From the NCBI RefSeq assembly GCF_003353065.1, contig NZ_CP027806.1, positions 124,001 to 188,000 on the forward strand: a stretch of 64,000 bases of DNA, read 5' to 3'. The notes under the pieces are model-generated. The model was not told the origin of the DNA. It saw only the letters and a list, made by a program, of their open reading frames with translations, and ran no database searches. Position numbers and translations under genes: made by a program. This stretch comes from Cyclonatronum proteinivorum (lineage in GTDB: Bacteria; Bacteroidota; Rhodothermia; Balneolales; Cyclonatronaceae). Below are positions 1-64,000 of this stretch, in pieces. Within the stretch, counting starts at the first letter, position 1. Each line of letters begins with the position of its first letter.

Positions 1-3000
1 AAAAGCAGGCCGTCGGGCAGGTCGATTGCGGTTCCTTCGAATTCTGGCAGCCGTAAGCTGAAATCAAACATAAAGCCGGGGTCGACACTAAAGCCGTCAT
101 CCCAGGAAAACAGCACGCTTTCAGGGGTTCGAAGGGCGAGGGGTTCGAGGGTGAACCCTGCCAGCGAAATCTCCGGCAGACTTAGCCCCGGTATCAGTGC
201 TTCGCTGATGTTTTGGGATGGAATCTGAATCCCATCGTTTCTGATTTCAACACCTGTGAGGGGGAAGTGCAGTACCTCATCTTCCGGCAGCGGGATATCG
301 ATGGCGAGATCAAGTTCGACAGCAAACTCAAATCCGGATACAGGTGACCAGCTGAAAAGCGGCATTTCGGCAATGGCCTCGAGTTCCAGGCCAAAATCGC
401 CGATATTCAGACGCGGCCCCTCATCAAAAGCATAGCTGTCAAAGGCGGTGATGCTGAGGTAGCCGTCCTGCATGGCACGCAGGGTGAGATCCGCACCGGC
501 ACGGTAGCCTTGCTCCGTGAGTATTTCCATGCTGCCGTCTAAACTAAAATCGTAAGTCGGGTTGCCGCCCGTAGCGGGCATGCTGAATGTTCCGGCTACC
601 GCATCAAGTCCCAGCTTTACTTGTTCACCGGGCAGGAGTGCAAGGGAGGCGCCAAGGTCAGTAAGGTTGAGATCGGCCTGAACCAGCCCGTTGCCCTGAA
701 GGAAGAAAGCAACCTCCTGATCGCCTTCAAGCGATTGGTCAAACAGGTTCAGGTGCCCTGTTAGAAATAAGGCAGAAGCGGCATCAGCATGTGCTTTGCC
801 GTATTCTATGCGGCGAAGATCGAGCGGAATATTTTTGTCGCTCAGGTCGAAAAAAGGACTGCCTTCCGGCACATCAGCAATGATGCGCCCCGAGACAACT
901 TCCGGATTGAGCGGGTTTGCTGTTACTGTGAAGGCGTCGAAGCTGATATCCGCTATTTCTGGCGGATTTGCAGGGTCGAGCCAGGGTACGACCATGCTTA
1001 GCGGCTGATCCGGCAGGGAGCTGATGATCAGGTTTCCTTCCCCGTCATCGGTGAGGCTGACCAGAAGTTCTTCGTCTTCGCGCAGCTGAATGTAGGCGAT
1101 ACTTTCGGTGGGCATGGGCAGGCGTTCAGGGAGCAGGTGTTCTGCAAAATAGGCCCAGACGGGATGAAAGCCGCCCTGATCAAGGGTGGCAACCGGCGCA
1201 CCTTCAAGGTAAAACGTAGCTTCTCCGCTGTTTACACCTACAGGGTTGAATCCTACCGCGAAGTCATCACTGTACGTCACAGACAGAAAGCTGTCGAACC
1301 TGCGGTCGTTAAACGCCAGGCTTGCTTCAGCGGAACCCGAGGCACGTACGCCGGCGGAGTCAACCTGAACGGACCCGCTTAGCGCCATCTTCAGGCCAGG
1401 ATCGGCAATGAGAGGCGTTTCCGGGAGGGTAGCTGCAAAACTCAGCGCGTCAAGGCTTTCCCCGATACCGACCTCGACTGCAAAGGACTCATCAAAAAGA
1501 ATTCTGCCGGATTTGATGTTGCGGTTTTCGAGGCTCAGCAGGAGGTTGTCGAAGGTCACCCGTCGCACCTCGTCGCCGAGCAGGAAATCCTGACGGCCAT
1601 CAATAAACAGCCCATCCTGCGTAATGGCTGCACTGCTCAGGCTGAAAGTGAGGAGCGGATTCTCGTCGGATGGCAGGTTCCATTCAAACGGTCCCTGAAT
1701 TTCGAAGGCCACATCATCAAAAGTACCGTCCATCAGATTCAGGGAGAAGGTGCCGGATGCGGTCTGACCGTCTGCAAGTGCAATGGAAGCTTCAGCGGAC
1801 ATAACGGCCTGTTGCGGCTGCCCCGGTTCCCGGCTGAATGAGACTGCTGATTCAGTGACCTCAGCCGTGAAAGGCCCGATTTCGACCGGGCAGTCCGGAA
1901 CAACATTGGTAACTGCACCCTGCACGCCATCTGCAAAAGTCAGGGTTCCGGCGCTGAATGGCGTTGTTTCACCAGCCTCGCAGCTGAACGGGCTGTCGAA
2001 AGAAATGCCGCCCCCCGCCTGCAGCGAACCAAACGGCTCGACGGAACCGTCGTCCATATATTCTGCCCCGGCAGTTCCGGAAAGTCCGGTAAGTTCAAGG
2101 GTCACAAAAGGGCTGAGTTCAACAGCACAGCCTTCAAAATCTGCGAGGCTAAGATCTGCCGCGACACGGTTCTGCCGTATGCTGCCGTTTTCGACGGAAA
2201 GGGCAGTTCCGATCAGGCAGTAGGGCATGGATGAAGCGGACAGCACGGTTGCCGAGCCGCCAAAGGCAATTTCCCAGGGTCCGGGTCCGAAGCCATCCCA
2301 GTCAAAAACCGGAAAATCAAATTCGCTGAGCTGAAAAGCGTCAAGCGTCACATTGAGCTGCTGTATATTAAAATTCGGCAATGGCTGTGCGCCGGCTCCA
2401 AAATCAATGCTTTCAAACCGGATACCGTCTTTGTTTAAGGTCAGGCTTTCTATCTCCGGAGAAAGCCAGCCGTCGAAAGCGGGAATGGCAAGGCTTGCAT
2501 CAAGACTGATTTCGAAATCCCATTCGGATGAAGCCGGATCATAATTCAGCTCATCAAACGCCAGGTTTCTGAAGGCCAGCTCAGCAAAACCAAGATTAAG
2601 CCGGGGCATTGGTTCTGTACAACTTGCAGCACCGGGAACCAGACTCAGCGGTTCATCGCTGTTTATACCGATATTCATGTTTGTGCCACAATAATTTCCC
2701 TGCGTTGTAAGCAAGCCGAGGGTGGCGCGCAGACTGAGATCATAGCTCAGGCTGCCGTCATCCAGGTCAATACCTACATTTCCTAAAATCTGATCGGTTT
2801 CAAAAGACAGGAGGGCGGAGCCTTCAACCAGTGGAAGGGTAAAAGTCTGATTGCAGCTGAAAGAAGCTGAAAGCTCACCTCCTGCAGCGTTAAGTCCGGT
2901 CAGATCACAGCCGGTATCCTGATCCATAACGGTGATATCGCCTTCGGCCGTTACATTCAAATCCGGAAAACTGACCGACATACCGATAAGCGTCATATCA

Positions 3001-4379
3001 ACCCATTCACTTTGATATGCTGCAAGCGGACTGCCTGAAATATTGGCCATCCCGCTTAAGCCACCTGGTGTGAATGTGAGATGGCTGTCGGATACGGCCC
3101 GGTCTCCCAGCGGCAGTCTTGTGCTCACGCGGGCGGTAAGGCCCAGCCCCTGCTGCCAGATTACTTCTTCGAGCGCGATAAAATCGGGCAGCCAGTCTCT
3201 TGTGAGACTTTCGGTCTGACTTACTGATAGTTCTACGCTGCCGCCGGTAATTACCGCTTGCGGCAGACTGCCTTCCAAAATGCGAAGATCGTTTACCATT
3301 GCCCGCACTTCACCCTGACGCCCGTCCGCAAACTGTAGTTCTGCGACCGCCTCTCCGAAGAGAATGAGTTCTCCGCCGCTTCGGCTTATTTCCAATCCGT
3401 CAAGATTGGTAAGATCGGCCATACCGGGAACCAAATTAATGGTTGTAAGCCGCTCAGGCGGCACTTCCTCTCCCTCATCCCTGCCAAAAACAAAACTGTA
3501 AATTTCACTTTCGCCTTCCCGCGCAAAAGGAAGCTCGTCATTCGCATCCCGTGCCGTAACCTGCCACGCATATTTAGCACCTTCTTCGAGGGGTAATAAA
3601 TCAGGCGTGTAGGGCAGACTTGTACCTGTAAGGGTCTGTTGATGATGAGGACGGTTACTGAGCAAGGCATCACCGGGATTCTGACCGCGCATCATTTCAA
3701 CAAGTAGAAAATCATACTCGACCATAACACTACCCGGTACCGTAACAGGTGTCCAGGTAAAAAAAGGCATAGCAAGGCTTACTACTGATTCATCCGGCGG
3801 CGTAACGAGTATGGGGGGCTGTGGAAATCGAACCACGAAGTTACTGATGCCCGGAATACCGGAAACTATGGGCTGCATGTTAACCGCTTCAGGGCTTATG
3901 CGAATGCTGTAATTGCCCTCGGGAAGCGCACCCGACTGCAGCAACTGATTTCGCAGACTACTGTCAAAACCGTCTATAACATCTTCCAGATCAATATTAA
4001 AGGGAACCTCATCAAAGAACGGCACCAGAAAATGGGTGCCGGGTTCAAAAAAAACAGGATCAGACCTTTCTTCTATAAGGGTATTCCCGTTTTTGGTTAC
4101 CGTTACAACAAACTCAAATGCGCGTGGTTCCATAGAACCCGGTGCGTTATATATAAACTGCACCTGATAGATATCGCTGTTATAGTTGTCTTCCAAATCT
4201 GTGATGAAAGGTGCACTCAGTACACCTGGAATGCCGGTAATCACAACCTGTGCCGTTTCCTGTGCCTGCGCCAGGGGTGCTGAAAACCAAAAACTAAGGC
4301 CCAGGCTTACTAAGAGCGCGACAACGCTTAATGGCCTGTACATCCCGTTATTTTTAGCTTCGTATCGGATGGATTTCAT
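1..4379 (-). CDS. Giant exported protein with TANFOR-like and FN3-like N-terminus (3' end beyond window)
   Basis: The frame starts at an ATG at 4379-4377 and stays open for 1459 codons to the left edge, so the C-terminus is missing. Residues 1-39 form a signal peptide ending in APLAQA. Residues about 42-175 resemble the TANFOR domain of Bacteroidota surface proteins (a stretch ending in LPEGNYSI). Residues about 185-300 look like a fibronectin type III module (PPDESVV, FTWTPV, YAWQVTARD). The rest is beta-rich, with recurring D-G-[ILV] turns such as LNKDGIRF, TQDGLFID and RNDGIQIP, which suggests a repetitive beta structure. It lies 26 bp downstream of an outer-membrane barrel gene on the same strand, so co-transcription is likely. 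Function is unknown; a surface or secreted structural role is inference. Alternatives are an adhesin or a T9SS cargo protein, which the missing C-terminus would decide. Confidence 0.85.
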   Translation of the reverse strand, partial: MKSIRYEAKNNGMYRPLSVVALLVSLGLSFWFSAPLAQAQETAQVVITGIPGVLSAPFITDLEDNYNSDIYQVQFIYNAPGSMEPRAFEFVVTVTKNGNTLIEERSDPVFFEPGTHFLVPFFDEVPFNIDLEDVIDGFDSSLRNQLLQSGALPEGNYSIRISPEAVNMQPIVSGIPGISNFVVRFPQPPILVTPPDESVVSLAMPFFTWTPVTVPGSVMVEYDFLLVEMMRGQNPGDALLSNRPHHQQTLTGTSLPYTPDLLPLEEGAKYAWQVTARDANDELPFAREGESEIYSFVFGRDEGEEVPPERLTTINLVPGMADLTNLDGLEISRSGGELILFGEAVAELQFADGRQGEVRAMVNDLRILEGSLPQAVITGGSVELSVSQTESLTRDWLPDFIALEEVIWQQGLGLTARVSTRLPLGDRAVSDSHLTFTPGGLSGMANISGSPLAAYQSEWVDMTLIGMSVSFPDLNVTAEGDITVMDQDTGCDLTGLNAAGGELSASFSCNQTFTLPLVEGSALLSFETDQILGNVGIDLDDGSLSYDLSLRATLGLLTTQGNYCGTNMNIGINSDEPLSLVPGAASCTEPMPRLNLGFAELAFRNLAFDELNYDPASSEWDFEISLDASLAIPAFDGWLSPEIESLTLNKDGIRFESIDFGAGAQPLPNFNIQQLNVTLDAFQLSEFDFPVFDWDGFGPGPWEIAFGGSATVLSASSMPYCLIGTALSVENGSIRQNRVAADLSLADFEGCAVELSPFVTLELTGLSGTAGAEYMDDGSVEPFGSLQAGGGISFDSPFSCEAGETTPFSAGTLTFADGVQGAVTNVVPDCPVEIGPFTAEVTESAVSFSREPGQPQQAVMSAEASIALADGQTASGTFSLNLMDGTFDDVAFEIQGPFEWNLPSDENPLLTFSLSSAAITQDGLFIDGRQDFLLGDEVRRVTFDNLLLSLENRNIKSGRILFDESFAVEVGIGESLDALSFAATLPETPLIADPGLKMALSGSVQVDSAGVRASGSAEASLAFNDRRFDSFLSVTYSDDFAVGFNPVGVNSGEATFYLEGAPVATLDQGGFHPVWAYFAEHLLPERLPMPTESIAYIQLREDEELLVSLTDDGEGNLIISSLPDQPLSMVVPWLDPANPPEIADISFDAFTVTANPLNPEVVSGRIIADVPEGSPFFDLSDKNIPLDLRRIEYGKAHADAASALFLTGHLNLFDQSLEGDQEVAFFLQGNGLVQADLNLTDLGASLALLPGEQVKLGLDAVAGTFSMPATGGNPTYDFSLDGSMEILTEQGYRAGADLTLRAMQDGYLSITAFDSYAFDEGPRLNIGDFGLELEAIAEMPLFSWSPVSGFEFAVELDLAIDIPLPEDEVLHFPLTGVEIRNDGIQIPSQNISEALIPGLSLPEISLAGFTLEPLALRTPESVLFSWDDGFSVDPGFMFDFSLRLPEFEGTAIDLPDGLL

Positions 4380-4405
4380 AAGAGGTGAGTTTGTGCTTAA
4401 AAAAT

Positions 4406-6172
4406 TCAGAAACGCTGACTTATGCTAAGACGGACTTCGAGCTCCTGAAAAGCCCGGCCCGCTCCTTCTGTAATCTGATTGTTTATGGTTCGGGCGGTCA
4501 AACGAATTGTATTCGAGCGGATCGGGCGGTACATCATTGTAAAATTACCGGTCAGCTGCTGCTGTGCCTGTACCCTAAGTTCGCCACCGGCCTCGGTTTC
4601 GGTTCTGTTTTGTGCAAATCCGCCGTTGAGGTTAACCGAAAGCTTGCGGTCAAAGAAAGAATGCCCTACCCCGACATTAAGACCCCAGTTCCGAAAATCA
4701 CTTGCAGGCGCATCTCCGCGCGCCATCATCAGGTTGGTATTGAAATTCAGACCGCTCGTAAAGGAAAGGCTGTACGTTCCGTTGGCTGAAAAAAATGTAT
4801 TCCCCAAATCGCGGTCGCTGTTGTCAATCTGCACGTCCAGCACCTGATAGTTGGCGCTCATGGCAATGGCATGGGTTTGGCTCCCTTCCGACCATGCATA
4901 GGCGGGCTGAATGCTGAAATTTTGGGATATGACAGACTGTTCCGGGTAATCAAAGGTTGGGTCGTCCCCGGCTGGTGCGGATATTTCTGTCCGGTTCACC
5001 AGCCTGTTGTATCCGGCACTCAATGAAAAGTTGTTGGTGATTTGTGTCTGCGCATTCAGACCAAAATCGGTTCTGCGCTGTGTGGCTGTCCGCTGATTAA
5101 GAATGTTGTCGCGGCCAAACCGCATATTGGTGGATAAGTTGAGCCTGCCCTGTAACAGCCTAAGCTGCGGCTGCACCGTAATGTTCTGCATGTCGTCATT
5201 CACATTACGAAGCCCCATAGACCGGAAACCCGGCTGAATGCGCTCAAACCCAAGATTGAGATTGAGCGGACTGAGATCGATGCGGCTCTGCACCTGCGTG
5301 GCAAAATTGACGCGGGTTGATGTACGTGGCGTAAAAATACCTTCCAAAAATGAGGGCAAACCCGCTTCACTGAGGTCAAGGGCTTCAGCCCTTGTATCGC
5401 GGCTGAAAACCGAAACCGCATTTTGAGCCTCAATCTGAAACCTCCGGTCAAAAAAACTAAGCTGGAAGTCAGGACTCACGAGCAGGTTTTCTTCAGGCCG
5501 CGGCCGGGGGCGCCCGCCTTCAATCTCGGGTAATTCCTCATCTTCATCCCATGCATAAACCACCCCGAGATAAAAGTGATTGCCGTTTTTCCGGCCCAGC
5601 CCAAGCCGGCCGGCATAAAGCCAGCGTTCGTAGGATTGCCTGAGCGCTGAGCGGCCAAATGCACTTTCTGAGTCATCAAGCCCGGTAACACGTCTGTTAA
5701 CCCGGCCTCCGGCGGCCTCAAGTCTTAAGGCACCCGGCGTGAGCTCCAGATGGGCTCCCCTGATACGTGTACCACGCAGGCTGTAGCGGTTAAGCCCCGG
5801 AGATACATCACCAGCTGCAAGCTGAACCCATCGCCATCCCCCGTTAAAACTGACCTCATTCATATCCTGCCTTAGCCGCGAGTTATCTGTTGAGTAGCGG
5901 ATATTGAGACCTGAACTAAACCCCAGTACAGAAAAATTTAGGTTGGCCGTTGCCAGCCCACCGAGCGGCTCTCTCAGGTTACCGACTCGGGTAGAGCTGT
6001 ATCCGTGCGACTGAAGACTCACCGTGCCGCCAAAAGTATAAAGCCTGATATCCGAATCGCCAAGGGTACCCCCCTGACGGGCTTCAGCGGCAGATGTAAA
6101 CAACAGCATTCCAAACAGTACCATCAGCAGCATACTTGACGGCCTGCGCTCATTCAGTACAGTAGTTTGCAC
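4406..6172 (-). CDS. Predicted outer-membrane beta-barrel protein
   Basis: This 588-residue protein has a signal peptide (hydrophobic residues about 12-30, ending SAAEA) and then almost continuous amphipathic beta strands with many alternating hydrophobic residues. It ends in a short strand with a terminal phenylalanine (LSISQRF), as outer-membrane barrels do. An early segment reads GDVSPGLNRYSLRGTRIRG, a glycine/arginine-rich pattern that I associate with large barrels in this lineage but cannot name as a family. The neighbour 26 bp downstream is the giant exported protein. A role in exporting, anchoring or assembling that protein is inference from the pairing. No TonB box, plug domain or OmpA domain is visible. 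Confidence 0.8.
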   Translation of the reverse strand: MQTTVLNERRPSSMLLMVLFGMLLFTSAAEARQGGTLGDSDIRLYTFGGTVSLQSHGYSSTRVGNLREPLGGLATANLNFSVLGFSSGLNIRYSTDNSRLRQDMNEVSFNGGWRWVQLAAGDVSPGLNRYSLRGTRIRGAHLELTPGALRLEAAGGRVNRRVTGLDDSESAFGRSALRQSYERWLYAGRLGLGRKNGNHFYLGVVYAWDEDEELPEIEGGRPRPRPEENLLVSPDFQLSFFDRRFQIEAQNAVSVFSRDTRAEALDLSEAGLPSFLEGIFTPRTSTRVNFATQVQSRIDLSPLNLNLGFERIQPGFRSMGLRNVNDDMQNITVQPQLRLLQGRLNLSTNMRFGRDNILNQRTATQRRTDFGLNAQTQITNNFSLSAGYNRLVNRTEISAPAGDDPTFDYPEQSVISQNFSIQPAYAWSEGSQTHAIAMSANYQVLDVQIDNSDRDLGNTFFSANGTYSLSFTSGLNFNTNLMMARGDAPASDFRNWGLNVGVGHSFFDRKLSVNLNGGFAQNRTETEAGGELRVQAQQQLTGNFTMMYRPIRSNTIRLTARTINNQITEGAGRAFQELEVRLSISQRF

Positions 6173-7109
6173 AAGACAATAATAAATTAACGATTGGTAT
6201 GGCTATCCCCTTGATTATTCTTGCCATGGATACAAAAAGGGATTTATAGTTGAACGTCTTAACAATTCAAAAGGCAACATAAATTTAGGCAGACCCGAGT
6301 GCAGGCATTGGCTCAAAGGCTTTGGATCTGTTCAGGCAAAAAGCTTTCTCGTAAACTTAAATTTAAATCCTGTTTTCAAAATACATTATTTTTAAATACT
6401 ACAAAATAATATTCCCCAGCTTCTGGCACTTTTTGGTTATTTATGTAATCTAATAGAAAAACAGGCGCTCACGGCACGGTAAAACCGCCTTCAGGATAAC
6501 CACAGGCCAGCATGGCAGTGATCGCTACTTCCGGAAAATCTAACTTAAGTTGCAACCAAAGGCCCCCATTCTGCCGGAATCCTGAATAAAAGTTTATTTT
6601 TTACAAGCAAAGACTAAAGCTTCTTTAAACATGCCCGGAAATGAGTTTTGCACCAATAACCCGTATTGAATCAGCCATTTTTCACTTAATTATTATTAAT
6701 ATTACAGTTGTACACCCAAATGCATGATTTAAACCAGGACATGGCCCTTAGCGGATCTTAGCTTTTACCAGGGATAAAGCATAGCAACCAAAAAGATTAG
6801 GCTTCTTTAATATACAAGTCTTAATCATCATAAAATCAATTACATACACAACCCCGTACTCCAATCGGAAGCAAGCTCATGCCGAACATTTAAATACACA
6901 ACATAACGGGTATATACATGTGTAAGGCATTATCAGGCTCAGCCACGGGATGGCATTAAGACGACAACCTTCGGCAGGGCTGCTGAATCTGAGCAAACTG
7001 AGCAAGCTGAACTCGTTTTCTGAGTAAATCGGGCTATCTTACCCTACAGGCAACTTCTCACAGCGCAGATATACAGCTCACAAGCTTCATCCCACATATT
7101 TTCACGATC
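6173..7109. other. Intergenic region, no gene seen
   Basis: About 940 bp lie between the divergent barrel gene and the FNT transporter. The DNA is AT-rich with stops in all frames. I see no tRNA, no convincing hairpin terminator and no copy of the dispersed repeats. It probably carries the promoters of both flanking genes, but no box could be assigned with confidence. Confidence 0.6.
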
Positions 7110-7949
7110 ATGAAAGAAGCAAAAGAAAGACAATATCCGGTATTTGGCCTTGACGCGTACTCCCCGGAGCAGGTAGTAGAGCGGGTGATGAAAGTGGGGG
7201 TTAAAAAAGTGCGCCTGCCGTATTCCAAAACATTTGCGCTTGGGCTGCTCGGTGGGTGCTACATTTCCCTCGGTGCCTTATATCAGGTTGTTGTGATGGC
7301 GAACCCGGACATCAGCTCAACCGCCGGGGCCGTCATAAGTCCGCTTTTTTACGCCATGGGCTACACCATCGGCTTTATTTCGGGAGCGGAAATTTTCACA
7401 TCCAACAACCTTACCGTAATGAGCTACGCCTCCGGTCTCGTAAAACTTTATGAGATTGTGCGGAACTGGCTCATCGTGCTCGCCGGGAATTTCCTGGGTT
7501 CTATCGTGATTGTGACGATGTTTTTTTACTCCGGAAGCGCGGGCATGTTCGACGGCCTGCTTGCCGAAAACATGCTGCTCGTTACATCAGCCAAAATGGA
7601 TTACACCATCCTTCAAATGTTTCTGCTCGGGGTTTTGGGTAACCTGCTGATTGTTGCCGGGGTATGGCTTTCGATGGCAGGAAGAACCGTTACTGACAAA
7701 TACCTCGCCCTTTTTCTGCCGCTATCCGCAGTGCCGGCGATGGGTTTTCAGCATGCTACCGGAAACATGTTCCACTTCTTCCTTTCATTTTTGCTGCTCA
7801 ACGACTACAGCTATGTCGAGCTGCCAACCGAAATCACGCTTTTACAGGCAAGCCTGAGCCTGGTTGTCGTAGCCTTTGGCAACATCTTCGGAGGCGGCGT
7901 GCTTATTGGGTTGAGCTACTACTTCATATTTGTCCGCGGTAAAATCTGA
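7110..7949 (+). CDS. Formate/nitrite transporter (FNT) family channel
   Basis: This 279-residue membrane protein has the FNT family layout: a short cytoplasmic N-terminus, six predicted membrane helices between residues about 43 and 275, and the broken-helix signatures. GAEIFTSNN at residues 92-100 matches the family G-x-E-L-F-T motif, and GFQHATGNMF contains His215, equivalent to the central pore histidine of FocA and NirC. The family passes small monovalent anions (formate, nitrite, hydrosulfide) through a pentameric inner-membrane pore. Which anion is used here cannot be read from sequence. It stands alone, with long non-coding DNA on both sides and no pyruvate-formate lyase or nitrite reductase nearby. 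Formate-THF ligase lies 16 kb away, which is only a weak hint toward formate. Confidence 0.93.
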   Translation: MKEAKERQYPVFGLDAYSPEQVVERVMKVGVKKVRLPYSKTFALGLLGGCYISLGALYQVVVMANPDISSTAGAVISPLFYAMGYTIGFISGAEIFTSNNLTVMSYASGLVKLYEIVRNWLIVLAGNFLGSIVIVTMFFYSGSAGMFDGLLAENMLLVTSAKMDYTILQMFLLGVLGNLLIVAGVWLSMAGRTVTDKYLALFLPLSAVPAMGFQHATGNMFHFFLSFLLLNDYSYVELPTEITLLQASLSLVVVAFGNIFGGGVLIGLSYYFIFVRGKI

Positions 7950-8816
7950 GCTGCTAAAGACAGATTGCGGTACGGAGCGGTACGAAGCAGCACAAAATGA
8001 GACAAAAACAGTAAACATCCTTTCAACATGTGCGTGATCAGCCTGAGCTTCCCGCTTGTAATTCCGGCATAGTTTATAAACCGGAAGCCATACTTCTGAT
8101 CATGGCAATGCCACTGTATTGATTTTATGAGGATGTAATGGGTTCTGGCCGTCCATTATTCAGTATTCATGCCGCGTTCCGCTTGATTGCGGTGAGTATG
8201 ATTTTGGGTTTCACCTTTACGGGCGCAGAGTTATCCGCGCCATAGTAATACTGATCCTCCGGAATACACGCGGTCCGAAGGCCGCCGATTCCTCTTCGGG
8301 CGGAAAAATGCACGAAACGACGGCCTATAAGCTAGTGCAAATCCGGCACAGGATGGTACGCGCTCTGATAACTTATTACCCTGAACATGAGTTTTCAGCT
8401 TCAACGTAGTCCGCCGGAAAATTTCACTTCGTGGGAATCGCTTCGCTCGGTGTGCAGTCTTTACATCACACTCAAATTTGGGCTACCGGTGTTTTTCACT
8501 AAGCCAAATTAAAACTTAGAGTTAGTAAATAAATTCTGTTTAATTGTGAATAATGCGGGGTAGTGGTACAGCTGCTTATTTCCCGTTCAAATTTGTCGAA
8601 CATTTCGGCTGTGCAGCTATCCTGATTTTTTTGTGATTTGGGAAATTTCGCTGACACAGCACAGAAATACAGGGTGAAACGAGCGGTATCAGAGCGGTGA
8701 TGTGACCTAATATCTTATATCGTCTGACAGCTATCAAATCCATTGCCCGCTTCTCCTCCAAACAGGGTATCTTTTGCCGAACTTTTTTATGAATACACGC
8801 CCCACCTTTCTGCACT
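7950..8816. other. Intergenic region holding a family B repeat copy
   Basis: About 870 bp separate the FNT transporter from the ABC-F gene. No credible coding frame is present; a 79-codon frame on the minus strand at 8576-8815 has no recognisable features. The only structure I can support is the copy of dispersed repeat B at 8378-8490. The stretch 8100-8330 is of higher GC and looks gene-like in composition but is broken by stops in every frame, so it could be a decayed gene. Confidence 0.55.
8378..8490 (+). repeat. Dispersed intergenic repeat B, copy 1
   Basis: This stretch aligns with 20143-20285. Shared blocks include ACCCTGA-CATGAGTTTTCAGC, CTTCGTGGGAATCGCT-CGCTCGG and CACACTCAAATTTGGGCTACCGG. 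This copy carries a single GGGAATCGCT-CGCTCGG unit where the other copy carries two, so the element varies internally in tandem number. It lies in non-coding DNA between the FNT transporter and ABC-F genes. Function is unknown. Confidence 0.75.
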
Positions 8817-10730
8817 ATGACCTACCTTTCGGTTGAAAACCTTTCCAAAAGTTTTGGCATCAAGCCATTGTTCAGCGGCATAACCTTCGGGCTTTCGCGG
8901 GGGGACAAGACCGCGCTGGTTGCACCCAACGGCACCGGCAAATCGACCCTGCTGAAGGTGCTGGCCGGAAAAGAAACCGCAGATTCCGGCGAAGTGATGG
9001 TGCGCAACGGCATCCGGCTGGCCTGGCTGGAGCAGGAACCCGCGCTGGATAATGCCCTCACGATTCGGGAGTACATCGGACGGGCGGGTTCAGAAACCGC
9101 CGCGATTATCCAGCGCTACGAAGCCGCGGTGCAGGCGCAGACGGAAAACTATTCCGAGCAAACACAGCAGGCGTTCGACGCCGCGCTTGCCGCTATGGAG
9201 GCTGCCGGTGCCTGGGATTACGAGCAGCGCATGGAGAGCATCCTGAGCAAGCTCGGCATCACGCAGCTTGATCAGTCCATCAGCACGCTATCGGGCGGCG
9301 AGCGCAAACGGGTTGCCCTGGCTTTTGCGCTGCTCGAAAACCCGGACCTGCTCCTGCTCGATGAGCCGACCAATCACCTCGATGTGGAAATGATCGAGTG
9401 GCTCGAAACCTGGCTCATCAAAAGCACGGTCACCCTGCTGATGGTCACGCACGACCGCTATTTTCTGGACCGCATCTGCACGCACATCATCGAAATAGAC
9501 GCCGGACGACTGTACCACCACAAGGGCAATTATTCCTACTACCTCGAGAAAAAAGCCGAGCGGCAGGAAATCGAACAGGTAGAAATCGGCAAGGCGGGTC
9601 AGCTCCTGAAAAAAGAGCTGGAATGGATGCGGCGCTCGCCCAAGGCCCGCACGACCAAATCCAAATCGCGCATTTCCGCTTTTTACGAGACCGAGAAAAA
9701 GGCCAAACAAAAAACGGATGACAGTCAGCTGCGTCTCGAAGTAAGCATGACCCGCATAGGCGGCAAAGTTCTCGAGCTTGAAGGCGTGAACAAATGTTTC
9801 GGCGATACGGTGATTCTGAAGGACTTCAGCTACGAATTTCAGCGGGGGGAGCGCATCGGCATTATCGGGCGCAATGGCGTTGGCAAAAGCACTTTCCTGA
9901 ACATGCTCACGGGCGAGGAGCCGGTCGATTCCGGCTGGCTCGACAGCGGCACGACGCTGGTGTACGGGCATTACAAGCAGCGCGTCGTTGATTTTGATGA
10001 AGAGCGCCGGGTGATTGATATCATCAAAGATGTGGCCGAGTACATTGAGCTGGCCGACGGCAACCGGATTTCGGCTTCGCAGTTTTTGGAGCATTTCATG
10101 TTTCCCGGCAAGATGCAGTACACGCCCGTCGGCAAGCTCAGCGGCGGTGAAAGGCGGCGGCTCGCGCTGATGATGGTGCTGATCAAAAACCCGAATTTTC
10201 TAATCCTCGATGAGCCGACCAACGACCTCGATCTCATCACCCTGAACCGTCTCGAAGAGTTTCTGCTGGATTTTAAGGGATGCCTCATCATTGTATCGCA
10301 CGACCGCTTTTTCATGGATAAGCTGGTGCAGCACTATTTTGTGTTTGAGGGGGATGGCGTCGTGCGCGATTTCAACGGGACCTGGTACGAGTACCGGCAG
10401 GAGCAGGAAGCCCTCGAAGCGGAGGCGCGTGAGCGGAAGAATGCGGAGCGGGATAAACTGCAGCAAGGGGCGGAGAAGTCCGGTGCCGCAAGGGCTGCTT
10501 CGGGCCGAAAAGGGCTGAGCTTCAAAGAGCGGAAACGCTACGAGAAGCTGGAAGCCGAAATCGAAAAAGTGACGGCTTCGCGGGAAGAGGTGGAAGCAGC
10601 AATGAATCAGACCGGACTTTCGCCCGAAGAGATAACCCGGCTTGCCGCGCAGTATGCCGAAATCGGGGAAGCGCTCGAATCGCTCGAAATCGAATGGCTG
10701 GAACTGGCCGAGCGGGCCGAAGAAACGTGA
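8817..10730 (+). CDS. ABC-F family ATPase, Uup-like
   Basis: This 637-residue soluble protein has two tandem ABC ATPase domains and no membrane segment. Domain 1 has a Walker A at residues 36-44 (APNGTGKST), the signature LSGGE at 158-162 and a Walker B followed by DEPTNHLD. Domain 2 has Walker A at 351-359 (GRNGVGKST), LSGGE at 441-445 and DEPTNDLD. The linker between them is charged and coiled, as in the ABC-F P-site tRNA-interaction motif. A C-terminal extension from about residue 555 is a predicted coiled coil with many Glu and Lys, the hallmark of the Uup branch. ABC-F proteins act on the ribosome, resolving stalled or drug-bound complexes; Uup has also been linked to DNA transactions. 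ruvB follows 127 bp downstream on the same strand. Confidence 0.93.
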   Translation: MTYLSVENLSKSFGIKPLFSGITFGLSRGDKTALVAPNGTGKSTLLKVLAGKETADSGEVMVRNGIRLAWLEQEPALDNALTIREYIGRAGSETAAIIQRYEAAVQAQTENYSEQTQQAFDAALAAMEAAGAWDYEQRMESILSKLGITQLDQSISTLSGGERKRVALAFALLENPDLLLLDEPTNHLDVEMIEWLETWLIKSTVTLLMVTHDRYFLDRICTHIIEIDAGRLYHHKGNYSYYLEKKAERQEIEQVEIGKAGQLLKKELEWMRRSPKARTTKSKSRISAFYETEKKAKQKTDDSQLRLEVSMTRIGGKVLELEGVNKCFGDTVILKDFSYEFQRGERIGIIGRNGVGKSTFLNMLTGEEPVDSGWLDSGTTLVYGHYKQRVVDFDEERRVIDIIKDVAEYIELADGNRISASQFLEHFMFPGKMQYTPVGKLSGGERRRLALMMVLIKNPNFLILDEPTNDLDLITLNRLEEFLLDFKGCLIIVSHDRFFMDKLVQHYFVFEGDGVVRDFNGTWYEYRQEQEALEAEARERKNAERDKLQQGAEKSGAARAASGRKGLSFKERKRYEKLEAEIEKVTASREEVEAAMNQTGLSPEEITRLAAQYAEIGEALESLEIEWLELAERAEET

Positions 10731-10857
10731 CCCGGACCAAGCAGCCTGTTACCGGTCCTGATGCCTGAATTGGCGAAACGGCGCAGTTCCGCTTATTTTA
10801 AATCTGTACAAAAGCTGAATTAGGTTTCGGCACCCATCATCCTAAAAAAAGAACACC

Positions 10858-11868
10858 GTGGCAAATCCCAACCTGAACGCAGAACTCCGCGAACATTCCT
10901 TTGAACAAAGCCTGCGACCGCTGCGGCTGAACGAGTTTATTGGTCAGCAAAAAATCATTGATAATCTAAGCGTGTTTATCAAGGCCGCGCGAATGCGGAG
11001 CGAATCGCTCGATCATGTGCTGCTTTCTGGCCCGCCGGGTCTCGGCAAAACGACCCTTGCCACGGTCATCGCCAACGAGATGGGTGTCAGCATGCGGCCG
11101 ACCATCGGGCCGGTGCTCGAAAAACCCGGCGATCTTGCAGGGCTGCTAACCAACCTCGAAGAGGGCGATGTGCTTTTTATTGATGAGATACACCGGCTCA
11201 ATCCCATTGTGGAGGAGTACCTGTACTCGGCCATGGAGGATTTCAAGATTGACATCGTGATCGACAGCGGCCCGAATGCCCGCAGTGTGCAGATCGAGCT
11301 GAAGCGCTTCACCCTTGTGGGGGCGACGACCCGGAAAGGGCTGCTGACAGCTCCGCTTCGCGCACGCTTCGGGATTGACCTGCGCCTCGACTACTACGAT
11401 ACCGAGCTGCTGCAGCTCATCGCCCGGCGGACGGCTTCGATTCTGAACATCGGCCTGAGCGACAAAGGCTCCTTCGAGATTGCCCGCCGCAGCCGGGGCA
11501 CGCCGCGTATCGTGAACCGGCTCGTGCGCCGAACCCGCGATTTCGCTGAGGTAGAAGGCACGGGGGAAATCACCGACATTCTTGCCGACCGCGCCCTGAA
11601 TGCGCTCGACGTGGACTCAAACGGACTTGATGATATGGACATCCGTATTCTGAACGTACTGACGGAGCTGTATAAGGGCAAGCCCGTAGGCCTCGGCACG
11701 CTCGCGGTTGCGGTGAATGAAGAAAAGGGCACGATTGAGGAAGTATATGAGCCGTTTCTGATTCAGGAGGGTTTCCTGCAGCGCACGCCCAAGGGACGCG
11801 TCGCGACGCAGAAAGCATTCGAGTATCTCGGGGTGAAGCGGGATGCGCCCGGCGATTTGTTTGGGTGA
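10858..11868 (+). CDS. ruvB: Holliday junction branch-migration helicase RuvB
   Basis: This 336-residue AAA+ ATPase uses a GTG start. Walker A is GPPGLGKT at residues 58-65, Walker B contains D109-E-I-H, and the family signature GATTRKGLL follows. The C-terminal winged helix ([16 protein letters not shown]) is intact. RuvB forms the hexameric motor that, with RuvA, drives branch migration of Holliday junctions before RuvC cleavage during recombinational repair. Length and motif order match the family. ruvA and ruvC are not in this window, so the genes are dispersed, as is common in this phylum. Confidence 0.98.
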
Positions 11869-12092
11869 GGTGCTTTTTTTAAAAAATCCACAGCCTTCAG
11901 CCTTTGCTTTATGCAGATAAATACCGTGTTCTTCACATTATATATGTAACACCGGGAAGTTGGTCCAGCCGCCGGAAGCAAGCATCTCCCAAAAAAAAGA
12001 AAGGCAGGGATGACAGGGAAGCGGGATTTGGGATGAATCGCGGATTGCTTCGGCTGTCAGCCTGCCCGGGTTGATGTTTTGTTTTTGAAAGC

Positions 12093-12869
12093 TTACTTCG
12101 CGTTGAGGCCGCCATCAACGGTGATGGAGGTGCCGGTGAGGAAGCGGCTTTCGTCGGATGCGAGGAAGAGTGCGGCTTCGGCGATTTCGCGGTTGGTGGC
12201 GTAGCGGCCCAGCGGAATCATCTGTTCGAATCCGGCTTTTACTTCGTCGCCTTTGCCGGGTGCGAAGCCGTCTTCGAGGGAGCGCATCATGCGGTTATCG
12301 ACCGGCGAAGGATGGATGCTGTTCACGCGGATGCCGTCGGCGGCCAGTTCGAGTGCGGCTGATTTCATGATGCCGAGGGTTGCGTGCTTGCTCGTCACGT
12401 AGGCGCTCACATTCGGCGTACCCCGCCAGCCGGCCACGGAAGAGGTGATCATCACGCTGCCGCCACCGTTTTCGCGCAGGTGCGGAATCGCGTGTTTCAG
12501 GCCCAGGAAAATGCTTTTCACATTCACGGCCATCACCTTGTCAAACAGCTCTTCGGGGTATTCTGTGATGGGCATCACCTTACCTTCGATACCGGCATTA
12601 AGGAAAAGCACGTCGATTTTGCCGTGCGCGGCGATGGCTTCGCGGGTGTAGCGTTCGACATCGGCATTCAGGCTTACATCGGCGGCGGACCAGGTGACCT
12701 TGCTTCCCTGCGGCAGGCTTGCTACGGCTTCTTTGAGGGTTGCTTCGTCCAGATCTACCAGGTGGATACCCTGTGCGCCTTCTTCGATAAAAAGTACGGC
12801 CGTCTCGAGACCAATGCCGCCGGCACCACCCGTAATAAGGGCTACTTTGTCCTGCATTCGCTTCTTCAT
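12093..12869 (-). CDS. Short-chain dehydrogenase/reductase (SDR)
   Basis: This classical SDR has 258 residues. The Rossmann nucleotide-binding motif is GGAGGIG at residues 14-20, the structural N-A-G is at 91-93, and the catalytic set is Ser144, Tyr157 and Lys161 (YVTSK). Asp39 at the end of beta strand 2 (LVDLDE) favours NAD over NADP by family rules. The substrate cannot be told from sequence; related proteins are annotated as glucose 1-dehydrogenase or 3-oxoacyl-ACP reductase. A clear Shine-Dalgarno GGAGGT sits just before the start, which is unusual in this lineage and supports the chosen ATG. The DUF1684 lipoprotein gene lies upstream on the same strand, about 180 bp away. Confidence 0.92.
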   Translation of the reverse strand: MKKRMQDKVALITGGAGGIGLETAVLFIEEGAQGIHLVDLDEATLKEAVASLPQGSKVTWSAADVSLNADVERYTREAIAAHGKIDVLFLNAGIEGKVMPITEYPEELFDKVMAVNVKSIFLGLKHAIPHLRENGGGSVMITSSVAGWRGTPNVSAYVTSKHATLGIMKSAALELAADGIRVNSIHPSPVDNRMMRSLEDGFAPGKGDEVKAGFEQMIPLGRYATNREIAEAALFLASDESRFLTGTSITVDGGLNAK

Positions 12870-13033
12870 GGTTGACCTCCAAAGTTGGTTTATGGTCAGT
12901 GCCCGAGACGATGTGATAAGCCTGCGTTGCCCGATGTAAACCGCTGCAGAGCGCAGTAGGCAGCGTCTCAGGTTGTTATAATGAAGATAGGAAATGCAGG
13001 TATTGTAAGTTGTAAAACCGATACCAAACAGCT

Positions 13034-13048
13034 AAAAAAGCGCTTTTT
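13034..13048 (-). terminator. Palindrome at the 3' end of the DUF1684 gene
   Basis: The sequence AAAAAGCGCTTTTT is self-complementary and overlaps the stop codon of the minus-strand gene. Flanking CAGCT and AGCTG extend the pairing with a few unpaired bases. On the minus strand a run of T follows the GCGC centre, so it may act as a weak terminator. The loop geometry is poor, hence the low confidence. Confidence 0.3.
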
Positions 13049-13946
13049 AAAAGCTGGCGTGATAGCGTTTTTCACCGGCTTCGATACGCAGGGGCAATCT
13101 GTTTTCCGGGGGCGGAAGCGGGCAGGTTGTGTATTCCGAAAGTGCACAGGGCGGGTTGTAAAGCTTGTTGAAATCGACCATCACGGTGCCGTTCGGGCCG
13201 GGGTTGGGCACATAGAGGAAGCGTCCGCCGCCAAAGGTGTCGTCGCGGTTGGTCTCGTCAGCAACGGTGAGGAAGAGCTGTTCGTCGTTTTCTTCGCCAA
13301 GGGCCCAAAGCGTGTGGGATTCTCCCTTGAGTTCGAAATGCAGTACGCCGGGTGAGTTGGTATCGGTGACCTGCCCCAGCACATTCAGAATGGGCAGGGA
13401 AGCCGGCGCTTCGTGCGGGATGAGGCGGGCTTCTACTTTATACTGCGGCTGAACATCAAAACGCTCAATGCCTGTAAAGCCGGTGTACACGTAGCTCTCC
13501 TGATCGTAAAGCCGCAGGCCAATAGTGCCGCCCCGTTCGATAAAAGTAAAAGCGAGCCGGCCGTGTTCGGCCTCGACCGGGTTTTCTGAGGGAAATGTGA
13601 GGGATCCGTGGAGCGCTTCTCCGCTAACCATAAAAAGGCCGTCTTCAGCAGGACTGAGGGTGATCATGTTACCCTCAACCGTAACCGAACCCGCGAAGGG
13701 AAGGATGCTGTTTTCGGGCAGCACGATGTCGTTTCCGGTATCGGTGCCAAAGGTGTGGGTGCCGTCATTGAGCCAGAACAGGCCGGCAAGTTTGAGCCAG
13801 CCGCGTTCTGCGCTGAGCCTTTCGATACGGTCGGCATGCCAGGCATTGACTTCTTCTTCGTGGGTTGGTTCTGCTGTACACGCAGCAAAAAAAAGCGCCG
13901 CTACAGCTGCAAGAAAACCGCTGCGGACAATAGACATGGTGTGCAT
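13047..13946 (-). CDS. DUF1684 domain lipoprotein
   Basis: This 299-residue protein has an N-terminal lipoprotein signal with the cysteine at residue 23 (LFFAAC), so it is probably lipid-anchored. The body matches DUF1684 proteins: a Trp/Arg-rich start (WHADRIERL, GWLKLAGLFWLNDG), a central DDTFGGGRFLY motif, and the very conserved tail FNKLYNPPCALSEY and PENRLPLRIEAGEKRY. The family is common in Bacteroidota, and its biochemical role is not established as far as I know. An alternative start at Met4 would also give a good signal peptide. The SDR gene lies downstream on the same strand; a functional link is not evident. Confidence 0.9.
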   Translation of the reverse strand: MHTMSIVRSGFLAAVAALFFAACTAEPTHEEEVNAWHADRIERLSAERGWLKLAGLFWLNDGTHTFGTDTGNDIVLPENSILPFAGSVTVEGNMITLSPAEDGLFMVSGEALHGSLTFPSENPVEAEHGRLAFTFIERGGTIGLRLYDQESYVYTGFTGIERFDVQPQYKVEARLIPHEAPASLPILNVLGQVTDTNSPGVLHFELKGESHTLWALGEENDEQLFLTVADETNRDDTFGGGRFLYVPNPGPNGTVMVDFNKLYNPPCALSEYTTCPLPPPENRLPLRIEAGEKRYHASF

Positions 13947-14465
13947 ATAATTAAAATTCTGAATTTGTTCAGTTTACGCTAACAGGGGCTTTGTGCCTAT
14001 CTTAAAATAAGGGAATAAAGCCCGATGTAAAAAGAGGATCGGTGTCCGGACATCTTTGGGAATTAAGCAAAGCACCCTTAGCTCACCATGCCTGCGGTCG
14101 GGAAGATGTGCAGTTTTTGCATGAGTAACTCTACTTAAATGGAAGTGAACCGAGCGGGAATCAACGATGCTGGCAGAAAAGATTTACAGTGAAAACAGCG
14201 GCTTATCTCAGGCCCGCCGTTTGGGGTTTATGGGGTTGAATTACAGGGGTTTAAGGGGAATTCCGGATATGCCGGAGCTAAAGAACATTACAATGTGAGC
14301 ATTCATCGATGAATAAAGCCTGATCGTCGAAAAGCGGTCGAAAATCAGTTACTTGCCCCATACCTTTAATTTAGAAAAAGTACGGAGAACAAAGCATCAG
14401 ATCCGCACCATCTGATCAGACGTAGTTCCAAGTATATAAATACACAAAGCAACACTCACAACCAT
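13947..14465. other. Intergenic region between divergent genes
   Basis: About 520 bp lie between the DUF1684 gene and the LruC-domain gene and should contain both promoters. The only structure noticed is a perfect 14-bp palindrome at 14301-14314. No coding frame or dispersed repeat is visible. Confidence 0.5.
14301..14314. promoter_or_regulatory. 14-bp palindrome upstream of the LruC gene
   Basis: ATTCATCGATGAAT is a perfect palindrome about 150 bp before the LruC-domain gene. A related sequence (GAGTATTCATCGACGAA) occurs at 17086-17102, about 90 bp upstream of the CotH-domain gene. A shared regulator-binding site is possible but rests on two examples. Confidence 0.3.
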
Positions 14466-16343
14466 GTGCTCAATACAATGAAAAACAACATCACCTCCAA
14501 AACAGCCGGTTTGGCGGTATTGTTTGCAGGCATGCTCTTACTGAGTTCCTGCGATACCGTTTCGACCTCTAACGACGATCCCACCGGCGCATTCACGGTG
14601 CCTAAAGGGTTTAATTTTCAGACAACTACCAATGTAACCCTTAACCTACGTGCATCAGACATTGCGGCGGGAAGCACGGTAATCCGGGTATATGACGGCC
14701 ATCCGTTCATGGGCGGAAACATAATTCGCGAAACACCGCTAACTGCAGGTCAGAGCCGCACCCTTAACCTTAGCGTTGGCGCACACGCACAGGAAAACCT
14801 TTGGGTGCTATCCACACTGCCAAGCGGTCTGATGAGTGCTCACAAAGTTGAGCTATCAGGAAGTACGGCTCAGGTAAATGTAGTAACCAAGCGCGATGAA
14901 AGCGAGTCTGACAGTGGTATGCTCCGCGGCACATTCGATGACCCTGGAAATCACGGCTTTGTAACAACAGGCGAGACCGCATGGGCAGGCTTGCATGGCA
15001 CTGGTTACACGATAACAAATGATTTTGAATTAGGTAATACTAATTTCTATGAGAATCTCTGCTGGGTATTTGCTGGGGGTCAGGTAAACGGTCCCAGCCC
15101 GATTACTGGACAGAGAGCTTTTCAAACGCAAAATCCTACCGAAAACAGCTTTCCGAATTCGGTTACAACACCCTGGATTGAATTTAATGGTACGGGTACA
15201 ATCACATTCAATTGGACGCAAAGCGGTAATCCAACTAGCCGCCGTGCAATATTAGGTCTGTATTACAGCGACGTCCACGGGAATGCAGATACAGCTAACC
15301 CGCTATATATACAGGCATATAGCGCAAATCAAAGTGGTGTAGTTATGAATGCAACGGTAGATATACCAGCTCATCTTACTGGTGTGCGCCGTCTGGTTTG
15401 GAACTTTTTGGAAGTAGGAGGAAACAACCGTGGTTCACTGGATGACATAGTGATTTCGGGTACACTCGCTACTACTGGAGCTCCAGCATGCGCTCCCACC
15501 GGTGGCTCTGCCAATCAAACGGAGTTTGTGAACCACTATCCTGCAGCCAATGTATTCGGTACCCTTGCATTCGAAGACAACTGGCCCGGTTTTGGTGACT
15601 ATGACATGAACGACCTTGTTCTGGGCTACAACATCCGTGAAATAACCAATGCCAACGATGAAGTGATCCGCATTGAAATGACGCACCAAATCCGCGCAAT
15701 CGGTGGTGTACTGCGCACCGGCTTTGGGTATCAGTTCCCGTTTGAGGCGTCTGCGGTAGCCTCTGTGAACGGTCAGCGCCTTAACACATCGCTTGTAAGT
15801 AATGATGCAAACGGAACCGAAGCGGGTCAGGATAGCGCCGTAGTCATTCTCTGGGATAACTCAACCGAAAACATGCCAACTTTTTCAAATGTGGTTCCCG
15901 GGCGCTTTACTGAATATGATGTGATTGAGAGTACAATTACCTTCAATAACCCTGTTCCAAAATCGGAAGTTGGAAACGCTCCGTATAATCCTTTTATCTT
16001 CGTTCATGGTATCCGTAACGGCGAACCTTTTGGCGGACGCGGACATGAAGTACACCTGAAAGGCATGCCCCCTACTTCTCTGGCCGATGAAAATATTTTT
16101 GGCGATGCAAGTGATGCGTCTGACCCGGAAAACGGCTTATACTACCAAAGCAAGGATGGTCTGAACTGGGCCATTCACATCCCGGTACCGTTTGTGTATC
16201 CTAGGAGTCAGACAGCAATCACGGATGCTTACACTAACTTTAAAGCCTGGGCTGAAAATGGTGGAACCGCCTTCCCGGATTGGTACGTGGATGTTGAAGG
16301 TAATCTTAATGAAGAAAAAGTTTACCGCAGACCTCAGAACTAA
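14466..16343 (+). CDS. LruC domain-containing lipoprotein
   Basis: This 625-residue protein starts with a lipoprotein signal; the lipobox cysteine is residue 29 (LLLSSC), or 25 if translation starts at the second ATG (14478), which also looks good. The central part has a jelly-roll-like segment with GSLDDIVISG near residue 325. The C-terminal part from about residue 355 is an LruC (DUF4842) domain, recognised by FEDNWPGFGDYDMNDLVLGY and the later PYNPFIFV. LruC proteins are surface or secreted proteins of Bacteroidota and some proteobacteria with no settled function. A strong terminator follows 42 bp after the stop. The next gene downstream is another surface protein with a CotH domain. Confidence 0.9.
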   Translation: MLNTMKNNITSKTAGLAVLFAGMLLLSSCDTVSTSNDDPTGAFTVPKGFNFQTTTNVTLNLRASDIAAGSTVIRVYDGHPFMGGNIIRETPLTAGQSRTLNLSVGAHAQENLWVLSTLPSGLMSAHKVELSGSTAQVNVVTKRDESESDSGMLRGTFDDPGNHGFVTTGETAWAGLHGTGYTITNDFELGNTNFYENLCWVFAGGQVNGPSPITGQRAFQTQNPTENSFPNSVTTPWIEFNGTGTITFNWTQSGNPTSRRAILGLYYSDVHGNADTANPLYIQAYSANQSGVVMNATVDIPAHLTGVRRLVWNFLEVGGNNRGSLDDIVISGTLATTGAPACAPTGGSANQTEFVNHYPAANVFGTLAFEDNWPGFGDYDMNDLVLGYNIREITNANDEVIRIEMTHQIRAIGGVLRTGFGYQFPFEASAVASVNGQRLNTSLVSNDANGTEAGQDSAVVILWDNSTENMPTFSNVVPGRFTEYDVIESTITFNNPVPKSEVGNAPYNPFIFVHGIRNGEPFGGRGHEVHLKGMPPTSLADENIFGDASDASDPENGLYYQSKDGLNWAIHIPVPFVYPRSQTAITDAYTNFKAWAENGGTAFPDWYVDVEGNLNEEKVYRRPQN

Positions 16344-16384
16344 AAAGCGGGACTTAAAGCACTTGCTTCATGTGTGTGTGTGCA

Positions 16385-16434
16385 GGCCTCTCCGAAAGGG
16401 TATAACGCCCAATCGGAGAGGCCTTTTTTATTTT
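16385..16434 (+). terminator. Rho-independent terminator of the LruC gene
   Basis: A perfect 11-bp stem GGCCTCTCCGA / TCGGAGAGGCC with a 17-nt loop is followed by TTTTTT. It begins about 40 bp after the stop codon of the LruC-domain gene. Confidence 0.92.
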
Positions 16435-16825
16435 AATTCCCCCATGGTGTTATCCGGAGATAAACAAATTGCTGTAAATAATACAGGTTCTTCCTGAAGC
16501 TTCTAAAACAGACTGTGATTTACCCGCTCCTGTATCTTCTCCAAGATCGAACGGTAAGCAATATAAAATCTTTGCCTTAGCCTGCAATCCGACTGATAAA
16601 TACACTCATTTCAGGAGCAGCAGCCGGAATAATCGGGGACCGTATTCTGTCGGAACAAGCACTAATACGTACTGCTGCGTACAGGACATCGTGCAAAACC
16701 AGGTGTTTATCGGGCTGAAAGCGGGAGTTATCGAATATTACGCCAGAATATCCGCATTACTACGTATTATTAGATTGGTATTAATAAGTATTACACATTC
16801 GAAATGTAATTCTTCAGTTTAAAGT

Positions 16826-16915
16826 CAAAAAGGTTATCTGCAATGGAATGTAACGTCTGATGAGGTCAGCTCGCTGGACATTCAGCAGTATAAAGACCGG
16901 GAGACTGACCATTAG
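16826..16915 (+). pseudogene. Possible remnant of a secreted-protein domain
   Basis: A 29-codon open segment without a start reads QKGYLQWNVTSDEVSSLDIQ and then ends at TAG. The L-Q-W-x-V-T-S-x(5)-L-D-I-Q spacing resembles the FN3-like module that precedes T9SS sorting domains in many Bacteroidota proteins (x-L-x-W-x-T-x-S-E...F-x-V-Q). It lies in an 850-bp gap between two surface-protein genes, upstream of an orphan terminator. It is short and the likeness could be chance. Confidence 0.3.
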
Positions 16916-17036
16916 GACAGCCTGATAAAAAGCAATGCTGCCCGAAAAGTGCGGAGCGGAACAGATTAAGATTTTGAAGAAATACAGAAATATGACCCAT
17001 TAGGTATTCATGGTTAGCTATAAGCTAAAGTTCGAA

Positions 17037-17070
17037 CCCGTCGGCAAGGAATTGCCGGCGGGTTTTTTTT
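17037..17070 (+). terminator. Orphan intrinsic terminator
   Basis: The stem CCCGTCGGCAA / TTGCCGGCGGG (one G-T pair) with a GGAA loop is followed by eight T. No intact gene ends before it: the nearest stop on this strand is at 16343 and has its own terminator. A perfect 6-bp hairpin, TTAGCT-ATA-AGCTAA, lies at 17015-17029. Together they suggest the 3' end of a small RNA or of a decayed gene. Confidence 0.8.
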
Positions 17071-17094
17071 GTGGGTTCAATGATTGAGTATTCA

Positions 17095-17119
17095 TCGACG
17101 AAAAAGGCGGTTTCGTCGA
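17095..17119. promoter_or_regulatory. 9-bp inverted repeat upstream of the CotH gene
   Basis: TCGACGAAA and TTTCGTCGA are perfectly complementary, separated by 7 nt, and lie about 75 bp before the CotH-domain gene. No T-run follows, so it is more likely an operator or 5'-UTR hairpin than a terminator. Confidence 0.4.
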
Positions 17120-17192
17120 ATAGTGGTATTAATATGTCTATGTTTTCAATTATTTTACTTGTCTAACCATTAAATACAACACGACTAAACGA

Positions 17193-20072
17193 ATGATGCG
17201 TGATATGAAAAAAATATGGAAGTGCATGCTTCTGCTTTGTTTAAGTACAATGCTGACAGGTCCATTCTATGCTTATAGCCAATCCCCCGGTTTTTCCCAT
17301 CAGGCAGGTTTCTACACCGAGGCTTTTGATTTAAATATTGCCTGCCCCGATGAATTTCCGCAGGCCTGGATAACCCGCGACGGCTCCTGGCCGGGACCGG
17401 AAAACCCGGAATCTGAGCTTTTTTCAGGGCCAATCCTGATAGACAGCCGGGCGGGAGACGAAAACTTTTTCTCGCTTTTTCCGCTCAATAATGGGGATCC
17501 GGGTATTCCGGCATGGCTGCCACCAAGTGAAGAGGTAGTTAAATCAAATGTGATATCAGTCACTTGTTTTAATGCAGAAGGCGGGCATTCTGAAACGGCA
17601 CGAAGAACCTTTTTTGTTGATGAAAATGCTTATTCGCGCTTTAGTCTTGCAGTCGTTTCATTCATAGGTGATCCCGAGGGTCTGTTTAGTTTTGATACCG
17701 GGATTAAAGTGCCGGGCGTACATTATGTACCCGGAAATAACAGAAGCGGCAATTATTTTCAGCGAGGAGAAGAATGGGAAAGAATGACCCACATGGAGTT
17801 TTTTGAAAAAGACGGCACCTACGGATTCGCACAAAATGCCGGTATGCGTATTCACGGAAATTTTTCAAGAGCCTACCCGCGTAAAAGCTTCAGAATGTAC
17901 TCAAGGTCTGAGTATGGGGAGTCTCGGTTTGAGTACAAAATTTTTGAAGAACAGCCTGTGCAGCGATTCAATCGGCTGATTTTCAGGATTTCGGGGCAGG
18001 ATTTCAGGAGGAGCATGTTCCGGGACGCGCTCGCTCACCGTCTCTACAAAAACGTTGGGATTGAAACACAGGATTACAGGCCGGTTATTACCTTTCTAAA
18101 TGGCGAATACTGGGGCATTTTTAGTATTCGGGAAAGATATGACCATCATTACTTTAATCGGATGTATGAGGTCGACAGAGATAGTTTAGATTATATTGAT
18201 TTTTATTTTAGCCGCACGCCGGATGTATCAAACGGAACAAGAACCCATTACATGGATATGCTTGATTTCGCAGCCGAACATGACCTGGCTGATGATGAGC
18301 ACTACTCCCATATGGAAACACTGATGGATGTTGATGACTTTATCAACATGGTAGTAATGGGAGTGTATGCATCGAACACAGACTGGCCAAGAACGAATGT
18401 TCGGGTATGGCGTACACGAAACGAATACCGGCCGGAAGCCGGGCGTAAGGACGGACGCTGGCGCTGGCTCCTGAATGATATCGACTACGGTTTTGGTCTA
18501 TATCAAAATCCCGCGCACAATAACTTCGGTGCCATTCTGAATGATAACTGGGAAGGCGAACTCATCATGGCACTGATGGATAATGACGGTTTCAGATACA
18601 ACTTTATCAACCGTTTTGCAGATCACATCCACACCGTATTTAGTCCTGCACATACAGATAGTGTGATCAATTGGTTTGTTGATGGTATTAGCGCCGAAAT
18701 GCCTGAGCATGTAAGTCGCTGGCAGTACCCGTCAAGTTTTAACAGTTGGATAAATACAACGAATGGTTTGAAAAACTGGCTCGCAGCCCGACCCGACAAC
18801 ATCCGCCAACAACTCATCGAACGCTTCGAGCTCGATGGCCTGGCCACATTTACCGCCGATGTGAGCGAGCCCAATGCCGGCATCATCAAACTCAACTCCA
18901 TCCGGCTTGCCCCGGAGACTGATGGCATCGGCGCGAATCCGTATCCCTTTGAGGCGACCTACTTCGCCGGCGTGCCGGTGCGCCTCGAAGCCATCCCCAA
19001 CGCAGGCTACCGCTTCGACGGATGGGAAGGGCATGAAAGCAGCGAACCGGTCATCACCGTCGATCCGGCACAGCTTGAGACCATCTCCGCAGTGTTTGTG
19101 TTTGAGCCGTTTGAGGGTGACGAGATGAACCCCGTTGCGCATGATCTCAGTACCGGCGATTATCTCTTCGACTTCTGGAGCCCCGAACAGCCGGAGCTTA
19201 CGTTTCCGGCCAATATAGTTTTTCAGCAAACCCGCATGACCGATCCCGGACTGAATGACGAAATGACGGATCCCTACTTTCTTACTGAAGAGGACTATCA
19301 TGAAGACGATGCGGGCTCCATTGGCTTTCCGTATGCGCTCACCCGCCGCACCCGCATCAATGCACTGGGCGATAACGGCATTTCCTTCATCAACACCGGG
19401 CGCAGTCGGGACCTTGGCGCCGCTGTTCTTGCGCTTGACACCCGTGAAGCGGAAGAAGTTTTTGTGAACTTTACGGCGGGTACCGTACTCCCAAATGCAC
19501 GCGAATATGCGATAAGACTGCAGTGGCGCATCGGCAATCAGGGTGCCTTCACCGATGTGACCGACAGCAGCGGTAACCCGGTCGAGTATGTGCGCAACAC
19601 CACAAGCGGACACGAAACACACTTTAGCGATATACGCCTGCCCGACGAAGCCGCGGGCGTGCCTTACCTGCAGCTGCGCTGGAAATATTATCACGTGAGT
19701 GGCAACAGCGGTCCGCGCGCGGAGCTTCGACTCGACAACATCCTAGTACGCACCGAAGCTTTTGTCTCGGTACCGGAAACCGGTAATCAGCTTCCGCGGC
19801 AGTTTACCCTGCATCAGAACTACCCGAACCCGTTTAATCCAACGACCAACATCAGCTTTGAGCTGCCGGTACAAAGCGACATTGTGCTGGAAGTCTTCAA
19901 CGTAACGGGTCAGCGGGTCGCAACCCTCGCCAACGGTACCTGGCAGGCAGGAAGCCACACGGTAGCGTTTAATGCACAGGGCCTGGCTTCCGGACTGTAC
20001 CTGTACCGCCTGCGCACAGTTGGTGCGGCCAACCCGGTACAGCTCACCGGCAAAATGATGCTGCTGCGCTAA
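17193..20072 (+). CDS. CotH kinase family protein with T9SS sorting domain
   Basis: This 959-residue secreted protein begins with a signal peptide (best from Met5, 17205; cleavage after AYS near residue 29). Residues about 30-150 resemble a chitobiase C-terminal-like module. Residues about 155-545 are a CotH kinase domain with MRIHGNFSRAYPRKSFR, RLIFRISGQDFRRSMFRDAL and RWRWLLNDIDYGFG, the last holding the acidic pair expected for metal binding. Residues about 550-640 look like a divergent InlB B-repeat (AGYRFDGWEG). A jelly-roll-like region follows. The C-terminus from residue 876 is a type A sorting domain (NYPNPFNPTT, ending SGLYLYRL and MMLLR). Export by T9SS is established for such tails. 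CotH domains phosphorylate secreted proteins in spore formers; the target here is unknown. DNA is visibly more AT-rich up to about 18765 than after it, which suggests domain shuffling. Confidence 0.92.
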   Translation: MMRDMKKIWKCMLLLCLSTMLTGPFYAYSQSPGFSHQAGFYTEAFDLNIACPDEFPQAWITRDGSWPGPENPESELFSGPILIDSRAGDENFFSLFPLNNGDPGIPAWLPPSEEVVKSNVISVTCFNAEGGHSETARRTFFVDENAYSRFSLAVVSFIGDPEGLFSFDTGIKVPGVHYVPGNNRSGNYFQRGEEWERMTHMEFFEKDGTYGFAQNAGMRIHGNFSRAYPRKSFRMYSRSEYGESRFEYKIFEEQPVQRFNRLIFRISGQDFRRSMFRDALAHRLYKNVGIETQDYRPVITFLNGEYWGIFSIRERYDHHYFNRMYEVDRDSLDYIDFYFSRTPDVSNGTRTHYMDMLDFAAEHDLADDEHYSHMETLMDVDDFINMVVMGVYASNTDWPRTNVRVWRTRNEYRPEAGRKDGRWRWLLNDIDYGFGLYQNPAHNNFGAILNDNWEGELIMALMDNDGFRYNFINRFADHIHTVFSPAHTDSVINWFVDGISAEMPEHVSRWQYPSSFNSWINTTNGLKNWLAARPDNIRQQLIERFELDGLATFTADVSEPNAGIIKLNSIRLAPETDGIGANPYPFEATYFAGVPVRLEAIPNAGYRFDGWEGHESSEPVITVDPAQLETISAVFVFEPFEGDEMNPVAHDLSTGDYLFDFWSPEQPELTFPANIVFQQTRMTDPGLNDEMTDPYFLTEEDYHEDDAGSIGFPYALTRRTRINALGDNGISFINTGRSRDLGAAVLALDTREAEEVFVNFTAGTVLPNAREYAIRLQWRIGNQGAFTDVTDSSGNPVEYVRNTTSGHETHFSDIRLPDEAAGVPYLQLRWKYYHVSGNSGPRAELRLDNILVRTEAFVSVPETGNQLPRQFTLHQNYPNPFNPTTNISFELPVQSDIVLEVFNVTGQRVATLANGTWQAGSHTVAFNAQGLASGLYLYRLRTVGAANPVQLTGKMMLLR

Positions 20073-20290
20073 CCCGCATTATTCAACAAGAAATTTTCTT
20101 GCTGGCAAGGCGAAGCTAAAAACTCAGCGGAAGGATACCTTAGTACCCTGAGCATGAGTTTTCAGCCTCAACGCCGCCAGTGGGGAAATTTCGCTGCGAG
20201 GGATTCGCTTCGCTCGGTGCACTTCGTGGGAATCGCTACGCTCGGTGCGCAGTCTTTACACCACACTCAAATTTGGGCTACCGGTTTTTT
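20073..20290 (+). repeat. Dispersed intergenic repeat B, copy 2 (longest)
   Basis: This is the fullest copy in the window. Its left part (20073-20112, GAAATTTTCTTGCTGGCAAGGCGAA) matches 63737-63780, and its right part (from 20143) matches 8378-8490. It contains two tandem units of GGGA-TCGCT-CGCTCGGTGC at about 20210 and 20228, where copy 1 has one. It directly follows the CotH gene stop codon. Confidence 0.75.
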
Positions 20291-20512
20291 GTTGCGTAAC
20301 AACTATGGGTGCTCAGGATGCCGATGAACGTGTCAGACCTTTTCGTAGCACGGGCGGTTGCAGGCTGGTGACGCAAGTATTGCGACGGCTTTTCCGGCGG
20401 GTATATATAGTGTAAAGGCCGCAACAAGCGGTATCGCTCCGGCACTTCTCCGGCAGGGGGTAAACAGACAAAACGCGAAGCTTCGCTTCATAAGCGACGG
20501 CTTACTCCGGAC

Positions 20513-20598
20513 CCAAAAAGCAACGCCCTCAGGTTTGGCTTGGGAGGCCCCGAGCTACCCGCCAAGCTCCTGATGCTCTGTGAGTTTCCCCAAAAAAA
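20513..20598 (+). repeat. Dispersed intergenic repeat A, copy 1
   Basis: It begins CCCAAAAAGCAACGCC and ends GAGTTTCCCCAAAAAAA, the two conserved ends of the family. The internal stem reads GCTTGG...CCAAGC, whereas copies 2 and 3 read GTTTGGG...CCCAAAC, so a base change on one arm is matched by one on the other. It lies between the CotH and NADH dehydrogenase genes. The rest of the 20300-20746 gap shows no gene. Confidence 0.85.
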
Positions 20599-20746
20599 TA
20601 ACGGTACAACGGAGCGCCTGCGCCGCAGGGTCAGGCCGCGGGGCTTGCAAACCGCTTTCAGGAAAAGGAAAATATTGAGGTCTGAATGAATGCCGCACCG
20701 ATGCGGGCTGTTGTGCAGGTAAAACAATCATTTAAGACAAAGAACT

Positions 20747-22066
20747 ATGGAAACGAAGCGCAAGAGAGAGATTGTCATTATCGGTGGCGGATTTGGCGGG
20801 ATTAAGACCGCGCGCATGCTCGCGAAGGCGGATGTCAACATCACCCTGATCGACAAGACGAACCATCACCTGTTTCAGCCGCTGCTGTATCAGGTAGCTA
20901 CGGCAGCGCTTTCGCCGGGGGATATCGCGGTGCCCATCCGCGGAATTTTCAGCAAGCAAAAGAATGTGCGGGTACTGCTGGGTGAGGTCACCGAGGTGCT
21001 GGAAACGCAGAAGGTCGTGCGCCTGAAAGATGACCGGCTCATCCCCTTCGATACGCTCGTTGTGGCCTGCGGGGCGAAGTACAATTATTTCGGCAATCAT
21101 GCCTGGGAAAAGCATGCGCCGGGACTCAAAACGATTTCCGATGCGCTGAATATCAGGGAGCGGATTCTGATTTCGCTGGAAAAGGCGGATCAGACCGAAA
21201 GTCCGGAACAGCGGCAAAAGTACCTGAACTTTGTGGTGATCGGCGGCGGACCAACCGGCGTGGAGATGGCGGGTGCCATCGCCGAAATTGCGAAGCGTAA
21301 TATGATGCGGGATTACAACAATTTTAGCCCCGACGAGACGCATGTTTATCTGGTGGAAGCCGGACCGCGCATTCTGAACGGCTATGATGATTCACTTTCT
21401 GATAAGGCGGTTGAGATGCTGCAGGATCTCGGGGTTGAGGTGTTACAAGGTACGGCTGTGACACACATTGAGCCGGAGCGGGTTTTTCTCGAGGAGGGCG
21501 TGATTGAATCGCCCAACATTGTTTGGGCAGCCGGCGTGGTAGCGAATGAAGTCATTGGCAGCCTTGATGTGGAAACCGATCGTGCCGGACGCGCCCTTGT
21601 GGCACCGGATATGAGCCTGCCCAATCACCGGGATATTTTTGTGATCGGGGATGCCGTGCACATGAAGGATAAGGAAGGTAATCCGCTGCCGGCCGTGGCA
21701 CCCGTTGCCATGCAGCAAGGCAAGTACGTGGCAAACCTGATCAAAAACCCGGCGCTGTATGAGGCTGCGGTTCGCGAGCCGTTCAGCTATCTCGACAAAG
21801 GCAGCATGGCGACGATCGGACGTGCCCGCGCGGTCGCTGACATCCGGGGCCTGAAACTAAGCGGCTTCCTGGCCTGGGCGATGTGGTCGGTCGTGCACAT
21901 CCTGTTTTTGATCGGCTTCCGCAACCGCCTGCACGTATTCGTAGAGTGGATGTGGCACTACTTCACCTACAAGCGCGGGGTGCGGCTGATTACGGGACGC
22001 GATGAAGTTACAGACGAGCCAGGCGCAAGCGATGATCTGATGGGTGCTTATCGGGGAAAGGTTTGA
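20747..22066 (+). CDS. ndh: Type II NADH:quinone oxidoreductase
   Basis: This 439-residue flavoprotein has the two dinucleotide-binding folds of the family. The FAD motif is GGGFGG at residues 13-18, and the NADH motif is GGGPTG at 166-171 followed by V-E-M-A-G. The FAD ribityl-binding FVIGDAVH and the quinone-side motif PVAMQQGKYVA are present. A hydrophobic C-terminal stretch (WAMWSVVHILFLIGF) would attach it to the inner membrane. NDH-2 passes electrons from NADH to quinone without pumping protons. Length fits. Related flavoproteins such as sulfide:quinone oxidoreductase lack this motif set, and the redox cysteines of SQR are not seen. Confidence 0.93.
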   Translation: METKRKREIVIIGGGFGGIKTARMLAKADVNITLIDKTNHHLFQPLLYQVATAALSPGDIAVPIRGIFSKQKNVRVLLGEVTEVLETQKVVRLKDDRLIPFDTLVVACGAKYNYFGNHAWEKHAPGLKTISDALNIRERILISLEKADQTESPEQRQKYLNFVVIGGGPTGVEMAGAIAEIAKRNMMRDYNNFSPDETHVYLVEAGPRILNGYDDSLSDKAVEMLQDLGVEVLQGTAVTHIEPERVFLEEGVIESPNIVWAAGVVANEVIGSLDVETDRAGRALVAPDMSLPNHRDIFVIGDAVHMKDKEGNPLPAVAPVAMQQGKYVANLIKNPALYEAAVREPFSYLDKGSMATIGRARAVADIRGLKLSGFLAWAMWSVVHILFLIGFRNRLHVFVEWMWHYFTYKRGVRLITGRDEVTDEPGASDDLMGAYRGKV

Positions 22067-22122
22067 TCGTAAGGCTGTAGGAAGCGCATTTCTGCAACAA
22101 ACCCAAAATAACACGCGGATTT

Positions 22123-22168
22123 AAGGGGCTGTCTTTCTGAATGAGGCATTGCCCCTTTTTCTTTTTTT
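22123..22168 (+). terminator. Likely terminator after the NADH dehydrogenase gene
   Basis: AAGGGGC and GCCCCTT pair across a 21-nt loop and are followed by TTT-C-TTTTTTT. It is 57 bp after the stop codon. The loop is long, so confidence is moderate. Confidence 0.6.
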
Positions 22169-22566
22169 GTTTGCTGCGACAGGTTTTTCGCAGTATTCCA
22201 TGGCATAGTGTTCTGCGTTGAAGCGGGTAGGAACCGGACCTGCAAATACGGACTTTAGACCAAAAATGCGGTACAGCCGGTAGTGTTTTCTTGCGGTTTT
22301 TTTCCGGGTTTGTATTTTATGGAAGGGTGGGTTAAACAACCGTTTTAGTTCGTTTCCGGCGGCGTGTAAGGTATACTGACTTCCCGGGATTTTTTCAAAA
22401 TGCTGCTTTTATGCATTATTTTAAAGCGATGATTTATCCCGAAGCGCAATTTATTTAAAATGTCATCACCTGCGTTTGACTGCAATGCACCTGATTACGG
22501 GTCATGCGTATTTTCAATCGGTACAGACATACACAAATCAACCAACAACCTTTTCAGCTACAAGCC
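22169..22566. other. Intergenic region before the ferredoxin gene
   Basis: About 400 AT-rich bp lie between the terminator and the ferredoxin start at 22567. I see no gene, hairpin or dispersed repeat. It should include the ferredoxin promoter. Confidence 0.5.
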
Positions 22567-23004
22567 ATGAGCACCGACCCGAAGCCTGATTTCGTGAAAG
22601 CCCGGATGTTTGCGCGGGCTAAAGAACTGCGCCTGCATGCCATTAAGCGGCATATTTTTTTGTGTGCCGATCCGTCAAAGCCACGCTGTTGTAAGGCGGA
22701 ATTCGGCCTGGAATCGTGGCGCTTTCTGAAATCGCGTCTTGACGAGCTTGGCTTGAGTGGCAGCGGTGGCGTGTATCGCACCAAAGCGGATTGTCTGCGT
22801 GTATGCCGCCGCGGCCCCGTTGCGGTCGTGTACCCGGAAGGCATTTGGTATCACTCCTGCACCCCGGAAGTGCTCGAGCGGATCATTCAGGAACATTTGA
22901 TTGGCGGGAAGCCGGTTGAAGATTACAAATTCGCCCAAAATCCCATCCCTTCCCACACAGCTGCCGACACGGATACCGACTGGGACTCCGATGATTTGGA
23001 GTAA
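22567..23004 (+). CDS. Thioredoxin-like [2Fe-2S] ferredoxin
   Basis: This protein has 145 residues from the preferred start MSTDPKPDF; an in-frame ATG at 22504 would add 21 residues of unlikely sequence. The pattern [14 protein letters not shown] near the start and [20 protein letters not shown] in the middle is that of the thioredoxin-fold ferredoxins, where four cysteines hold a [2Fe-2S] cluster. These domains occur alone or as the NuoE part of NADH dehydrogenase. The acidic tail ([12 protein letters not shown]) is probably disordered. It lies 500 bp after the type II NADH dehydrogenase gene on the same strand, but a terminator-like hairpin separates them. Electron partner unknown. Confidence 0.88.
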
Positions 23005-23527
23005 GCATTCTTCCCACAGGGCACAGATTTCCCTGGATTAATTTCGTGATGAGTATTCCGACAGATTTCTATTTTCACGAATGGGTTTATCACAGATGTA
23101 TTCCATCCGTAATTACTGCCTTTAGAATAAACCCGGTTTTTTGATATCACGCGCAATACCTGTTTCGAAAAGCGTCCTGTAGGGACACCATGTGGGTAGA
23201 AATTCGCGCACCGCCCCCATAACCGGAATGCCGAAGGCATGACGCGTCCACCGGAGGCACCCGCTTCGAATCGTGTATAAATCATGAAGCTTTTGATAGC
23301 TACCGCATGCACATGGCGTACCTACGGCACGCTTCTTTTTGGGCGTTTCTGCATTGCTACCCACAGTGTGCAGCTGCGGGCACACCTGCAGAGGGATTTT
23401 TCTTTGCTTTCATAGCTTACGAGGTATATCTCGTGAGGGCCATTTTGTGCAAGCTTGGTCACAACCGTTTTTGTAAATTGAACCCTTCATAATGCTTGTA
23501 TCCGACCACTTTTTTACTGTTTGATTT
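23005..23527. other. Intergenic region with REP-like palindromes
   Basis: About 520 bp lie between the ferredoxin and formate-THF ligase genes. Its middle holds a cluster of short palindromes, annotated separately. No coding frame is supported. Confidence 0.6.
23172..23400. repeat. REP-like palindrome cluster
   Basis: Several short imperfect palindromes follow one another: GTCCTGTAGGGAC (about 23174), ATGCCGAAGGCAT (23228), CCACCGGAGG (about 23249), GCGTACCTACGGCACGC (about 23316) and CAGCTG/CCTGCAGAGG elements to about 23398. GTCCC-TAC-GGGAC and ATGCCGAAGGCAT palindromes with GGTAGAAA spacers are familiar to me from intergenic repeats of Bacteroidota. No other copy is in this window. Confidence 0.55.
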
Positions 23528-25195
23528 ATGACTGATATTGAAATTGCGCAATCTGTTGAACTGCGGGATATCCGCGAGGTTGCTTCGCGCTGGGGGATTT
23601 TGGAAGACGATCTGATGGTGTACGGGAAGCATAAGGCCAAGCTGCCGCTTAACCTTATTAATGAGGAGAAAATGCGGCAGGGACGGCTTGTGCTGGTTTC
23701 TGCGATTTCGCCCACGCCTGCAGGAGAAGGGAAAACGACGGTCACCATCGGGCTTTCCGAGGCCATGAACCAAACCGGGCGCAACACCATCCCCGTGCTT
23801 CGGGAGCCTTCGCTGGGGCCGGTTTTTGGGATGAAGGGCGGCGCTACCGGCGGCGGCTATGCGCAGGTGCTGCCCATGGAGGACATTAACCTGCACTTCA
23901 CCGGCGACTTTGCAGCCATCGAAAAAGCGCACAACCTTCTCGCAGCGCTCATTGCAAATAACCTTCATCAGGTGCAGAATAATTTGCAGATTGATCCGCG
24001 CACAGTGCACTGGAAGCGGGTGATGGATATGAACGACCGCTCCCTTCGGCGAATCATTACGGGCCTGGGCGGCACGAGCTCAGGCATTCCGCGGGAAACG
24101 GGCTTCGATATTACGGCCGCTTCCGAGATCATGGCCATTTTGTGTCTGGCTGATGACCTTGAAAACCTGAAAGCGCGCTTCGGAAATATTTTTGTTGGTT
24201 TTACTTTCGATGGCAAACCGGTTTATGCCCGCGACCTGAAAGCGACCGGTGCCATGGCAGCGCTCATGAAGGATGCCATCAAGCCCAACCTTGTGCAGAC
24301 CATTGAGGGCAATGCAGCCATTATTCATGGCGGACCTTTTGCCAACATCGCGCAGGGGACCAATTCTGTTATTGCAACCCGCATGGGGCTTTCGCTTGCC
24401 GACTATACCATTACGGAAGCCGGTTTTGGCTTCGACCTTGGGGCGGAGAAATTCTTCGATATCAAATGCCGGGATGCCGGGCTCAAACCACAGGCTGTTG
24501 TGCTTGTAGCTACCATACGAGCCCTGAAATACCATGGCGGTGCTCCGCTGCATGAGCTGAAACGACCTGATGTGGCACGGCTCAAAGCCGGTATCCCCAA
24601 TCTTGAGAAACATCTGGAAAATATCCGGCATTTTGGTGTGCCGGCAGTTGTGGCGATTAACCGCTTTGCGACCGACACCGATGCCGAAATTGAGGCGCTT
24701 CAGGCCCATTTTGAAGGCTCCGATGTTGAGGTGCACGTTGCCGATGTCTGGGCAAAGGGCGGGGCCGGGGCCCACAGCCTTGCCGATGCCGTCGCCCGGC
24801 TTACGGAGGCGAATGACACAGCTTTCAAACCCCTTTACGATAACAGCTGGAGCGTTGAGCAAAAGATTGAGACCATTTGCCGCACCGTTTACGGCGCAAA
24901 GGCTATCGACTATACCCTGCAGGCGCGCAAAGATTTACGCAAAATCGCAGAGCTGGGACTTGACAAGCTGCCGGTCTGTATTGCCAAAACGCAGAAGTCC
25001 CTTTCCGACAATCCGGAGTTGCTGGGACGCCCCAAAGACTTCGTGGTAACCATTCGTGAAATTGAGCTTGCGGCAGGCGCGGGTTTCCTGATTCCGATTA
25101 CCGGTACCATTGTGCGCATGCCCGGCCTGCCTGCACGCCCGGCGGCGGAATCCATCGACATCGACCGGGAGGGTAAAATTACGGGCTTGTTCTGA
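23528..25195 (+). CDS. fhs: Formate--tetrahydrofolate ligase
   Basis: This 555-residue protein fits the family length. The ATP-binding P-loop is SPTPAGEGKTT at residues 61-71, followed by LREPSLGPVFGMKGGATGGG, and the family signature EAGFGFDLGAEKFFDIKCR lies in the middle. The enzyme joins formate to tetrahydrofolate at the cost of ATP, giving 10-formyl-THF for purine and fMet synthesis or, in reverse, releasing formate. The gene is flanked by non-coding DNA and appears to be transcribed alone. The start ATG follows an AT-rich leader with no Shine-Dalgarno, as usual in this lineage. Confidence 0.98.
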   Translation: MTDIEIAQSVELRDIREVASRWGILEDDLMVYGKHKAKLPLNLINEEKMRQGRLVLVSAISPTPAGEGKTTVTIGLSEAMNQTGRNTIPVLREPSLGPVFGMKGGATGGGYAQVLPMEDINLHFTGDFAAIEKAHNLLAALIANNLHQVQNNLQIDPRTVHWKRVMDMNDRSLRRIITGLGGTSSGIPRETGFDITAASEIMAILCLADDLENLKARFGNIFVGFTFDGKPVYARDLKATGAMAALMKDAIKPNLVQTIEGNAAIIHGGPFANIAQGTNSVIATRMGLSLADYTITEAGFGFDLGAEKFFDIKCRDAGLKPQAVVLVATIRALKYHGGAPLHELKRPDVARLKAGIPNLEKHLENIRHFGVPAVVAINRFATDTDAEIEALQAHFEGSDVEVHVADVWAKGGAGAHSLADAVARLTEANDTAFKPLYDNSWSVEQKIETICRTVYGAKAIDYTLQARKDLRKIAELGLDKLPVCIAKTQKSLSDNPELLGRPKDFVVTIREIELAAGAGFLIPITGTIVRMPGLPARPAAESIDIDREGKITGLF

Positions 25196-25607
25196 CCTGT
25201 GTGCCCTGTTCACAGCAAAGCACGCATTCAAAACGCCTAAATCACGACAAAGCGGTTAATTGCAAGTCGCCACTTTATCTGATTGAGTGAAGTGAAACAC
25301 CTTCAGCACAAACATGCTGGTCGGGCTTGTGTGGCAGTCAGTCTTTCTGTGAGTACAGCACCGCTCAGGATCTTTTCTTTTGGGGCGTGCGGCTGTTGAC
25401 GGTTTGCCTGCAGTAAGCCGGAATGCTTGCTTGCTGCGGATTGTGTTTCTGTGCAGGAGCCACTTCCGCTTCCAAAAAAGCAACGCTTTAATCTTAGGTT
25501 TGGGAGCGCACAGTCTGCCGCCCAAACTCCTGATGTTCTCTGAGTTTTCCCCAAAAAAAAACAAGGCATAGAAATGGCCGGGAAGCGGGCTTCAGGGCAC
25601 CCTTGAA
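25196..25607. other. Convergent intergenic region
   Basis: About 410 bp lie between the ends of fhs (plus) and an outer-membrane protein gene (minus). Apart from repeat A copy 2 there is nothing recognisable, and no strong terminator hairpin was seen for either gene. Confidence 0.5.
25472..25561 (+). repeat. Dispersed intergenic repeat A, copy 2
   Basis: It begins CCAAAAAAGCAACGC and ends GAGTTTTCCCCAAAAAAAAA. The middle carries the 7-bp inverted repeat GTTTGGG / CCCAAAC. About 60 internal bp are nearly identical to copy 3 on the opposite strand at 31914-32000. Confidence 0.9.
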
Positions 25608-26864
25608 TCAGAATGAGAAACCGAGCATGAGTTCGAGGGCGGTGTTTCGGAAGCCCTCAACGCCGTCATCGAGGTTTGAGAAGATGCGGGTGTAGCGGGC
25701 TTCGATGAGGAGCGACTGTTGTTCCGAGATCGGTACACGCAGGCCGGTTCCGAGGTTTACGCCGGTAGAAAGCTCTTTGTAGAACTGTATGATTCCGTTT
25801 TCGCGGAGCTCCCGCTCGCCTTCATCGGTGAGCACAAATCGGGAGGCTTTGGTATCGCGGCCTACGAGCATGCCGAGCATGACGCCGCCCTGCACAAAGG
25901 GGCGCAGGCCGAACATTTCTGTTTCCCGCATGAGCGGAAGGTTGAGCATGACATAGGAAAAGCTGGTGGTGAGCTTGTCGTCGGTTAGCGGCAGTTCGGG
26001 CGGGTTTGGAAGGGGGAAGGGGATTTCGGCTTCACCGCCGCGGGTTGTGAAAAAGAGCTCCGGCCTGAAGCTGAGCCCTTGCGGGGGCAGCGGGATTTCC
26101 GCAAATAAGCCGGCGGAAAAACCGGGCACATAATCGAAGGCGACGCCAGCGTACAGGTTGGTGCTGTAGGCGGTAATGCGGCTGTTGCTCATGTTGAAAC
26201 CCGCCATGACGCCCCACCTGAAATTCCGGGTTTCCGGCTCGTAGCGCTCTTTGTGCCATACTGCCGTATCGGTTTCGTTGCGGCAGCTGAGGTAGGTTTC
26301 AAACACCCGCGCCATGCCCGAGCGGGTGTAGCGGTAGCGGCGTGCCGCGCGGTCGTGATTTCGCAGGGATACGCCGCAATCCCCAAACAGGGATTCAAGA
26401 AGCATGATGTAGAAGCCGGGCTCGAGGTAGATGAGCCGGCCATCTTCACTGCGGACAAAGAAGTCGGTTCGTTCGCGGGTCAGCTGTGTGGAGTAGAGCG
26501 TCAGGCTGGCCGTTATGTCTTCGCGCATAAAGACCGTCTGAACCCCTTCACCTTCGAAATTCCCCTGAACGGCGTACCACGTAAATCCGCCATCTGTGCC
26601 ATAGGCAAAGACCGATTCGGGACGGTAGACCTGAAATCCGGACGCGCCTTCAGCACGGAACTGCACACGCCATGAGTGATCGTAATCGTCGGCAAGGCGA
26701 ACATCGCCGCGCAGCGTATCGGCTTCGGTCGTGATCAGAAATCCGGACGTGTAGGCTGCGTTTTGCTGTGCCGCAATATCAGCCGGGGGGAAAATGAGAT
26801 GAATAGTACTGCATACAATCAGGACGATAAGGGCTGATGGTATGTTTGTAAAGCTGCCGTTCAT
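25608..26864 (-). CDS. Outer-membrane beta-barrel protein, PorT-like
   Basis: This 418-residue protein has a signal peptide (hydrophobic residues about 10-32, ending DIAAQ). The N-terminal half (residues about 40-215) contains a short domain with the motifs GFLITTEADTLRGDV and FVRSEDGRLIYLEPG that recurs in Bacteroidota outer-membrane proteins. The C-terminal half from residue about 222 (WGVMAGFNMSNSRI) is an eight-stranded-type barrel, ending in LELMLGFSF with terminal phenylalanine. Similar barrels are annotated as PorT-family or outer-membrane beta-barrel proteins of unknown role. The patatin gene lies 120 bp upstream on the same strand and may be co-transcribed. Confidence 0.82.
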   Translation of the reverse strand: MNGSFTNIPSALIVLIVCSTIHLIFPPADIAAQQNAAYTSGFLITTEADTLRGDVRLADDYDHSWRVQFRAEGASGFQVYRPESVFAYGTDGGFTWYAVQGNFEGEGVQTVFMREDITASLTLYSTQLTRERTDFFVRSEDGRLIYLEPGFYIMLLESLFGDCGVSLRNHDRAARRYRYTRSGMARVFETYLSCRNETDTAVWHKERYEPETRNFRWGVMAGFNMSNSRITAYSTNLYAGVAFDYVPGFSAGLFAEIPLPPQGLSFRPELFFTTRGGEAEIPFPLPNPPELPLTDDKLTTSFSYVMLNLPLMRETEMFGLRPFVQGGVMLGMLVGRDTKASRFVLTDEGERELRENGIIQFYKELSTGVNLGTGLRVPISEQQSLLIEARYTRIFSNLDDGVEGFRNTALELMLGFSF

Positions 26865-26987
26865 GAAAAGCTGACCGGGTGGGTTGGTGAAAAATAGTTT
26901 GGCGCAAAATACTGATTTTCACACAACTCAGCCCCCGCTTGTTTGCGGAAAGCGGCAGGAGGCAGACAGGGATTTCAGAGGTCAGGT

Positions 26988-28202
26988 TCAGGCAGGCTGC
27001 ATGTGCTGTAACAGACCGTCGAGTTTGCGCAGGGTAATGTGCAGATTGGAGACGGTTCGTTCGCTTTCCGTATGATAGACAGGATCGTAGAGGGTTTTGT
27101 AGTCGTCTTCGAGCGCCTTGGTATTCAGGTGCAGTCCGTGCCGGCGCAGGATTTCGCAGATGCTGTCTGCGTTTTGTTTCAGATGGAGGCGGGTGCTTTG
27201 GTAGGCGTAGTTGCAGACTTCTTTCCGGGAAGAAAAACTAAAGATGTTGGTAAAGAACATGCGGTAGTCGGTAGTTTTGGGCTCAACGACAATCAGATCC
27301 TGACCGCTGTATTCTTTTTTGTAGCGGTTGATACCGATGTTCATGCGGGAGTGAATCATGGTTCGGAAGGTCTGTGACAACACTGCGGGCAGCCCCCGTT
27401 CTGCAAGTAGCTGTTCGATGGGCGGCGCTCCGTTAAGCGGTTCGGGCACAGCGGCTTCGTAAGGCACAATGGGATTGATACAGATGGTGAGGTCAGCCCC
27501 TTCGCTGAGGGCTACGCTCGCATGTACCGTACGCTGTGCGACACCATCGATGTAGTCGCGGTTTTTAATCCGCACCGGCGTGTACACGGCAGGCAGGGCC
27601 GTACTTGCCTGTACGGCAAGGCTGATGGGCACGTCATCGTAGCCTTCACTGCCAAAGACGACACTGCGGCTTGTATCGAGATCGGTTGCCACGATACGGA
27701 GGCGGGTTTGAAGCTCACGGAAGTCGTCGGTGCGGCCTTCGTACTCAAAATTTTTCCGCATGTAGTCGCGGATGGGCGTGTTATCAAACACGCCTACCGG
27801 CAACAGCTCAGTGATGCGCGAAAGCGATCCGCCCACGGAGATATCACCGGGGCGCCGCAGGTAGTCCCACATCATAGAGGCAAACATGAAGGGAATGTGC
27901 CCGACCCGGCTCAGGTACTCGCGGTAGGCGGGATTGTAAAATGTAGAAGGCGTGATGGGGTGCACGTTGTGCTGATGCGAAAGAATGGCGCGGCTCATCT
28001 GCCGGGGCGTAATGCCGTTGGCAAGGCTTGCGGTGATGATAGCACCGGCACTAACACCTACATAAACATGCGCTTTCGAGAAGTCGATGCCTTCGATAGC
28101 TTCTTCAAGGGCGCAGAGGGCACCGATTTCATATACGGCACCTTCAATGCCGCCGCCTGCGCAGGCGAGTCCGATCCTGGGTTTAGATAAAGCTTCAGCC
28201 AT
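26988..28202 (-). CDS. Patatin-like phospholipase
   Basis: This 404-residue protein has an N-terminal patatin domain. The oxyanion-hole glycine motif is GGGIEG at residues 16-21, the nucleophile elbow GVSAG holds Ser51, and the dyad Asp219 is in DYIDGV. Patatins hydrolyse acyl esters of phospholipids with a Ser-Asp dyad. There is no signal peptide, so it is probably cytoplasmic or peripheral on the inner membrane. Residues after about 250 form a helical C-terminal region seen in bacterial patatins of this size. The substrate is unknown. It is upstream of the outer-membrane protein gene on the same strand. Confidence 0.92.
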   Translation of the reverse strand: MAEALSKPRIGLACAGGGIEGAVYEIGALCALEEAIEGIDFSKAHVYVGVSAGAIITASLANGITPRQMSRAILSHQHNVHPITPSTFYNPAYREYLSRVGHIPFMFASMMWDYLRRPGDISVGGSLSRITELLPVGVFDNTPIRDYMRKNFEYEGRTDDFRELQTRLRIVATDLDTSRSVVFGSEGYDDVPISLAVQASTALPAVYTPVRIKNRDYIDGVAQRTVHASVALSEGADLTICINPIVPYEAAVPEPLNGAPPIEQLLAERGLPAVLSQTFRTMIHSRMNIGINRYKKEYSGQDLIVVEPKTTDYRMFFTNIFSFSSRKEVCNYAYQSTRLHLKQNADSICEILRRHGLHLNTKALEDDYKTLYDPVYHTESERTVSNLHITLRKLDGLLQHMQPA

Positions 28203-28434
28203 TAAAAAAAGCGGTTTTTTGATTTATTCAGGCTAATGTAATCATTTATGAGTGAACGATACAAGAACAGTATTCCGTGCCGCGTTGCGCTGGTATTCCG
28301 GTGCGGACGGAATGTTTAGCACCGTTTTTCCCTTTCGTATCAAAACCCTGCGGGACATACGGTTCAGCTGCATGCGGCTTTCCACTCCCGCTTTTTTGTC
28401 AACCCCCTACCTTTATTAACCAATTCTATTTCCC

Positions 28435-29160
28435 ATGAACAGACGTGAATATCTGAAAAAATCATTCGCCGGCGCTGCCGTATTGGGTGCCGCGAGCCTT
28501 GGCCTTCCCGCGAATTCTTTTGCCGCTAAGGTTGCTGCCGATACCTGGCACAACGGTGAATACGTGCTTCCCGAGCTGAATTACGCCTACGATGCGCTCG
28601 AACCGCACATCGATGCCCAAACCATGGAGCTTCACCACAGCCGCCATCATCAGGCGTATGTGAACGGTCTTAATACAGCCTTGAGCCGCCTTGCTGAAGC
28701 CCGTGAAAACGACGACTTTTCTATTGTGAAGCACTGGAGCCGTGAAACAGCTTTCCATGGCGGCGGTCATTTTCTTCATGCGATGTTCTGGGAAATCATG
28801 AGCCCGAACGGCGGCGGTGAGCCCCGTGATACCATGCTGCGCAATGCCATCAACCGCTCATTTGGCAGCTATGTCGGATTTAAGCGTCATTTCAAGGCAG
28901 CTTCAAATGCCGTAGAAGGCAGCGGCTGGGGGATTATGGCGTTTGAGCCGAACAGCGGCAACCTTGTGATTCATCAGGCGGAGCGCCAAAGTGATCTCAC
29001 GCTTTGGGTCACGCAGCCGCTTGTTATGGTTGATGTGTGGGAGCACGCCTACTACCTGCGCTATCAGAACCGCCGCGGCGAGTATGTTGATAATTTCATG
29101 GAAGTACTCGACTGGGATAAGGTCGCTGAAATGTACGAAGCTGCCGCTTCCGGTCGCTGA
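28435..29160 (+). CDS. Tat-exported Fe/Mn superoxide dismutase
   Basis: This protein has 241 residues. The N-terminus carries a twin-arginine signal (N-R-R-E-Y-L-K-K then an alanine-rich hydrophobic stretch to residue about 31), so the enzyme should be folded and exported to the periplasm. The mature part is a complete Fe/Mn SOD: metal ligands His67 (TMELHH), His115 (GGGHFLHAMFW), Asp200 and His204 (VDVWEHAYYL). GGGH before the second ligand and a Gln at 185 favour manganese by family rules, though cambialistic use is possible. It converts superoxide to peroxide and oxygen. It stands alone with a strong terminator about 70 bp after its stop. Confidence 0.95.
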   Translation: MNRREYLKKSFAGAAVLGAASLGLPANSFAAKVAADTWHNGEYVLPELNYAYDALEPHIDAQTMELHHSRHHQAYVNGLNTALSRLAEARENDDFSIVKHWSRETAFHGGGHFLHAMFWEIMSPNGGGEPRDTMLRNAINRSFGSYVGFKRHFKAASNAVEGSGWGIMAFEPNSGNLVIHQAERQSDLTLWVTQPLVMVDVWEHAYYLRYQNRRGEYVDNFMEVLDWDKVAEMYEAAASGR

Positions 29161-29230
29161 TTCTTGCTGCAAAGCGGATGGGGGCATGAAGCCTTCCATC
29201 GAAAAGCTTAGCTTATGCGATCATAAATAA

Positions 29231-29270
29231 AAAACCCGGCTCTCTGAATATCAGAGGAGCCGGGTTTATT
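29231..29270. terminator. Bidirectional terminator between sod and dxs
   Basis: A long stem pairs AAACCCGGCTC-TCTGA with TCAGA-GGAGCCGGGTTT (one bulged base) around an ATA loop. The A-run on one side and T-run on the other make it usable from both strands, serving the convergent sod and dxs genes. Confidence 0.92.
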
Positions 29271-29307
29271 ATTTATGGGGAGGAGTGAACCGTCTGGCTG
29301 ACTTAGC

Positions 29308-31233
29308 CTATAAGCTTGGTACGCTCTCCGTCACAATTTTTTGGATCGTTGCAATGATACCCGCTGCGTCGAGGCCGATCTCTTTGTGCAGCTCTTTTTG
29401 GGTACCGTGCTCGATAAGACGATCGGGTACGCCCATAATCGTCATGCGCGGACGCTGCGGCAGTTCGCACAGGTACTCAGCAACAGCGCTGCCGAAGCCG
29501 CCCTGTTTGGCGGCGTCTTCAATGGTGATGATGTGCTCATATCCGGCAGCGATTTCGTTTACGAGTTCCGTGTCAAGCGGCTTCACAAAGCGCATGTTGT
29601 AGTGGCTTATTTCAATGCCCATGGCGCTGAGCTGTTCAGCCGCTTCAATCACGTAATTACCGATGGTGCCGTAAGAAAGCACCGCTATGCGCTCGCCCTT
29701 GCGTACGCATTCGCCCTTACCGAGGGGCATTTGCTCAAAGCCCGGCCGGTAGCCCGCGCCCGTACACTGCCCGCGCGGATACCGGATTCCAAAGGAGCGA
29801 TCGGTGTAACAGGTTGCGGTGTAGAGCATATCGCGCAGCTCCTGTTCGTTCATCGGAGCACAAAGCACCATATTTGGCACGCAGCGCAAGTAGCTGATAT
29901 CGTAGAGTCCGTGGTGGGTCGGACCGTCTGCGCCAACGAGTCCGGCGCGGTCCATCGCAAACACGACGGGCAGTTTTTGCAGGGCTACATCGTGCAGCGC
30001 CTGATCATAGCCGCGCTGAAGAAAAGTGGAGTAAATACCGGCAAACGGGATTTTGCCTTCCGTTGCGAGGCCTGCCGAAAACGTAACCGCATGCTGTTCT
30101 GCAATACCGACATCATAACAACGGTCGGGCATTTCCTTCATCATTTTGAGGAGGCCTGTACCGCTGGGCATGGCTGGCGTAACGGCAACGACACGCTCAT
30201 CCTGTTTGGCAAGTTCGATCACCGCGTCAGTGAAAATATCCTGATACTTAGGAACCGAGGGCTTGGTGCTTTTTACCGCAAGCGATTTACCGGTAATTTT
30301 GTCAAACGGACTTCCCTGCGCATGCCACTTCACCTGATCCTTTTCCGCAGGCGCGAAGCCCTTTCCTTTAACAGTAACGACGTGCAGCAATTTGGGACCC
30401 GGAATATTTTTCAGGTCTTCGAGGTGGCGTACAAGCCCCTTCACATTGTGACCATCAACCGGGCCGTAGTACTTGAACCCGAGAGCCCGGAACAGTCCGC
30501 CGGGGGTAAGGGCTGAAGTCAGCGCGGCTTCCATCTTGGAAGCAACTTTCCGCATTTTGTCGCCCGCGGAGCGGAAGTGACCGAGCATGTCGTACACATC
30601 ATCGCGGAAGCGGTTGAAGGTTTTAGAGGTCGTAATTTCGGCGAGATATTCTTTGAGGGCGCCTACATTCGGATCAATCGACATATTGTTATCGTTGAGG
30701 ATAACGGTGATGTCGTTTGGAATGTCGCCTGCGTGATTGAGGGCTTCGAATGCCATTCCGCCGGTCATGGCGCCATCGCCGATAACGGCCATTACAGTGC
30801 GCTTCTCCCCTTTCATTTTGGCGGCTACATCCATACCGAGCGCCGCTGAAATGGAAGTAGAGCTGTGGCCTACGCCAAAGGTATCGTATTCGCTTTCGCT
30901 GCGCTTCGGAAAGCCGGAGAGACCTTTGTATTTGCGGTTGGTGTAGAAATTATCGCGGCGGCCTGTGAGAATTTTGTGTCCGTATGCCTGATGACCGACA
31001 TCCCAAACAAGGCGGTCGTGTGGTGTTTCGAGCACGTAATGCAGAGCAACCGTCAGTTCAACAACCCCCAAACTCGCCCCGAAATGTCCGCCATGCACGG
31101 AAACAATATCTATTATATAGTCGCGGAGTTCGAAACAAACATCATCGAGCTGTTCACGGCTCAGTTTTCTGAGGTCGGCAGGCGAGTTGATATTCGCGAG
31201 TAGCGGACCAGGCTTAATTTCCGGAAGATTCAT
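29308..31233 (-). CDS. dxs: 1-deoxy-D-xylulose-5-phosphate synthase
   Basis: This protein has 641 residues from MNLPEIKPG. An in-frame ATG 69 bp upstream lies inside xseB; the shorter start overlaps the xseB stop as ATGA, which argues for translational coupling and decides the start. Conserved features are GGHFGASLGVVELTVALHY, GHQAYGHKILTGR, the thiamine diphosphate motif GDGAMTGG...NDNN, and the transketolase-type DRAGLVGADGPTHHG. The enzyme condenses pyruvate with glyceraldehyde 3-phosphate, the first step of the MEP isoprenoid pathway. Length and motifs fit a functional protein. Confidence 0.97.
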   Translation of the reverse strand: MNLPEIKPGPLLANINSPADLRKLSREQLDDVCFELRDYIIDIVSVHGGHFGASLGVVELTVALHYVLETPHDRLVWDVGHQAYGHKILTGRRDNFYTNRKYKGLSGFPKRSESEYDTFGVGHSSTSISAALGMDVAAKMKGEKRTVMAVIGDGAMTGGMAFEALNHAGDIPNDITVILNDNNMSIDPNVGALKEYLAEITTSKTFNRFRDDVYDMLGHFRSAGDKMRKVASKMEAALTSALTPGGLFRALGFKYYGPVDGHNVKGLVRHLEDLKNIPGPKLLHVVTVKGKGFAPAEKDQVKWHAQGSPFDKITGKSLAVKSTKPSVPKYQDIFTDAVIELAKQDERVVAVTPAMPSGTGLLKMMKEMPDRCYDVGIAEQHAVTFSAGLATEGKIPFAGIYSTFLQRGYDQALHDVALQKLPVVFAMDRAGLVGADGPTHHGLYDISYLRCVPNMVLCAPMNEQELRDMLYTATCYTDRSFGIRYPRGQCTGAGYRPGFEQMPLGKGECVRKGERIAVLSYGTIGNYVIEAAEQLSAMGIEISHYNMRFVKPLDTELVNEIAAGYEHIITIEDAAKQGGFGSAVAEYLCELPQRPRMTIMGVPDRLIEHGTQKELHKEIGLDAAGIIATIQKIVTESVPSL

Positions 31234-31442
31234 AGAGAAGAGGTGTCGTTTTGTTTTACGTGTTCGACCCGTAATTCGGCCTGTTCCAGTATTTGATTGC
31301 AATAGCGCGACAGCTTTAGCCCCTGTTCAAAATGTTTGACAGATTCTTTAAGCGGCTGATCAGGTTTTTCGAGTTGCGCAACGACCTGTTCAAGCTGTAT
31401 TAACGCTTCTTCAAAGCTTAAATCTTTATCTTTAGTACTCAT
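31230..31442 (-). CDS. xseB: Exodeoxyribonuclease VII small subunit
   Basis: This 70-residue helical protein has the family's first-helix signature SFEEALIQLEQVVAQLE and the second-helix EQGLKLSRYCNQILEQAE. XseB binds the large subunit XseA to form the single-strand-specific exonuclease VII. It overlaps dxs by 4 bp. xseA, usually next to xseB, is not in this window; upstream is a long non-coding region, so xseB is the first gene of its operon. Confidence 0.95.
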   Translation of the reverse strand: MSTKDKDLSFEEALIQLEQVVAQLEKPDQPLKESVKHFEQGLKLSRYCNQILEQAELRVEHVKQNDTSSL

Positions 31443-31753
31443 ACAAAAAATTATACCGGAACATGAACCTGTAAGGTAGGCTTTTCACCCGCAAAAAACA
31501 TTTCTGCGAAGCTTCCCCCAAAACCAGCGCATGTGGCACATCGTTCAGCCCCTTTTCACAAGCGGTAACCAATGTAAATGATTAGCGCACAACAAACAGC
31601 TGATTTCTCACAGAAATCGCGACTGTTTGATGTATAGCCACAAGCCCGCAGTTCATTTGTAAAACTTAGGTGGAAAATGGCAGCTATGTGGTCGGGCAGG
31701 GCAGGATGGTTTTGGTGTAAAAATCCCATTCACGCTTTTGCGGCCGAACCCTT

Positions 31754-31833
31754 GGTCAAACAATCCTATCAATTTGTTTATCCCACTCAACAACTTCTTC
31801 AACAAATTGTTTAGCCGATTAAACAATTTGACC
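31754..31833. repeat. Nested AT-rich inverted repeats
   Basis: A perfect 11-bp inverted repeat, CAAATTGTTTA / TAAACAATTTG, with a 6-nt loop lies at 31803-31830. A second pair, AAACAA / TTGTTT, lies at 31758-31779, and an outer pair GGTCAAA / TTTGACC joins 31754-31760 to 31827-31833. The TTGTTTA and TAAACAA arms can pair in more than one way, as in switching or multi-site operator DNA. Confidence 0.6.
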
Positions 31834-31913
31834 CATAATACGGCATGCTCTACTAAGCCGCACACCCCGCTCCTTCCCCTTAAGCCCCGGCTACTGAGAA
31901 GGTTCAGGCTTTG

Positions 31914-32000
31914 TTTTTTTTGGGGAAACTTCGTGAACATCAGGAGTTTGGGCGGCAGACTGTGCGCTCCCAAACCTAAGATGAAGGCGTTGCTTTTTTT
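31914..32000 (-). repeat. Dispersed intergenic repeat A, copy 3
   Basis: Read on the minus strand it runs from CAAAAAAAGCAACGCC to GTTTCCCCAAAAAAAA. The stem GTTTGGG / CCCAAAC and the 16-nt loop are identical to copy 2 at 25472-25561. Confidence 0.9.
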
Positions 32001-32225
32001 GTTTCGTCGGTGGTACTTCACACCCAGCCTTCAACTACCCAAATGGTCGCTAACGATGTAAAATTAGCGTTCGACACAACTGCACTCGCCTAAAGCCGTG
32101 GTATTCATTTTGGTACCCCGTCCTCTCTCATCGCGACAATGCGTATCAACGCAAGAGCTGACAGATTCGCCCGCCATCCGTCCCTTTTCCGTTGCCCATG
32201 TCCGCCTTGTTGGGTACTTTGGGGT

Positions 32226-33638
32226 ATGGAAATTTCTAAACAAAAAACGCCTCCCATCCCGGGCGAAATCACGCAGCGCGAGCCTATTGCCGCGATTGCA
32301 ACGCCTACCGGAGAAGGCGGCATTGCCGTAATCCGGGTGTCGGGCCGCGATAGCATCACCCTTGTGGAACGCATTTTTTCAGGTGCACCGCTCACCGACA
32401 AACCAAGCCACACCATCCACTACGGCCTCATCACGCGGGCCGGAAAGCGCCTTGATGATGTGCTTGTGAGTCTGTTCCGCTCCCCGCGCTCCTACACCGG
32501 CGAAGATACCGTCGAGATTTCGTGTCATGGCGGCGTCATCAACACGCAGCTTGTGCTCGAAGCCGTGCTTCATGTGGGCGCAAGAGCCGCTGAGCCCGGC
32601 GAGTTTACGCAGCGGGCGTTCCTCAACGGAAAGCTCGATCTGTCGCAGGCCGAAGCCGTTGCCGATCTCATTCATGCGCGCAGCAAAAAAGCCGCAGAAA
32701 GCTCGCGGCAGCACCTTGACGGAAAACTGGGCGAGTACGTGAAGGCCTTCCGGCAGCAGGTTATCGACGCCACGGCCATGATCGAGCTGGAGTTGGATTT
32801 CATCGAAGAAGATGTGGAGTTTGCCAGCCGTGACGACCTTCGCAAGCTCTTCACGGACCTGACCGACAGCATACAGCAGTTATTGGAAACCTATGAAACG
32901 GGCCGGATCGTGAAGCACGGGGTGCGCACCGTGTTTGCGGGTGCGCCGAACGCGGGCAAATCCACGCTCCTGAACACGCTCATGGGCCGTGAGCGCGCCA
33001 TCGTTTCCGAAATTGCAGGCACCACCCGCGACGTGATCGACGCTGACTGGAACTACGACGGTCTCTTGTTCACCCTCACCGACACCGCCGGGCTGCGCGT
33101 CACCGAAGATGTAATCGAAGCCGAAGGCGTGCGGCGGTCCCGCAAAGCCGTTTCCGAAGCCGACCTCGTGCTGTACCTTACCGACCTGCATCAGCCCGAC
33201 CCGCAGGACGCGCAGGTCATCACCGAAATCCGGCAGCAGTGGCCGGAAAAACCGATGCTGATTGTGGGCACCAAGGCCGACCGCAAGGAGCTGCTCAAGC
33301 AGCTGCCCGACAAGCACCCCAAACCGGATATCGAAGTATCGAGCCTCGAAGGCACCGGCATCGATACCCTCAAACGCCTCATGAAAGAAGCCGTGCTTGA
33401 AAGCCGCGACATCGATACGTCCGGGCTGCTTGTCACCTCAAGCCGGCACCGCGACGCCCTCGAGAAAACACGCGGGCACGTGCACTCGGCGCTGCGCGGC
33501 CTCGAAGGCGGCCTCACCGGCGACTTCCTTTCCATCGATCTCCGCGCGGCCCTTCACGAACTCGGCACCATCACCGGCGAAATCACGACCGAAGACCTCC
33601 TCGACTCTATCTTTTCGCGCTTCTGCATCGGAAAGTGA
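32226..33638 (+). CDS. mnmE: tRNA uridine-5-carboxymethylaminomethyl(34) synthesis GTPase MnmE
   Basis: This protein has 470 residues from MEISKQK; an in-frame ATG at 32139 would add 29 residues not typical of the family. Domain order is the N-terminal folate-binding-like domain (AIATPTGEGGIAVIRVSG), the helical domain, and an inserted G domain with GAPNAGKST at 239-247, DTAGLR as G3 and GTKAD as G4. The C-terminus is F-C-I-G-K, the conserved CxGK tail whose cysteine is needed for modification. MnmE with MnmG adds carboxymethylaminomethyl groups to U34 of several tRNAs. meaB, another P-loop GTPase, follows 110 bp downstream. Confidence 0.97.
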   Translation: MEISKQKTPPIPGEITQREPIAAIATPTGEGGIAVIRVSGRDSITLVERIFSGAPLTDKPSHTIHYGLITRAGKRLDDVLVSLFRSPRSYTGEDTVEISCHGGVINTQLVLEAVLHVGARAAEPGEFTQRAFLNGKLDLSQAEAVADLIHARSKKAAESSRQHLDGKLGEYVKAFRQQVIDATAMIELELDFIEEDVEFASRDDLRKLFTDLTDSIQQLLETYETGRIVKHGVRTVFAGAPNAGKSTLLNTLMGRERAIVSEIAGTTRDVIDADWNYDGLLFTLTDTAGLRVTEDVIEAEGVRRSRKAVSEADLVLYLTDLHQPDPQDAQVITEIRQQWPEKPMLIVGTKADRKELLKQLPDKHPKPDIEVSSLEGTGIDTLKRLMKEAVLESRDIDTSGLLVTSSRHRDALEKTRGHVHSALRGLEGGLTGDFLSIDLRAALHELGTITGEITTEDLLDSIFSRFCIGK

Positions 33639-33748
33639 GATCTGAAAATAAATATCCCTTCCCCTGTAAAGCCCTTTAAACTGCCTGCCATTATCAGCCG
33701 CAACCTCTTGCTGATGGCGGGATTCCTCTGATTTTTGTAGTAATAGCG

Positions 33749-34741
33749 ATGAAAATATTCGACGAAGCAGCGCTGGTCAGCGGTATCCGAAACGGCAACC
33801 GGCGTGCACTTGCCCGCGGCATCACGCTCGTGGAAAGCACCCGCGCTGCCGATATGGAACTTGCACAGCGTATGCTGCAACAGCTCATGCCGCACACCGG
33901 CAAGTCCGTACGACTCGGCATAACCGGCGTGCCGGGCGTAGGTAAAAGCACCTTCATTGAAGCGCTCGGCCTGCACGTGGCCGCCCAACAAAAGCGCGTT
34001 GCCGTGCTCGCTGTTGACCCGAGCAGTCCCTACACCGGCGGCAGCATCCTTGGCGACAAAACCCGGATGACCGAACTCAGCCGCCTGGAAGAAGTCTTCA
34101 TTCGTCCCTCCCCTACCGGCGGCACTCTTGGGGGCGTGAGCCGGAAAACCCGGGAAAGCATCCTCCTGTGCGAGGCCGCAGGCTACGATGTGGTCATCGT
34201 CGAAACAGTTGGCGTGGGGCAAAGCGAATATGAAGTTGCCTCCATGGTCGATTTTTTTCTCATGCTCATGCTGCCCAATGCCGGCGATTCCCTGCAGGGC
34301 ATCAAGCGGGGCATCATGGAGCTGGCCGACCTCATCCTGGTCAACAAAGCGGACGCCGGTTTTGAAGCCCGTGCCGAAGCTGCAAAGCGGGAATACAGCA
34401 ACGCGCTTCACCTCCTGCGCCCCAAATATCCGGGCTACACCACTGAAGTGAAGCTTTGCAGCGCCCTCCACAAAAACGGCGTCGCCGAAGCATGGGAGCA
34501 TGTGCAAACCTACCTCGCGCGACTTGGCTCGGACGGGCACTTCATCCAAAACCGAAATCGTCAGCTTATACACTGGACCCGCCGCCTCACCGAAGAGCTT
34601 TTGCTTGCCCGGCTCTGGGAACATCCGGATGTAAAAACCGGCTGGGACACCGAAACAGCCCGCATCCGCAGCGGTGAAACTACGCCGGTGCTTGCAGGGC
34701 AGACACTTATCGAAACCTTTCGCAAAAGCTATTCGGCCTGA
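33749..34741 (+). CDS. meaB: Methylmalonyl-CoA mutase-associated GTPase MeaB
   Basis: This 330-residue protein has a P-loop [12 protein letters not shown] at residues 57-68, followed by [21 protein letters not shown], the hallmark of the MeaB/ArgK family, and [10 protein letters not shown] as G3. MeaB is a GTPase chaperone that protects methylmalonyl-CoA mutase and gates loading of adenosylcobalamin. The mutase itself is not in this window. The next gene, 170 bp downstream, is an acyl-CoA dehydrogenase, fitting a role in branched-chain amino-acid or odd-chain fatty-acid breakdown that ends in propionyl- and methylmalonyl-CoA. Confidence 0.95.
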
Positions 34742-34911
34742 TTCATGCAGCGCTCCTTTCACGATGAGACGGAACAGATTAAGTGTTGCAAAAGTGTACT
34801 GGAAGGGCTTTTTTGAGCTTTTTAATAGCGGTATATTTCAAAAATTGAATTTTTACGCGTGCTGTAATACGGTCGTTCAAGCAACAATAACATCATCAAA
34901 ATTAAACCCTA

Positions 34912-36078
34912 ATGGAAACAGCAGCCGAACTTAGTTTTAAACCCCTCACACACTTTACCGAAGACGAACAAATGCTGCGTGAAGCAGCGGCAGAGTTTGC
35001 TCAATCCGCGGTACTTCCGCTGGTACACAAAATGGACGAAGAAGCCAAGCTCGATCCCGAACTGGTGAAACAGTTTTTTGAAATGGGTCTTATGGGCATT
35101 GAAATTCCCGAGCAGTATCAGGGCGGGGGCGGCACTTTTTTCATGTCGATTCTTGCCATTGAAGAAATCGCCAAAGTTGACGCTTCCACTTCTGTGTTTA
35201 TGGATGTCCAAAACACCCTGGTCAACAATGCCTTCCTGAACTTTGCCAGCGATCACCTCAAAGAAAAGTACCTGCCGCGCCTTGCTACTGATACCGTTGG
35301 GGCCTACGCCCTTTCTGAAGCAGGCTCCGGCAGCGACGCATTTTCCCTGAAAACCAAAGCCGAGAAAAAAGGCGACGAGTACATTCTCAACGGCAACAAG
35401 CTGTGGATTACCAACGGCAATGAAGCCGATATTTTCCTGGTGTTTGCCAACATCAACCCGGAAGCGGGCTACCGCGGTATCACCGGCTTTGTGGTTGAGC
35501 GCGGCTTCGAAGGCTTCTCGGTCGGCAAGAAAGAAGACAAACTCGGTATCCGCGCGAGCTCTACCACAGAACTGATTCTGGAAGACTGCCGCGTACCTGC
35601 CGAAAACGTCATCGGCGAGCTGGGCAAAGGATATAAGATCGCGATCGAAACCCTGAACGAAGGCCGCATCGGTATTGGCGCGCAGATGATTGGTATCGCG
35701 CAGGGCGCGTTCAACGCAGCCGTTGCCTACTCTAAAGAGCGCAAGCAATTCGGCAAGGCCATCAGCGAGTTTCAGGGGCTGCAGTTTCAGCTTGCCAAAA
35801 TGGCGACCGAAATTGAAATGGCACGTCTCCTCGTGTACAATGCCGCACGGCTCAAGATGGCGGGTCAGCCGTTCCTGAAAGAAGCCGCAATGTGTAAGTA
35901 CTATGCCTCTGAAGTTGCCGAGCGCGTTTCCTCCCTCTCGGTTGAAGTGTTTGGCGGCTATGGTTTCGTGAAGGAATACCCTGTCGAAAAATTCTTCCGT
36001 GATTCCAAAATCGGCAAGATTTACGAAGGCACCTCCAACATGCAACTCCAAACCATTGCCAAGCTGATCCTCAGCTGA
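34912..36078 (+). CDS. Acyl-CoA dehydrogenase
   Basis: This 388-residue flavoenzyme has the usual length and both family signatures: LSEAGSGSDA at residues 134-143 and the C-terminal pattern around QGLQFQLAKMA and GGYGFVKEYPVEKFFRD. Glu372 in IYEGTSN is the expected catalytic base, its position being that of short-chain and short/branched-chain members. KLWITNG at 163-169 lines the FAD and substrate site. It forms the alpha-beta double bond of an acyl-CoA and passes electrons to ETF. Substrate chain length cannot be fixed from sequence. A strong terminator follows 29 bp after the stop. Confidence 0.95.
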   Translation: METAAELSFKPLTHFTEDEQMLREAAAEFAQSAVLPLVHKMDEEAKLDPELVKQFFEMGLMGIEIPEQYQGGGGTFFMSILAIEEIAKVDASTSVFMDVQNTLVNNAFLNFASDHLKEKYLPRLATDTVGAYALSEAGSGSDAFSLKTKAEKKGDEYILNGNKLWITNGNEADIFLVFANINPEAGYRGITGFVVERGFEGFSVGKKEDKLGIRASSTTELILEDCRVPAENVIGELGKGYKIAIETLNEGRIGIGAQMIGIAQGAFNAAVAYSKERKQFGKAISEFQGLQFQLAKMATEIEMARLLVYNAARLKMAGQPFLKEAAMCKYYASEVAERVSSLSVEVFGGYGFVKEYPVEKFFRDSKIGKIYEGTSNMQLQTIAKLILS

Positions 36079-36106
36079 TTTTGCGCGATTCGCTAATCCG
36101 TTTCAG

Positions 36107-36139
36107 AAGCCGGTTCTTTCCGAAGAACCGGCTTTTTTT
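36107..36139 (+). terminator. Terminator of the acyl-CoA dehydrogenase gene
   Basis: A perfect 12-bp stem, AAGCCGGTTCTT / AAGAACCGGCTT, with a TCCG loop is followed by seven T. Confidence 0.96.
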
Positions 36140-36158
36140 ATGAGCCGCTTTTCCTATT

Positions 36159-36255
36159 CACCAAAAAAGCATATTTATGGTGAGTTAATTCTCTAATTAT
36201 GTATTGATTTGGTGAATACAATCACTGAATCTGTACTTTATTGGTGCATTATGCT
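36159..36255. repeat. Periodic GGTGA-box array, left copy
   Basis: About 95 bp align end to end with 36591-36686; the middle block TTGATTTGGTGAATA-A-TCACTGAAT is nearly identical. Boxes start near 36175, 36208 and 36240, a 32-33 bp period. The outer boxes are more decayed than in the right copy. Confidence 0.75.
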
Positions 36256-36366
36256 TACGAAGGCCGCTATCATCAGAAGTTGATCGGGGAGTAAATCCTT
36301 AAGCTTGGCCTTAGGAATTGGGCCGAACTTGGCCCGGTCAGTCTTTCCGGTTAAGAGCGCTTTAAA

Positions 36367-36452
36367 CCAAAAAGCAAGGAGACATGTGATCGTTTTGGGA
36401 TGGCAGCACAAGCACGAAAGACCGTGACGCTCTCGGAGTTCCCCCAAAAAAA
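36367..36452 (+). repeat. Dispersed intergenic repeat A, copy 4
   Basis: The ends CCAAAAAGCAAGG and GGAGTTCCCCCAAAAAAA match the family. The interior belongs to the subtype containing GCACGAAAGACCGTGA, shared with copies 5 and 7. It sits between the two arrays of GGTGA boxes. The rest of 36256-36590 shows no supported gene. Confidence 0.8.
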
Positions 36453-36590
36453 CAAAGTGTAAGAAATGCCAACAACGCTGATTCCGAATACTGAGCGAGT
36501 TCACATAAAAACCGGGCTCACGTTCGGTTGCAAAACCTGCCCGGGCTCCAATTTTCGGTTAAACCCTTCTCACTTCTCTTCATATCTTCC

Positions 36591-36686
36591 CCCAAAAACG
36601 ATATATTTGGTGAGTACAATCACCAAAAAACTATTGATTTGGTGAATAAAGTCACTGAATACCTACTGATTTGGTGAAAATTACTT
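36591..36686. promoter_or_regulatory. Periodic GGTGA-box array upstream of the COG1373 ATPase
   Basis: Three boxes start at about 36606, 36638 and 36670, a 32-bp period (about three helical turns). The first, TTTGGTGA-GTACAA-TCACCAAA, is a perfect 8-bp inverted repeat; the second, TTTGGTGA-ATAAAG-TCACTGAA, is imperfect; the third is a half-site. The array ends 35 bp before the GTG start of the ATPase gene. It looks like an operator array for autoregulation, or a binding site used by the ATPase itself; both are inference. Confidence 0.7.
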
Positions 36687-36720
36687 AGCATACCGCCAAT
36701 TCTCTTTTAACCAAAGCGCT

Positions 36721-37845
36721 GTGATTAAACGTGTCCTTACTGAGCGTATCGCAAAAACCCTGTTCGGGGGGAAGGCCGTAGTTGTGCTTGGGGCACGGCA
36801 AACGGGCAAGACGACGCTTTTGCAGTCGCTGTCGGAACAGGAGTCCAACCGGCTGCACCTGAACTGCGACGAGCCGATTGTGCGCACGCAGCTTCAGGAT
36901 GTGAATCTGACCGAGCTGCGCAACATCATCGGGGAGGCAAAACTGGTTTTTGTGGATGAAGCGCAGCGGGTGAAAAATATCGGGCTCACGCTGAAGCTGG
37001 TTGCCGACAATTTTAAGCAGGTAAAGCTTTTGGTCAGCGGCTCCTCGGCGCTTGACCTTGCGAGTGAATTTAAGGAATCACTGGCAGGGCGGAAGCGCGA
37101 CTACACGCTCTACCCGATCAGCTGGGAGGAGCTGAGTGCGCATCAGGGCTATCTGCAGGCCAAAGCGCAGCTTGAAAGCCGGATTTTGTACGGGATGTAT
37201 CCCGAGGTGATCACGTCGCCGGGCGAGGAAGATGAGCTGCTGTACGAGCTGGTTGATAGCTTCCTGTACAAAGATTTGCTGAGTTTTCAGGGCATCCGCA
37301 AGCCGGACGTGCTGTCAAAGCTGGTGCAGGCACTGGCGCTGCAAACCGGCAGCGAGGTGTCCTACAACGAGCTGTCGCAGCTGGTCGGCGTGGATAAAAA
37401 CACGGTCTCGAACTACATCGAGCTGCTTGAGAAAGCCTTCGTGGTGTTCCGGCTTCCGGCTTACAGCACCAATGCCCGGAATGAAATCAGCCGCTCCAAA
37501 AAGATTTATTTTTACGATACAGGCATCCGGAACGCGGTCATCGGCAATTTTAATCCGCTGAGTCTGCGCACTGACACCGGTGCCTTGTGGGAGAATTTTT
37601 TGATTGCAGAGCGCATGAAGCTGCTCGGCAATCACCGGATTCGTGCGGGCATGTACTTTTGGCGCTCGGTGGCACAGGCCGAAGTTGACTATGTGGAGAT
37701 GCGCGCGGGGCAGCTTCGCGCTTTCGAGTTTAAATGGAATCCCAAAGCCAAAAAAAAGAAACCCCGCGCCTTTCTGAATACTTATGATGCAGAGGTCAGC
37801 TTCATCGACCGCGATAATTTCATCTCCTTCTTAATGCCTGAGTAA
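36721..37845 (+). CDS. COG1373-type ATPase (AAA_14 plus DUF4143)
   Basis: This 374-residue protein starts with GTG. The P-loop is GARQTGKT at residues 24-31 and Walker B is LVFVDEAQ at 75-82. SGSSALDL is the sensor region. The C-terminal half is the DUF4143 domain with a winged-helix-like segment (SYNELSQLVGVDKNTVSNYIELLEKAFVVFRL) and a nuclease-like fold region (GALWENFLIAE, Y-F-W-R, E-V-D-Y-V, FEFKWN) recalling the PD-(D/E)XK arrangement. These ATPases are widespread and mobile in bacteria and archaea, and their job is unknown. The stop is directly followed by the ATG of the methyltransferase. The upstream palindromic array is a notable feature. Confidence 0.92.
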   Translation: MIKRVLTERIAKTLFGGKAVVVLGARQTGKTTLLQSLSEQESNRLHLNCDEPIVRTQLQDVNLTELRNIIGEAKLVFVDEAQRVKNIGLTLKLVADNFKQVKLLVSGSSALDLASEFKESLAGRKRDYTLYPISWEELSAHQGYLQAKAQLESRILYGMYPEVITSPGEEDELLYELVDSFLYKDLLSFQGIRKPDVLSKLVQALALQTGSEVSYNELSQLVGVDKNTVSNYIELLEKAFVVFRLPAYSTNARNEISRSKKIYFYDTGIRNAVIGNFNPLSLRTDTGALWENFLIAERMKLLGNHRIRAGMYFWRSVAQAEVDYVEMRAGQLRAFEFKWNPKAKKKKPRAFLNTYDAEVSFIDRDNFISFLMPE

Positions 37846-39105
37846 ATGCCGGACGCTTTACCACAACACCCGCTGATGGGCCGCCCCGAGTGGGTGGAAG
37901 TACTCGAAGCCCGTCCGCTGCCGGATCCCGCGGAGTTTGCGATTCGTGGTCGCGGGCAGTGGGGTGAAGTCACGCCAGACATCGCCGAGCAGCTTTTCTG
38001 CTACCGGCGGGCGGAGAAGAAACTGGCAGGCTTTCACCAAAAAGGCTGGCTCTACCGTCGACTTTCGCTGGAACAGTGCAGCGGAGCAGCGGCAGCGCGG
38101 TACAAGGCAGGGTTGTTTTCGGGTGAGCTTTGCGCGGACCTCACCGGCGGGCTTGGTATTGACAGTCTGGCCTTTGCGGTATCCTTCGGGCAGGTGCACC
38201 ATGTTGAGGCCGTGCCGGTAATCAGCGCGCTTGCGCGGCACAATCACCACATTTCAGGCGCGGCAAACATCCGGCACTACGCGGAAACTACGGCGGACTT
38301 TCTGCAGCGCTTTCGGGGCAAAGCCGACCTGATGTACGCCGACCCCTCACGTCGGGACGGCGATGCGCGCGTATTCCGGCTTGCCGACTGTGAGCCTAAT
38401 ATCCCTGAACTACTGCCACTGCTTCGCGAAAAAGCGCAGCACGTGCTCCTCAAACTTTCCCCGCTCTACGACCTCAAACAGCTGATTCGCGAGCTGCCTG
38501 AAATTCAGTTTATCGAGGTAGTCTCGCACCGGGGCGAAGTCAAGGAAATTCTTGCTGGCTGGCGCAACGAACGCGACACAGGACCTGAGCGCTCCGCCAC
38601 AATTTCGGCCGTGCTGATTGATGATGCGGGCAACGTGCTTCACCGCGCGGAACAATCGCCCGTAACGACGCAGCCTCCGCAGGTTTCGGGGGATGCGCTC
38701 CTGCCCGGAGATTTCCTGTTGCTGCCTGACCCCGCTGTTGTGAAAGCCGAAGTTACGGCTGCCGTAGCCGGACACCTCAGCCTGAGCAGCCTCAGCGGTG
38801 ACTGGAGCCTGCTATGGGCACGCAAAAGTAATCCCGGTTTTTCACCGAAAACTTTCCCGGGCCGAAGTTTTGTGCTTGAATGGTGCCTCCCCTTCCATCC
38901 CAAGCAGCTCAAAAAGAAGCTTCGCCGGGAAAACCTGAAGCGTGTACACGTGTACCGGCGTGATTTTCCAGTTAATGTAGCCGGGCTCCGGAAAAAATTT
39001 CAGCTTGAAATGGGGGAAGAGGGTCACCTGCTTTTTTTCACGGATGGCAGCGGGCAGCGTTGGTGCGCGCGCTGTACACTCAGCATATTAGACACCGGCA
39101 GGTGA
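37846..39105 (+). CDS. THUMP-like class I SAM-dependent methyltransferase
   Basis: This 419-residue protein begins on the ATG adjoining the stop of the ATPase gene, so the two are probably translated from one mRNA. Motif I is ADLTGGLGIDSLAF at residues about 97-110 and motif IV is MYADPSRR near residue 168, the D-P-[SP]-R form found in RNA methyltransferases. The C-terminal part (SPKTFPGRSFVLEWCLPF, VHVYRRDFPV) resembles the THUMP-like domain of Bacteroidota proteins such as P. gingivalis PG1098. RNA is the likely substrate, by family. No neighbour reveals the target. Confidence 0.88.
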   Translation: MPDALPQHPLMGRPEWVEVLEARPLPDPAEFAIRGRGQWGEVTPDIAEQLFCYRRAEKKLAGFHQKGWLYRRLSLEQCSGAAAARYKAGLFSGELCADLTGGLGIDSLAFAVSFGQVHHVEAVPVISALARHNHHISGAANIRHYAETTADFLQRFRGKADLMYADPSRRDGDARVFRLADCEPNIPELLPLLREKAQHVLLKLSPLYDLKQLIRELPEIQFIEVVSHRGEVKEILAGWRNERDTGPERSATISAVLIDDAGNVLHRAEQSPVTTQPPQVSGDALLPGDFLLLPDPAVVKAEVTAAVAGHLSLSSLSGDWSLLWARKSNPGFSPKTFPGRSFVLEWCLPFHPKQLKKKLRRENLKRVHVYRRDFPVNVAGLRKKFQLEMGEEGHLLFFTDGSGQRWCARCTLSILDTGR

Positions 39106-39164
39106 TGCCTGCATTTTGTATATTAGCCCCACAATTTTAAATCCGACTGCCATTCACTTTTTCT

Positions 39165-39521
39165 ATGATTTATACTGAAAAAACTTTCTTCCTCTGCCGT
39201 ATTCCGCTTAGTGCTGAAGGCCCGCAGGATGTGGAAATTATTACCAAAGCCGTAAATATTGAGGATTTCCCGCGGGTATTCAAAGATTACGAGGAACGTC
39301 GTTCTCACGCATTCAACGAAGACGGGCTGTTTAGCGTAATCCGCGCGGACGAGCTGTTTACCGTGGTGCGCACATCAAGCGATAAAGTGGCCAGGGAAAT
39401 GGCCTTTGAAGAGAGCAGCTCCTACCTTGTTACCAATCTGCAGCACCGTGTCATGCAAAAGAAGGATAAAGAAGCTGCCGCTATTCTTCAGAAAGTCCAC
39501 GACATACAAATGAGCGTGTAA
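39165..39521 (+). CDS. Small conserved-looking hypothetical protein
   Basis: This 118-residue protein is not recognised. It is soluble and charged, with no signal peptide or membrane segment. Two short segments, AVNIEDFPRVFKDYEERR and LFTVVRTSSDKVAREMAFEE, alternate strand and helix character, and the C-terminal third is helical with many Lys. It is the middle member of a run of plus-strand genes (methyltransferase, this gene, TPR protein, pseudouridine synthase) separated by 54-59 bp, consistent with one operon. Coding is supported by codon usage like its neighbours and tight packing. Confidence 0.75.
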   Translation: MIYTEKTFFLCRIPLSAEGPQDVEIITKAVNIEDFPRVFKDYEERRSHAFNEDGLFSVIRADELFTVVRTSSDKVAREMAFEESSSYLVTNLQHRVMQKKDKEAAAILQKVHDIQMSV

Positions 39522-39579
39522 ACTAAGGTCAATCCCTTCCCCCGATTTCGCGGGGCATTGCACACGCCATCAAGCTGCT

Positions 39580-40125
39580 ATGACAGAACTTAAAAAACAC
39601 CTGCTCAAGCTATCCGAAGAGATTGTTATCAATTCTGACCGGCTGGATGAAATTGAATTCGAAGAGCAAAGCAGCGAACGCTTTGAGATTTTCAGAAGTC
39701 TCAGAAGTATCGGTGACGAGCTGCTGGAGCTGATAGAAAATGCGAATCCCGACGCAGACGACCGGGCCTTTGCGCAGTTTGCGCTTGGTTCGGTATGTGC
39801 GCTGTTGGGCTACTATGATAAAGCCGAAGCGGCCTATGACGAAGCACTTGCCCACTGGCCCGACCACGTGGGTATTCTGAATGAAGCCACAGATGTACTG
39901 GTAGAGTTGGGCTACTTTCAAAAAGCAAAACGATTCATTCAGCGCAGCATTAAACACGGGGGAGAAACCCCTGATATGCTGTACAACCTGGCATCAGTTA
40001 CTGCGCACATAGGGGATACGGCTGAAGCCCGCATCATTCTGATCAACACCCTTGCCAAATTCCCTCATGATGCCGGTTGCCGGGCATTGCTCGAAGAACT
40101 CGACAAAGCGTCATCGGTCAACTAA
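39580..40125 (+). CDS. Tetratricopeptide repeat protein
   Basis: This 181-residue soluble protein contains about three TPR-like helix pairs between residues 65 and 175: ALGSVCALLGYYDKAEAAYD, then ILNEATDVLVELGYFQKAKR, then LYNLASVTAHIGDTAEARI. The N-terminal 60 residues are a separate charged helix (LSEEIVINSDRLDEIEFEE). TPRs mediate protein-protein contacts; the partner is unknown. It is 58 bp downstream of the hypothetical gene and 54 bp upstream of the pseudouridine synthase. Confidence 0.85.
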   Translation: MTELKKHLLKLSEEIVINSDRLDEIEFEEQSSERFEIFRSLRSIGDELLELIENANPDADDRAFAQFALGSVCALLGYYDKAEAAYDEALAHWPDHVGILNEATDVLVELGYFQKAKRFIQRSIKHGGETPDMLYNLASVTAHIGDTAEARIILINTLAKFPHDAGCRALLEELDKASSVN

Positions 40126-40179
40126 GCCTTTTTGGCATTTTTCAATTTTCCCTTACATTTCCTTCGGATTGCCCACGCT

Positions 40180-40869
40180 ATGCCAAAACCCAAGAAATTC
40201 CGCTATAAAGTTCTTTACGAAGATGCGCATCTGATGGCCATCGACAAGCCTGCGGGCCTGCTCACGGTGCCGATTCCGGACATGCCATCTACCAACCTGC
40301 AGCAAATGGTGCAGCAGGACTTTGGCAAACGGGTTCGACCGGTACACCGGATTGACCGGTACACTTCCGGAATTGTCGTGTTTTCAAAGACCGGCCGAAT
40401 ACATCATCAGCTGGTGAAACAGTTCAGGAACCGGGAACCGAGACGCGTGTATCAGGCGCTGGTTCGGGGGCGGGTTGATCCGCCTGAAGCTACTTTGGTT
40501 CATCATCTCAAGCTGATCAAAACAGGATTTCGGAACATTGTAGTAAACGAAAACAACCCTGACGGAACACGGGCCGAGCTTGTCTATAAACTGATTAAAC
40601 AATACCCCAAAGCCGCCCTGCTTCGTGTTGAGCTCGTTACAGGATTAAAAAATCAAATCCGGGTACAGCTGAGCGAAGCCGGCCTCCCGCTGATCGGCGA
40701 CCGGCACTACAGTCCCGGCGAAGAACACGAAAAGTGGATTAACCGTCAGGCACTTCATGCGGCCGAACTGAGCATCATTCATCCGCTAACGCAAAAGCGG
40801 CTGACCTTTCGCAGTCCTATAGCTCAGGATATGCAGAAGCTGATCGACAAGTACAAAGCTATGAAATAA
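40180..40869 (+). CDS. RluA family RNA pseudouridine synthase
   Basis: This protein has 229 residues from MPKPKKFRYK; an in-frame ATG 48 bp earlier gives an unlikely extension. The catalytic motif is VHRIDRYTSG at residues 55-64, with Asp59 as the nucleophile of all pseudouridine synthases. The later TGLKNQIRVQLSEAGLPLIGD is the RluA-family binding block. There is no S4 RNA-binding domain at the N-terminus, so it is the short form. The target uridine in rRNA or tRNA is not predictable. Confidence 0.93.
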   Translation: MPKPKKFRYKVLYEDAHLMAIDKPAGLLTVPIPDMPSTNLQQMVQQDFGKRVRPVHRIDRYTSGIVVFSKTGRIHHQLVKQFRNREPRRVYQALVRGRVDPPEATLVHHLKLIKTGFRNIVVNENNPDGTRAELVYKLIKQYPKAALLRVELVTGLKNQIRVQLSEAGLPLIGDRHYSPGEEHEKWINRQALHAAELSIIHPLTQKRLTFRSPIAQDMQKLIDKYKAMK

Positions 40870-40899
40870 AATTGTGCCGGATCAAACGGCTGCGACACC

Positions 40900-41673
40900 T
40901 TAAGCGTCTTTTTGAGCCATCATAATCAGTCTTGGATGAGCGTCTGACTGCTTTTGGATTTTTTCCCCGGTATATGTGCCGTACACTTCTGTTATGTGCA
41001 TCCCGACTTTGGCAAATGCCGCTTCAAACCAGGAAAGCGGATACAGCTTCACCTGCTCCGTAAAAGTCTGAAGCTGACCGGTTTGCGTGTGTTTGAAGGC
41101 CATTTCTTTCCGCACAACTCCTTCCTGTTCATCAATACTACGCCTGATACGCAGCTGATAATTGCTGATATCGCAAACCTCTTCCGGTACGAGTGAGCTG
41201 CGGACATAAGCGGCATTCAGATAATCTAATACAAGCGCTCCACCGGGCCCAACAGCATCGCCCATATTTCTCAGCACGCCGGTATTGGCAGCATCATCCG
41301 CGAGGTATCCAAAGCTTGTAAACAGGTTAACTGCAAGCGGCCAGATCCGGCCAAGGGGCTGTCTCATATCGTGGGTATAAAAGTCCGGAGACAGGTCTGC
41401 GTATTTCTCCGATGCAATGCGGCGCGCCTTTTCAATGGCATTTTTGGATAAATCAACGCCGGTTACTTTATACCCCAGTGTGGCAAGGTTAAAACTGTGT
41501 CGCCCTCTGCCGCAGGCAATGTCGACAAGTTCCGGAAACTGAGCCGGTGGAAAAGATTGCGAGATGAGTGCAGCAAGCTGTCTGGCTTCTGCATAGTCCC
41601 GGTGGGCGTAAAGGGTTTCATAAAGCGGGGTGTCGAACCAGGTTTCAAACCATTGCTGTGGTGCGGGTTCCAA
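40900..41673 (-). CDS. Class I SAM-dependent methyltransferase
   Basis: This protein has 257 residues from a TTG start preceded by GAGAGGATACA. An in-frame ATG at 41793 would add 40 residues unlike the usual N-terminus; relatives begin just before a WFETWFDTPLYETLYAHRD-type segment, as here. Motif I is LVDIACGRGRHSFNLA, followed by VTGVDLSKNAIEKAR, a SAM-binding Rossmann fold; a later segment has GGALVLDYLNA. Substrate unknown. It converges with the pseudouridine synthase gene (30 bp between stops). The IS element starts about 100 bp beyond the alternative start. Confidence 0.85.
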   Translation of the reverse strand: MEPAPQQWFETWFDTPLYETLYAHRDYAEARQLAALISQSFPPAQFPELVDIACGRGRHSFNLATLGYKVTGVDLSKNAIEKARRIASEKYADLSPDFYTHDMRQPLGRIWPLAVNLFTSFGYLADDAANTGVLRNMGDAVGPGGALVLDYLNAAYVRSSLVPEEVCDISNYQLRIRRSIDEQEGVVRKEMAFKHTQTGQLQTFTEQVKLYPLSWFEAAFAKVGMHITEVYGTYTGEKIQKQSDAHPRLIMMAQKDA

Positions 41674-41890
41674 TGTATCCTCTCTTAGTTGGTTGCTAAT
41701 CAGATGTAAAGTGATAAATGTGCCGAAATCAGCCTTCAGAACGGCCTCTGCCAATATAACAGAATCGTCAAAAAAGCATGTGTCAAAATACATGTCGCAA
41801 CTTCATTTTTTATACCGCTTCATGTATAGCCCAGTTGAATGTAAATATATCTTTGCATATAATTCTAATACAAATAGTGCTATTTGATTT

Positions 41891-43419
41891 TTATAACTCA
41901 ACTTTCGCACTTCAAATTTAGCTTAAAAATCGGTTCAAATTGGGCCATAATCTCGGATTTGAAGTTTTCAAACATCTGAAGAAACTCAACCAGTACATTG
42001 CTTACAAGCTGGGCCTGTTTAGATTCGGCGAACTCTTTAAATTTCACTCGCAGTATTTCGATACAGGCTTCTATGGTTGCTGCCTGCAGCTGCTGAACAC
42101 AGGCATAAAACATCCCTGGTAACGTCCTGTCATCGATGCAGCCGCGATGATAATAGGCCAGCATAAGATATCTGATGATAACAACGCTGCAGCAACCGAT
42201 CAGACCGCTATAGTCGCGCATCTGCATGCAGTACAGTCCCAAGTGCTGTTTAATGGCTTTAAAGCACACCTCGATGTCCCATCTGCGGGCGTAAATGCAG
42301 CAGATTTCATCGGCGCTTAGCTGCGTATCAGTGGAAATAAAGACAATCTTCTTGTCGGGGTCATGTCTGTTGGTAACCACTACCACACGGACTTTCAGAT
42401 TCGTATTTAGCAACTCAACGACTGCACTGCCGATAATGTCAGGATTTTTGAAGGTCTGTCCGCCTTTCTTGAATATTAAAGGCAGGCTTTCAACACTGTA
42501 TATTTTTTGCTGGTGCTTGAATTTCAATGCCGCTGTGTTCTTGCCCCGGCAGATTACAGGTGTATGTTTGGCCACTTCCTTGATCACTTGGGGAAATGCG
42601 AACCAACTGTCAAAAAGCACATAATCCATCTTAAACTTATGATTATATGCGCTTTGGGCCATGGTGATGGTCAGATCGGTGGCCTTTTGCGTGGCCGCGA
42701 TCACGCGTTTGCCGCCATTGGTGCGCTTGTCAACTTTAGGATCCGGACCGATACGTTTGTCGGCGTCCTCATTGGTAAGCAGTTCGAAACCCAAGGGCAG
42801 GCAGCTATGTCCGTCGCTCCAGACCGCGGTGAGCATCCTAAAGCCGCGGAAATACCTGCCATGGCTGTGATCATGTTGACGACCCAGATATTCAACACAT
42901 TTACTGCGATCGCGCTTGTAGCCGGTATCGTCGAAAATAAGATAGCGGGGCTGATCATCATCAGTGAGGGTATCAAAATGACGGGTCATCTTCAGGGCAA
43001 TAGATAACAATAGCATGCGCCAGTCATAGCTGGTGTTGCTTAACAAGCGGTAGAACGCATCACGACCGGCCACGGGCAGGGAGTCACCACTGAAAGTATA
43101 AACCTTTAGGTGGGTCATGGGTAGTACGACCAAAAGGTGGAGCAACTGAGCAATCCCCATGCCGGCACGCTTGTAGAACCCTGCTTGCTTGAGTTGTTTG
43201 CTGTCACAAAACTTTTTGAACCACGCAAGAACCCAAGGGGTGTTTATTACCGAAGAAAGTGTTAGCTTATCAAGCATAGGACAGGTCTTTTAGATTGATT
43301 TTAATTGGTTTAGCGAAAAACACAATATAAGAAAAATCGAAGGCTTGTCCTATTTTTATGTGTATAATTAATAGCTACTTAGGCGCCGTTTTTGTCGAAG
43401 TGCGAAAGTTGAGTTATAA
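41891..43419 (-). mobile_element. Complete IS4-type insertion sequence (1529 bp)
   Basis: The element is bounded by 23-bp perfect terminal inverted repeats, 41891-41913 and 43397-43419; each reads inward TTATAACTCAACTTTCGCAC then TTC. A single transposase gene fills it, and its last codons run into the left terminal repeat. I could not find a convincing target-site duplication: the flanks ATTTGATTTT and CGATAGTGTT do not match. The element is intact and may be active. Confidence 0.93.
41898..43277 (-). CDS. IS4 family transposase (DDE)
   Basis: This 459-residue transposase carries the RNase H-like DDE core. A D-D pair lies in RYLIFDDTGYKRD, a second acidic site in DYVLFDSWFAF, and the IS4 signature Y-x2-R-W-x-I-E-x2-F-K reads YARRWDIEVCFKAIKQ, supplying the catalytic Glu. 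The frame is intact with no stop or shift. The stop codon lies within the left terminal inverted repeat, a compact arrangement. It shares no operon with neighbours. Confidence 0.95.
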   Translation of the reverse strand: MLDKLTLSSVINTPWVLAWFKKFCDSKQLKQAGFYKRAGMGIAQLLHLLVVLPMTHLKVYTFSGDSLPVAGRDAFYRLLSNTSYDWRMLLLSIALKMTRHFDTLTDDDQPRYLIFDDTGYKRDRSKCVEYLGRQHDHSHGRYFRGFRMLTAVWSDGHSCLPLGFELLTNEDADKRIGPDPKVDKRTNGGKRVIAATQKATDLTITMAQSAYNHKFKMDYVLFDSWFAFPQVIKEVAKHTPVICRGKNTAALKFKHQQKIYSVESLPLIFKKGGQTFKNPDIIGSAVVELLNTNLKVRVVVVTNRHDPDKKIVFISTDTQLSADEICCIYARRWDIEVCFKAIKQHLGLYCMQMRDYSGLIGCCSVVIIRYLMLAYYHRGCIDDRTLPGMFYACVQQLQAATIEACIEILRVKFKEFAESKQAQLVSNVLVEFLQMFENFKSEIMAQFEPIFKLNLKCES

Positions 43420-43753
43420 CGATAGTGTTAACTAACTCAAACGACACTTGGCTAATCCGGCTGATTATTTAATTGAGGATGAAATGAAATAAGCTTAACC
43501 CATAAAGTTAACACTGTTATTCGTGTCGGAATTTTTATAATTAACATTATATTAATACGCTTCATAAAAGCGCTTCCAGCATTGCCTTATGCTGCTCTGT
43601 TTAACAGTAAGCGAACATCAGCACACTTAGAACCTGTTGGGAGCCGGCGGACTAAAAATCAGGGGTCAAAGCGGTTCGATTCATCACTGATTATTCCTCC
43701 AACTTATCTGTTAGGTTTGACAAAACTGAATTAACCATTTCAATTGCTTTCTT
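43420..43753. other. Intergenic region between IS and TonB receptor
   Basis: About 330 bp, AT-rich, should hold the promoter of the downstream receptor gene. A patch near 43650-43680 vaguely resembles the 3' half of a tRNA but does not fold into one. No riboswitch motif was recognised. Confidence 0.45.
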
Positions 43754-46600
43754 ATGAATAAGTTTACTACAGCCTTGCTTGCGCTCAGCTTTTTGCTGAG
43801 CCTTGCTTTAATACCGCAGCATGCCTTTGCACAGTCGGTTACTGTAAGCGGTACTGTTGTTGATACCCGCAACGGTGAACCCCTAATCGGGGCCAATGTT
43901 GTTGTGCGGGGTACCGTGAGTGGTGTTGCAACCGATATCAACGGACAGTTTACCTTAAATACCAATCAATCACTTCCTTTTGTGCTCCGGATTACAAGCG
44001 TAGGCTATACGAGTGCTGAAATTACGGTCACGGAAGAACAGCTAACCGGCCTCACCATCAGGCTTGATGAACAGGCTTTTTTCGGTTCTGAAGTTGTTCT
44101 TTCAGCTTCAAGGGTTGAGCAAAGCGTTTTGCAATCGCCCGTTGCGATCGAGCGGATGGATATCATTGCCATTCGCGAAACTGCTGCGCCAAATTTCTAC
44201 GACGCCCTCGCCAACCTGAAAGGGGTTGATATGTCGGCACAAAGCCTCACCTTCCGCTCCGTGAATACCCGCGGGTTTGCCGCCAACGGTAACACCCGCT
44301 TTGTGCAGCTGATTGACGGCATAGACAATCAGGCTCCCGGCCTCAACTTTGCGGTTGGTAACGTAGTAGGGATTTCAGACCTCGATCTTGAAAGCGTTGA
44401 ACTGATTCCGGGCGTAGCTTCCGCGCTGTATGGCCCTAATGCCATCAACGGTATTCTTTTGCTGAACAGCAAGAGCCCGTTCGACTTTCCGGGGCTTTCC
44501 GTACAGGTACGTACCGGCTTCAATCACGTTGACGGTCGCGATGATGATCCGTCGCTTTATCAGGACTATTCCATGCGATGGGCACAGCGTGTAAGTGACC
44601 GTTTTGCATATAAACTCAACTTTTCATACCTGCGCGCCAGCGACTTTATTGGGGTAGATTTCCGGGATCAGGGTCCGGCTACGTTTGGCGCCGTTGAACG
44701 CGGTGCAACAACACCCAACGGCAACCGCGTGTATAATGGTGTGAATGTATATGGTCAGCCGCTGCTCAACATCGGTAATATTGCTGACGGTCAAATTCAG
44801 GCCGGCAATGCTTCTGTTGCAGCCATTCGCAGCCTGCTGCCTGATGGCGAGCTGGGTAACTTCAGCCCAAGCGGTTTTACTGAAGGGGAATTTGTGGACA
44901 ACATCACCGAGTCGCTCAAGTTTGGCGCGGCCATGCATTACAGAATCAGTGATAACCTTGAAGGTCTTGCGCAGTTCAACTACGGACAGGGCAGCACGGT
45001 TTACACCGCTAATGACCGCTTCGTACTTGACAGCTTCTCTATCTGGACCGGTAAAGTGGAAGTCCGTAACCCCAACTTCTTCCTGCGCGCCTACACCACA
45101 CAGGAAGACTCCGGTGATACATTCGCGGCCAACACGCTTGCCTCGCTGATAAATGTCGAAACCTTTGTCCCGGCCTATTTCGAAGCCTTTGCTGGCGCCC
45201 GTACACAGGGTGCTACGGTTGAGCAGGCGCACAATATTGCGCGACAGGCAGGTGAAGCAGCACAGCCGCGCCCGGGATCAGCCGACTTTCAGGAGCGCTT
45301 CGACCGCATCCGGGCAGTTCCCATTTCTGAAGGCGGTGCCAAGTTCCTCGACAACTCCGCCCTGTACCACGTTGAAGGACTTTATAATTTCTCCGAATTC
45401 ATTGATCCGGAACTTGTTGAGGTCATTGTTGGTGGTAACTTCCGTCGCTTTGCTCTCGACTCTCAGGGCACCCTTTTTGCCCTTCAGGACAATGGCGATG
45501 AGTTCACAATGGATGAATTCGGTTTCTATACACAGCTTTCAAGATCTTTCCTTGACGGCCGGCTGAATATGCAGGGTTCGCTGCGTTACGACAAAAATGA
45601 AAACTTTGCCGGACAGCTTTCTCCCCGCATTTCTGCGACCTACGAAATTTTTGAAAACCAAAACCTGCGTCTCTCCTATCAGGAAGGTTTCAAAATCCCG
45701 ACCACACAGGATCAGTTTATCGACCTTGATGTGGTAACACGCCGTCTCGTTGGTGCAAATCCGGTTTTGGTAAACCGCTACAACTTCGAAACCAATACCG
45801 TTTACCGCACTGAATCTGTTGATGCCGCCCGCCTTGCCCTTGCTTCAGGCCAAAGTGCTGAGCAGGCGCGCGCATTGCTGCAGCCGGTTGTTTTTGATGA
45901 GTTCAAAACCGAAAAAATCAGCACGGTAGAGGTCGGTTACCGTGGTCTCTTCGGAAACCGTCTGTACATCGATGCCTACTACTACTACAGCGAGTACCGC
46001 GACTTCCTCGCAGAAATTGATTTCACACAGGGTATCCCGAACGGACTTCGTGAAATGCCTGATCTGAGTCAGTTTGACCCTAACAGTGCCGCAGGGCAGG
46101 ATGCCATCATCAACCGCACCGTACCCACACAGCGCTTCGGCTTTGATGTCAATGCGGACGGTGTAGTGAAAGCGCATGGTTTTGCAGTAGGTGCCGATTA
46201 TTCCCTGGGCCAGGGATATACCGTTGGCGGTAACGTAACCTACAATGAACTTATCTCTGCAGACCGTCTCGAAGAGCAGGGCTTCAGTGCCGGATTTAAT
46301 ACGCCCAAGTGGCGCTACAATCTGTCGCTGCGCAACAGAAATGTTGGCAACAATGTAGGATTCAATGTTTCATGGCGCTGGCAGGATGCTTTCGTATGGG
46401 ATTCAGCTATCGGTCAGGGCGTTATCCCGGCCTTTGGTACGCTTGATGCGCAGGTCAGCTACCGCATTCCTAACATGAATACTGTAGTAAAGTTCAGCGG
46501 TTCAAACATCCTGAACGAACGCTACACCACATCCTTCGCCAACCCATCCATGGGTGCCATCTATCTGGTTACCTTCACCTTCGATCAATTTCTGAACTAA
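43754..46600 (+). CDS. TonB-dependent receptor
   Basis: This 948-residue protein has a signal peptide ending AFA at residue 26, then a carboxypeptidase-regulatory-like domain (residues about 29-107; GTVVDTRNGEPLIGANVVV), a plug domain (about 115-240; ALYGPNAINGILLLNS), and a long beta-barrel ending LVTFTFDQF. It is shorter than a SusC protein and lacks the SusC extra segments. The barrel should take up a ligand across the outer membrane with energy from TonB-ExbBD. The GDSL lipoprotein gene starts 19 bp after its stop, so the two are very likely co-expressed and may act on the same substrate. Ligand unknown. Confidence 0.93.
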   Translation: MNKFTTALLALSFLLSLALIPQHAFAQSVTVSGTVVDTRNGEPLIGANVVVRGTVSGVATDINGQFTLNTNQSLPFVLRITSVGYTSAEITVTEEQLTGLTIRLDEQAFFGSEVVLSASRVEQSVLQSPVAIERMDIIAIRETAAPNFYDALANLKGVDMSAQSLTFRSVNTRGFAANGNTRFVQLIDGIDNQAPGLNFAVGNVVGISDLDLESVELIPGVASALYGPNAINGILLLNSKSPFDFPGLSVQVRTGFNHVDGRDDDPSLYQDYSMRWAQRVSDRFAYKLNFSYLRASDFIGVDFRDQGPATFGAVERGATTPNGNRVYNGVNVYGQPLLNIGNIADGQIQAGNASVAAIRSLLPDGELGNFSPSGFTEGEFVDNITESLKFGAAMHYRISDNLEGLAQFNYGQGSTVYTANDRFVLDSFSIWTGKVEVRNPNFFLRAYTTQEDSGDTFAANTLASLINVETFVPAYFEAFAGARTQGATVEQAHNIARQAGEAAQPRPGSADFQERFDRIRAVPISEGGAKFLDNSALYHVEGLYNFSEFIDPELVEVIVGGNFRRFALDSQGTLFALQDNGDEFTMDEFGFYTQLSRSFLDGRLNMQGSLRYDKNENFAGQLSPRISATYEIFENQNLRLSYQEGFKIPTTQDQFIDLDVVTRRLVGANPVLVNRYNFETNTVYRTESVDAARLALASGQSAEQARALLQPVVFDEFKTEKISTVEVGYRGLFGNRLYIDAYYYYSEYRDFLAEIDFTQGIPNGLREMPDLSQFDPNSAAGQDAIINRTVPTQRFGFDVNADGVVKAHGFAVGADYSLGQGYTVGGNVTYNELISADRLEEQGFSAGFNTPKWRYNLSLRNRNVGNNVGFNVSWRWQDAFVWDSAIGQGVIPAFGTLDAQVSYRIPNMNTVVKFSGSNILNERYTTSFANPSMGAIYLVTFTFDQFLN

Positions 46601-46619
46601 ACCTATCTGACGAACCATT

Positions 46620-48308
46620 ATGAACACTTTATCAAAATCATTACTGGCACTGTTGTTTGCCGCTTTTGTTCTGTTCGGATGCGATGGTGCAGAAGACTCC
46701 CTGGTAAACAGCAGACTAAACGACAACCCTGTTCCTGACATCTCTTTTGATGCAGATCCGGGAAGTGCTGATTTCAGTCTTACCGTCAACATCGGTAACT
46801 CACTGACTGCCGGCTTTATGGACGGTGCGCTGTACGATCTCGGTCAGCAGAACTCTATCGGTGTTTTACTGAACCGGCAGCTTCAGGCAGTTGGGGCACA
46901 GGAGCAGTTCAATCAGCCGGACATCAATTCGGCTAACGGCTTCAATTCCGGTGCTTCCAACCCCGGAGCGGGTGTAATTTTAGGTCGCTTCAAGCTCGAT
47001 CCGACCATTCCCGGACCATCCCCGCTTAGTGAGGGAGAACTTATCGGACCGTTTGAGGGAGACCGTTCTGCCCTGCACAACTTCGGAGTACCCGGCATAC
47101 AGGTGGGTCAACTGCTCACGCCCAATACCGGAACCCCGGATGCACCGGGCTTCAACCCGTTTTACGCCCGATTTGCGTCAAACCCCGGCACTTCCACCAT
47201 TTTAGGTGACGTCATTGCCGCGCAACCTACCTTTTTCACCCTTTGGATTGGAAACAACGACGTGCTGGGTTATGCCCTAAGTGGTGCAACCAACCCCGCT
47301 GTTTTTACTTCCGTGGCTGATTTTCAGGAGCGCTTTGGCGCAACAGTAAACACGCTTATGGCCAATACGAATGCAAAAGGGCTGGTTACAGACATCCCGT
47401 CTATTCTGGCCATTCCGCTGTTCAGGGCCGTGCCTTACAATGCTGTTGAGCTGGATCAGGATACCGCAGATCAGCTGAATGCCGCATTTGCAGCATTGAA
47501 CGAATTTTATGCATTGATTGCCGCAAATCCGCTGGTACCGTTTACGGAAGCTGACCGCGATCAGCGTTCTGTGTCGTTTCAGGCGGGAGCCAATCCGGTA
47601 CTTGTACAAGATCCGGATCTTGAGGACCTGACACCTATCCTTGATTTGCTTGAAAGTATCGATCAGATTTCGCCCGAACAGCGTGCTGCAATTCAACCGT
47701 ATGTTCAGGCCCGTCAGCTAACGGTAAATGAGCAAACCGGTCCGGAGCTGCTTCTGCTTTCTGCTGCTACAGTGCTCGGCACGCTTGCTGACCCGAACAA
47801 TCCGCTGTCTCAAATTGGTGTGGTCGTGCCCCTGTCCGCTCAGTTCCATCTGACCGCCGCCAATATCGTTGAGATTGAGACCCGTCGTCAGACCTTCAAT
47901 GCCATCATGGAACAGACGGTTGGTGCCGCTAATCAGACTGCCGGAGAAACGCGACTGGCTTTCTACAACACCAACGCTGCCGGTTCGTCTTTTGTGAACC
48001 TTTGGGGTCTCGACGGCAGTCAGCCGGGTATTGAAATTGGTCCGCAGCGACTCATGCCTGACTTCTCCCCCGCCGGGGTTTTCTCCACCGATGGCGTTCA
48101 CCCGAACAGCCGCGGCAACGCACTTGTGGTGAATGATATGATCGCAGTGATTGAAGACGCTTTCGGAGCTTCCATTCCAAGGCTGAGTAACACGGATATT
48201 CTTAACCTTCCCAGCGTACAGATTTGTGCCGGGGATTGCGTGAGCGACGCCAATGCAGGACGCGCGGCTGATTTCAATCCATCCCGCCTGTTCATGATTC
48301 AGGACTAA
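46620..48308 (+). CDS. GDSL/SGNH hydrolase family lipoprotein
   Basis: This 562-residue protein has a lipoprotein signal with Cys21 (VLFGC). It has the SGNH blocks in order: block I GNSLTAG with nucleophile Ser61, block III W-I-G-N-N-D at residues 209-214, and block V S-T-D-G-V-H-P with Asp491 and His494. Block II glycine is probably in the GVPG near 156-159. A large insertion separates blocks III and V. SGNH enzymes cleave ester bonds of lipids or acylated glycans. With the lipid anchor and the upstream TonB receptor, a surface esterase that prepares a ligand for uptake is the natural reading, but it is inference. Confidence 0.9.
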   Translation: MNTLSKSLLALLFAAFVLFGCDGAEDSLVNSRLNDNPVPDISFDADPGSADFSLTVNIGNSLTAGFMDGALYDLGQQNSIGVLLNRQLQAVGAQEQFNQPDINSANGFNSGASNPGAGVILGRFKLDPTIPGPSPLSEGELIGPFEGDRSALHNFGVPGIQVGQLLTPNTGTPDAPGFNPFYARFASNPGTSTILGDVIAAQPTFFTLWIGNNDVLGYALSGATNPAVFTSVADFQERFGATVNTLMANTNAKGLVTDIPSILAIPLFRAVPYNAVELDQDTADQLNAAFAALNEFYALIAANPLVPFTEADRDQRSVSFQAGANPVLVQDPDLEDLTPILDLLESIDQISPEQRAAIQPYVQARQLTVNEQTGPELLLLSAATVLGTLADPNNPLSQIGVVVPLSAQFHLTAANIVEIETRRQTFNAIMEQTVGAANQTAGETRLAFYNTNAAGSSFVNLWGLDGSQPGIEIGPQRLMPDFSPAGVFSTDGVHPNSRGNALVVNDMIAVIEDAFGASIPRLSNTDILNLPSVQICAGDCVSDANAGRAADFNPSRLFMIQD

Positions 48309-48332
48309 TTCCTGTTTCACAGCTCCTTATGA

Positions 48333-48368
48333 AAATGGCTGTCGGAGTAATCCGGCAGCCATTTTTTT
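48333..48368 (+). terminator. Terminator of the receptor-GDSL operon
   Basis: The stem AAATGGCTGTCGGA / TCCGGCAGCCATTT (14 bp, one G-T pair) with a GTAA loop and seven T lies about 25 bp after the GDSL stop. Confidence 0.95.
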
Positions 48369-48483
48369 GATTGTTGGATGATGATGTTTGGCTTCAACGG
48401 AAATATTCGAAACCAGATAAGACTTCCCAGTCTCTTTCTTTTAATGTGATGTATGTGTTCAAGCTTCTGAAGTGGGTCATGCC

Positions 48484-48572
48484 CCAAAAAAGCAAGGGAT
48501 TCATCTTTGACTTGGGGCCTCCGATCTACTGCGAAAGACCTTGATGTTCTCGGAGTTTTACCCAAAAAAAAA
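48484..48572 (+). repeat. Dispersed intergenic repeat A, copy 5
   Basis: It runs from CCAAAAAAGCAAGG to GAGTTTTACCCAAAAAAAAA and is of the GCGAAAGACC subtype, like copies 4 and 7. It lies between convergent genes (GDSL lipoprotein and FecA-like receptor), between their two terminators. The rest of this 400-bp gap has no gene. Confidence 0.85.
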
Positions 48573-48628
48573 TGACAGAAAAACCTGCTTAGGCTGCCGG
48601 TCGCAGGCCTGCACATGCGGAAATGGGT

Positions 48629-48662
48629 AAAAAAAACAGGCAAGGCCTTCAATCCCTGCCTG
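48629..48662 (-). terminator. Terminator of the FecA-like receptor gene
   Basis: On the minus strand CAGGCAGGG pairs with CCTTGCCTG (one G-T pair) around an 8-nt loop and is followed by eight T. Confidence 0.8.
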
Positions 48663-48712
48663 CTTCGTTGAGGGTATTACATCACATGTCTGAAATCACA
48701 GATCTTTTCGAA

Positions 48713-51136
48713 TCAAAAGCTTAGGTCAATACCAGCCGTAAAGAAACGCGGCATACCTACCCGAATGCCCTGCGGACGACGGGATACGATATAGCGTTCG
48801 TCGAGCAGATTTTTCACGGCTACATTAACAGAAGCATTGCTGAGCTGTGGTATCTGATAGCTTGCGCGTGCATCAAGCACGAAGTAGGATGGAATGGCAC
48901 CGCCGCGTCCGTCAAGGGTTCCTTCTTCGCGGTTCAGTACATCACCGTACTGCTTGCCAATGTACGTGCCAACAAAGGTGAGGCCTACGCCAAAAGGTGC
49001 TGCAAGACGCAGCTCGCTGCTTACCATCCATTCCGGGGCGTATGGCACGGAATTGCCCTTCACGTTAACCTGCTCGCCGCCGCTACTCACGAATCGGTCG
49101 CTGCTGAACTCGGCCTGAATCCAGGTTGCACTTGTGTTGAGATCTATCAGCCAGCTTGTATCAAACAGCTGCTGCAAGTTAAGGCCCAGCGTGGTTTCCA
49201 CACCGAGGTGCTCGGTTTCCCCGCCGTTGGTGAGGCTGGCGCCGGGTCGTCCGGTTCCGCCTGCTGCTTCGGCAACCGGGATAATCTGATTGGTGAAATT
49301 CATGTAAAAACCGGTGAGTTCGACAAAAAGCCCGGGGATGAGTTGCGCGCGGGTACCGGCTTCAAAATTCCAGCTTGTCTCAGCATCAAGTTCTTCGCTG
49401 ACGCCGAGTGCGCTGATGGCATCTTTTACGCGGGGCGGGCCGAAGCCTCTGTGTACGCCACCGTAAAGCGCGATGCCTTCACGAAGCTGATAGTTAAAGC
49501 CTACACCGGGGATAAAAGCGACAAGGTCGTCTGAGCGGAAGGTGGTTTGCTCTTCATTTCCAAGGCGGCGAATGTCACGATTGTAATCAAAGTACTCCAC
49601 GCGCAAACCCGGAGTAACGGAGAACGCATCCGTTAGATTGAAACGGTTCTGTAGAAAAGCACTCAGCGCGTGTCCGGTTCTGATTTCATCATCGCGCAGC
49701 AAGCCTGACTGCGGGCTGTTGATGGTGCCGTTGACCCGCTGTTCAAAGGCGCGCTCGTACAGGTAGCGCATACCGGCGTCGAGCTCATTTCGGATTCCGC
49801 CCAGCTCATAATTCACGGAAATACGCGGCTCAATGCCCAGTACTTCGAACTGACGGTTGCGGTTTCCGGTGCTGTTCCGGAAAAACAGGGCGCCCCCTTC
49901 AACCGATGGATCACCAACGATTCGGGCATAATCCCGGTCAGGATTGAAAACGGTGTCGAAATCCTGACGGCTCCAGTTTCTGGTTGTCGTGTAGCCGTAG
50001 GCGGTAGTACGGAACGTCACGTTTTCATTAAGGAAGAAGTCATGGCTCACACTTGCTGAATAACGCCGGATATCGAGAAGGTCATCCGGGGCAAGGTGGG
50101 TGAAGTCAAAGTTTCCGCTGTCGAACATCGCTTGCGAGAGACCTACATACGTAGAGTTGGAGGTTTCGTCGTATAAACCGAGTTTTATACCTACAACAGA
50201 TCTGTCACTTAAAACAAGTTTTAGCTTGGTACTCAGGTCATGGATTCCAAAATCGAGCAGACCGACTTCATCACCTTGCCGGCGAAGATAGGTAACCTGC
50301 ACCCCGGTATTGCCGACGGTGTTGCCGTAGGAGAGTCTGCTGGTTAAGAAACCGCCCTCACCGCCACGCAGATGAATGGAAGCTGTCGGCACCGGCGGTG
50401 GATCAGCGGTAATAAAATTGATAACCCCGCCGAAGGTCTGCGGCCCAAACAGGATAGATCCGCTGCCCTTCACCACTTCAACACCACTCATGCGGTCCAT
50501 GGAAGGGGTGTAGTACATTTCCGGCTCTCCATAGGGCGCGAGGGCAACCGGGATGCCATCTTCGAGCACCAGGACAGAGCGGCTCACACTTGGGTCGAGA
50601 CCCCGAACGCCGATATTGGCTCTCAGCCCCAGGCCGTCCTGCTCAACCGCATGGATTCCCGGAATTCTGCGAAGAACTTCCTGTCCGCTAAGAGGAGCTA
50701 TTTCGGCAATCTGACGCTCCGTAATCACAGCTGCGGAACCCGGTACACGTGCCAGACGCTCAGGCTGCTGACCTATCAGCGTTATACCCGGCATATCAAA
50801 TTGCCGGGAAAGCACAAAATTGACGATTGTTTCTTCACCGCTGCGAACGGTTACGGTGCGCTCCTCGGGTTTGTAGCCAACGTAGCTTGCTACAAGTGTG
50901 ACCTGACCGGCAGGCACGTTTTCAAGCAAATAGCGCCCCTCGATGGTTGTGGCAGTGCCAACGGTTGTACCGCTTATCACGATGTTTACACCGATGAGGG
51001 TTTCGCCTGAACCTGAGGTTACCGTTCCGCTTACAGAGCCGGTTTGCTGGGCAAATAAGGTGACAGGCGTGATAAACAGTGCAATTAAAATAAACTGAAG
51101 TAAACTGGTGTACCGATTAATCATGGTATCATACAA
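48713..51136 (-). CDS. TonB-dependent receptor, FecA-like siderophore type
   Basis: This 807-residue protein has a signal peptide to about residue 29 (LFITPVTLFA), a carboxypeptidase-regulatory-like domain (about 33-113), a plug domain (about 118-240; GQEVLRRIPGIHAVEQDGLG, NIGVRGLDPS, ILFGPQTFGGVINFIT) and a barrel ending FFTAGIDLSF. The plug wording RIPGIHAVEQDGLGLRANIGVRG is close to that of FecA and related ferric-siderophore receptors. An alternative start at Met5 is possible. It is divergent from protoporphyrinogen oxidase; the shared intergenic DNA contains two near-identical AT-rich boxes. Iron-complex uptake is the best guess. Confidence 0.92.
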   Translation of the reverse strand: MYDTMINRYTSLLQFILIALFITPVTLFAQQTGSVSGTVTSGSGETLIGVNIVISGTTVGTATTIEGRYLLENVPAGQVTLVASYVGYKPEERTVTVRSGEETIVNFVLSRQFDMPGITLIGQQPERLARVPGSAAVITERQIAEIAPLSGQEVLRRIPGIHAVEQDGLGLRANIGVRGLDPSVSRSVLVLEDGIPVALAPYGEPEMYYTPSMDRMSGVEVVKGSGSILFGPQTFGGVINFITADPPPVPTASIHLRGGEGGFLTSRLSYGNTVGNTGVQVTYLRRQGDEVGLLDFGIHDLSTKLKLVLSDRSVVGIKLGLYDETSNSTYVGLSQAMFDSGNFDFTHLAPDDLLDIRRYSASVSHDFFLNENVTFRTTAYGYTTTRNWSRQDFDTVFNPDRDYARIVGDPSVEGGALFFRNSTGNRNRQFEVLGIEPRISVNYELGGIRNELDAGMRYLYERAFEQRVNGTINSPQSGLLRDDEIRTGHALSAFLQNRFNLTDAFSVTPGLRVEYFDYNRDIRRLGNEEQTTFRSDDLVAFIPGVGFNYQLREGIALYGGVHRGFGPPRVKDAISALGVSEELDAETSWNFEAGTRAQLIPGLFVELTGFYMNFTNQIIPVAEAAGGTGRPGASLTNGGETEHLGVETTLGLNLQQLFDTSWLIDLNTSATWIQAEFSSDRFVSSGGEQVNVKGNSVPYAPEWMVSSELRLAAPFGVGLTFVGTYIGKQYGDVLNREEGTLDGRGGAIPSYFVLDARASYQIPQLSNASVNVAVKNLLDERYIVSRRPQGIRVGMPRFFTAGIDLSF

Positions 51137-51230
51137 TGTAAATTACAATTGAGGTGAGAAGTCATTAAGGATATTCAGGGGTCTTGTACCTGATTGATTA
51201 TGGTTCAAGTCAGTCGTCCAAAACCAGCCC

Positions 51231-51301
51231 TTAAATAGACTGAATAAAAATAGGGCGAGGTCAAACTACCATGCAAATTTATTTTTAAGTAGTCTAAATA
51301 A
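51231..51301. promoter_or_regulatory. Two candidate metal-repressor boxes
   Basis: TTAAATAGACTGAATAA (51231-51247) and TTAAGTAGTCTAAATAA (51285-51301) agree at 14 of 17 positions and are 54 bp apart. Both are imperfect palindromes with TTA...TAA ends, the general shape of DtxR- or Fur-type sites. They lie between the divergent FecA-like receptor and heme-synthesis genes. The regulator is inferred, not seen. Confidence 0.45.
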
Positions 51302-51407
51302 GACATAAGGATATTAAGCAATTGAATATCATACTCTTAGGCGATGCTCAATTGTCTAATCTAATTTTTATATTTGAATTCACACTTTGAATTAAGGAAT
51401 TTATTTC

Positions 51408-52799
51408 ATGCAACTAAGGTGCAATACACTAATAGCAGGTGCAGGTATCAGCGGACTCACAGCTGCCTTTTACATCACCCAAAAAGATCCCGAAACTTTT
51501 GTACTCTTCGACGGGAATAAGCCGGGCGGCGCGATTTCTACCCTGCATCGCGACGGCTGGACGCTCGAAACCGGACCCAACACCATCGTTCTCACCAACA
51601 CCTACCTGAATAAGCTCATTGCCGACCTGAACCTTGAACCCGAACTACTCACCGCTGACCGCGTTGCCGGGAACCGTTTTATCGTACGGAATAAAACCCT
51701 GATTCCGCTACCCGGCGGACCCGGAGCTTTCTTGAAAACGCCGCTCTTCAGCACCAAAGCCAAGCTCCGGCTTTTTGCCGAGCCCTTCATCAAAAGGGGC
51801 ACCAATCCCGATGAGTCGCTTGCCAATTTCGTGCGCCGCCGTCTCGGGGAAGAGTTTCTAACCTATGCCATCAACCCGTTCGTGGCCGGCGTGTATGCGG
51901 GCAATCCGGAGAATTTATCCGCACGCCTTGCTTTTCCGATGCTCACCGTGCTCGAACAAAAGTACGGCTCCCTGATCAAAGGACAATTCCGAATCAAGCC
52001 GGAGGATCGCAAACCCGGCGACCTGCCCCGTGCAAAAGCGCCAATGGTAACTTTCAAACAGGGAAATCAGACCCTCACCGACCGCATGGCCGCGGCACTC
52101 GGGGACAGACTCAAGCCGCAATCACGCATCACGCGCATCACCAAACACGTGGGCACCGATGCCCGATTTGAAATTGAAACGCAATCCGGAAACCTGTACC
52201 GGTGTCAGCAGCTTTTGCTCACCCTGCCGCTTCATGCCCTGCGCAACGTAAGCTGGGAAGGTTTCGGAAATGAAAACCCGGCAAAGCTGTTACCGGAAGT
52301 CACACATCCCCCGCTGAATGTCGTGCACCTCGGATTTCGCCGCGAAGCTGTCCGGCACCCGCTCGATGGCTTCGGCATGCTCATCCCTGAAGCTGAAAAC
52401 ATGCAGATTCTGGGGTGTCTGTTCAACAGCAGCCTCTTCCCGGACCGCACCCCCGACGACAAGCAATTCGTGCTTTTGACCTGTTTTATCGGCGGCAGCC
52501 GGAATCCCGACTTTGCCATGGAAAGCGAAGCCGATGTGTACCGGCGCGTTCTCGAAGACATCAGTCAGTTACTCGGCACACGGGGCGAACCCGCACTCAA
52601 ACATCTCACACGCTGGCCCAAAGCCATTCCGCAATACAGCACAAGCTATCAGCAGGTTTACGAAGCGCTCGAACGTATGGAGCAAAAACATAGCGGACTC
52701 CACTTTCTCGGCAACTTCAGAAACGGCATAGCGGTGCCGGACTGCGTGCGCAACGCCATGCGGTTTGCCGAAAATTTTACCCCGGCAACAACAACCTGA
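51408..52799 (+). CDS. hemG: Protoporphyrinogen oxidase (HemY type)
   Basis: This 463-residue FAD protein has the N-terminal motif GAGISGLTAAF, then the family landmarks PGGAISTLHRDGWTLETGPNT, NPFVAGVYAGNPENLSARLAFP and the C-terminal FLGNFRNGIAVPDCVRNA. It oxidises protoporphyrinogen IX to protoporphyrin IX with oxygen, the penultimate step of protoheme synthesis. The family is called HemY in B. subtilis; hemG is used here as the reaction-based symbol. No other heme gene is close. The shared upstream region with a ferric-siderophore-type receptor suggests iron-linked control. Confidence 0.95.
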   Translation: MQLRCNTLIAGAGISGLTAAFYITQKDPETFVLFDGNKPGGAISTLHRDGWTLETGPNTIVLTNTYLNKLIADLNLEPELLTADRVAGNRFIVRNKTLIPLPGGPGAFLKTPLFSTKAKLRLFAEPFIKRGTNPDESLANFVRRRLGEEFLTYAINPFVAGVYAGNPENLSARLAFPMLTVLEQKYGSLIKGQFRIKPEDRKPGDLPRAKAPMVTFKQGNQTLTDRMAAALGDRLKPQSRITRITKHVGTDARFEIETQSGNLYRCQQLLLTLPLHALRNVSWEGFGNENPAKLLPEVTHPPLNVVHLGFRREAVRHPLDGFGMLIPEAENMQILGCLFNSSLFPDRTPDDKQFVLLTCFIGGSRNPDFAMESEADVYRRVLEDISQLLGTRGEPALKHLTRWPKAIPQYSTSYQQVYEALERMEQKHSGLHFLGNFRNGIAVPDCVRNAMRFAENFTPATTT

Positions 52800-52849
52800 T
52801 AAATGCTTGGCAGCTCGGCTACCGGCTACCGAAGCATAACGATCTTTCA

Positions 52850-52936
52850 TTTTTTTGGGGAAAACTCCGTGAACATCAGGAGCTTGGGCGACAGATTGAG
52901 AACCCCCAAACCTGCGCGAGACGCCTTGCTTTTTGG
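52850..52936 (-). repeat. Dispersed intergenic repeat A, copy 6
   Basis: On the minus strand it reads CCAAAAAGCAAGGCG ... CGGAGTTTTCCCCAAAAAAA. The stem is GTTTGGG / CCCAAGC, one G-T pair relative to copies 2 and 3. It follows the hemG stop by about 50 bp. Confidence 0.88.
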
Positions 52937-52987
52937 ACTCCGTGCCAGCAAACTATCGCCGTGCTAAACCCCACTGATTGCAGGCAG

Positions 52988-53021
52988 AAAAAAAGCCGGA
53001 ACTGTGGGGCAGCACCGGCTT
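52988..53021 (-). terminator. Terminator of the metallophosphoesterase gene
   Basis: On the minus strand AAGCCGG pairs with CCGGCTT, with an inner CTG / CAG pair, followed by seven T. The plus-strand reading has only a short broken T-run (TTCTTTT) and may serve hemG weakly. Confidence 0.8.
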
Positions 53022-53045
53022 CTTTTGCTGAATTCGTTTATGGTA

Positions 53046-54404
53046 TCAGGCATTCATCACCACAGAACCCGCAAGCGCTGGGTTCGAAGTAAAGGTGAGC
53101 TCCGTTATCTCCGGACGCACAAGGCGAATTGGTGCACCCACAAGACCTACTCCGACATTCACATAAAGGTGCCGGTCTTCTTTGGTATAATGACCGCGGG
53201 AATAGGGATGAAACCAATCAATCGGATAAAGCTCGAGTCCCGCTATATTGAAGCCGATTTGCCCGCCGTGTGTATGCCCGGCAAGCGTCAGGCTGATGTC
53301 TTTGGCACGGGCGTCATCAAACATATGCGGCCGGTGTGACAGCAAAATCCTGAAACTCTCCGGGTCACTCCCTCTGACGGCTTTTTCGATATCGGCAAAA
53401 TCACGCCCGACTTCACCGGCATCATCAATGCCAATCATGGTTAATTTCTCTCCGTTGATACGCAGTTCGCGATGTGCATTCTGAAGCATGCTGACAGGTT
53501 TATCCGCAAGCGCATCCATCAAGGCATCCGCGGAAGCATAGTGATCATGATTCCCAGGACACCCAAAAACCCCGTAATCTGTCTTCAGCATAGATATGGT
53601 ATCCCGGATGTTCGGAATTTCGGTAATGTGCGTATCTACAAGATCACCGGTAATGGCAACAAGGTTTGGGTTCAGGCTGTTGATGATTTCATAGATCTCC
53701 TGTATCTGTCGTTTGTTCATGAAGATACCTGAGTGAATATCGCTGATATGGACCAGCCTGAGTCCTTCGAGTCCGGTAGGCAGATTCGGAAAATACAGGG
53801 TATTCTTGCTGATCACATAGTTCCGGTGCGTTGCCGCGGAGAGACCGGTAGTAAGCAGCAGGGGTGCACCAAAAGCTGCGGCTCCGGCTGTACGGATGAA
53901 TGACCGCCGGCTTATGCCTGTGGGCTCCGGTGAAGTTACGTTTTCGGATACCGGCACCGGAACCGGTTCAGGCTGCAGCTCCGGTGACTGACCGGCTGCC
54001 ATTTGAGCTTGTTCAGAACTATTGCCGGGTTTGGTTTTTCCGAAAGCAAATTTGAAGTAATTCATCACATGCTGTATGCCGCGCCCGGCATAAATTAGTG
54101 TGCTAAAGACAAACAGCAGGAAGATGATGGCGAAATAAAGTCCGCCGGGATAGACCATAAATTTCTGCAGAAAAGCCGAATCATGCAGATAGGTGTATGC
54201 AATAACAAAGCGCGGCCAAAAGAGCAGATTCCCGACAAACAGCACGCCATAACCAATGCGGAGACAGGTTTTCTGTGCCCTTTCGGTTTCAAAACTGTAG
54301 GTAAACCAACGCTTGTAAAGCTGAAAAACCACGTACTGCATTCCGCCAAACACGACGAGCATCATGGTATAAAAAACAAAGAAGATGACAAAGTTATCCA
54401 TCAC
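53046..54404 (-). CDS. Membrane-attached calcineurin-like metallophosphoesterase
   Basis: This 452-residue protein has about four predicted membrane helices within residues 1-110, a Pro/Glu-rich linker, an internal twin-arginine sequence S-R-R-S-F-I-R at residues 165-171 followed by an Ala/Leu-rich stretch to about 191, and then a complete metallophosphoesterase domain. Metal ligands are visible as D222-x-H224, G253-D-L-V-D257, G284-N-H-D287-H, and later GHTHGGQIG. The domain is like YkuE and YaeI, which act on lipid or nucleotide phosphates. The Tat-like motif would place the catalytic domain outside the cytoplasm. Substrate unknown. Confidence 0.9.
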   Translation of the reverse strand: MMDNFVIFFVFYTMMLVVFGGMQYVVFQLYKRWFTYSFETERAQKTCLRIGYGVLFVGNLLFWPRFVIAYTYLHDSAFLQKFMVYPGGLYFAIIFLLFVFSTLIYAGRGIQHVMNYFKFAFGKTKPGNSSEQAQMAAGQSPELQPEPVPVPVSENVTSPEPTGISRRSFIRTAGAAAFGAPLLLTTGLSAATHRNYVISKNTLYFPNLPTGLEGLRLVHISDIHSGIFMNKRQIQEIYEIINSLNPNLVAITGDLVDTHITEIPNIRDTISMLKTDYGVFGCPGNHDHYASADALMDALADKPVSMLQNAHRELRINGEKLTMIGIDDAGEVGRDFADIEKAVRGSDPESFRILLSHRPHMFDDARAKDISLTLAGHTHGGQIGFNIAGLELYPIDWFHPYSRGHYTKEDRHLYVNVGVGLVGAPIRLVRPEITELTFTSNPALAGSVVMNA

Positions 54405-54500
54405 AGATTAAACCAGAACAGTAAATGACAATCAAAAAGCGAGAATCAAAAAGGGAAACTTAGAATAGCAGACAATACGGATTATTGCGGCCCGGTATCA

Positions 54501-54570
54501 TTAAGCGTACGTGAAATAAAAAACCGGTCTAAAATGAACACAATCATAGATTATGGCATTCCGGGCGGGT
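54501..54570 (+). repeat. ~70-bp direct repeat, left copy, flanking the TA cassette
   Basis: TTAAGCGTAC-TGAAATAAAAAA, then ATGAACACAATCATAGATTA and TGGCATTCCGGGCGGGT recur at 55341-55412 in the same orientation. Over its last 40 bp the match is perfect; the middle differs by about seven bases and two single-base indels. The copies bracket the toxin-antitoxin genes. Confidence 0.88.
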
Positions 54571-54632
54571 TTACAGCAACAGCTAACAGATAAACAATAA
54601 AGCAGAATTAAACTACCTGAAAACAAGGGGCG

Positions 54633-54905
54633 CTACTTCTTATCGTAAATATCTCTTCTATGCCCAATCCGAACAACCAAAATGAGCACTTTATCATCCT
54701 GAATTTGGCAGATAATCCGATAATCATTGACCCGGTAGCGCCATAACCCTTTCATCCGCCCTTTAAGAGAACTCCCCATTCTTTGTGGATCGTTGTCAGT
54801 TGACAAATTATCACGCATCCATTTCAGAATTCTATCCTGTGTTGCAACGTCTAATTTCCGGAGCTCTTTTCGAGCGCGGTTATCAAACTCAACCCTCCAG
54901 GTCAT
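54633..54905 (-). CDS. RelE/ParE family toxin
   Basis: This 90-residue protein has the RelE fold signature: W-R-V-E-F-x(5)-K-E-L-R-K-L-D at the start, a central LKGRMKGLWRYRVNDYRIICQI, and the C-terminal ILVVRIGHRRDIYDK. RelE toxins cut mRNA in the ribosome, ParE toxins poison gyrase; sequence alone does not settle which, but the GLWRYRVNDYRIIC form with the terminal R-x-D-I-Y is usual for RelE types. It overlaps the antitoxin gene by 17 bp, as expected for a coupled pair. Both lie inside the direct-repeat bracket. Confidence 0.93.
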   Translation of the reverse strand: MTWRVEFDNRARKELRKLDVATQDRILKWMRDNLSTDNDPQRMGSSLKGRMKGLWRYRVNDYRIICQIQDDKVLILVVRIGHRRDIYDKK

Positions 54906-55107
54906 CTCTCCGCTCTAATTGTTCCAAACTCCAGTTTTTGCTTTCGGGTTGCTCAAGGCGACGTTCAGCTACATACAAATCTTCCAGATCATCCAATTTT
55001 TCTTCCAGCGCCTGACGGACAAAAGATGATTTGGTACGACCGGTCTGTTTGGCAAGTTTATGAAGCCGCTTTTTTAAAACTGAGTCCAGTCTGATTGTGA
55101 TTGACAT
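54889..55107 (-). CDS. Ribbon-helix-helix antitoxin
   Basis: This 72-residue protein has an N-terminal ribbon-helix-helix DNA-binding fold (SITIRLDSVLKKRLHKLAKQ then RTKSSFVRQALEEKL) and a charged C-terminal tail that would wrap the toxin. It is the first gene of the pair. Such antitoxins repress their own promoter, here in the AT-rich 55108-55150 region; I see no clear operator palindrome there. Confidence 0.92.
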   Translation of the reverse strand: MSITIRLDSVLKKRLHKLAKQTGRTKSSFVRQALEEKLDDLEDLYVAERRLEQPESKNWSLEQLERRDDLEG

Positions 55108-55340
55108 AAAAAAACGTGTTAATATCCTTATAAAGCTGTAGAGTTAAGATATGTTTTTCCTTCGACCGCATGAATTTAAAAAAGCCCGATTTGATGATTT
55201 TGTGGACTCAGCTTTGCGGTGAAAATGAGCCGCTTCTTGATAGGTTTTTTTGCCACAGCGTCACTTTCTGACAGTGGAGGTACTAAAGGGCAGAGCTGTA
55301 GCTTAAATAAATGACCCGGCTGAACTACTAACCCATAGAT

Positions 55341-55412
55341 TTAAGCGTACATGAAATAAAAAAACCCCGCACAAAATGAACACAATCATAGATTATGGCA
55401 TTCCGGGCGGGT
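55341..55412 (+). repeat. ~70-bp direct repeat, right copy, flanking the TA cassette
   Basis: This copy lies 57 bp beyond the 3' end of metK. It matches 54501-54570 in the same orientation, with the final 40 bp identical (ACACAATCATAGATTATGGC then ATTCCGGGCGGGT). The stretch 55108-55340, between the antitoxin and this repeat, contains no gene. Confidence 0.88.
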
Positions 55413-55469
55413 ATGAGAACGGACGGGCTGATTTCTCTTTTCAGCCTGCATACGTCTGGCTTTCGTGAC

Positions 55470-56618
55470 TTACAAAGCGTTGCTGATCTTATCGGTGTAA
55501 TCCAACTGTTCCCAGGGGAATTCAGCGCGGCCAAAGTGACCGTAAGCCGCAGTGGGCCGGAAAATCGGGCGGTTCAGACCAAAGCGTGTGATGATCCCGG
55601 ATGGGGTGCAGTCGAATACGCGGCTTACAGCATCAGCAAGCTCAACATCGCTTACCTTGCCTGTACCGTAGGTATTTACAGATATGGAAACCGGATCAAC
55701 AACCCCGATAGCGTAGGCGAGCTGAACAAGGCAGTTTTCAGCAAGCTCTGCCGCAACAATGTTCTTGGCAATATGACGTGCCGCATAGGCCGCCGACCGG
55801 TCCACCTTGGTGGAATCTTTCCCGGAGAAAGCACCGCCACCATGCGCCCCGTGCCCGCCGTAGGTATCCACAATAATTTTGCGGCCGGTCAGGCCGGAAT
55901 CGCCGTGCGGTCCGCCAATTACAAATTTCCCGGTAGGGTTGATGAACATTTTGGTATCAGCATCGAGCAGATTCCCGGGGATTACTTTTTCAATAAGATT
56001 GGCCTTTACTTCGCGGCGAATTTCTTCCTGCGAAATGCCATCATCGTGCTGTGTGGATAACACGATAGCATCGATACGAAGCGGGTTTCCGTTTTCATCG
56101 TTTTCGATGGTCACCTGACTCTTGCTGTCCGGTGCCAGCCAGGTCATGATTTTGCCGGCTTTACGAATGGCAGATAATTCCCGCACAAGGTCATGCGCCA
56201 GCTGAATGCTCAGCGGCATATAGGTTTCGGTTTCTTTGCAGGCATATCCAAACATCATCCCCTGATCGCCTGCACCAATATCTTTCTTGTCGTTTTTATC
56301 CACACCCATTGCGATGTCATCGCTTTGCTGATGTATAGCCGAAATAACCCCGCATGAGTCTGCATCGAACCGGTAACTGCTTTTGGTGTAGCCAATTTCA
56401 CGAATGGTTTCGCGTACGATTTCCTGCACGTCCACATAGCTGTTGGTTCGTACTTCACCGGCAACTACGGCAAGGCCGGTGGTAACAAGGGTTTCGACTG
56501 CGACTCTTGAATCCGGGTCCTTATCCAGCATGGCATCGAGAATGGCATCTGAAATCTGATCTGCAACTTTATCCGGGTGCCCTTCTGAAACAGACTCGGA
56601 GGTAAATAGTTTTTTCAT
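55470..56618 (-). CDS. metK: S-adenosylmethionine synthetase
   Basis: This 382-residue protein has SEGHPDK at residues 11-17 binding ATP phosphates, the signature [12 protein letters not shown], and [23 protein letters not shown]. The enzyme makes SAM from methionine and ATP, releasing phosphate and pyrophosphate. Length and motif order are normal. The 177-bp leader shows no SAM riboswitch. Three SAM-dependent or SAM-like methyltransferases occur elsewhere in the window, without operon linkage. Confidence 0.98.
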
Positions 56619-56795
56619 GTAAATATGGGAAATAAGTGTAGGATGTTTTCAGAGTAAATAAGGCGCTAAAAATAAGGATTTTAAATTACTCTTGCGGAAA
56701 CCCTTTAGCAGACCACGGAATTTCGTATTATCAAATTCACTCACCTTAGTCAGACAGAGCACTACCTGACTTTTTGCACCTTCTTCCGCACTTAT

Positions 56796-57038
56796 ATGAG
56801 CTTTGAACTTGTCCTTGCCAGCGTTTTGATAATCGCTGCCGCATCGCTGTTTTTTCTTTTAATCAGGAAAATTCGCGTACTAACCATTCCGCGCGCTTTT
56901 GGCTGCTATCGCGCACTTCGGTGCGAAACAACCCGTGTGAGCCGAAATAAGGCCATGCGGTACCTTGATTACGTGCTGCCAACCAAACGATACTATTGCA
57001 AAACCTGCAATCAGTCGTTTACCCGCATTGTTCCCTGA
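56796..57038 (+). CDS. Small single-span membrane protein with cysteine pair
   Basis: This 80-residue protein has one N-terminal membrane helix (residues about 4-23, LVLASVLIIAAASLFFLLI) and a basic C-terminal part. A C-Y-R-A-L-R-C segment at 37-43 and a terminal Y-Y-C-K-T-C-N-Q-S-F give two cysteine pairs, the second of zinc-ribbon type. I do not recognise the family. It is divergent from metK and is followed by a bidirectional terminator about 110 bp downstream. Confidence 0.65.
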   Translation: MSFELVLASVLIIAAASLFFLLIRKIRVLTIPRAFGCYRALRCETTRVSRNKAMRYLDYVLPTKRYYCKTCNQSFTRIVP

Positions 57039-57146
57039 AAAGTACACTATCATCTATTACCGGAACATTTCCGTTTCTGTACTGTACCCCGGCTGCAAGG
57101 TACATTGAAAAGGTATGCTTATCAGTTGACTAAAAAACCGCGCATA

Positions 57147-57184
57147 AAAAAGGCCGTCACTCGCAGATTGAGGACGGCCTTTTT
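57147..57184. terminator. Bidirectional terminator
   Basis: A perfect 12-bp stem, AAAAAGGCCGTC / GACGGCCTTTTT, with a 14-nt loop lies between the convergent small membrane protein and T9SS cargo genes; T-runs occur on both strands. Confidence 0.95.
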
Positions 57185-57210
57185 GTGTCAGTATAATTTG
57201 ACTGAACAGC

Positions 57211-58134
57211 TTACTTCACAACGGTAAGCTTACGGGTCTGCACCTGATTGCCGGCCTGCAGGCGGTACAGATACACACCACTTGAAAGGTTAGAGGCATC
57301 AAAAACAGCTGTATGTGCACCTGCGGACAGGGTCTCATTTACAAGTACAGCAACCCGCTGACCTAACATGTCAAACACTTCAAGCTGCGCATGACCGCTT
57401 TGGGGCAGTGCGAAGCTGATGTTTGTTGTCGGGTTGAAAGGGTTGGGGTAATTCTGCATGAGCTGCAGATCACGGGGGACATCAGCGTAGCGCTCTGTGC
57501 TTGTTGCAGAGCCATTATCAAACTCGAAGTCATCGAGGAACCAGGTAAAATTATCACCGGCATCGCCAGCACCACCATCGAGATCCATGATAACAACAAC
57601 ACGATCCCAAGGCGCAGTGCGGTCTACACCACTTACATCCCATTCCAATTCTACCCACTGATTGGCCGCTGTGATTGGGGTAAACATATCGGGAGTACCA
57701 ACATCAGGGAATTGCTTGAGCTCAAACTTGAGCATTGCGTTGATGTCAGCACGTGGCGACCACACTTTCATTCTGAAAACGGCGTCATCAGTGATTTCCA
57801 TGATTTCATCTGTGTGATAGAAGAACCCTGCCCATGGCTGACCACCTTCGCCAGCACCACCTTTCTTGTATTGTACCACAAACTCTGTGGTGTTAAGTCC
57901 GGTTCTGTCCGGATTCTCAATACGCTCGAGGCCTGCCCCTTCAAACGGAAACATGGTAAAGCCTTCCCAGTCTACAACATCCGTATCAACGTTAAATACG
58001 AGCGGCAACTCCTGTAACATTCCGGGCTCATCTGGCGGAAGTATTCCCTGAGCGTTAGCCGAAGCAAAAGAAACAGAAGCCATCAACAAGACAGCTACCG
58101 CAAGTTTTTGTAAAAAAGTAAATGTTAAACGCAT
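57211..58134 (-). CDS. Secreted protein with T9SS type A sorting domain
   Basis: This 307-residue protein has a signal peptide ending SANA near residue 28. Residues about 45-208 form a beta-sandwich-like module of the galactose-binding or carbohydrate-binding type (VQYKKGGAGEGGQPWAGFF, FRMKVWSPRADINAMLKFEL, FTWFLDDFEF). From residue 228 comes NYPNPFNPTT and a full sorting domain ending SSGVYLYRLQAGNQVQTRKL. Export through T9SS follows from the tail. It is divergent from susC-susD across 750 bp, so it may help bind the same glycan at the cell surface; that is inference. No catalytic motif is evident. Confidence 0.9.
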   Translation of the reverse strand: MRLTFTFLQKLAVAVLLMASVSFASANAQGILPPDEPGMLQELPLVFNVDTDVVDWEGFTMFPFEGAGLERIENPDRTGLNTTEFVVQYKKGGAGEGGQPWAGFFYHTDEIMEITDDAVFRMKVWSPRADINAMLKFELKQFPDVGTPDMFTPITAANQWVELEWDVSGVDRTAPWDRVVVIMDLDGGAGDAGDNFTWFLDDFEFDNGSATSTERYADVPRDLQLMQNYPNPFNPTTNISFALPQSGHAQLEVFDMLGQRVAVLVNETLSAGAHTAVFDASNLSSGVYLYRLQAGNQVQTRKLTVVK

Positions 58135-58886
58135 ATTCTAATTACCTAATGGGTTTATTGAAAAATATTTTATGCCAAATGTGCTTTTTGTAAGGCAACT
58201 TTTTTGCCTATTTGCACGCAAATAATTTCCACAAAAAGACCTTAAAAGGCAACAAGCAGAACACAAATTTTTAGCGTGCATGCGTGCGGTATCTCTTCCA
58301 TTAAGTCGTGATATACCACCTGCGCAGATGACCTTTTATCAGCACATCATTTCAAAAAAAATTCAGTCATCTTTATTCCCCAAACAAAAAAGCCCTTTCA
58401 AAAATGGCTTCCATGACTTCACAACGCAATCTTAAGGCGGGCAATAAGGTTTTTCAGCCACGCACTCCGGAACAGAAAAAAACAGGTGCACCTTTCCGGA
58501 AAAAAAATTATTTTTGCACTAATTGTGAAATTATTTCCCACTTTTTTTGAGCAAAAAGAGTGGATTTAATAATCTAATTCGACTATCTTAATTTCATGCA
58601 TTGCTTTTAAGCATGGGCATATTCCGCGCGCTAAGTCTGTAAAATGTGCCTTTTTTTGATATTTAATTTACAGAACTGGTTCTTCACCTGTCTTTATACG
58701 CGGGAAAAAGACTCAGATCGGCTGCAAATATCCCGCAAAAGCTAACGGAAACTTTTTTCCGGATGATTTTCTCAAAAATATGCAAATGGTTTGTTGAGGC
58801 GGGTAAACCCCTTGCATGAGAACCAACGCTTACCCATTTCCCGGCTCGAAACTTGAACTCTATGTAAATAAAGTAACGATACCTTT
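58135..58886. other. Divergent intergenic region upstream of susC
   Basis: About 750 bp, AT-rich with many A-runs, should carry the promoters of the T9SS cargo gene and susC. No gene, dispersed repeat or clear operator is visible, and no sigma/anti-sigma pair precedes susC here. Confidence 0.5.
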
Positions 58887-61800
58887 ATGGCCAACTTTAA
58901 GTTATTCACACTATTAATGCTCTGTTTACTGTGCATACCCGCAATGCTTGTGGGACAAACAGTAACCGGAACCGTTGTCGACGCGGAGAATAATGAACCA
59001 CTCATCGGGGTGAACATCATTCTTCAGGGTACCGCAACAGGTACAACTACAGATTTCGACGGAAATTTCTCACTCAGTGTCCCCGATCTTGAGGGTACAC
59101 TTGTTTTCCGCTACATCGGCTATGTAACGCAGGAAATCCCGCTTGAAGGCCGCACCGAACTCACCGTTCGCATGCGCGAAGATACCTTCATGGGCAGCGA
59201 GCTTGTGGTCGTTGCCTACGGCATTCAGCAAAGAAGCCTGGTAACTGGTGCCATCTCACGCATTGAATCGGCGCAAATTCAGCAGGCGGCTCCGCTTCGC
59301 GTGGAACAGGCGCTGCAGGGCCGCACAGCCGGTGTTCTGGTCATGCAAAACTCAGGTCAGCCCGGCTCCGGTGCTACGGTTCGTATCCGCGGTATTGGTA
59401 CAACCGGTGATGCCGAACCCCTATATGTGGTAGACGGTATGCCCGTATCAGGCATTGACTTCCTGAACCCCGCCGATATTGCTTCAATCGAAGTTCTCAA
59501 GGACGCCTCTGCAACCGCTATTTACGGTGCAAGAGGTGCAAACGGCGTGGTTATGGTAACCACTAATTCCGGCCGCCCGGGTGACATACAGGTATCCTAC
59601 AACGCATACGTCGGTTTCCAAAACCCCTGGAGAGAAACAGACTTGCTTAATGCGCCGGATTACATGATGATCATGAATGAGAGCTATGCCAACGACGGGC
59701 GCAACATCCCCTTCCCGGATATTGATGAGCGTATTGAAGCCATCGGCAACGGCACCAACTGGCAGGAAGAAGTCTTTTACTACAACGCTCCGCTTACCAA
59801 TCACAGCCTTGCGTTTTCGGGAGGCAGTGAAACTTCAACCTATGTAACGTCCTTTTCCTACCGTCAGCAGGAAGGTATCGTGGCCCGCGGCGCTTCCAAC
59901 TACGAGCGCTTCACCGCACGTATCAACTCTGACCATACGGCTGGACGTCTTAATTACGGTACCCGCGTAAACTATACCCGCAGAACAAACCGCGGTATCG
60001 ACCCCAACGAAGAATTCGGCGGCGTGATGGCACGGGTTGCCAATATTGACCCCGTAACCCCTGTTCGCAACGAAGACGGCTCGTTTGCGCAGTCTCCTTT
60101 TGCCTCTCAGGAAGTTGTAAACCCCGTTGCAGCTATCGATATCATCAACTCGCGCCAACAGGAAGACCGCCTGGTAGGGGGAGCTTTTGGCCGCTTCAGA
60201 CTGATGGATAACCTGCACATCCGCTCATCTTTTGATGTGGATCTTGGCTTTATCAACAACCGCGCTTTTACACCCGAGTACGACCTGGGCGGAAACGTAT
60301 CCAACGCAACAACCATCGCCTTTCAGGAGCAAGTGCGCCTTGTAACCTGGCAGACAAGCCATGTTGTTCAGTATGATAACAGCATAAACCTTCATGACTT
60401 CAGCCTCCTTGGTGGTTTTGAGCTGCGCGACAGCCGCAGCGAGTTCCTCGGCGGTACCCGCTCTGATCTCAGCATGCCTTCCTTCCGCCATGCATGGCTC
60501 TCAACCGGAACCGATCCGGACAGCCAAACCAACTACGGCGGCCTCGGGCTGGAGTCCATTGCTTCCTATTTCACCCGCGTAAACTACAACTATGACGGAC
60601 GCTACATCCTCGAAGGGGTGTTCAGAATGGACGGCTCTTCCAAGTTTGGTCCCGATAACCGCTGGGCCGCATTCCCGGCCTTCTCGCTGGGCTGGGTGAT
60701 CTCCCGTGAAAGCTTCATGTCAGACTTCCAAAACCTGAGCGAACTGCGCCTGCGCGGCGGCTGGGGGCAAAACGGAAGCGACAACATCGGGCAGTTTGGC
60801 TTCACCCCCCTCATTACCACACACACCGGCTACGCTTTCGGAATCGACCCCGTTCAGGTCACCGGCGCCTACCCGGGCCGTATTGCCAACACCAACCTGA
60901 AGTGGGAAACCTCCGAGCAGGTCAGCGTCGGGCTTGAAGCTTCATTCTATGACTTCAAATACTTCATCAACCTCGACTACTATCAGAAGCAAACCAAAGG
61001 CCTGTTGCTTTCGGCTCCCATCCCGGCCTTTATCGGTAACGCCGCGCCCATCGTGAACGGCGGAACCGTGAAAAACACCGGTTTCGAACTCGAAGCGGGT
61101 GTACGCGATATCGTAGGCAACCTGAACTACGACCTCACCCTAACGGGAAGCTACAATGTGAACGAGATCACGGCCATCAACAACGAAGAAGGCCGCCTGT
61201 TCGGGGCGAATGTTTCGACCTCTATGAACAGCGTTGCCATGGCGCAGGTTGGCTTCCCCATCGCATTCTTCTGGGGCTTTCAGACCGCCGGTATCTTCCA
61301 GACCATGGAAGAAATTCAGAACTACGTGAATGCCGAAGGCGAAATGATTCAGCCCAACGCACAGCCCGGTGACCTGATTTTTGTGGATACCAACGGCGAC
61401 GGACAAATCACGGATGAAGACCGTGTCAAAATCGGAAACCCGTATCCAGATTTCACCCTCGGTTTCAACATCAACCTGGGCTGGAAAAACTGGGACCTCA
61501 ATATGTTCCTGTACGGTGCCTTTGGCCAGGATATTTACACCGGTGGCACCCGTCGCCATGACCTGAACATGCCCAACTGGAAAGGTTCCGTACTCGACCG
61601 CTGGACGCCTGAGAACACCAACACTTCTCACCCGCGCGTCACCATCAACGATCCGAACGGCAATTACGCCCGCCCGTCTGATTTCTTCATCGAAGACGGC
61701 TCCTTCGTTCGCCTGCGCAATGCTGCCATCGGGTACACCCTGCCCGTTGAACTGGTGAACCGCATTGGTGCACGCCGCATGCGTCTGTATGCCTCAGCCC

Positions 61801-61937
61801 AAAACCTGTTTACCATCACCGGCTACTCAGGTCACGACCCGGAAATCGGTTCCCGCGGCGCACTCGATGTAGGTATCGACCGCAACATCTACCCGCAGGC
61901 CCGCACCTACATGTTTGGCGTAAACCTTGATTTTTAA
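58887..61937 (+). CDS. SusC/RagA family TonB-linked outer-membrane protein
   Basis: This 1016-residue protein has the SusC layout: a signal peptide to about residue 23, a carboxypeptidase-regulatory-like domain (GTVVDAENNEPLIGVNI), the SusC-specific plug start ELVVVAYGIQQRSLVTGAIS, the plug motifs GVLVMQNSGQPGSGATVRIRG, PLYVVDGMP and ATAIYGARGANGVVMVTT, and a barrel ending RTYMFGVNLDF. With SusD it forms the lidded glycan or peptide importer of the outer membrane. No N-terminal secretin/TonB-like signalling extension is present, so direct sigma-factor control is unlikely. susD starts 11 bp after the stop. Confidence 0.96.
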   Translation: MANFKLFTLLMLCLLCIPAMLVGQTVTGTVVDAENNEPLIGVNIILQGTATGTTTDFDGNFSLSVPDLEGTLVFRYIGYVTQEIPLEGRTELTVRMREDTFMGSELVVVAYGIQQRSLVTGAISRIESAQIQQAAPLRVEQALQGRTAGVLVMQNSGQPGSGATVRIRGIGTTGDAEPLYVVDGMPVSGIDFLNPADIASIEVLKDASATAIYGARGANGVVMVTTNSGRPGDIQVSYNAYVGFQNPWRETDLLNAPDYMMIMNESYANDGRNIPFPDIDERIEAIGNGTNWQEEVFYYNAPLTNHSLAFSGGSETSTYVTSFSYRQQEGIVARGASNYERFTARINSDHTAGRLNYGTRVNYTRRTNRGIDPNEEFGGVMARVANIDPVTPVRNEDGSFAQSPFASQEVVNPVAAIDIINSRQQEDRLVGGAFGRFRLMDNLHIRSSFDVDLGFINNRAFTPEYDLGGNVSNATTIAFQEQVRLVTWQTSHVVQYDNSINLHDFSLLGGFELRDSRSEFLGGTRSDLSMPSFRHAWLSTGTDPDSQTNYGGLGLESIASYFTRVNYNYDGRYILEGVFRMDGSSKFGPDNRWAAFPAFSLGWVISRESFMSDFQNLSELRLRGGWGQNGSDNIGQFGFTPLITTHTGYAFGIDPVQVTGAYPGRIANTNLKWETSEQVSVGLEASFYDFKYFINLDYYQKQTKGLLLSAPIPAFIGNAAPIVNGGTVKNTGFELEAGVRDIVGNLNYDLTLTGSYNVNEITAINNEEGRLFGANVSTSMNSVAMAQVGFPIAFFWGFQTAGIFQTMEEIQNYVNAEGEMIQPNAQPGDLIFVDTNGDGQITDEDRVKIGNPYPDFTLGFNINLGWKNWDLNMFLYGAFGQDIYTGGTRRHDLNMPNWKGSVLDRWTPENTNTSHPRVTINDPNGNYARPSDFFIEDGSFVRLRNAAIGYTLPVELVNRIGARRMRLYASAQNLFTITGYSGHDPEIGSRGALDVGIDRNIYPQARTYMFGVNLDF

Positions 61938-61948
61938 ACTGATTCATC

Positions 61949-63499
61949 ATGAAAAAATTAATAACCCTCTTTCTCTTTGTTTCACTGCCGCTACTGGCAA
62001 CCGGCTGTATGGACGGCTTCCTGAGCCACACCCCGCCCGTAGATCGTGTTCAGGATAACTTCTATCAGACCGAGTCTGACGCCGAACAGGCCCTGTTTGC
62101 CATTTATGAAACCCTGACCTTCTCCCACGGCCGGGCCAACGATGGCTTTCATCCCTTCGACCTCGTTTCCAACATCCTGTCTGATGACGCCCACGCCGGG
62201 GGTTCCGGTACCGGTGATCAGCCCGAATTACTGGAACTGAATGCGCATAATATTTCCGTAAACAACGGCAAGGCCCTCGGCCTCTGGTCTGACCGTTTCA
62301 CCGGCATTTACCGCGCAAACCTCCTCATTGAAAACATCAATGGGATTGATTTCAGAAATGAAGAAACACGTGCCTATTTCGAAGCTGAAGCCCGTTTTCT
62401 GCGTGCGCTGCACTACTTCGATCTGGTCCGCTTCTTCGGCTACGTTCCGCTCTTCACCGAGCCCCTCGTAGCAACCGACATCCGGGTGCAGCAGGCAGAT
62501 CCGGGCGAAGTCTATGAATTCATCGCAAGTGAACTTGCTGAGCTCATCCCCAACCTGCGCTCCACTATTCCCAACAATGAGCTCGGGCGCGCCTCAACCT
62601 GGGCCGGCAAAGCCCTGTTAGGCCGCGTATTCCTGTACCATCGCGACTACGCGGTACCCGTACTGGGCGCAGCTCCGCTTTCGGTTACAGAAGCCGAAGT
62701 CCTCGCACATCTCGAAGATGTGATCAACAACAGCGGCCATACCTTGCTCAACAACTTTGCCTCACTTTGGGGTAAAGCGGGCAACAACAACAATGAAGCT
62801 CTGTTCTCGGTACAGCACACCACCAACACCTTTGGTGACTGGGGCTTCCTGAACGGCTCCATCGGCAACTGGGCCTCAACCATGAGCGGCCTTCGCGGCG
62901 TGGGCTTCCACCCCATTTACGCACAGGGATGGTCCTTTCAGCCGGCAACTTCCGATCTGAGCAACGCTTTCGACCGCGATAACGACAGCCGCTACTTCGT
63001 AAGCATTCTCGATCCGGTAGCTGAAAACGTCAATCACGCCGCGGACGAAATGTTTCAGTGGCAGGGTTATGCCTTCAAAAAGTTCTACCCGCGCCGTCCC
63101 GACACCCCGTCCTTCAACGTGGAATTCAACTGGCCCTACAACCGTCCGCTTTTCCGCTTCTCTGATGTACTTCTGATGGCCGCGGAGCTTGGCTCGCCCA
63201 ACGCGCAACAGTACTTCGATCAGGTACGGCAGCGTGCATACGGCGCCAACTTCGTATCCATCCCCGCAACCCGCGAAAACATCATGAACGAGCGCCGCCT
63301 CGAGTTTGCCGGCGAAGGTCACCGCTACTGGGATCTCCTCCGCATGGGCCTCGACGTAGCCGCCGAGCGTATCAACGCACAGGCACAGGCCCCTGAAATT
63401 TCCATCAATTTCAGAACCGAGCGCCTCGGCTTACTCCCGATTCCGCAGTCAGAAATCAACCTTTCTGACAACACCTTGCAGCAAAATCCCGGCTACTAA
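61949..63499 (+). CDS. SusD/RagB family nutrient-binding lipoprotein
   Basis: This 516-residue lipoprotein has its lipobox cysteine at residue 20 (LLATGC). The family pattern is clear: DRVQDNFYQTESDAEQALFAIYETL, the first helical repeats (EAEARFLRALHYFDLVRFFGYVPL), and the C-terminal NERRLEFAGEGHRYWDLLRMG ending in LLPIPQSEI. It caps the SusC barrel and binds the ligand at the surface. The pair is followed by a terminator, with no glycoside hydrolase or lyase inside the window, so the substrate is not indicated. Confidence 0.96.
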   Translation: MKKLITLFLFVSLPLLATGCMDGFLSHTPPVDRVQDNFYQTESDAEQALFAIYETLTFSHGRANDGFHPFDLVSNILSDDAHAGGSGTGDQPELLELNAHNISVNNGKALGLWSDRFTGIYRANLLIENINGIDFRNEETRAYFEAEARFLRALHYFDLVRFFGYVPLFTEPLVATDIRVQQADPGEVYEFIASELAELIPNLRSTIPNNELGRASTWAGKALLGRVFLYHRDYAVPVLGAAPLSVTEAEVLAHLEDVINNSGHTLLNNFASLWGKAGNNNNEALFSVQHTTNTFGDWGFLNGSIGNWASTMSGLRGVGFHPIYAQGWSFQPATSDLSNAFDRDNDSRYFVSILDPVAENVNHAADEMFQWQGYAFKKFYPRRPDTPSFNVEFNWPYNRPLFRFSDVLLMAAELGSPNAQQYFDQVRQRAYGANFVSIPATRENIMNERRLEFAGEGHRYWDLLRMGLDVAAERINAQAQAPEISINFRTERLGLLPIPQSEINLSDNTLQQNPGY

Positions 63500-63528
63500 G
63501 CGCGGCAGCAGAAACATCCCCAAAATAC

Positions 63529-63577
63529 AAAAGGCAGGTATCCGGGCGTCACATCCCCGGTACCTGCCTTTTTTTAT
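63529..63577 (+). terminator. Terminator of the susC-susD operon
   Basis: The stem AAAGGCAGGTA...CCGGG / CCCGG-TACCTGCCTTT is followed by seven T, about 30 bp after the susD stop. Confidence 0.94.
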
Positions 63578-63622
63578 GGCCTGAGAGCCCTACAACCGGC
63601 CGACCGTATAGTTCAGACTTTC

Positions 63623-63709
63623 TTTTTTTGGGGGAAAACTCCGTGAACATCACGGTCTTTCGTGATATTTCATAGCCCCCAAACCTAAGATGAACGCCTT
63701 GCTTTTGGG
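63623..63709 (-). repeat. Dispersed intergenic repeat A, copy 7
   Basis: On the minus strand it reads CCCAAAAGCAAGGCG ... CGGAGTTTTCCCCCAAAAAAA, of the CACGAAAGACCG subtype. The right half contains a perfect hairpin CCGTGA-TGT-TCACGG. Confidence 0.88.
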
Positions 63710-63735
63710 CTTGCGCGTCTGTGCAGAAAACAGGC

Positions 63736-63780
63736 TAACCCGCACGATTCACCATGAAATTTTCTTACCAGCAAGGCGAA
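63736..63780 (+). repeat. Dispersed intergenic repeat B, copy 3 (left part)
   Basis: TAACCCGCA-GATTCA-CA-GAAATTTTCTTA--AGCAAGGCGAA aligns with 20070-20114. The right part of the element is missing or too divergent to recognise. From 63781 to the window end I see no gene or clear structure. Confidence 0.6.
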
Positions 63781-64000
63781 CAAAAAAGGATAGCACCTAT
63801 TATTAATGTGTGTCTTTGAGCAGCCAACTTAGGTCAGCTTTATGCAATTACCCGAAAGCAACTTCAAAAAATCTTACCAAAGAACCGCCGGACATTCCGG
63901 TTCAGGCCTGTTCTGACGGTTGAATTGCGCACGCTACGGTCAGATTACAGCTTAACGGCCTTTAGCAACACCTACACCTGCAACCGCCGCCGCTACGCGC

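What the first reader, a model, noticed from the sequence alone, without database searches (positions are those of the whole stretch)
54501..55412. RelE/RHH toxin-antitoxin pair bracketed by ~70-bp direct repeats
Near-identical direct repeats at 54501-54570 and 55341-55412 flank a toxin-antitoxin cassette of about 770 bp between metK and the metallophosphoesterase gene. This looks like insertion or a recombination-prone cassette: a crossover between the repeats would delete the toxin-antitoxin genes and leave one repeat. The repeats are diverged in the middle, so the event is not recent. I know of no such bracket as a standard feature of RelE pairs.
Basis: partly seen in the sequence, partly recalled or inferred. 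Interest (0 to 1): 0.6.

Follow-up and report, generated by a model that had tools for sequence, protein, structure and literature searches.

The report
Toxin-antitoxin pair between duplicated metK terminators
A small toxin-antitoxin gene pair was inserted just behind the metK gene in this bacterium, and the 70-base repeats around it are two copies of metK's own transcription stop signal, a tidy example of gene capture but probably a one-off rather than a new mobile element.

Summary
Two 70/72-bp direct repeats (54501-54570, 55341-55412; 90% identical, 40 bp exact) bracket 770 bp with a RelE/StbE toxin and an RHH antitoxin. The repeat occurs only twice in the 4.29-Mb genome. It is metK's intrinsic terminator, read on the minus strand. 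The closest relative held (G005) has metK followed by the phosphoesterase gene, no TA pair and one homologous terminator: the predicted empty site. Seven of seven relatives with both genes lack the pair there. The pair is therefore most simply an insertion in this lineage that left a terminator on each side: the metK-proximal copy folds well (-21.9 kcal/mol), the distal copy is decayed (-10.8). The bracket is not a habit of this TA family: of 11 related loci none shows a long single-copy bracket (one lies between copies of a dispersed repeat, one has a 27-bp repeat of unclear meaning). Integron attC and XerC/D (dif/pdif) sites were tested as explanations; neither is supported. How the terminator was duplicated is not shown. 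Ongoing loss by crossover is possible but there is no evidence for it. Modest interest: an ordinary TA pair with a neat insertion scar.

The parts
55341..55412 (-). metK-proximal repeat copy = metK intrinsic terminator (hairpin plus T-run)
   Evidence: Lies 58 bp past the metK stop; folds at -21.9 kcal/mol, z -4.4, 0 of 200 shuffles as good; homologous to the single terminator of G005
54501..54570 (-). distal repeat copy, a partly decayed terminator hairpin 63 bp past the toxin stop
   Evidence: 90% identical to the proximal copy; folds at -10.8 kcal/mol, z -1.7
54571..55340 (-). inserted 770-bp stretch (TA operon plus about 230 bp upstream and 62 bp downstream)
   Evidence: Absent between metK and the phosphoesterase gene in 7 of 7 relatives; single copy in the genome; 41.6% GC against 51.6% for the window
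54889..55107 (-). RHH antitoxin, RelB-like, 72 aa
   Evidence: PF01402/PF19807, NF048017
54633..54905 (-). RelE/StbE (ParE superfamily) toxin, 90 aa
   Evidence: PF05016, TIGR02385; nearest solved chain 2khe, E 2.7e-25
55470..56618 (-). metK, S-adenosylmethionine synthetase (host gene upstream of the insertion)
   Evidence: PF00438/PF02772/PF02773
53046..54404 (-). metallophosphoesterase (host gene downstream)
   Evidence: PF00149; adjacent to metK in 7 relatives

Best explanation
A horizontally acquired type II RelE/RHH toxin-antitoxin operon was inserted between metK and the metallophosphoesterase gene in this lineage, at metK's intrinsic terminator, and the event left a copy of the terminator on each side. 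The upstream copy still ends metK transcription; the downstream copy sits where it would end the TA message and shield the next gene, so the insertion disturbs neither neighbour. Shown: the repeat is metK's terminator, the TA-free single-terminator arrangement exists in the closest relative, and absence is the rule in the genus. Inferred: that it was gained rather than lost many times, that one event made both insertion and duplication, that both hairpins terminate, and that the pair works as an ordinary RelBE mRNA-interferase module. The molecular route of the duplication is not determined; capture by recombination at the terminator (illegitimate joining with a long duplicated target, or a single crossover with a circle carrying a terminator copy) is the simplest reading.
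For: Empty sites in 7 of 7 relatives that hold both genes on the fetched locus. G005's intergenic region aligns to the window with one terminator and to both flanks once the TA pair is taken out; BLAST places G005's hairpin on both window copies at 80% and 78%. The two copies (90%) resemble each other more than either resembles G005's, so the duplication looks younger than that split. The terminators of G000, G005, G004, G002 and G008 share a GGAATG motif on the 5' arm and all fold strongly. The TA pair of the same-genus genome G003 is at another place and is not sister to this one in the tree, which fits separate acquisition. Relatives are on 951 plasmid and 90 phage records. Insert GC is 10 points below the window.
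Against: Only G005 has a clearly alignable single copy of this hairpin; the other empty sites have terminators too diverged to align throughout. No strain-level relatives were available, so insertion and duplication could be separate events. The TA tree is poorly resolved and G000 has a long branch.
Confidence: 0.75

Rival explanations
1. Remnant of an integrative element: a tyrosine recombinase used the metK terminator as its attachment site, the repeats are attL and attR, and all but the TA pair was later lost.
For: Direct repeats at a gene's 3' end around foreign DNA are what such integration leaves; the core of the repeat is an imperfect palindrome; the copies differ by 10%, as attB and attP might.
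Against: No integrase in the 770-bp insert; the palindrome is already explained as a terminator present in TA-free relatives; no other copy of the site in six genus genomes.
Confidence: 0.1
2. Two steps: the TA pair inserted just past the terminator, and the terminator was later copied behind the toxin by local duplication or gene conversion.
For: Nothing in the data orders the two events; a terminator behind the toxin would be useful.
Against: Needs an extra event, and the flank right of the distal copy (CGCAATAATCCG) still resembles the flank right of G005's single terminator (TGCAATAAACCG), as expected if the repeat is a duplicated target.
Confidence: 0.12
3. XerC/XerD (dif/pdif) module, like the TA dif modules of Acinetobacter plasmids.
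For: Against the proteobacterial dif consensus G005's hairpin scores 18 of 21 with a 7-bp spacer, above every placement in a 464-kb sample; the G000 copy ranks first of 88 terminator-like hairpins. A TA dif module of 768 bp is reported in Acinetobacter (PMC6449649).
Against: The genus has its own dif-like site, TGTTTTATAA-TATATA-TTATGTTAAGT, conserved in four genomes. Against it the terminators score only 13 and 14 of 22, within chance for a site of this length. The spacer is 7, not 6, and the identity spans 72 bp, well beyond a 28-bp site.
Confidence: 0.02

Closest known systems
Chromosomal type II RelBE / RelE-StbE toxin-antitoxin modules with an RHH (RelB-like) antitoxin
   Same: Gene order, overlap, sizes, families, patchy distribution and links to plasmids and phages
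   Different: Bracketed by a duplicated host terminator, which none of 11 related loci shows as a long single-copy repeat
Acinetobacter dif (pdif) modules carrying TA pairs (PMC6449649)
   Same: A single TA pair of about 770 bp between two direct-orientation sites, no transposase
   Different: Sites here are 70-72-bp terminators, not 28-bp XerC/D sites, and do not match the genus's own dif-like site
Integrative elements with attachment sites at gene 3' ends
   Same: Direct repeats of a host gene's 3' region on both sides of foreign DNA
   Different: No integrase or other element genes

Membership tests
RelE/StbE type II TA module | Toxin of RelE/ParE superfamily | tested here: met
   TIGR02385 42.6 bits over cut-off 27.9; PF05016
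RelE/StbE type II TA module | Cognate small DNA-binding antitoxin directly upstream in one operon | tested here: met
   RHH/RelB-like 72 aa, 17-bp overlap
RelE/StbE type II TA module | Toxicity neutralised by the antitoxin | not testable with these tools
   Needs an expression assay
Intrinsic terminator | G+C-rich hairpin followed by a T-run downstream of a gene, present in relatives | tested here: met
   met strongly for the proximal copy, weakly for the distal
dif/pdif (XerC/D) module | 28-bp sites with XerC arm, 6-bp spacer, XerD arm matching the host dif | tested here: not met
   13 of 22 against the genus dif-like site, chance level, 7-bp spacer
Integron gene cassette | attC with RYYYAAC and GTTRRRY boxes at the repeat ends | tested here: not met
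   Repeat ends read TAAACCCGCC and GCTTAAATC, neither box present; no integrase match over the cut-off, only broken pieces about 570 kb away
Integrative element with att sites | Recombinase and att core | tested here: inconclusive
   No recombinase gene in the insert; direct repeats present
Dispersed intergenic repeat | Many copies in the genome | tested here: not met
   Two copies only; most other local repeats sampled have 3 to 23 copies

The most novel reading that the evidence does not exclude
A transposase-free TA cassette that enters chromosomes at a gene's intrinsic terminator through a recombinase that recognises the terminator palindrome, duplicating it, so that the host gene keeps its stop signal and the newcomer gains one.
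Probability: 0.06. Interest if true: 0.6.

Novelty: new member of a known kind. Interest (0 to 1): 0.27.

Why it matters
How chromosomal TA pairs move without a transposase is poorly documented. Here the empty site, the filled site and the duplicated sequence are all in hand, and the duplicated sequence is a likely functional signal rather than a random target. It is one clean case, not a rule: related loci do not show it.

Tried and rejected
Dispersed element: rejected, two copies only. Bracket as a habit of the TA family: L046's 47-bp repeat is a dispersed element with 21 copies in its genome; L051's (a 31%-identical homolog, not one of the 11) looks like a dispersed repeat from its sequence (not counted); L059's 27-bp repeat has a core found exactly only twice in its genome, but the rpsF upstream regions of seven relatives do not show a homologous single copy, so it is left open. 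XerC/D site: looked strong against the proteobacterial consensus, fell to chance against the genus's own dif-like site. Integron cassette: no attC boxes, integrase only in pieces elsewhere. Rfam: nothing credible in the region. The simple terminator scan does not list these hairpins, presumably because they hold internal mismatches and bulges that it does not allow. Literature searches for TA pairs bracketed by direct repeats gave islands and ICEs, no such terminator bracket; the library is open-access only.

Full report
What is there. On the minus strand, in order of transcription: metK (56618-55470), a hairpin with T-run (55412-55341), 233 bp of spacer, an RHH antitoxin (55107-54889), an overlapping RelE/StbE toxin (54905-54633), 62 bp, a second copy of the hairpin (54570-54501), and a metallophosphoesterase gene (54404-53046). 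They are 90% identical over 72 columns with a 40-bp exact core; the core with up to 3 mismatches occurs nowhere else in the window, with none expected by chance, and the repeat occurs only twice in the 4.29-Mb genome.

Chance and background. In a 464-kb sample of this genome (window plus twenty 20-kb stretches) other local direct repeats of at least 40 bp and 80% identity exist, but all except one belong to families with 3 to 23 copies in the sample; only this pair and one A+T-rich 58-bp pair (82%) are limited to two copies. So the bracket is specific to this place.

What the repeat is. It begins 58 bp past the metK stop. As RNA on the metK strand, the proximal copy folds into a hairpin of -21.9 kcal/mol followed by seven U (0 of 200 shuffles as good); the distal copy folds at -10.8. 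In the closest relative held, G005 (metK 93%, phosphoesterase 77% identical), the single intergenic hairpin aligns with the repeat: -27.5 kcal/mol, with inner-stem changes that keep pairing (CC..GG in G005, TC..GA here). Relatives G004, G002 and G008 have strong hairpins at the same place with a shared GGAATG on the 5' arm; G001 has a plain terminator. The repeat is therefore metK's intrinsic terminator.

Empty site. In all seven genus and family relatives for which both genes were on the fetched locus (G001-G005, G008, G009), metK is followed directly by the phosphoesterase gene with no TA pair. G005 matches the window's flanks when the TA pair and one repeat are taken out. The two window copies are closer to each other (90%) than to G005's (78-80%), so the duplication looks younger than that split. 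Parsimony gives insertion in this lineage.

Origin of the TA pair. The closest relatives by identity are in Balneolaceae (76-79% for the toxin), closer than the same-genus copy in G003 (73%), which lies between other genes. G000 and G003 are not sisters in the tree (2% of bootstrap trees), though the tree is weak. Homologs are on 951 plasmid and 90 phage records. DNA similarity to relatives is confined to the two genes. The insert is 41.6% GC in a 51.6% window. This fits horizontal gain of an ordinary TA pair.

Is the bracket a family habit? Eleven distinct related loci (57-79% toxin identity) were examined. Nine have no flanking direct repeat better than E = 0.01. One (L046) lies between copies of an element with 21 copies in its genome. 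One (L059) has a 27-bp repeat whose core is exact only at those two places in its genome; the relatives' sequence there is too diverged to tell. So the terminator bracket is, on present evidence, a one-off.

Site-specific recombination tested. The hairpin resembles the proteobacterial dif consensus (G005 18 of 21, G000 15 of 21; best of 88 terminator-like hairpins), which suggested a dif module like the 768-bp TA dif module of Acinetobacter (PMC6449649). I then found a dif-like site in this genus, TGTTTTATAA-TATATA-TTATGTTAAGT, nearly the same in four genomes while its flanks differ. Against that site the metK hairpins score 13 and 14 of 22, which is chance level. The idea is dropped. An integron cassette is not supported either: no attC boxes, and the integrase matches are below-cut-off pieces elsewhere.

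How it most likely works. The insertion landed just past, or within, the metK terminator, and a terminator copy ended up on each side. metK keeps its stop; the distal copy can stop the TA message and shield the next gene, which would make the insertion nearly neutral. That last part is inference. The TA pair itself is expected to act as other RelBE modules do (mRNA cleavage by RelE restrained by the antitoxin; general knowledge of the family); family membership by sequence is met, activity is untested. Whether the repeats recombine now is unknown: 70 bp with a 40-bp identical core could support rare loss, but no deleted form was seen.

Noticed in passing
G000:C1 about 2307630-2307657 (L111); L112, L113, L114: Probable chromosomal dif of this genus, TGTTTTATAA-TATATA-TTATGTTAAGT, conserved in four genomes with unrelated flanks; near a GC-skew switch around 2.1 Mb in the 20-kb samples.
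   Followed up: partly
G000:C1:753005-757928 (L076-L078): Broken pieces matching an integron-type integrase (TIGR02249, two N-terminal parts and one C-terminal part, one with a stop), a possible degraded integron.
   Followed up: no
window 20512-20602, 25472-25562, 31914-31998, 36413-36465, 48483-48573, 52850-52934, 63623-63707: Family of roughly 85-91-bp dispersed intergenic repeats in both orientations (TTTTTTTGGGGAAA...GTGAACATCAGGAG...CCTTGCTTTTT).
   Followed up: no
L090:3135-4857 (G000 about 2.323 Mb): A 150-aa ORF that looks like an IS200/Y1 transposase sits between 440-bp direct repeats built from a dispersed family (CCCTGAAAGGGCGACATA...GGGGCGGCATATC), 23 matches in the 464-kb sample.
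   Followed up: no
L059:1161-1187 and about 1806-1827: TA pair of G059 is flanked by a 27-bp direct repeat whose 14-bp core occurs exactly only twice in that genome; could be a second insertion scar.
   Followed up: partly
window 8367-8495 and 20134-20290: Two-part direct repeat (83-94% identical) 11.8 kb apart; the same sequence type (CGCAGTCTTTACACCACACCC) recurs in other sampled stretches.
   Followed up: no
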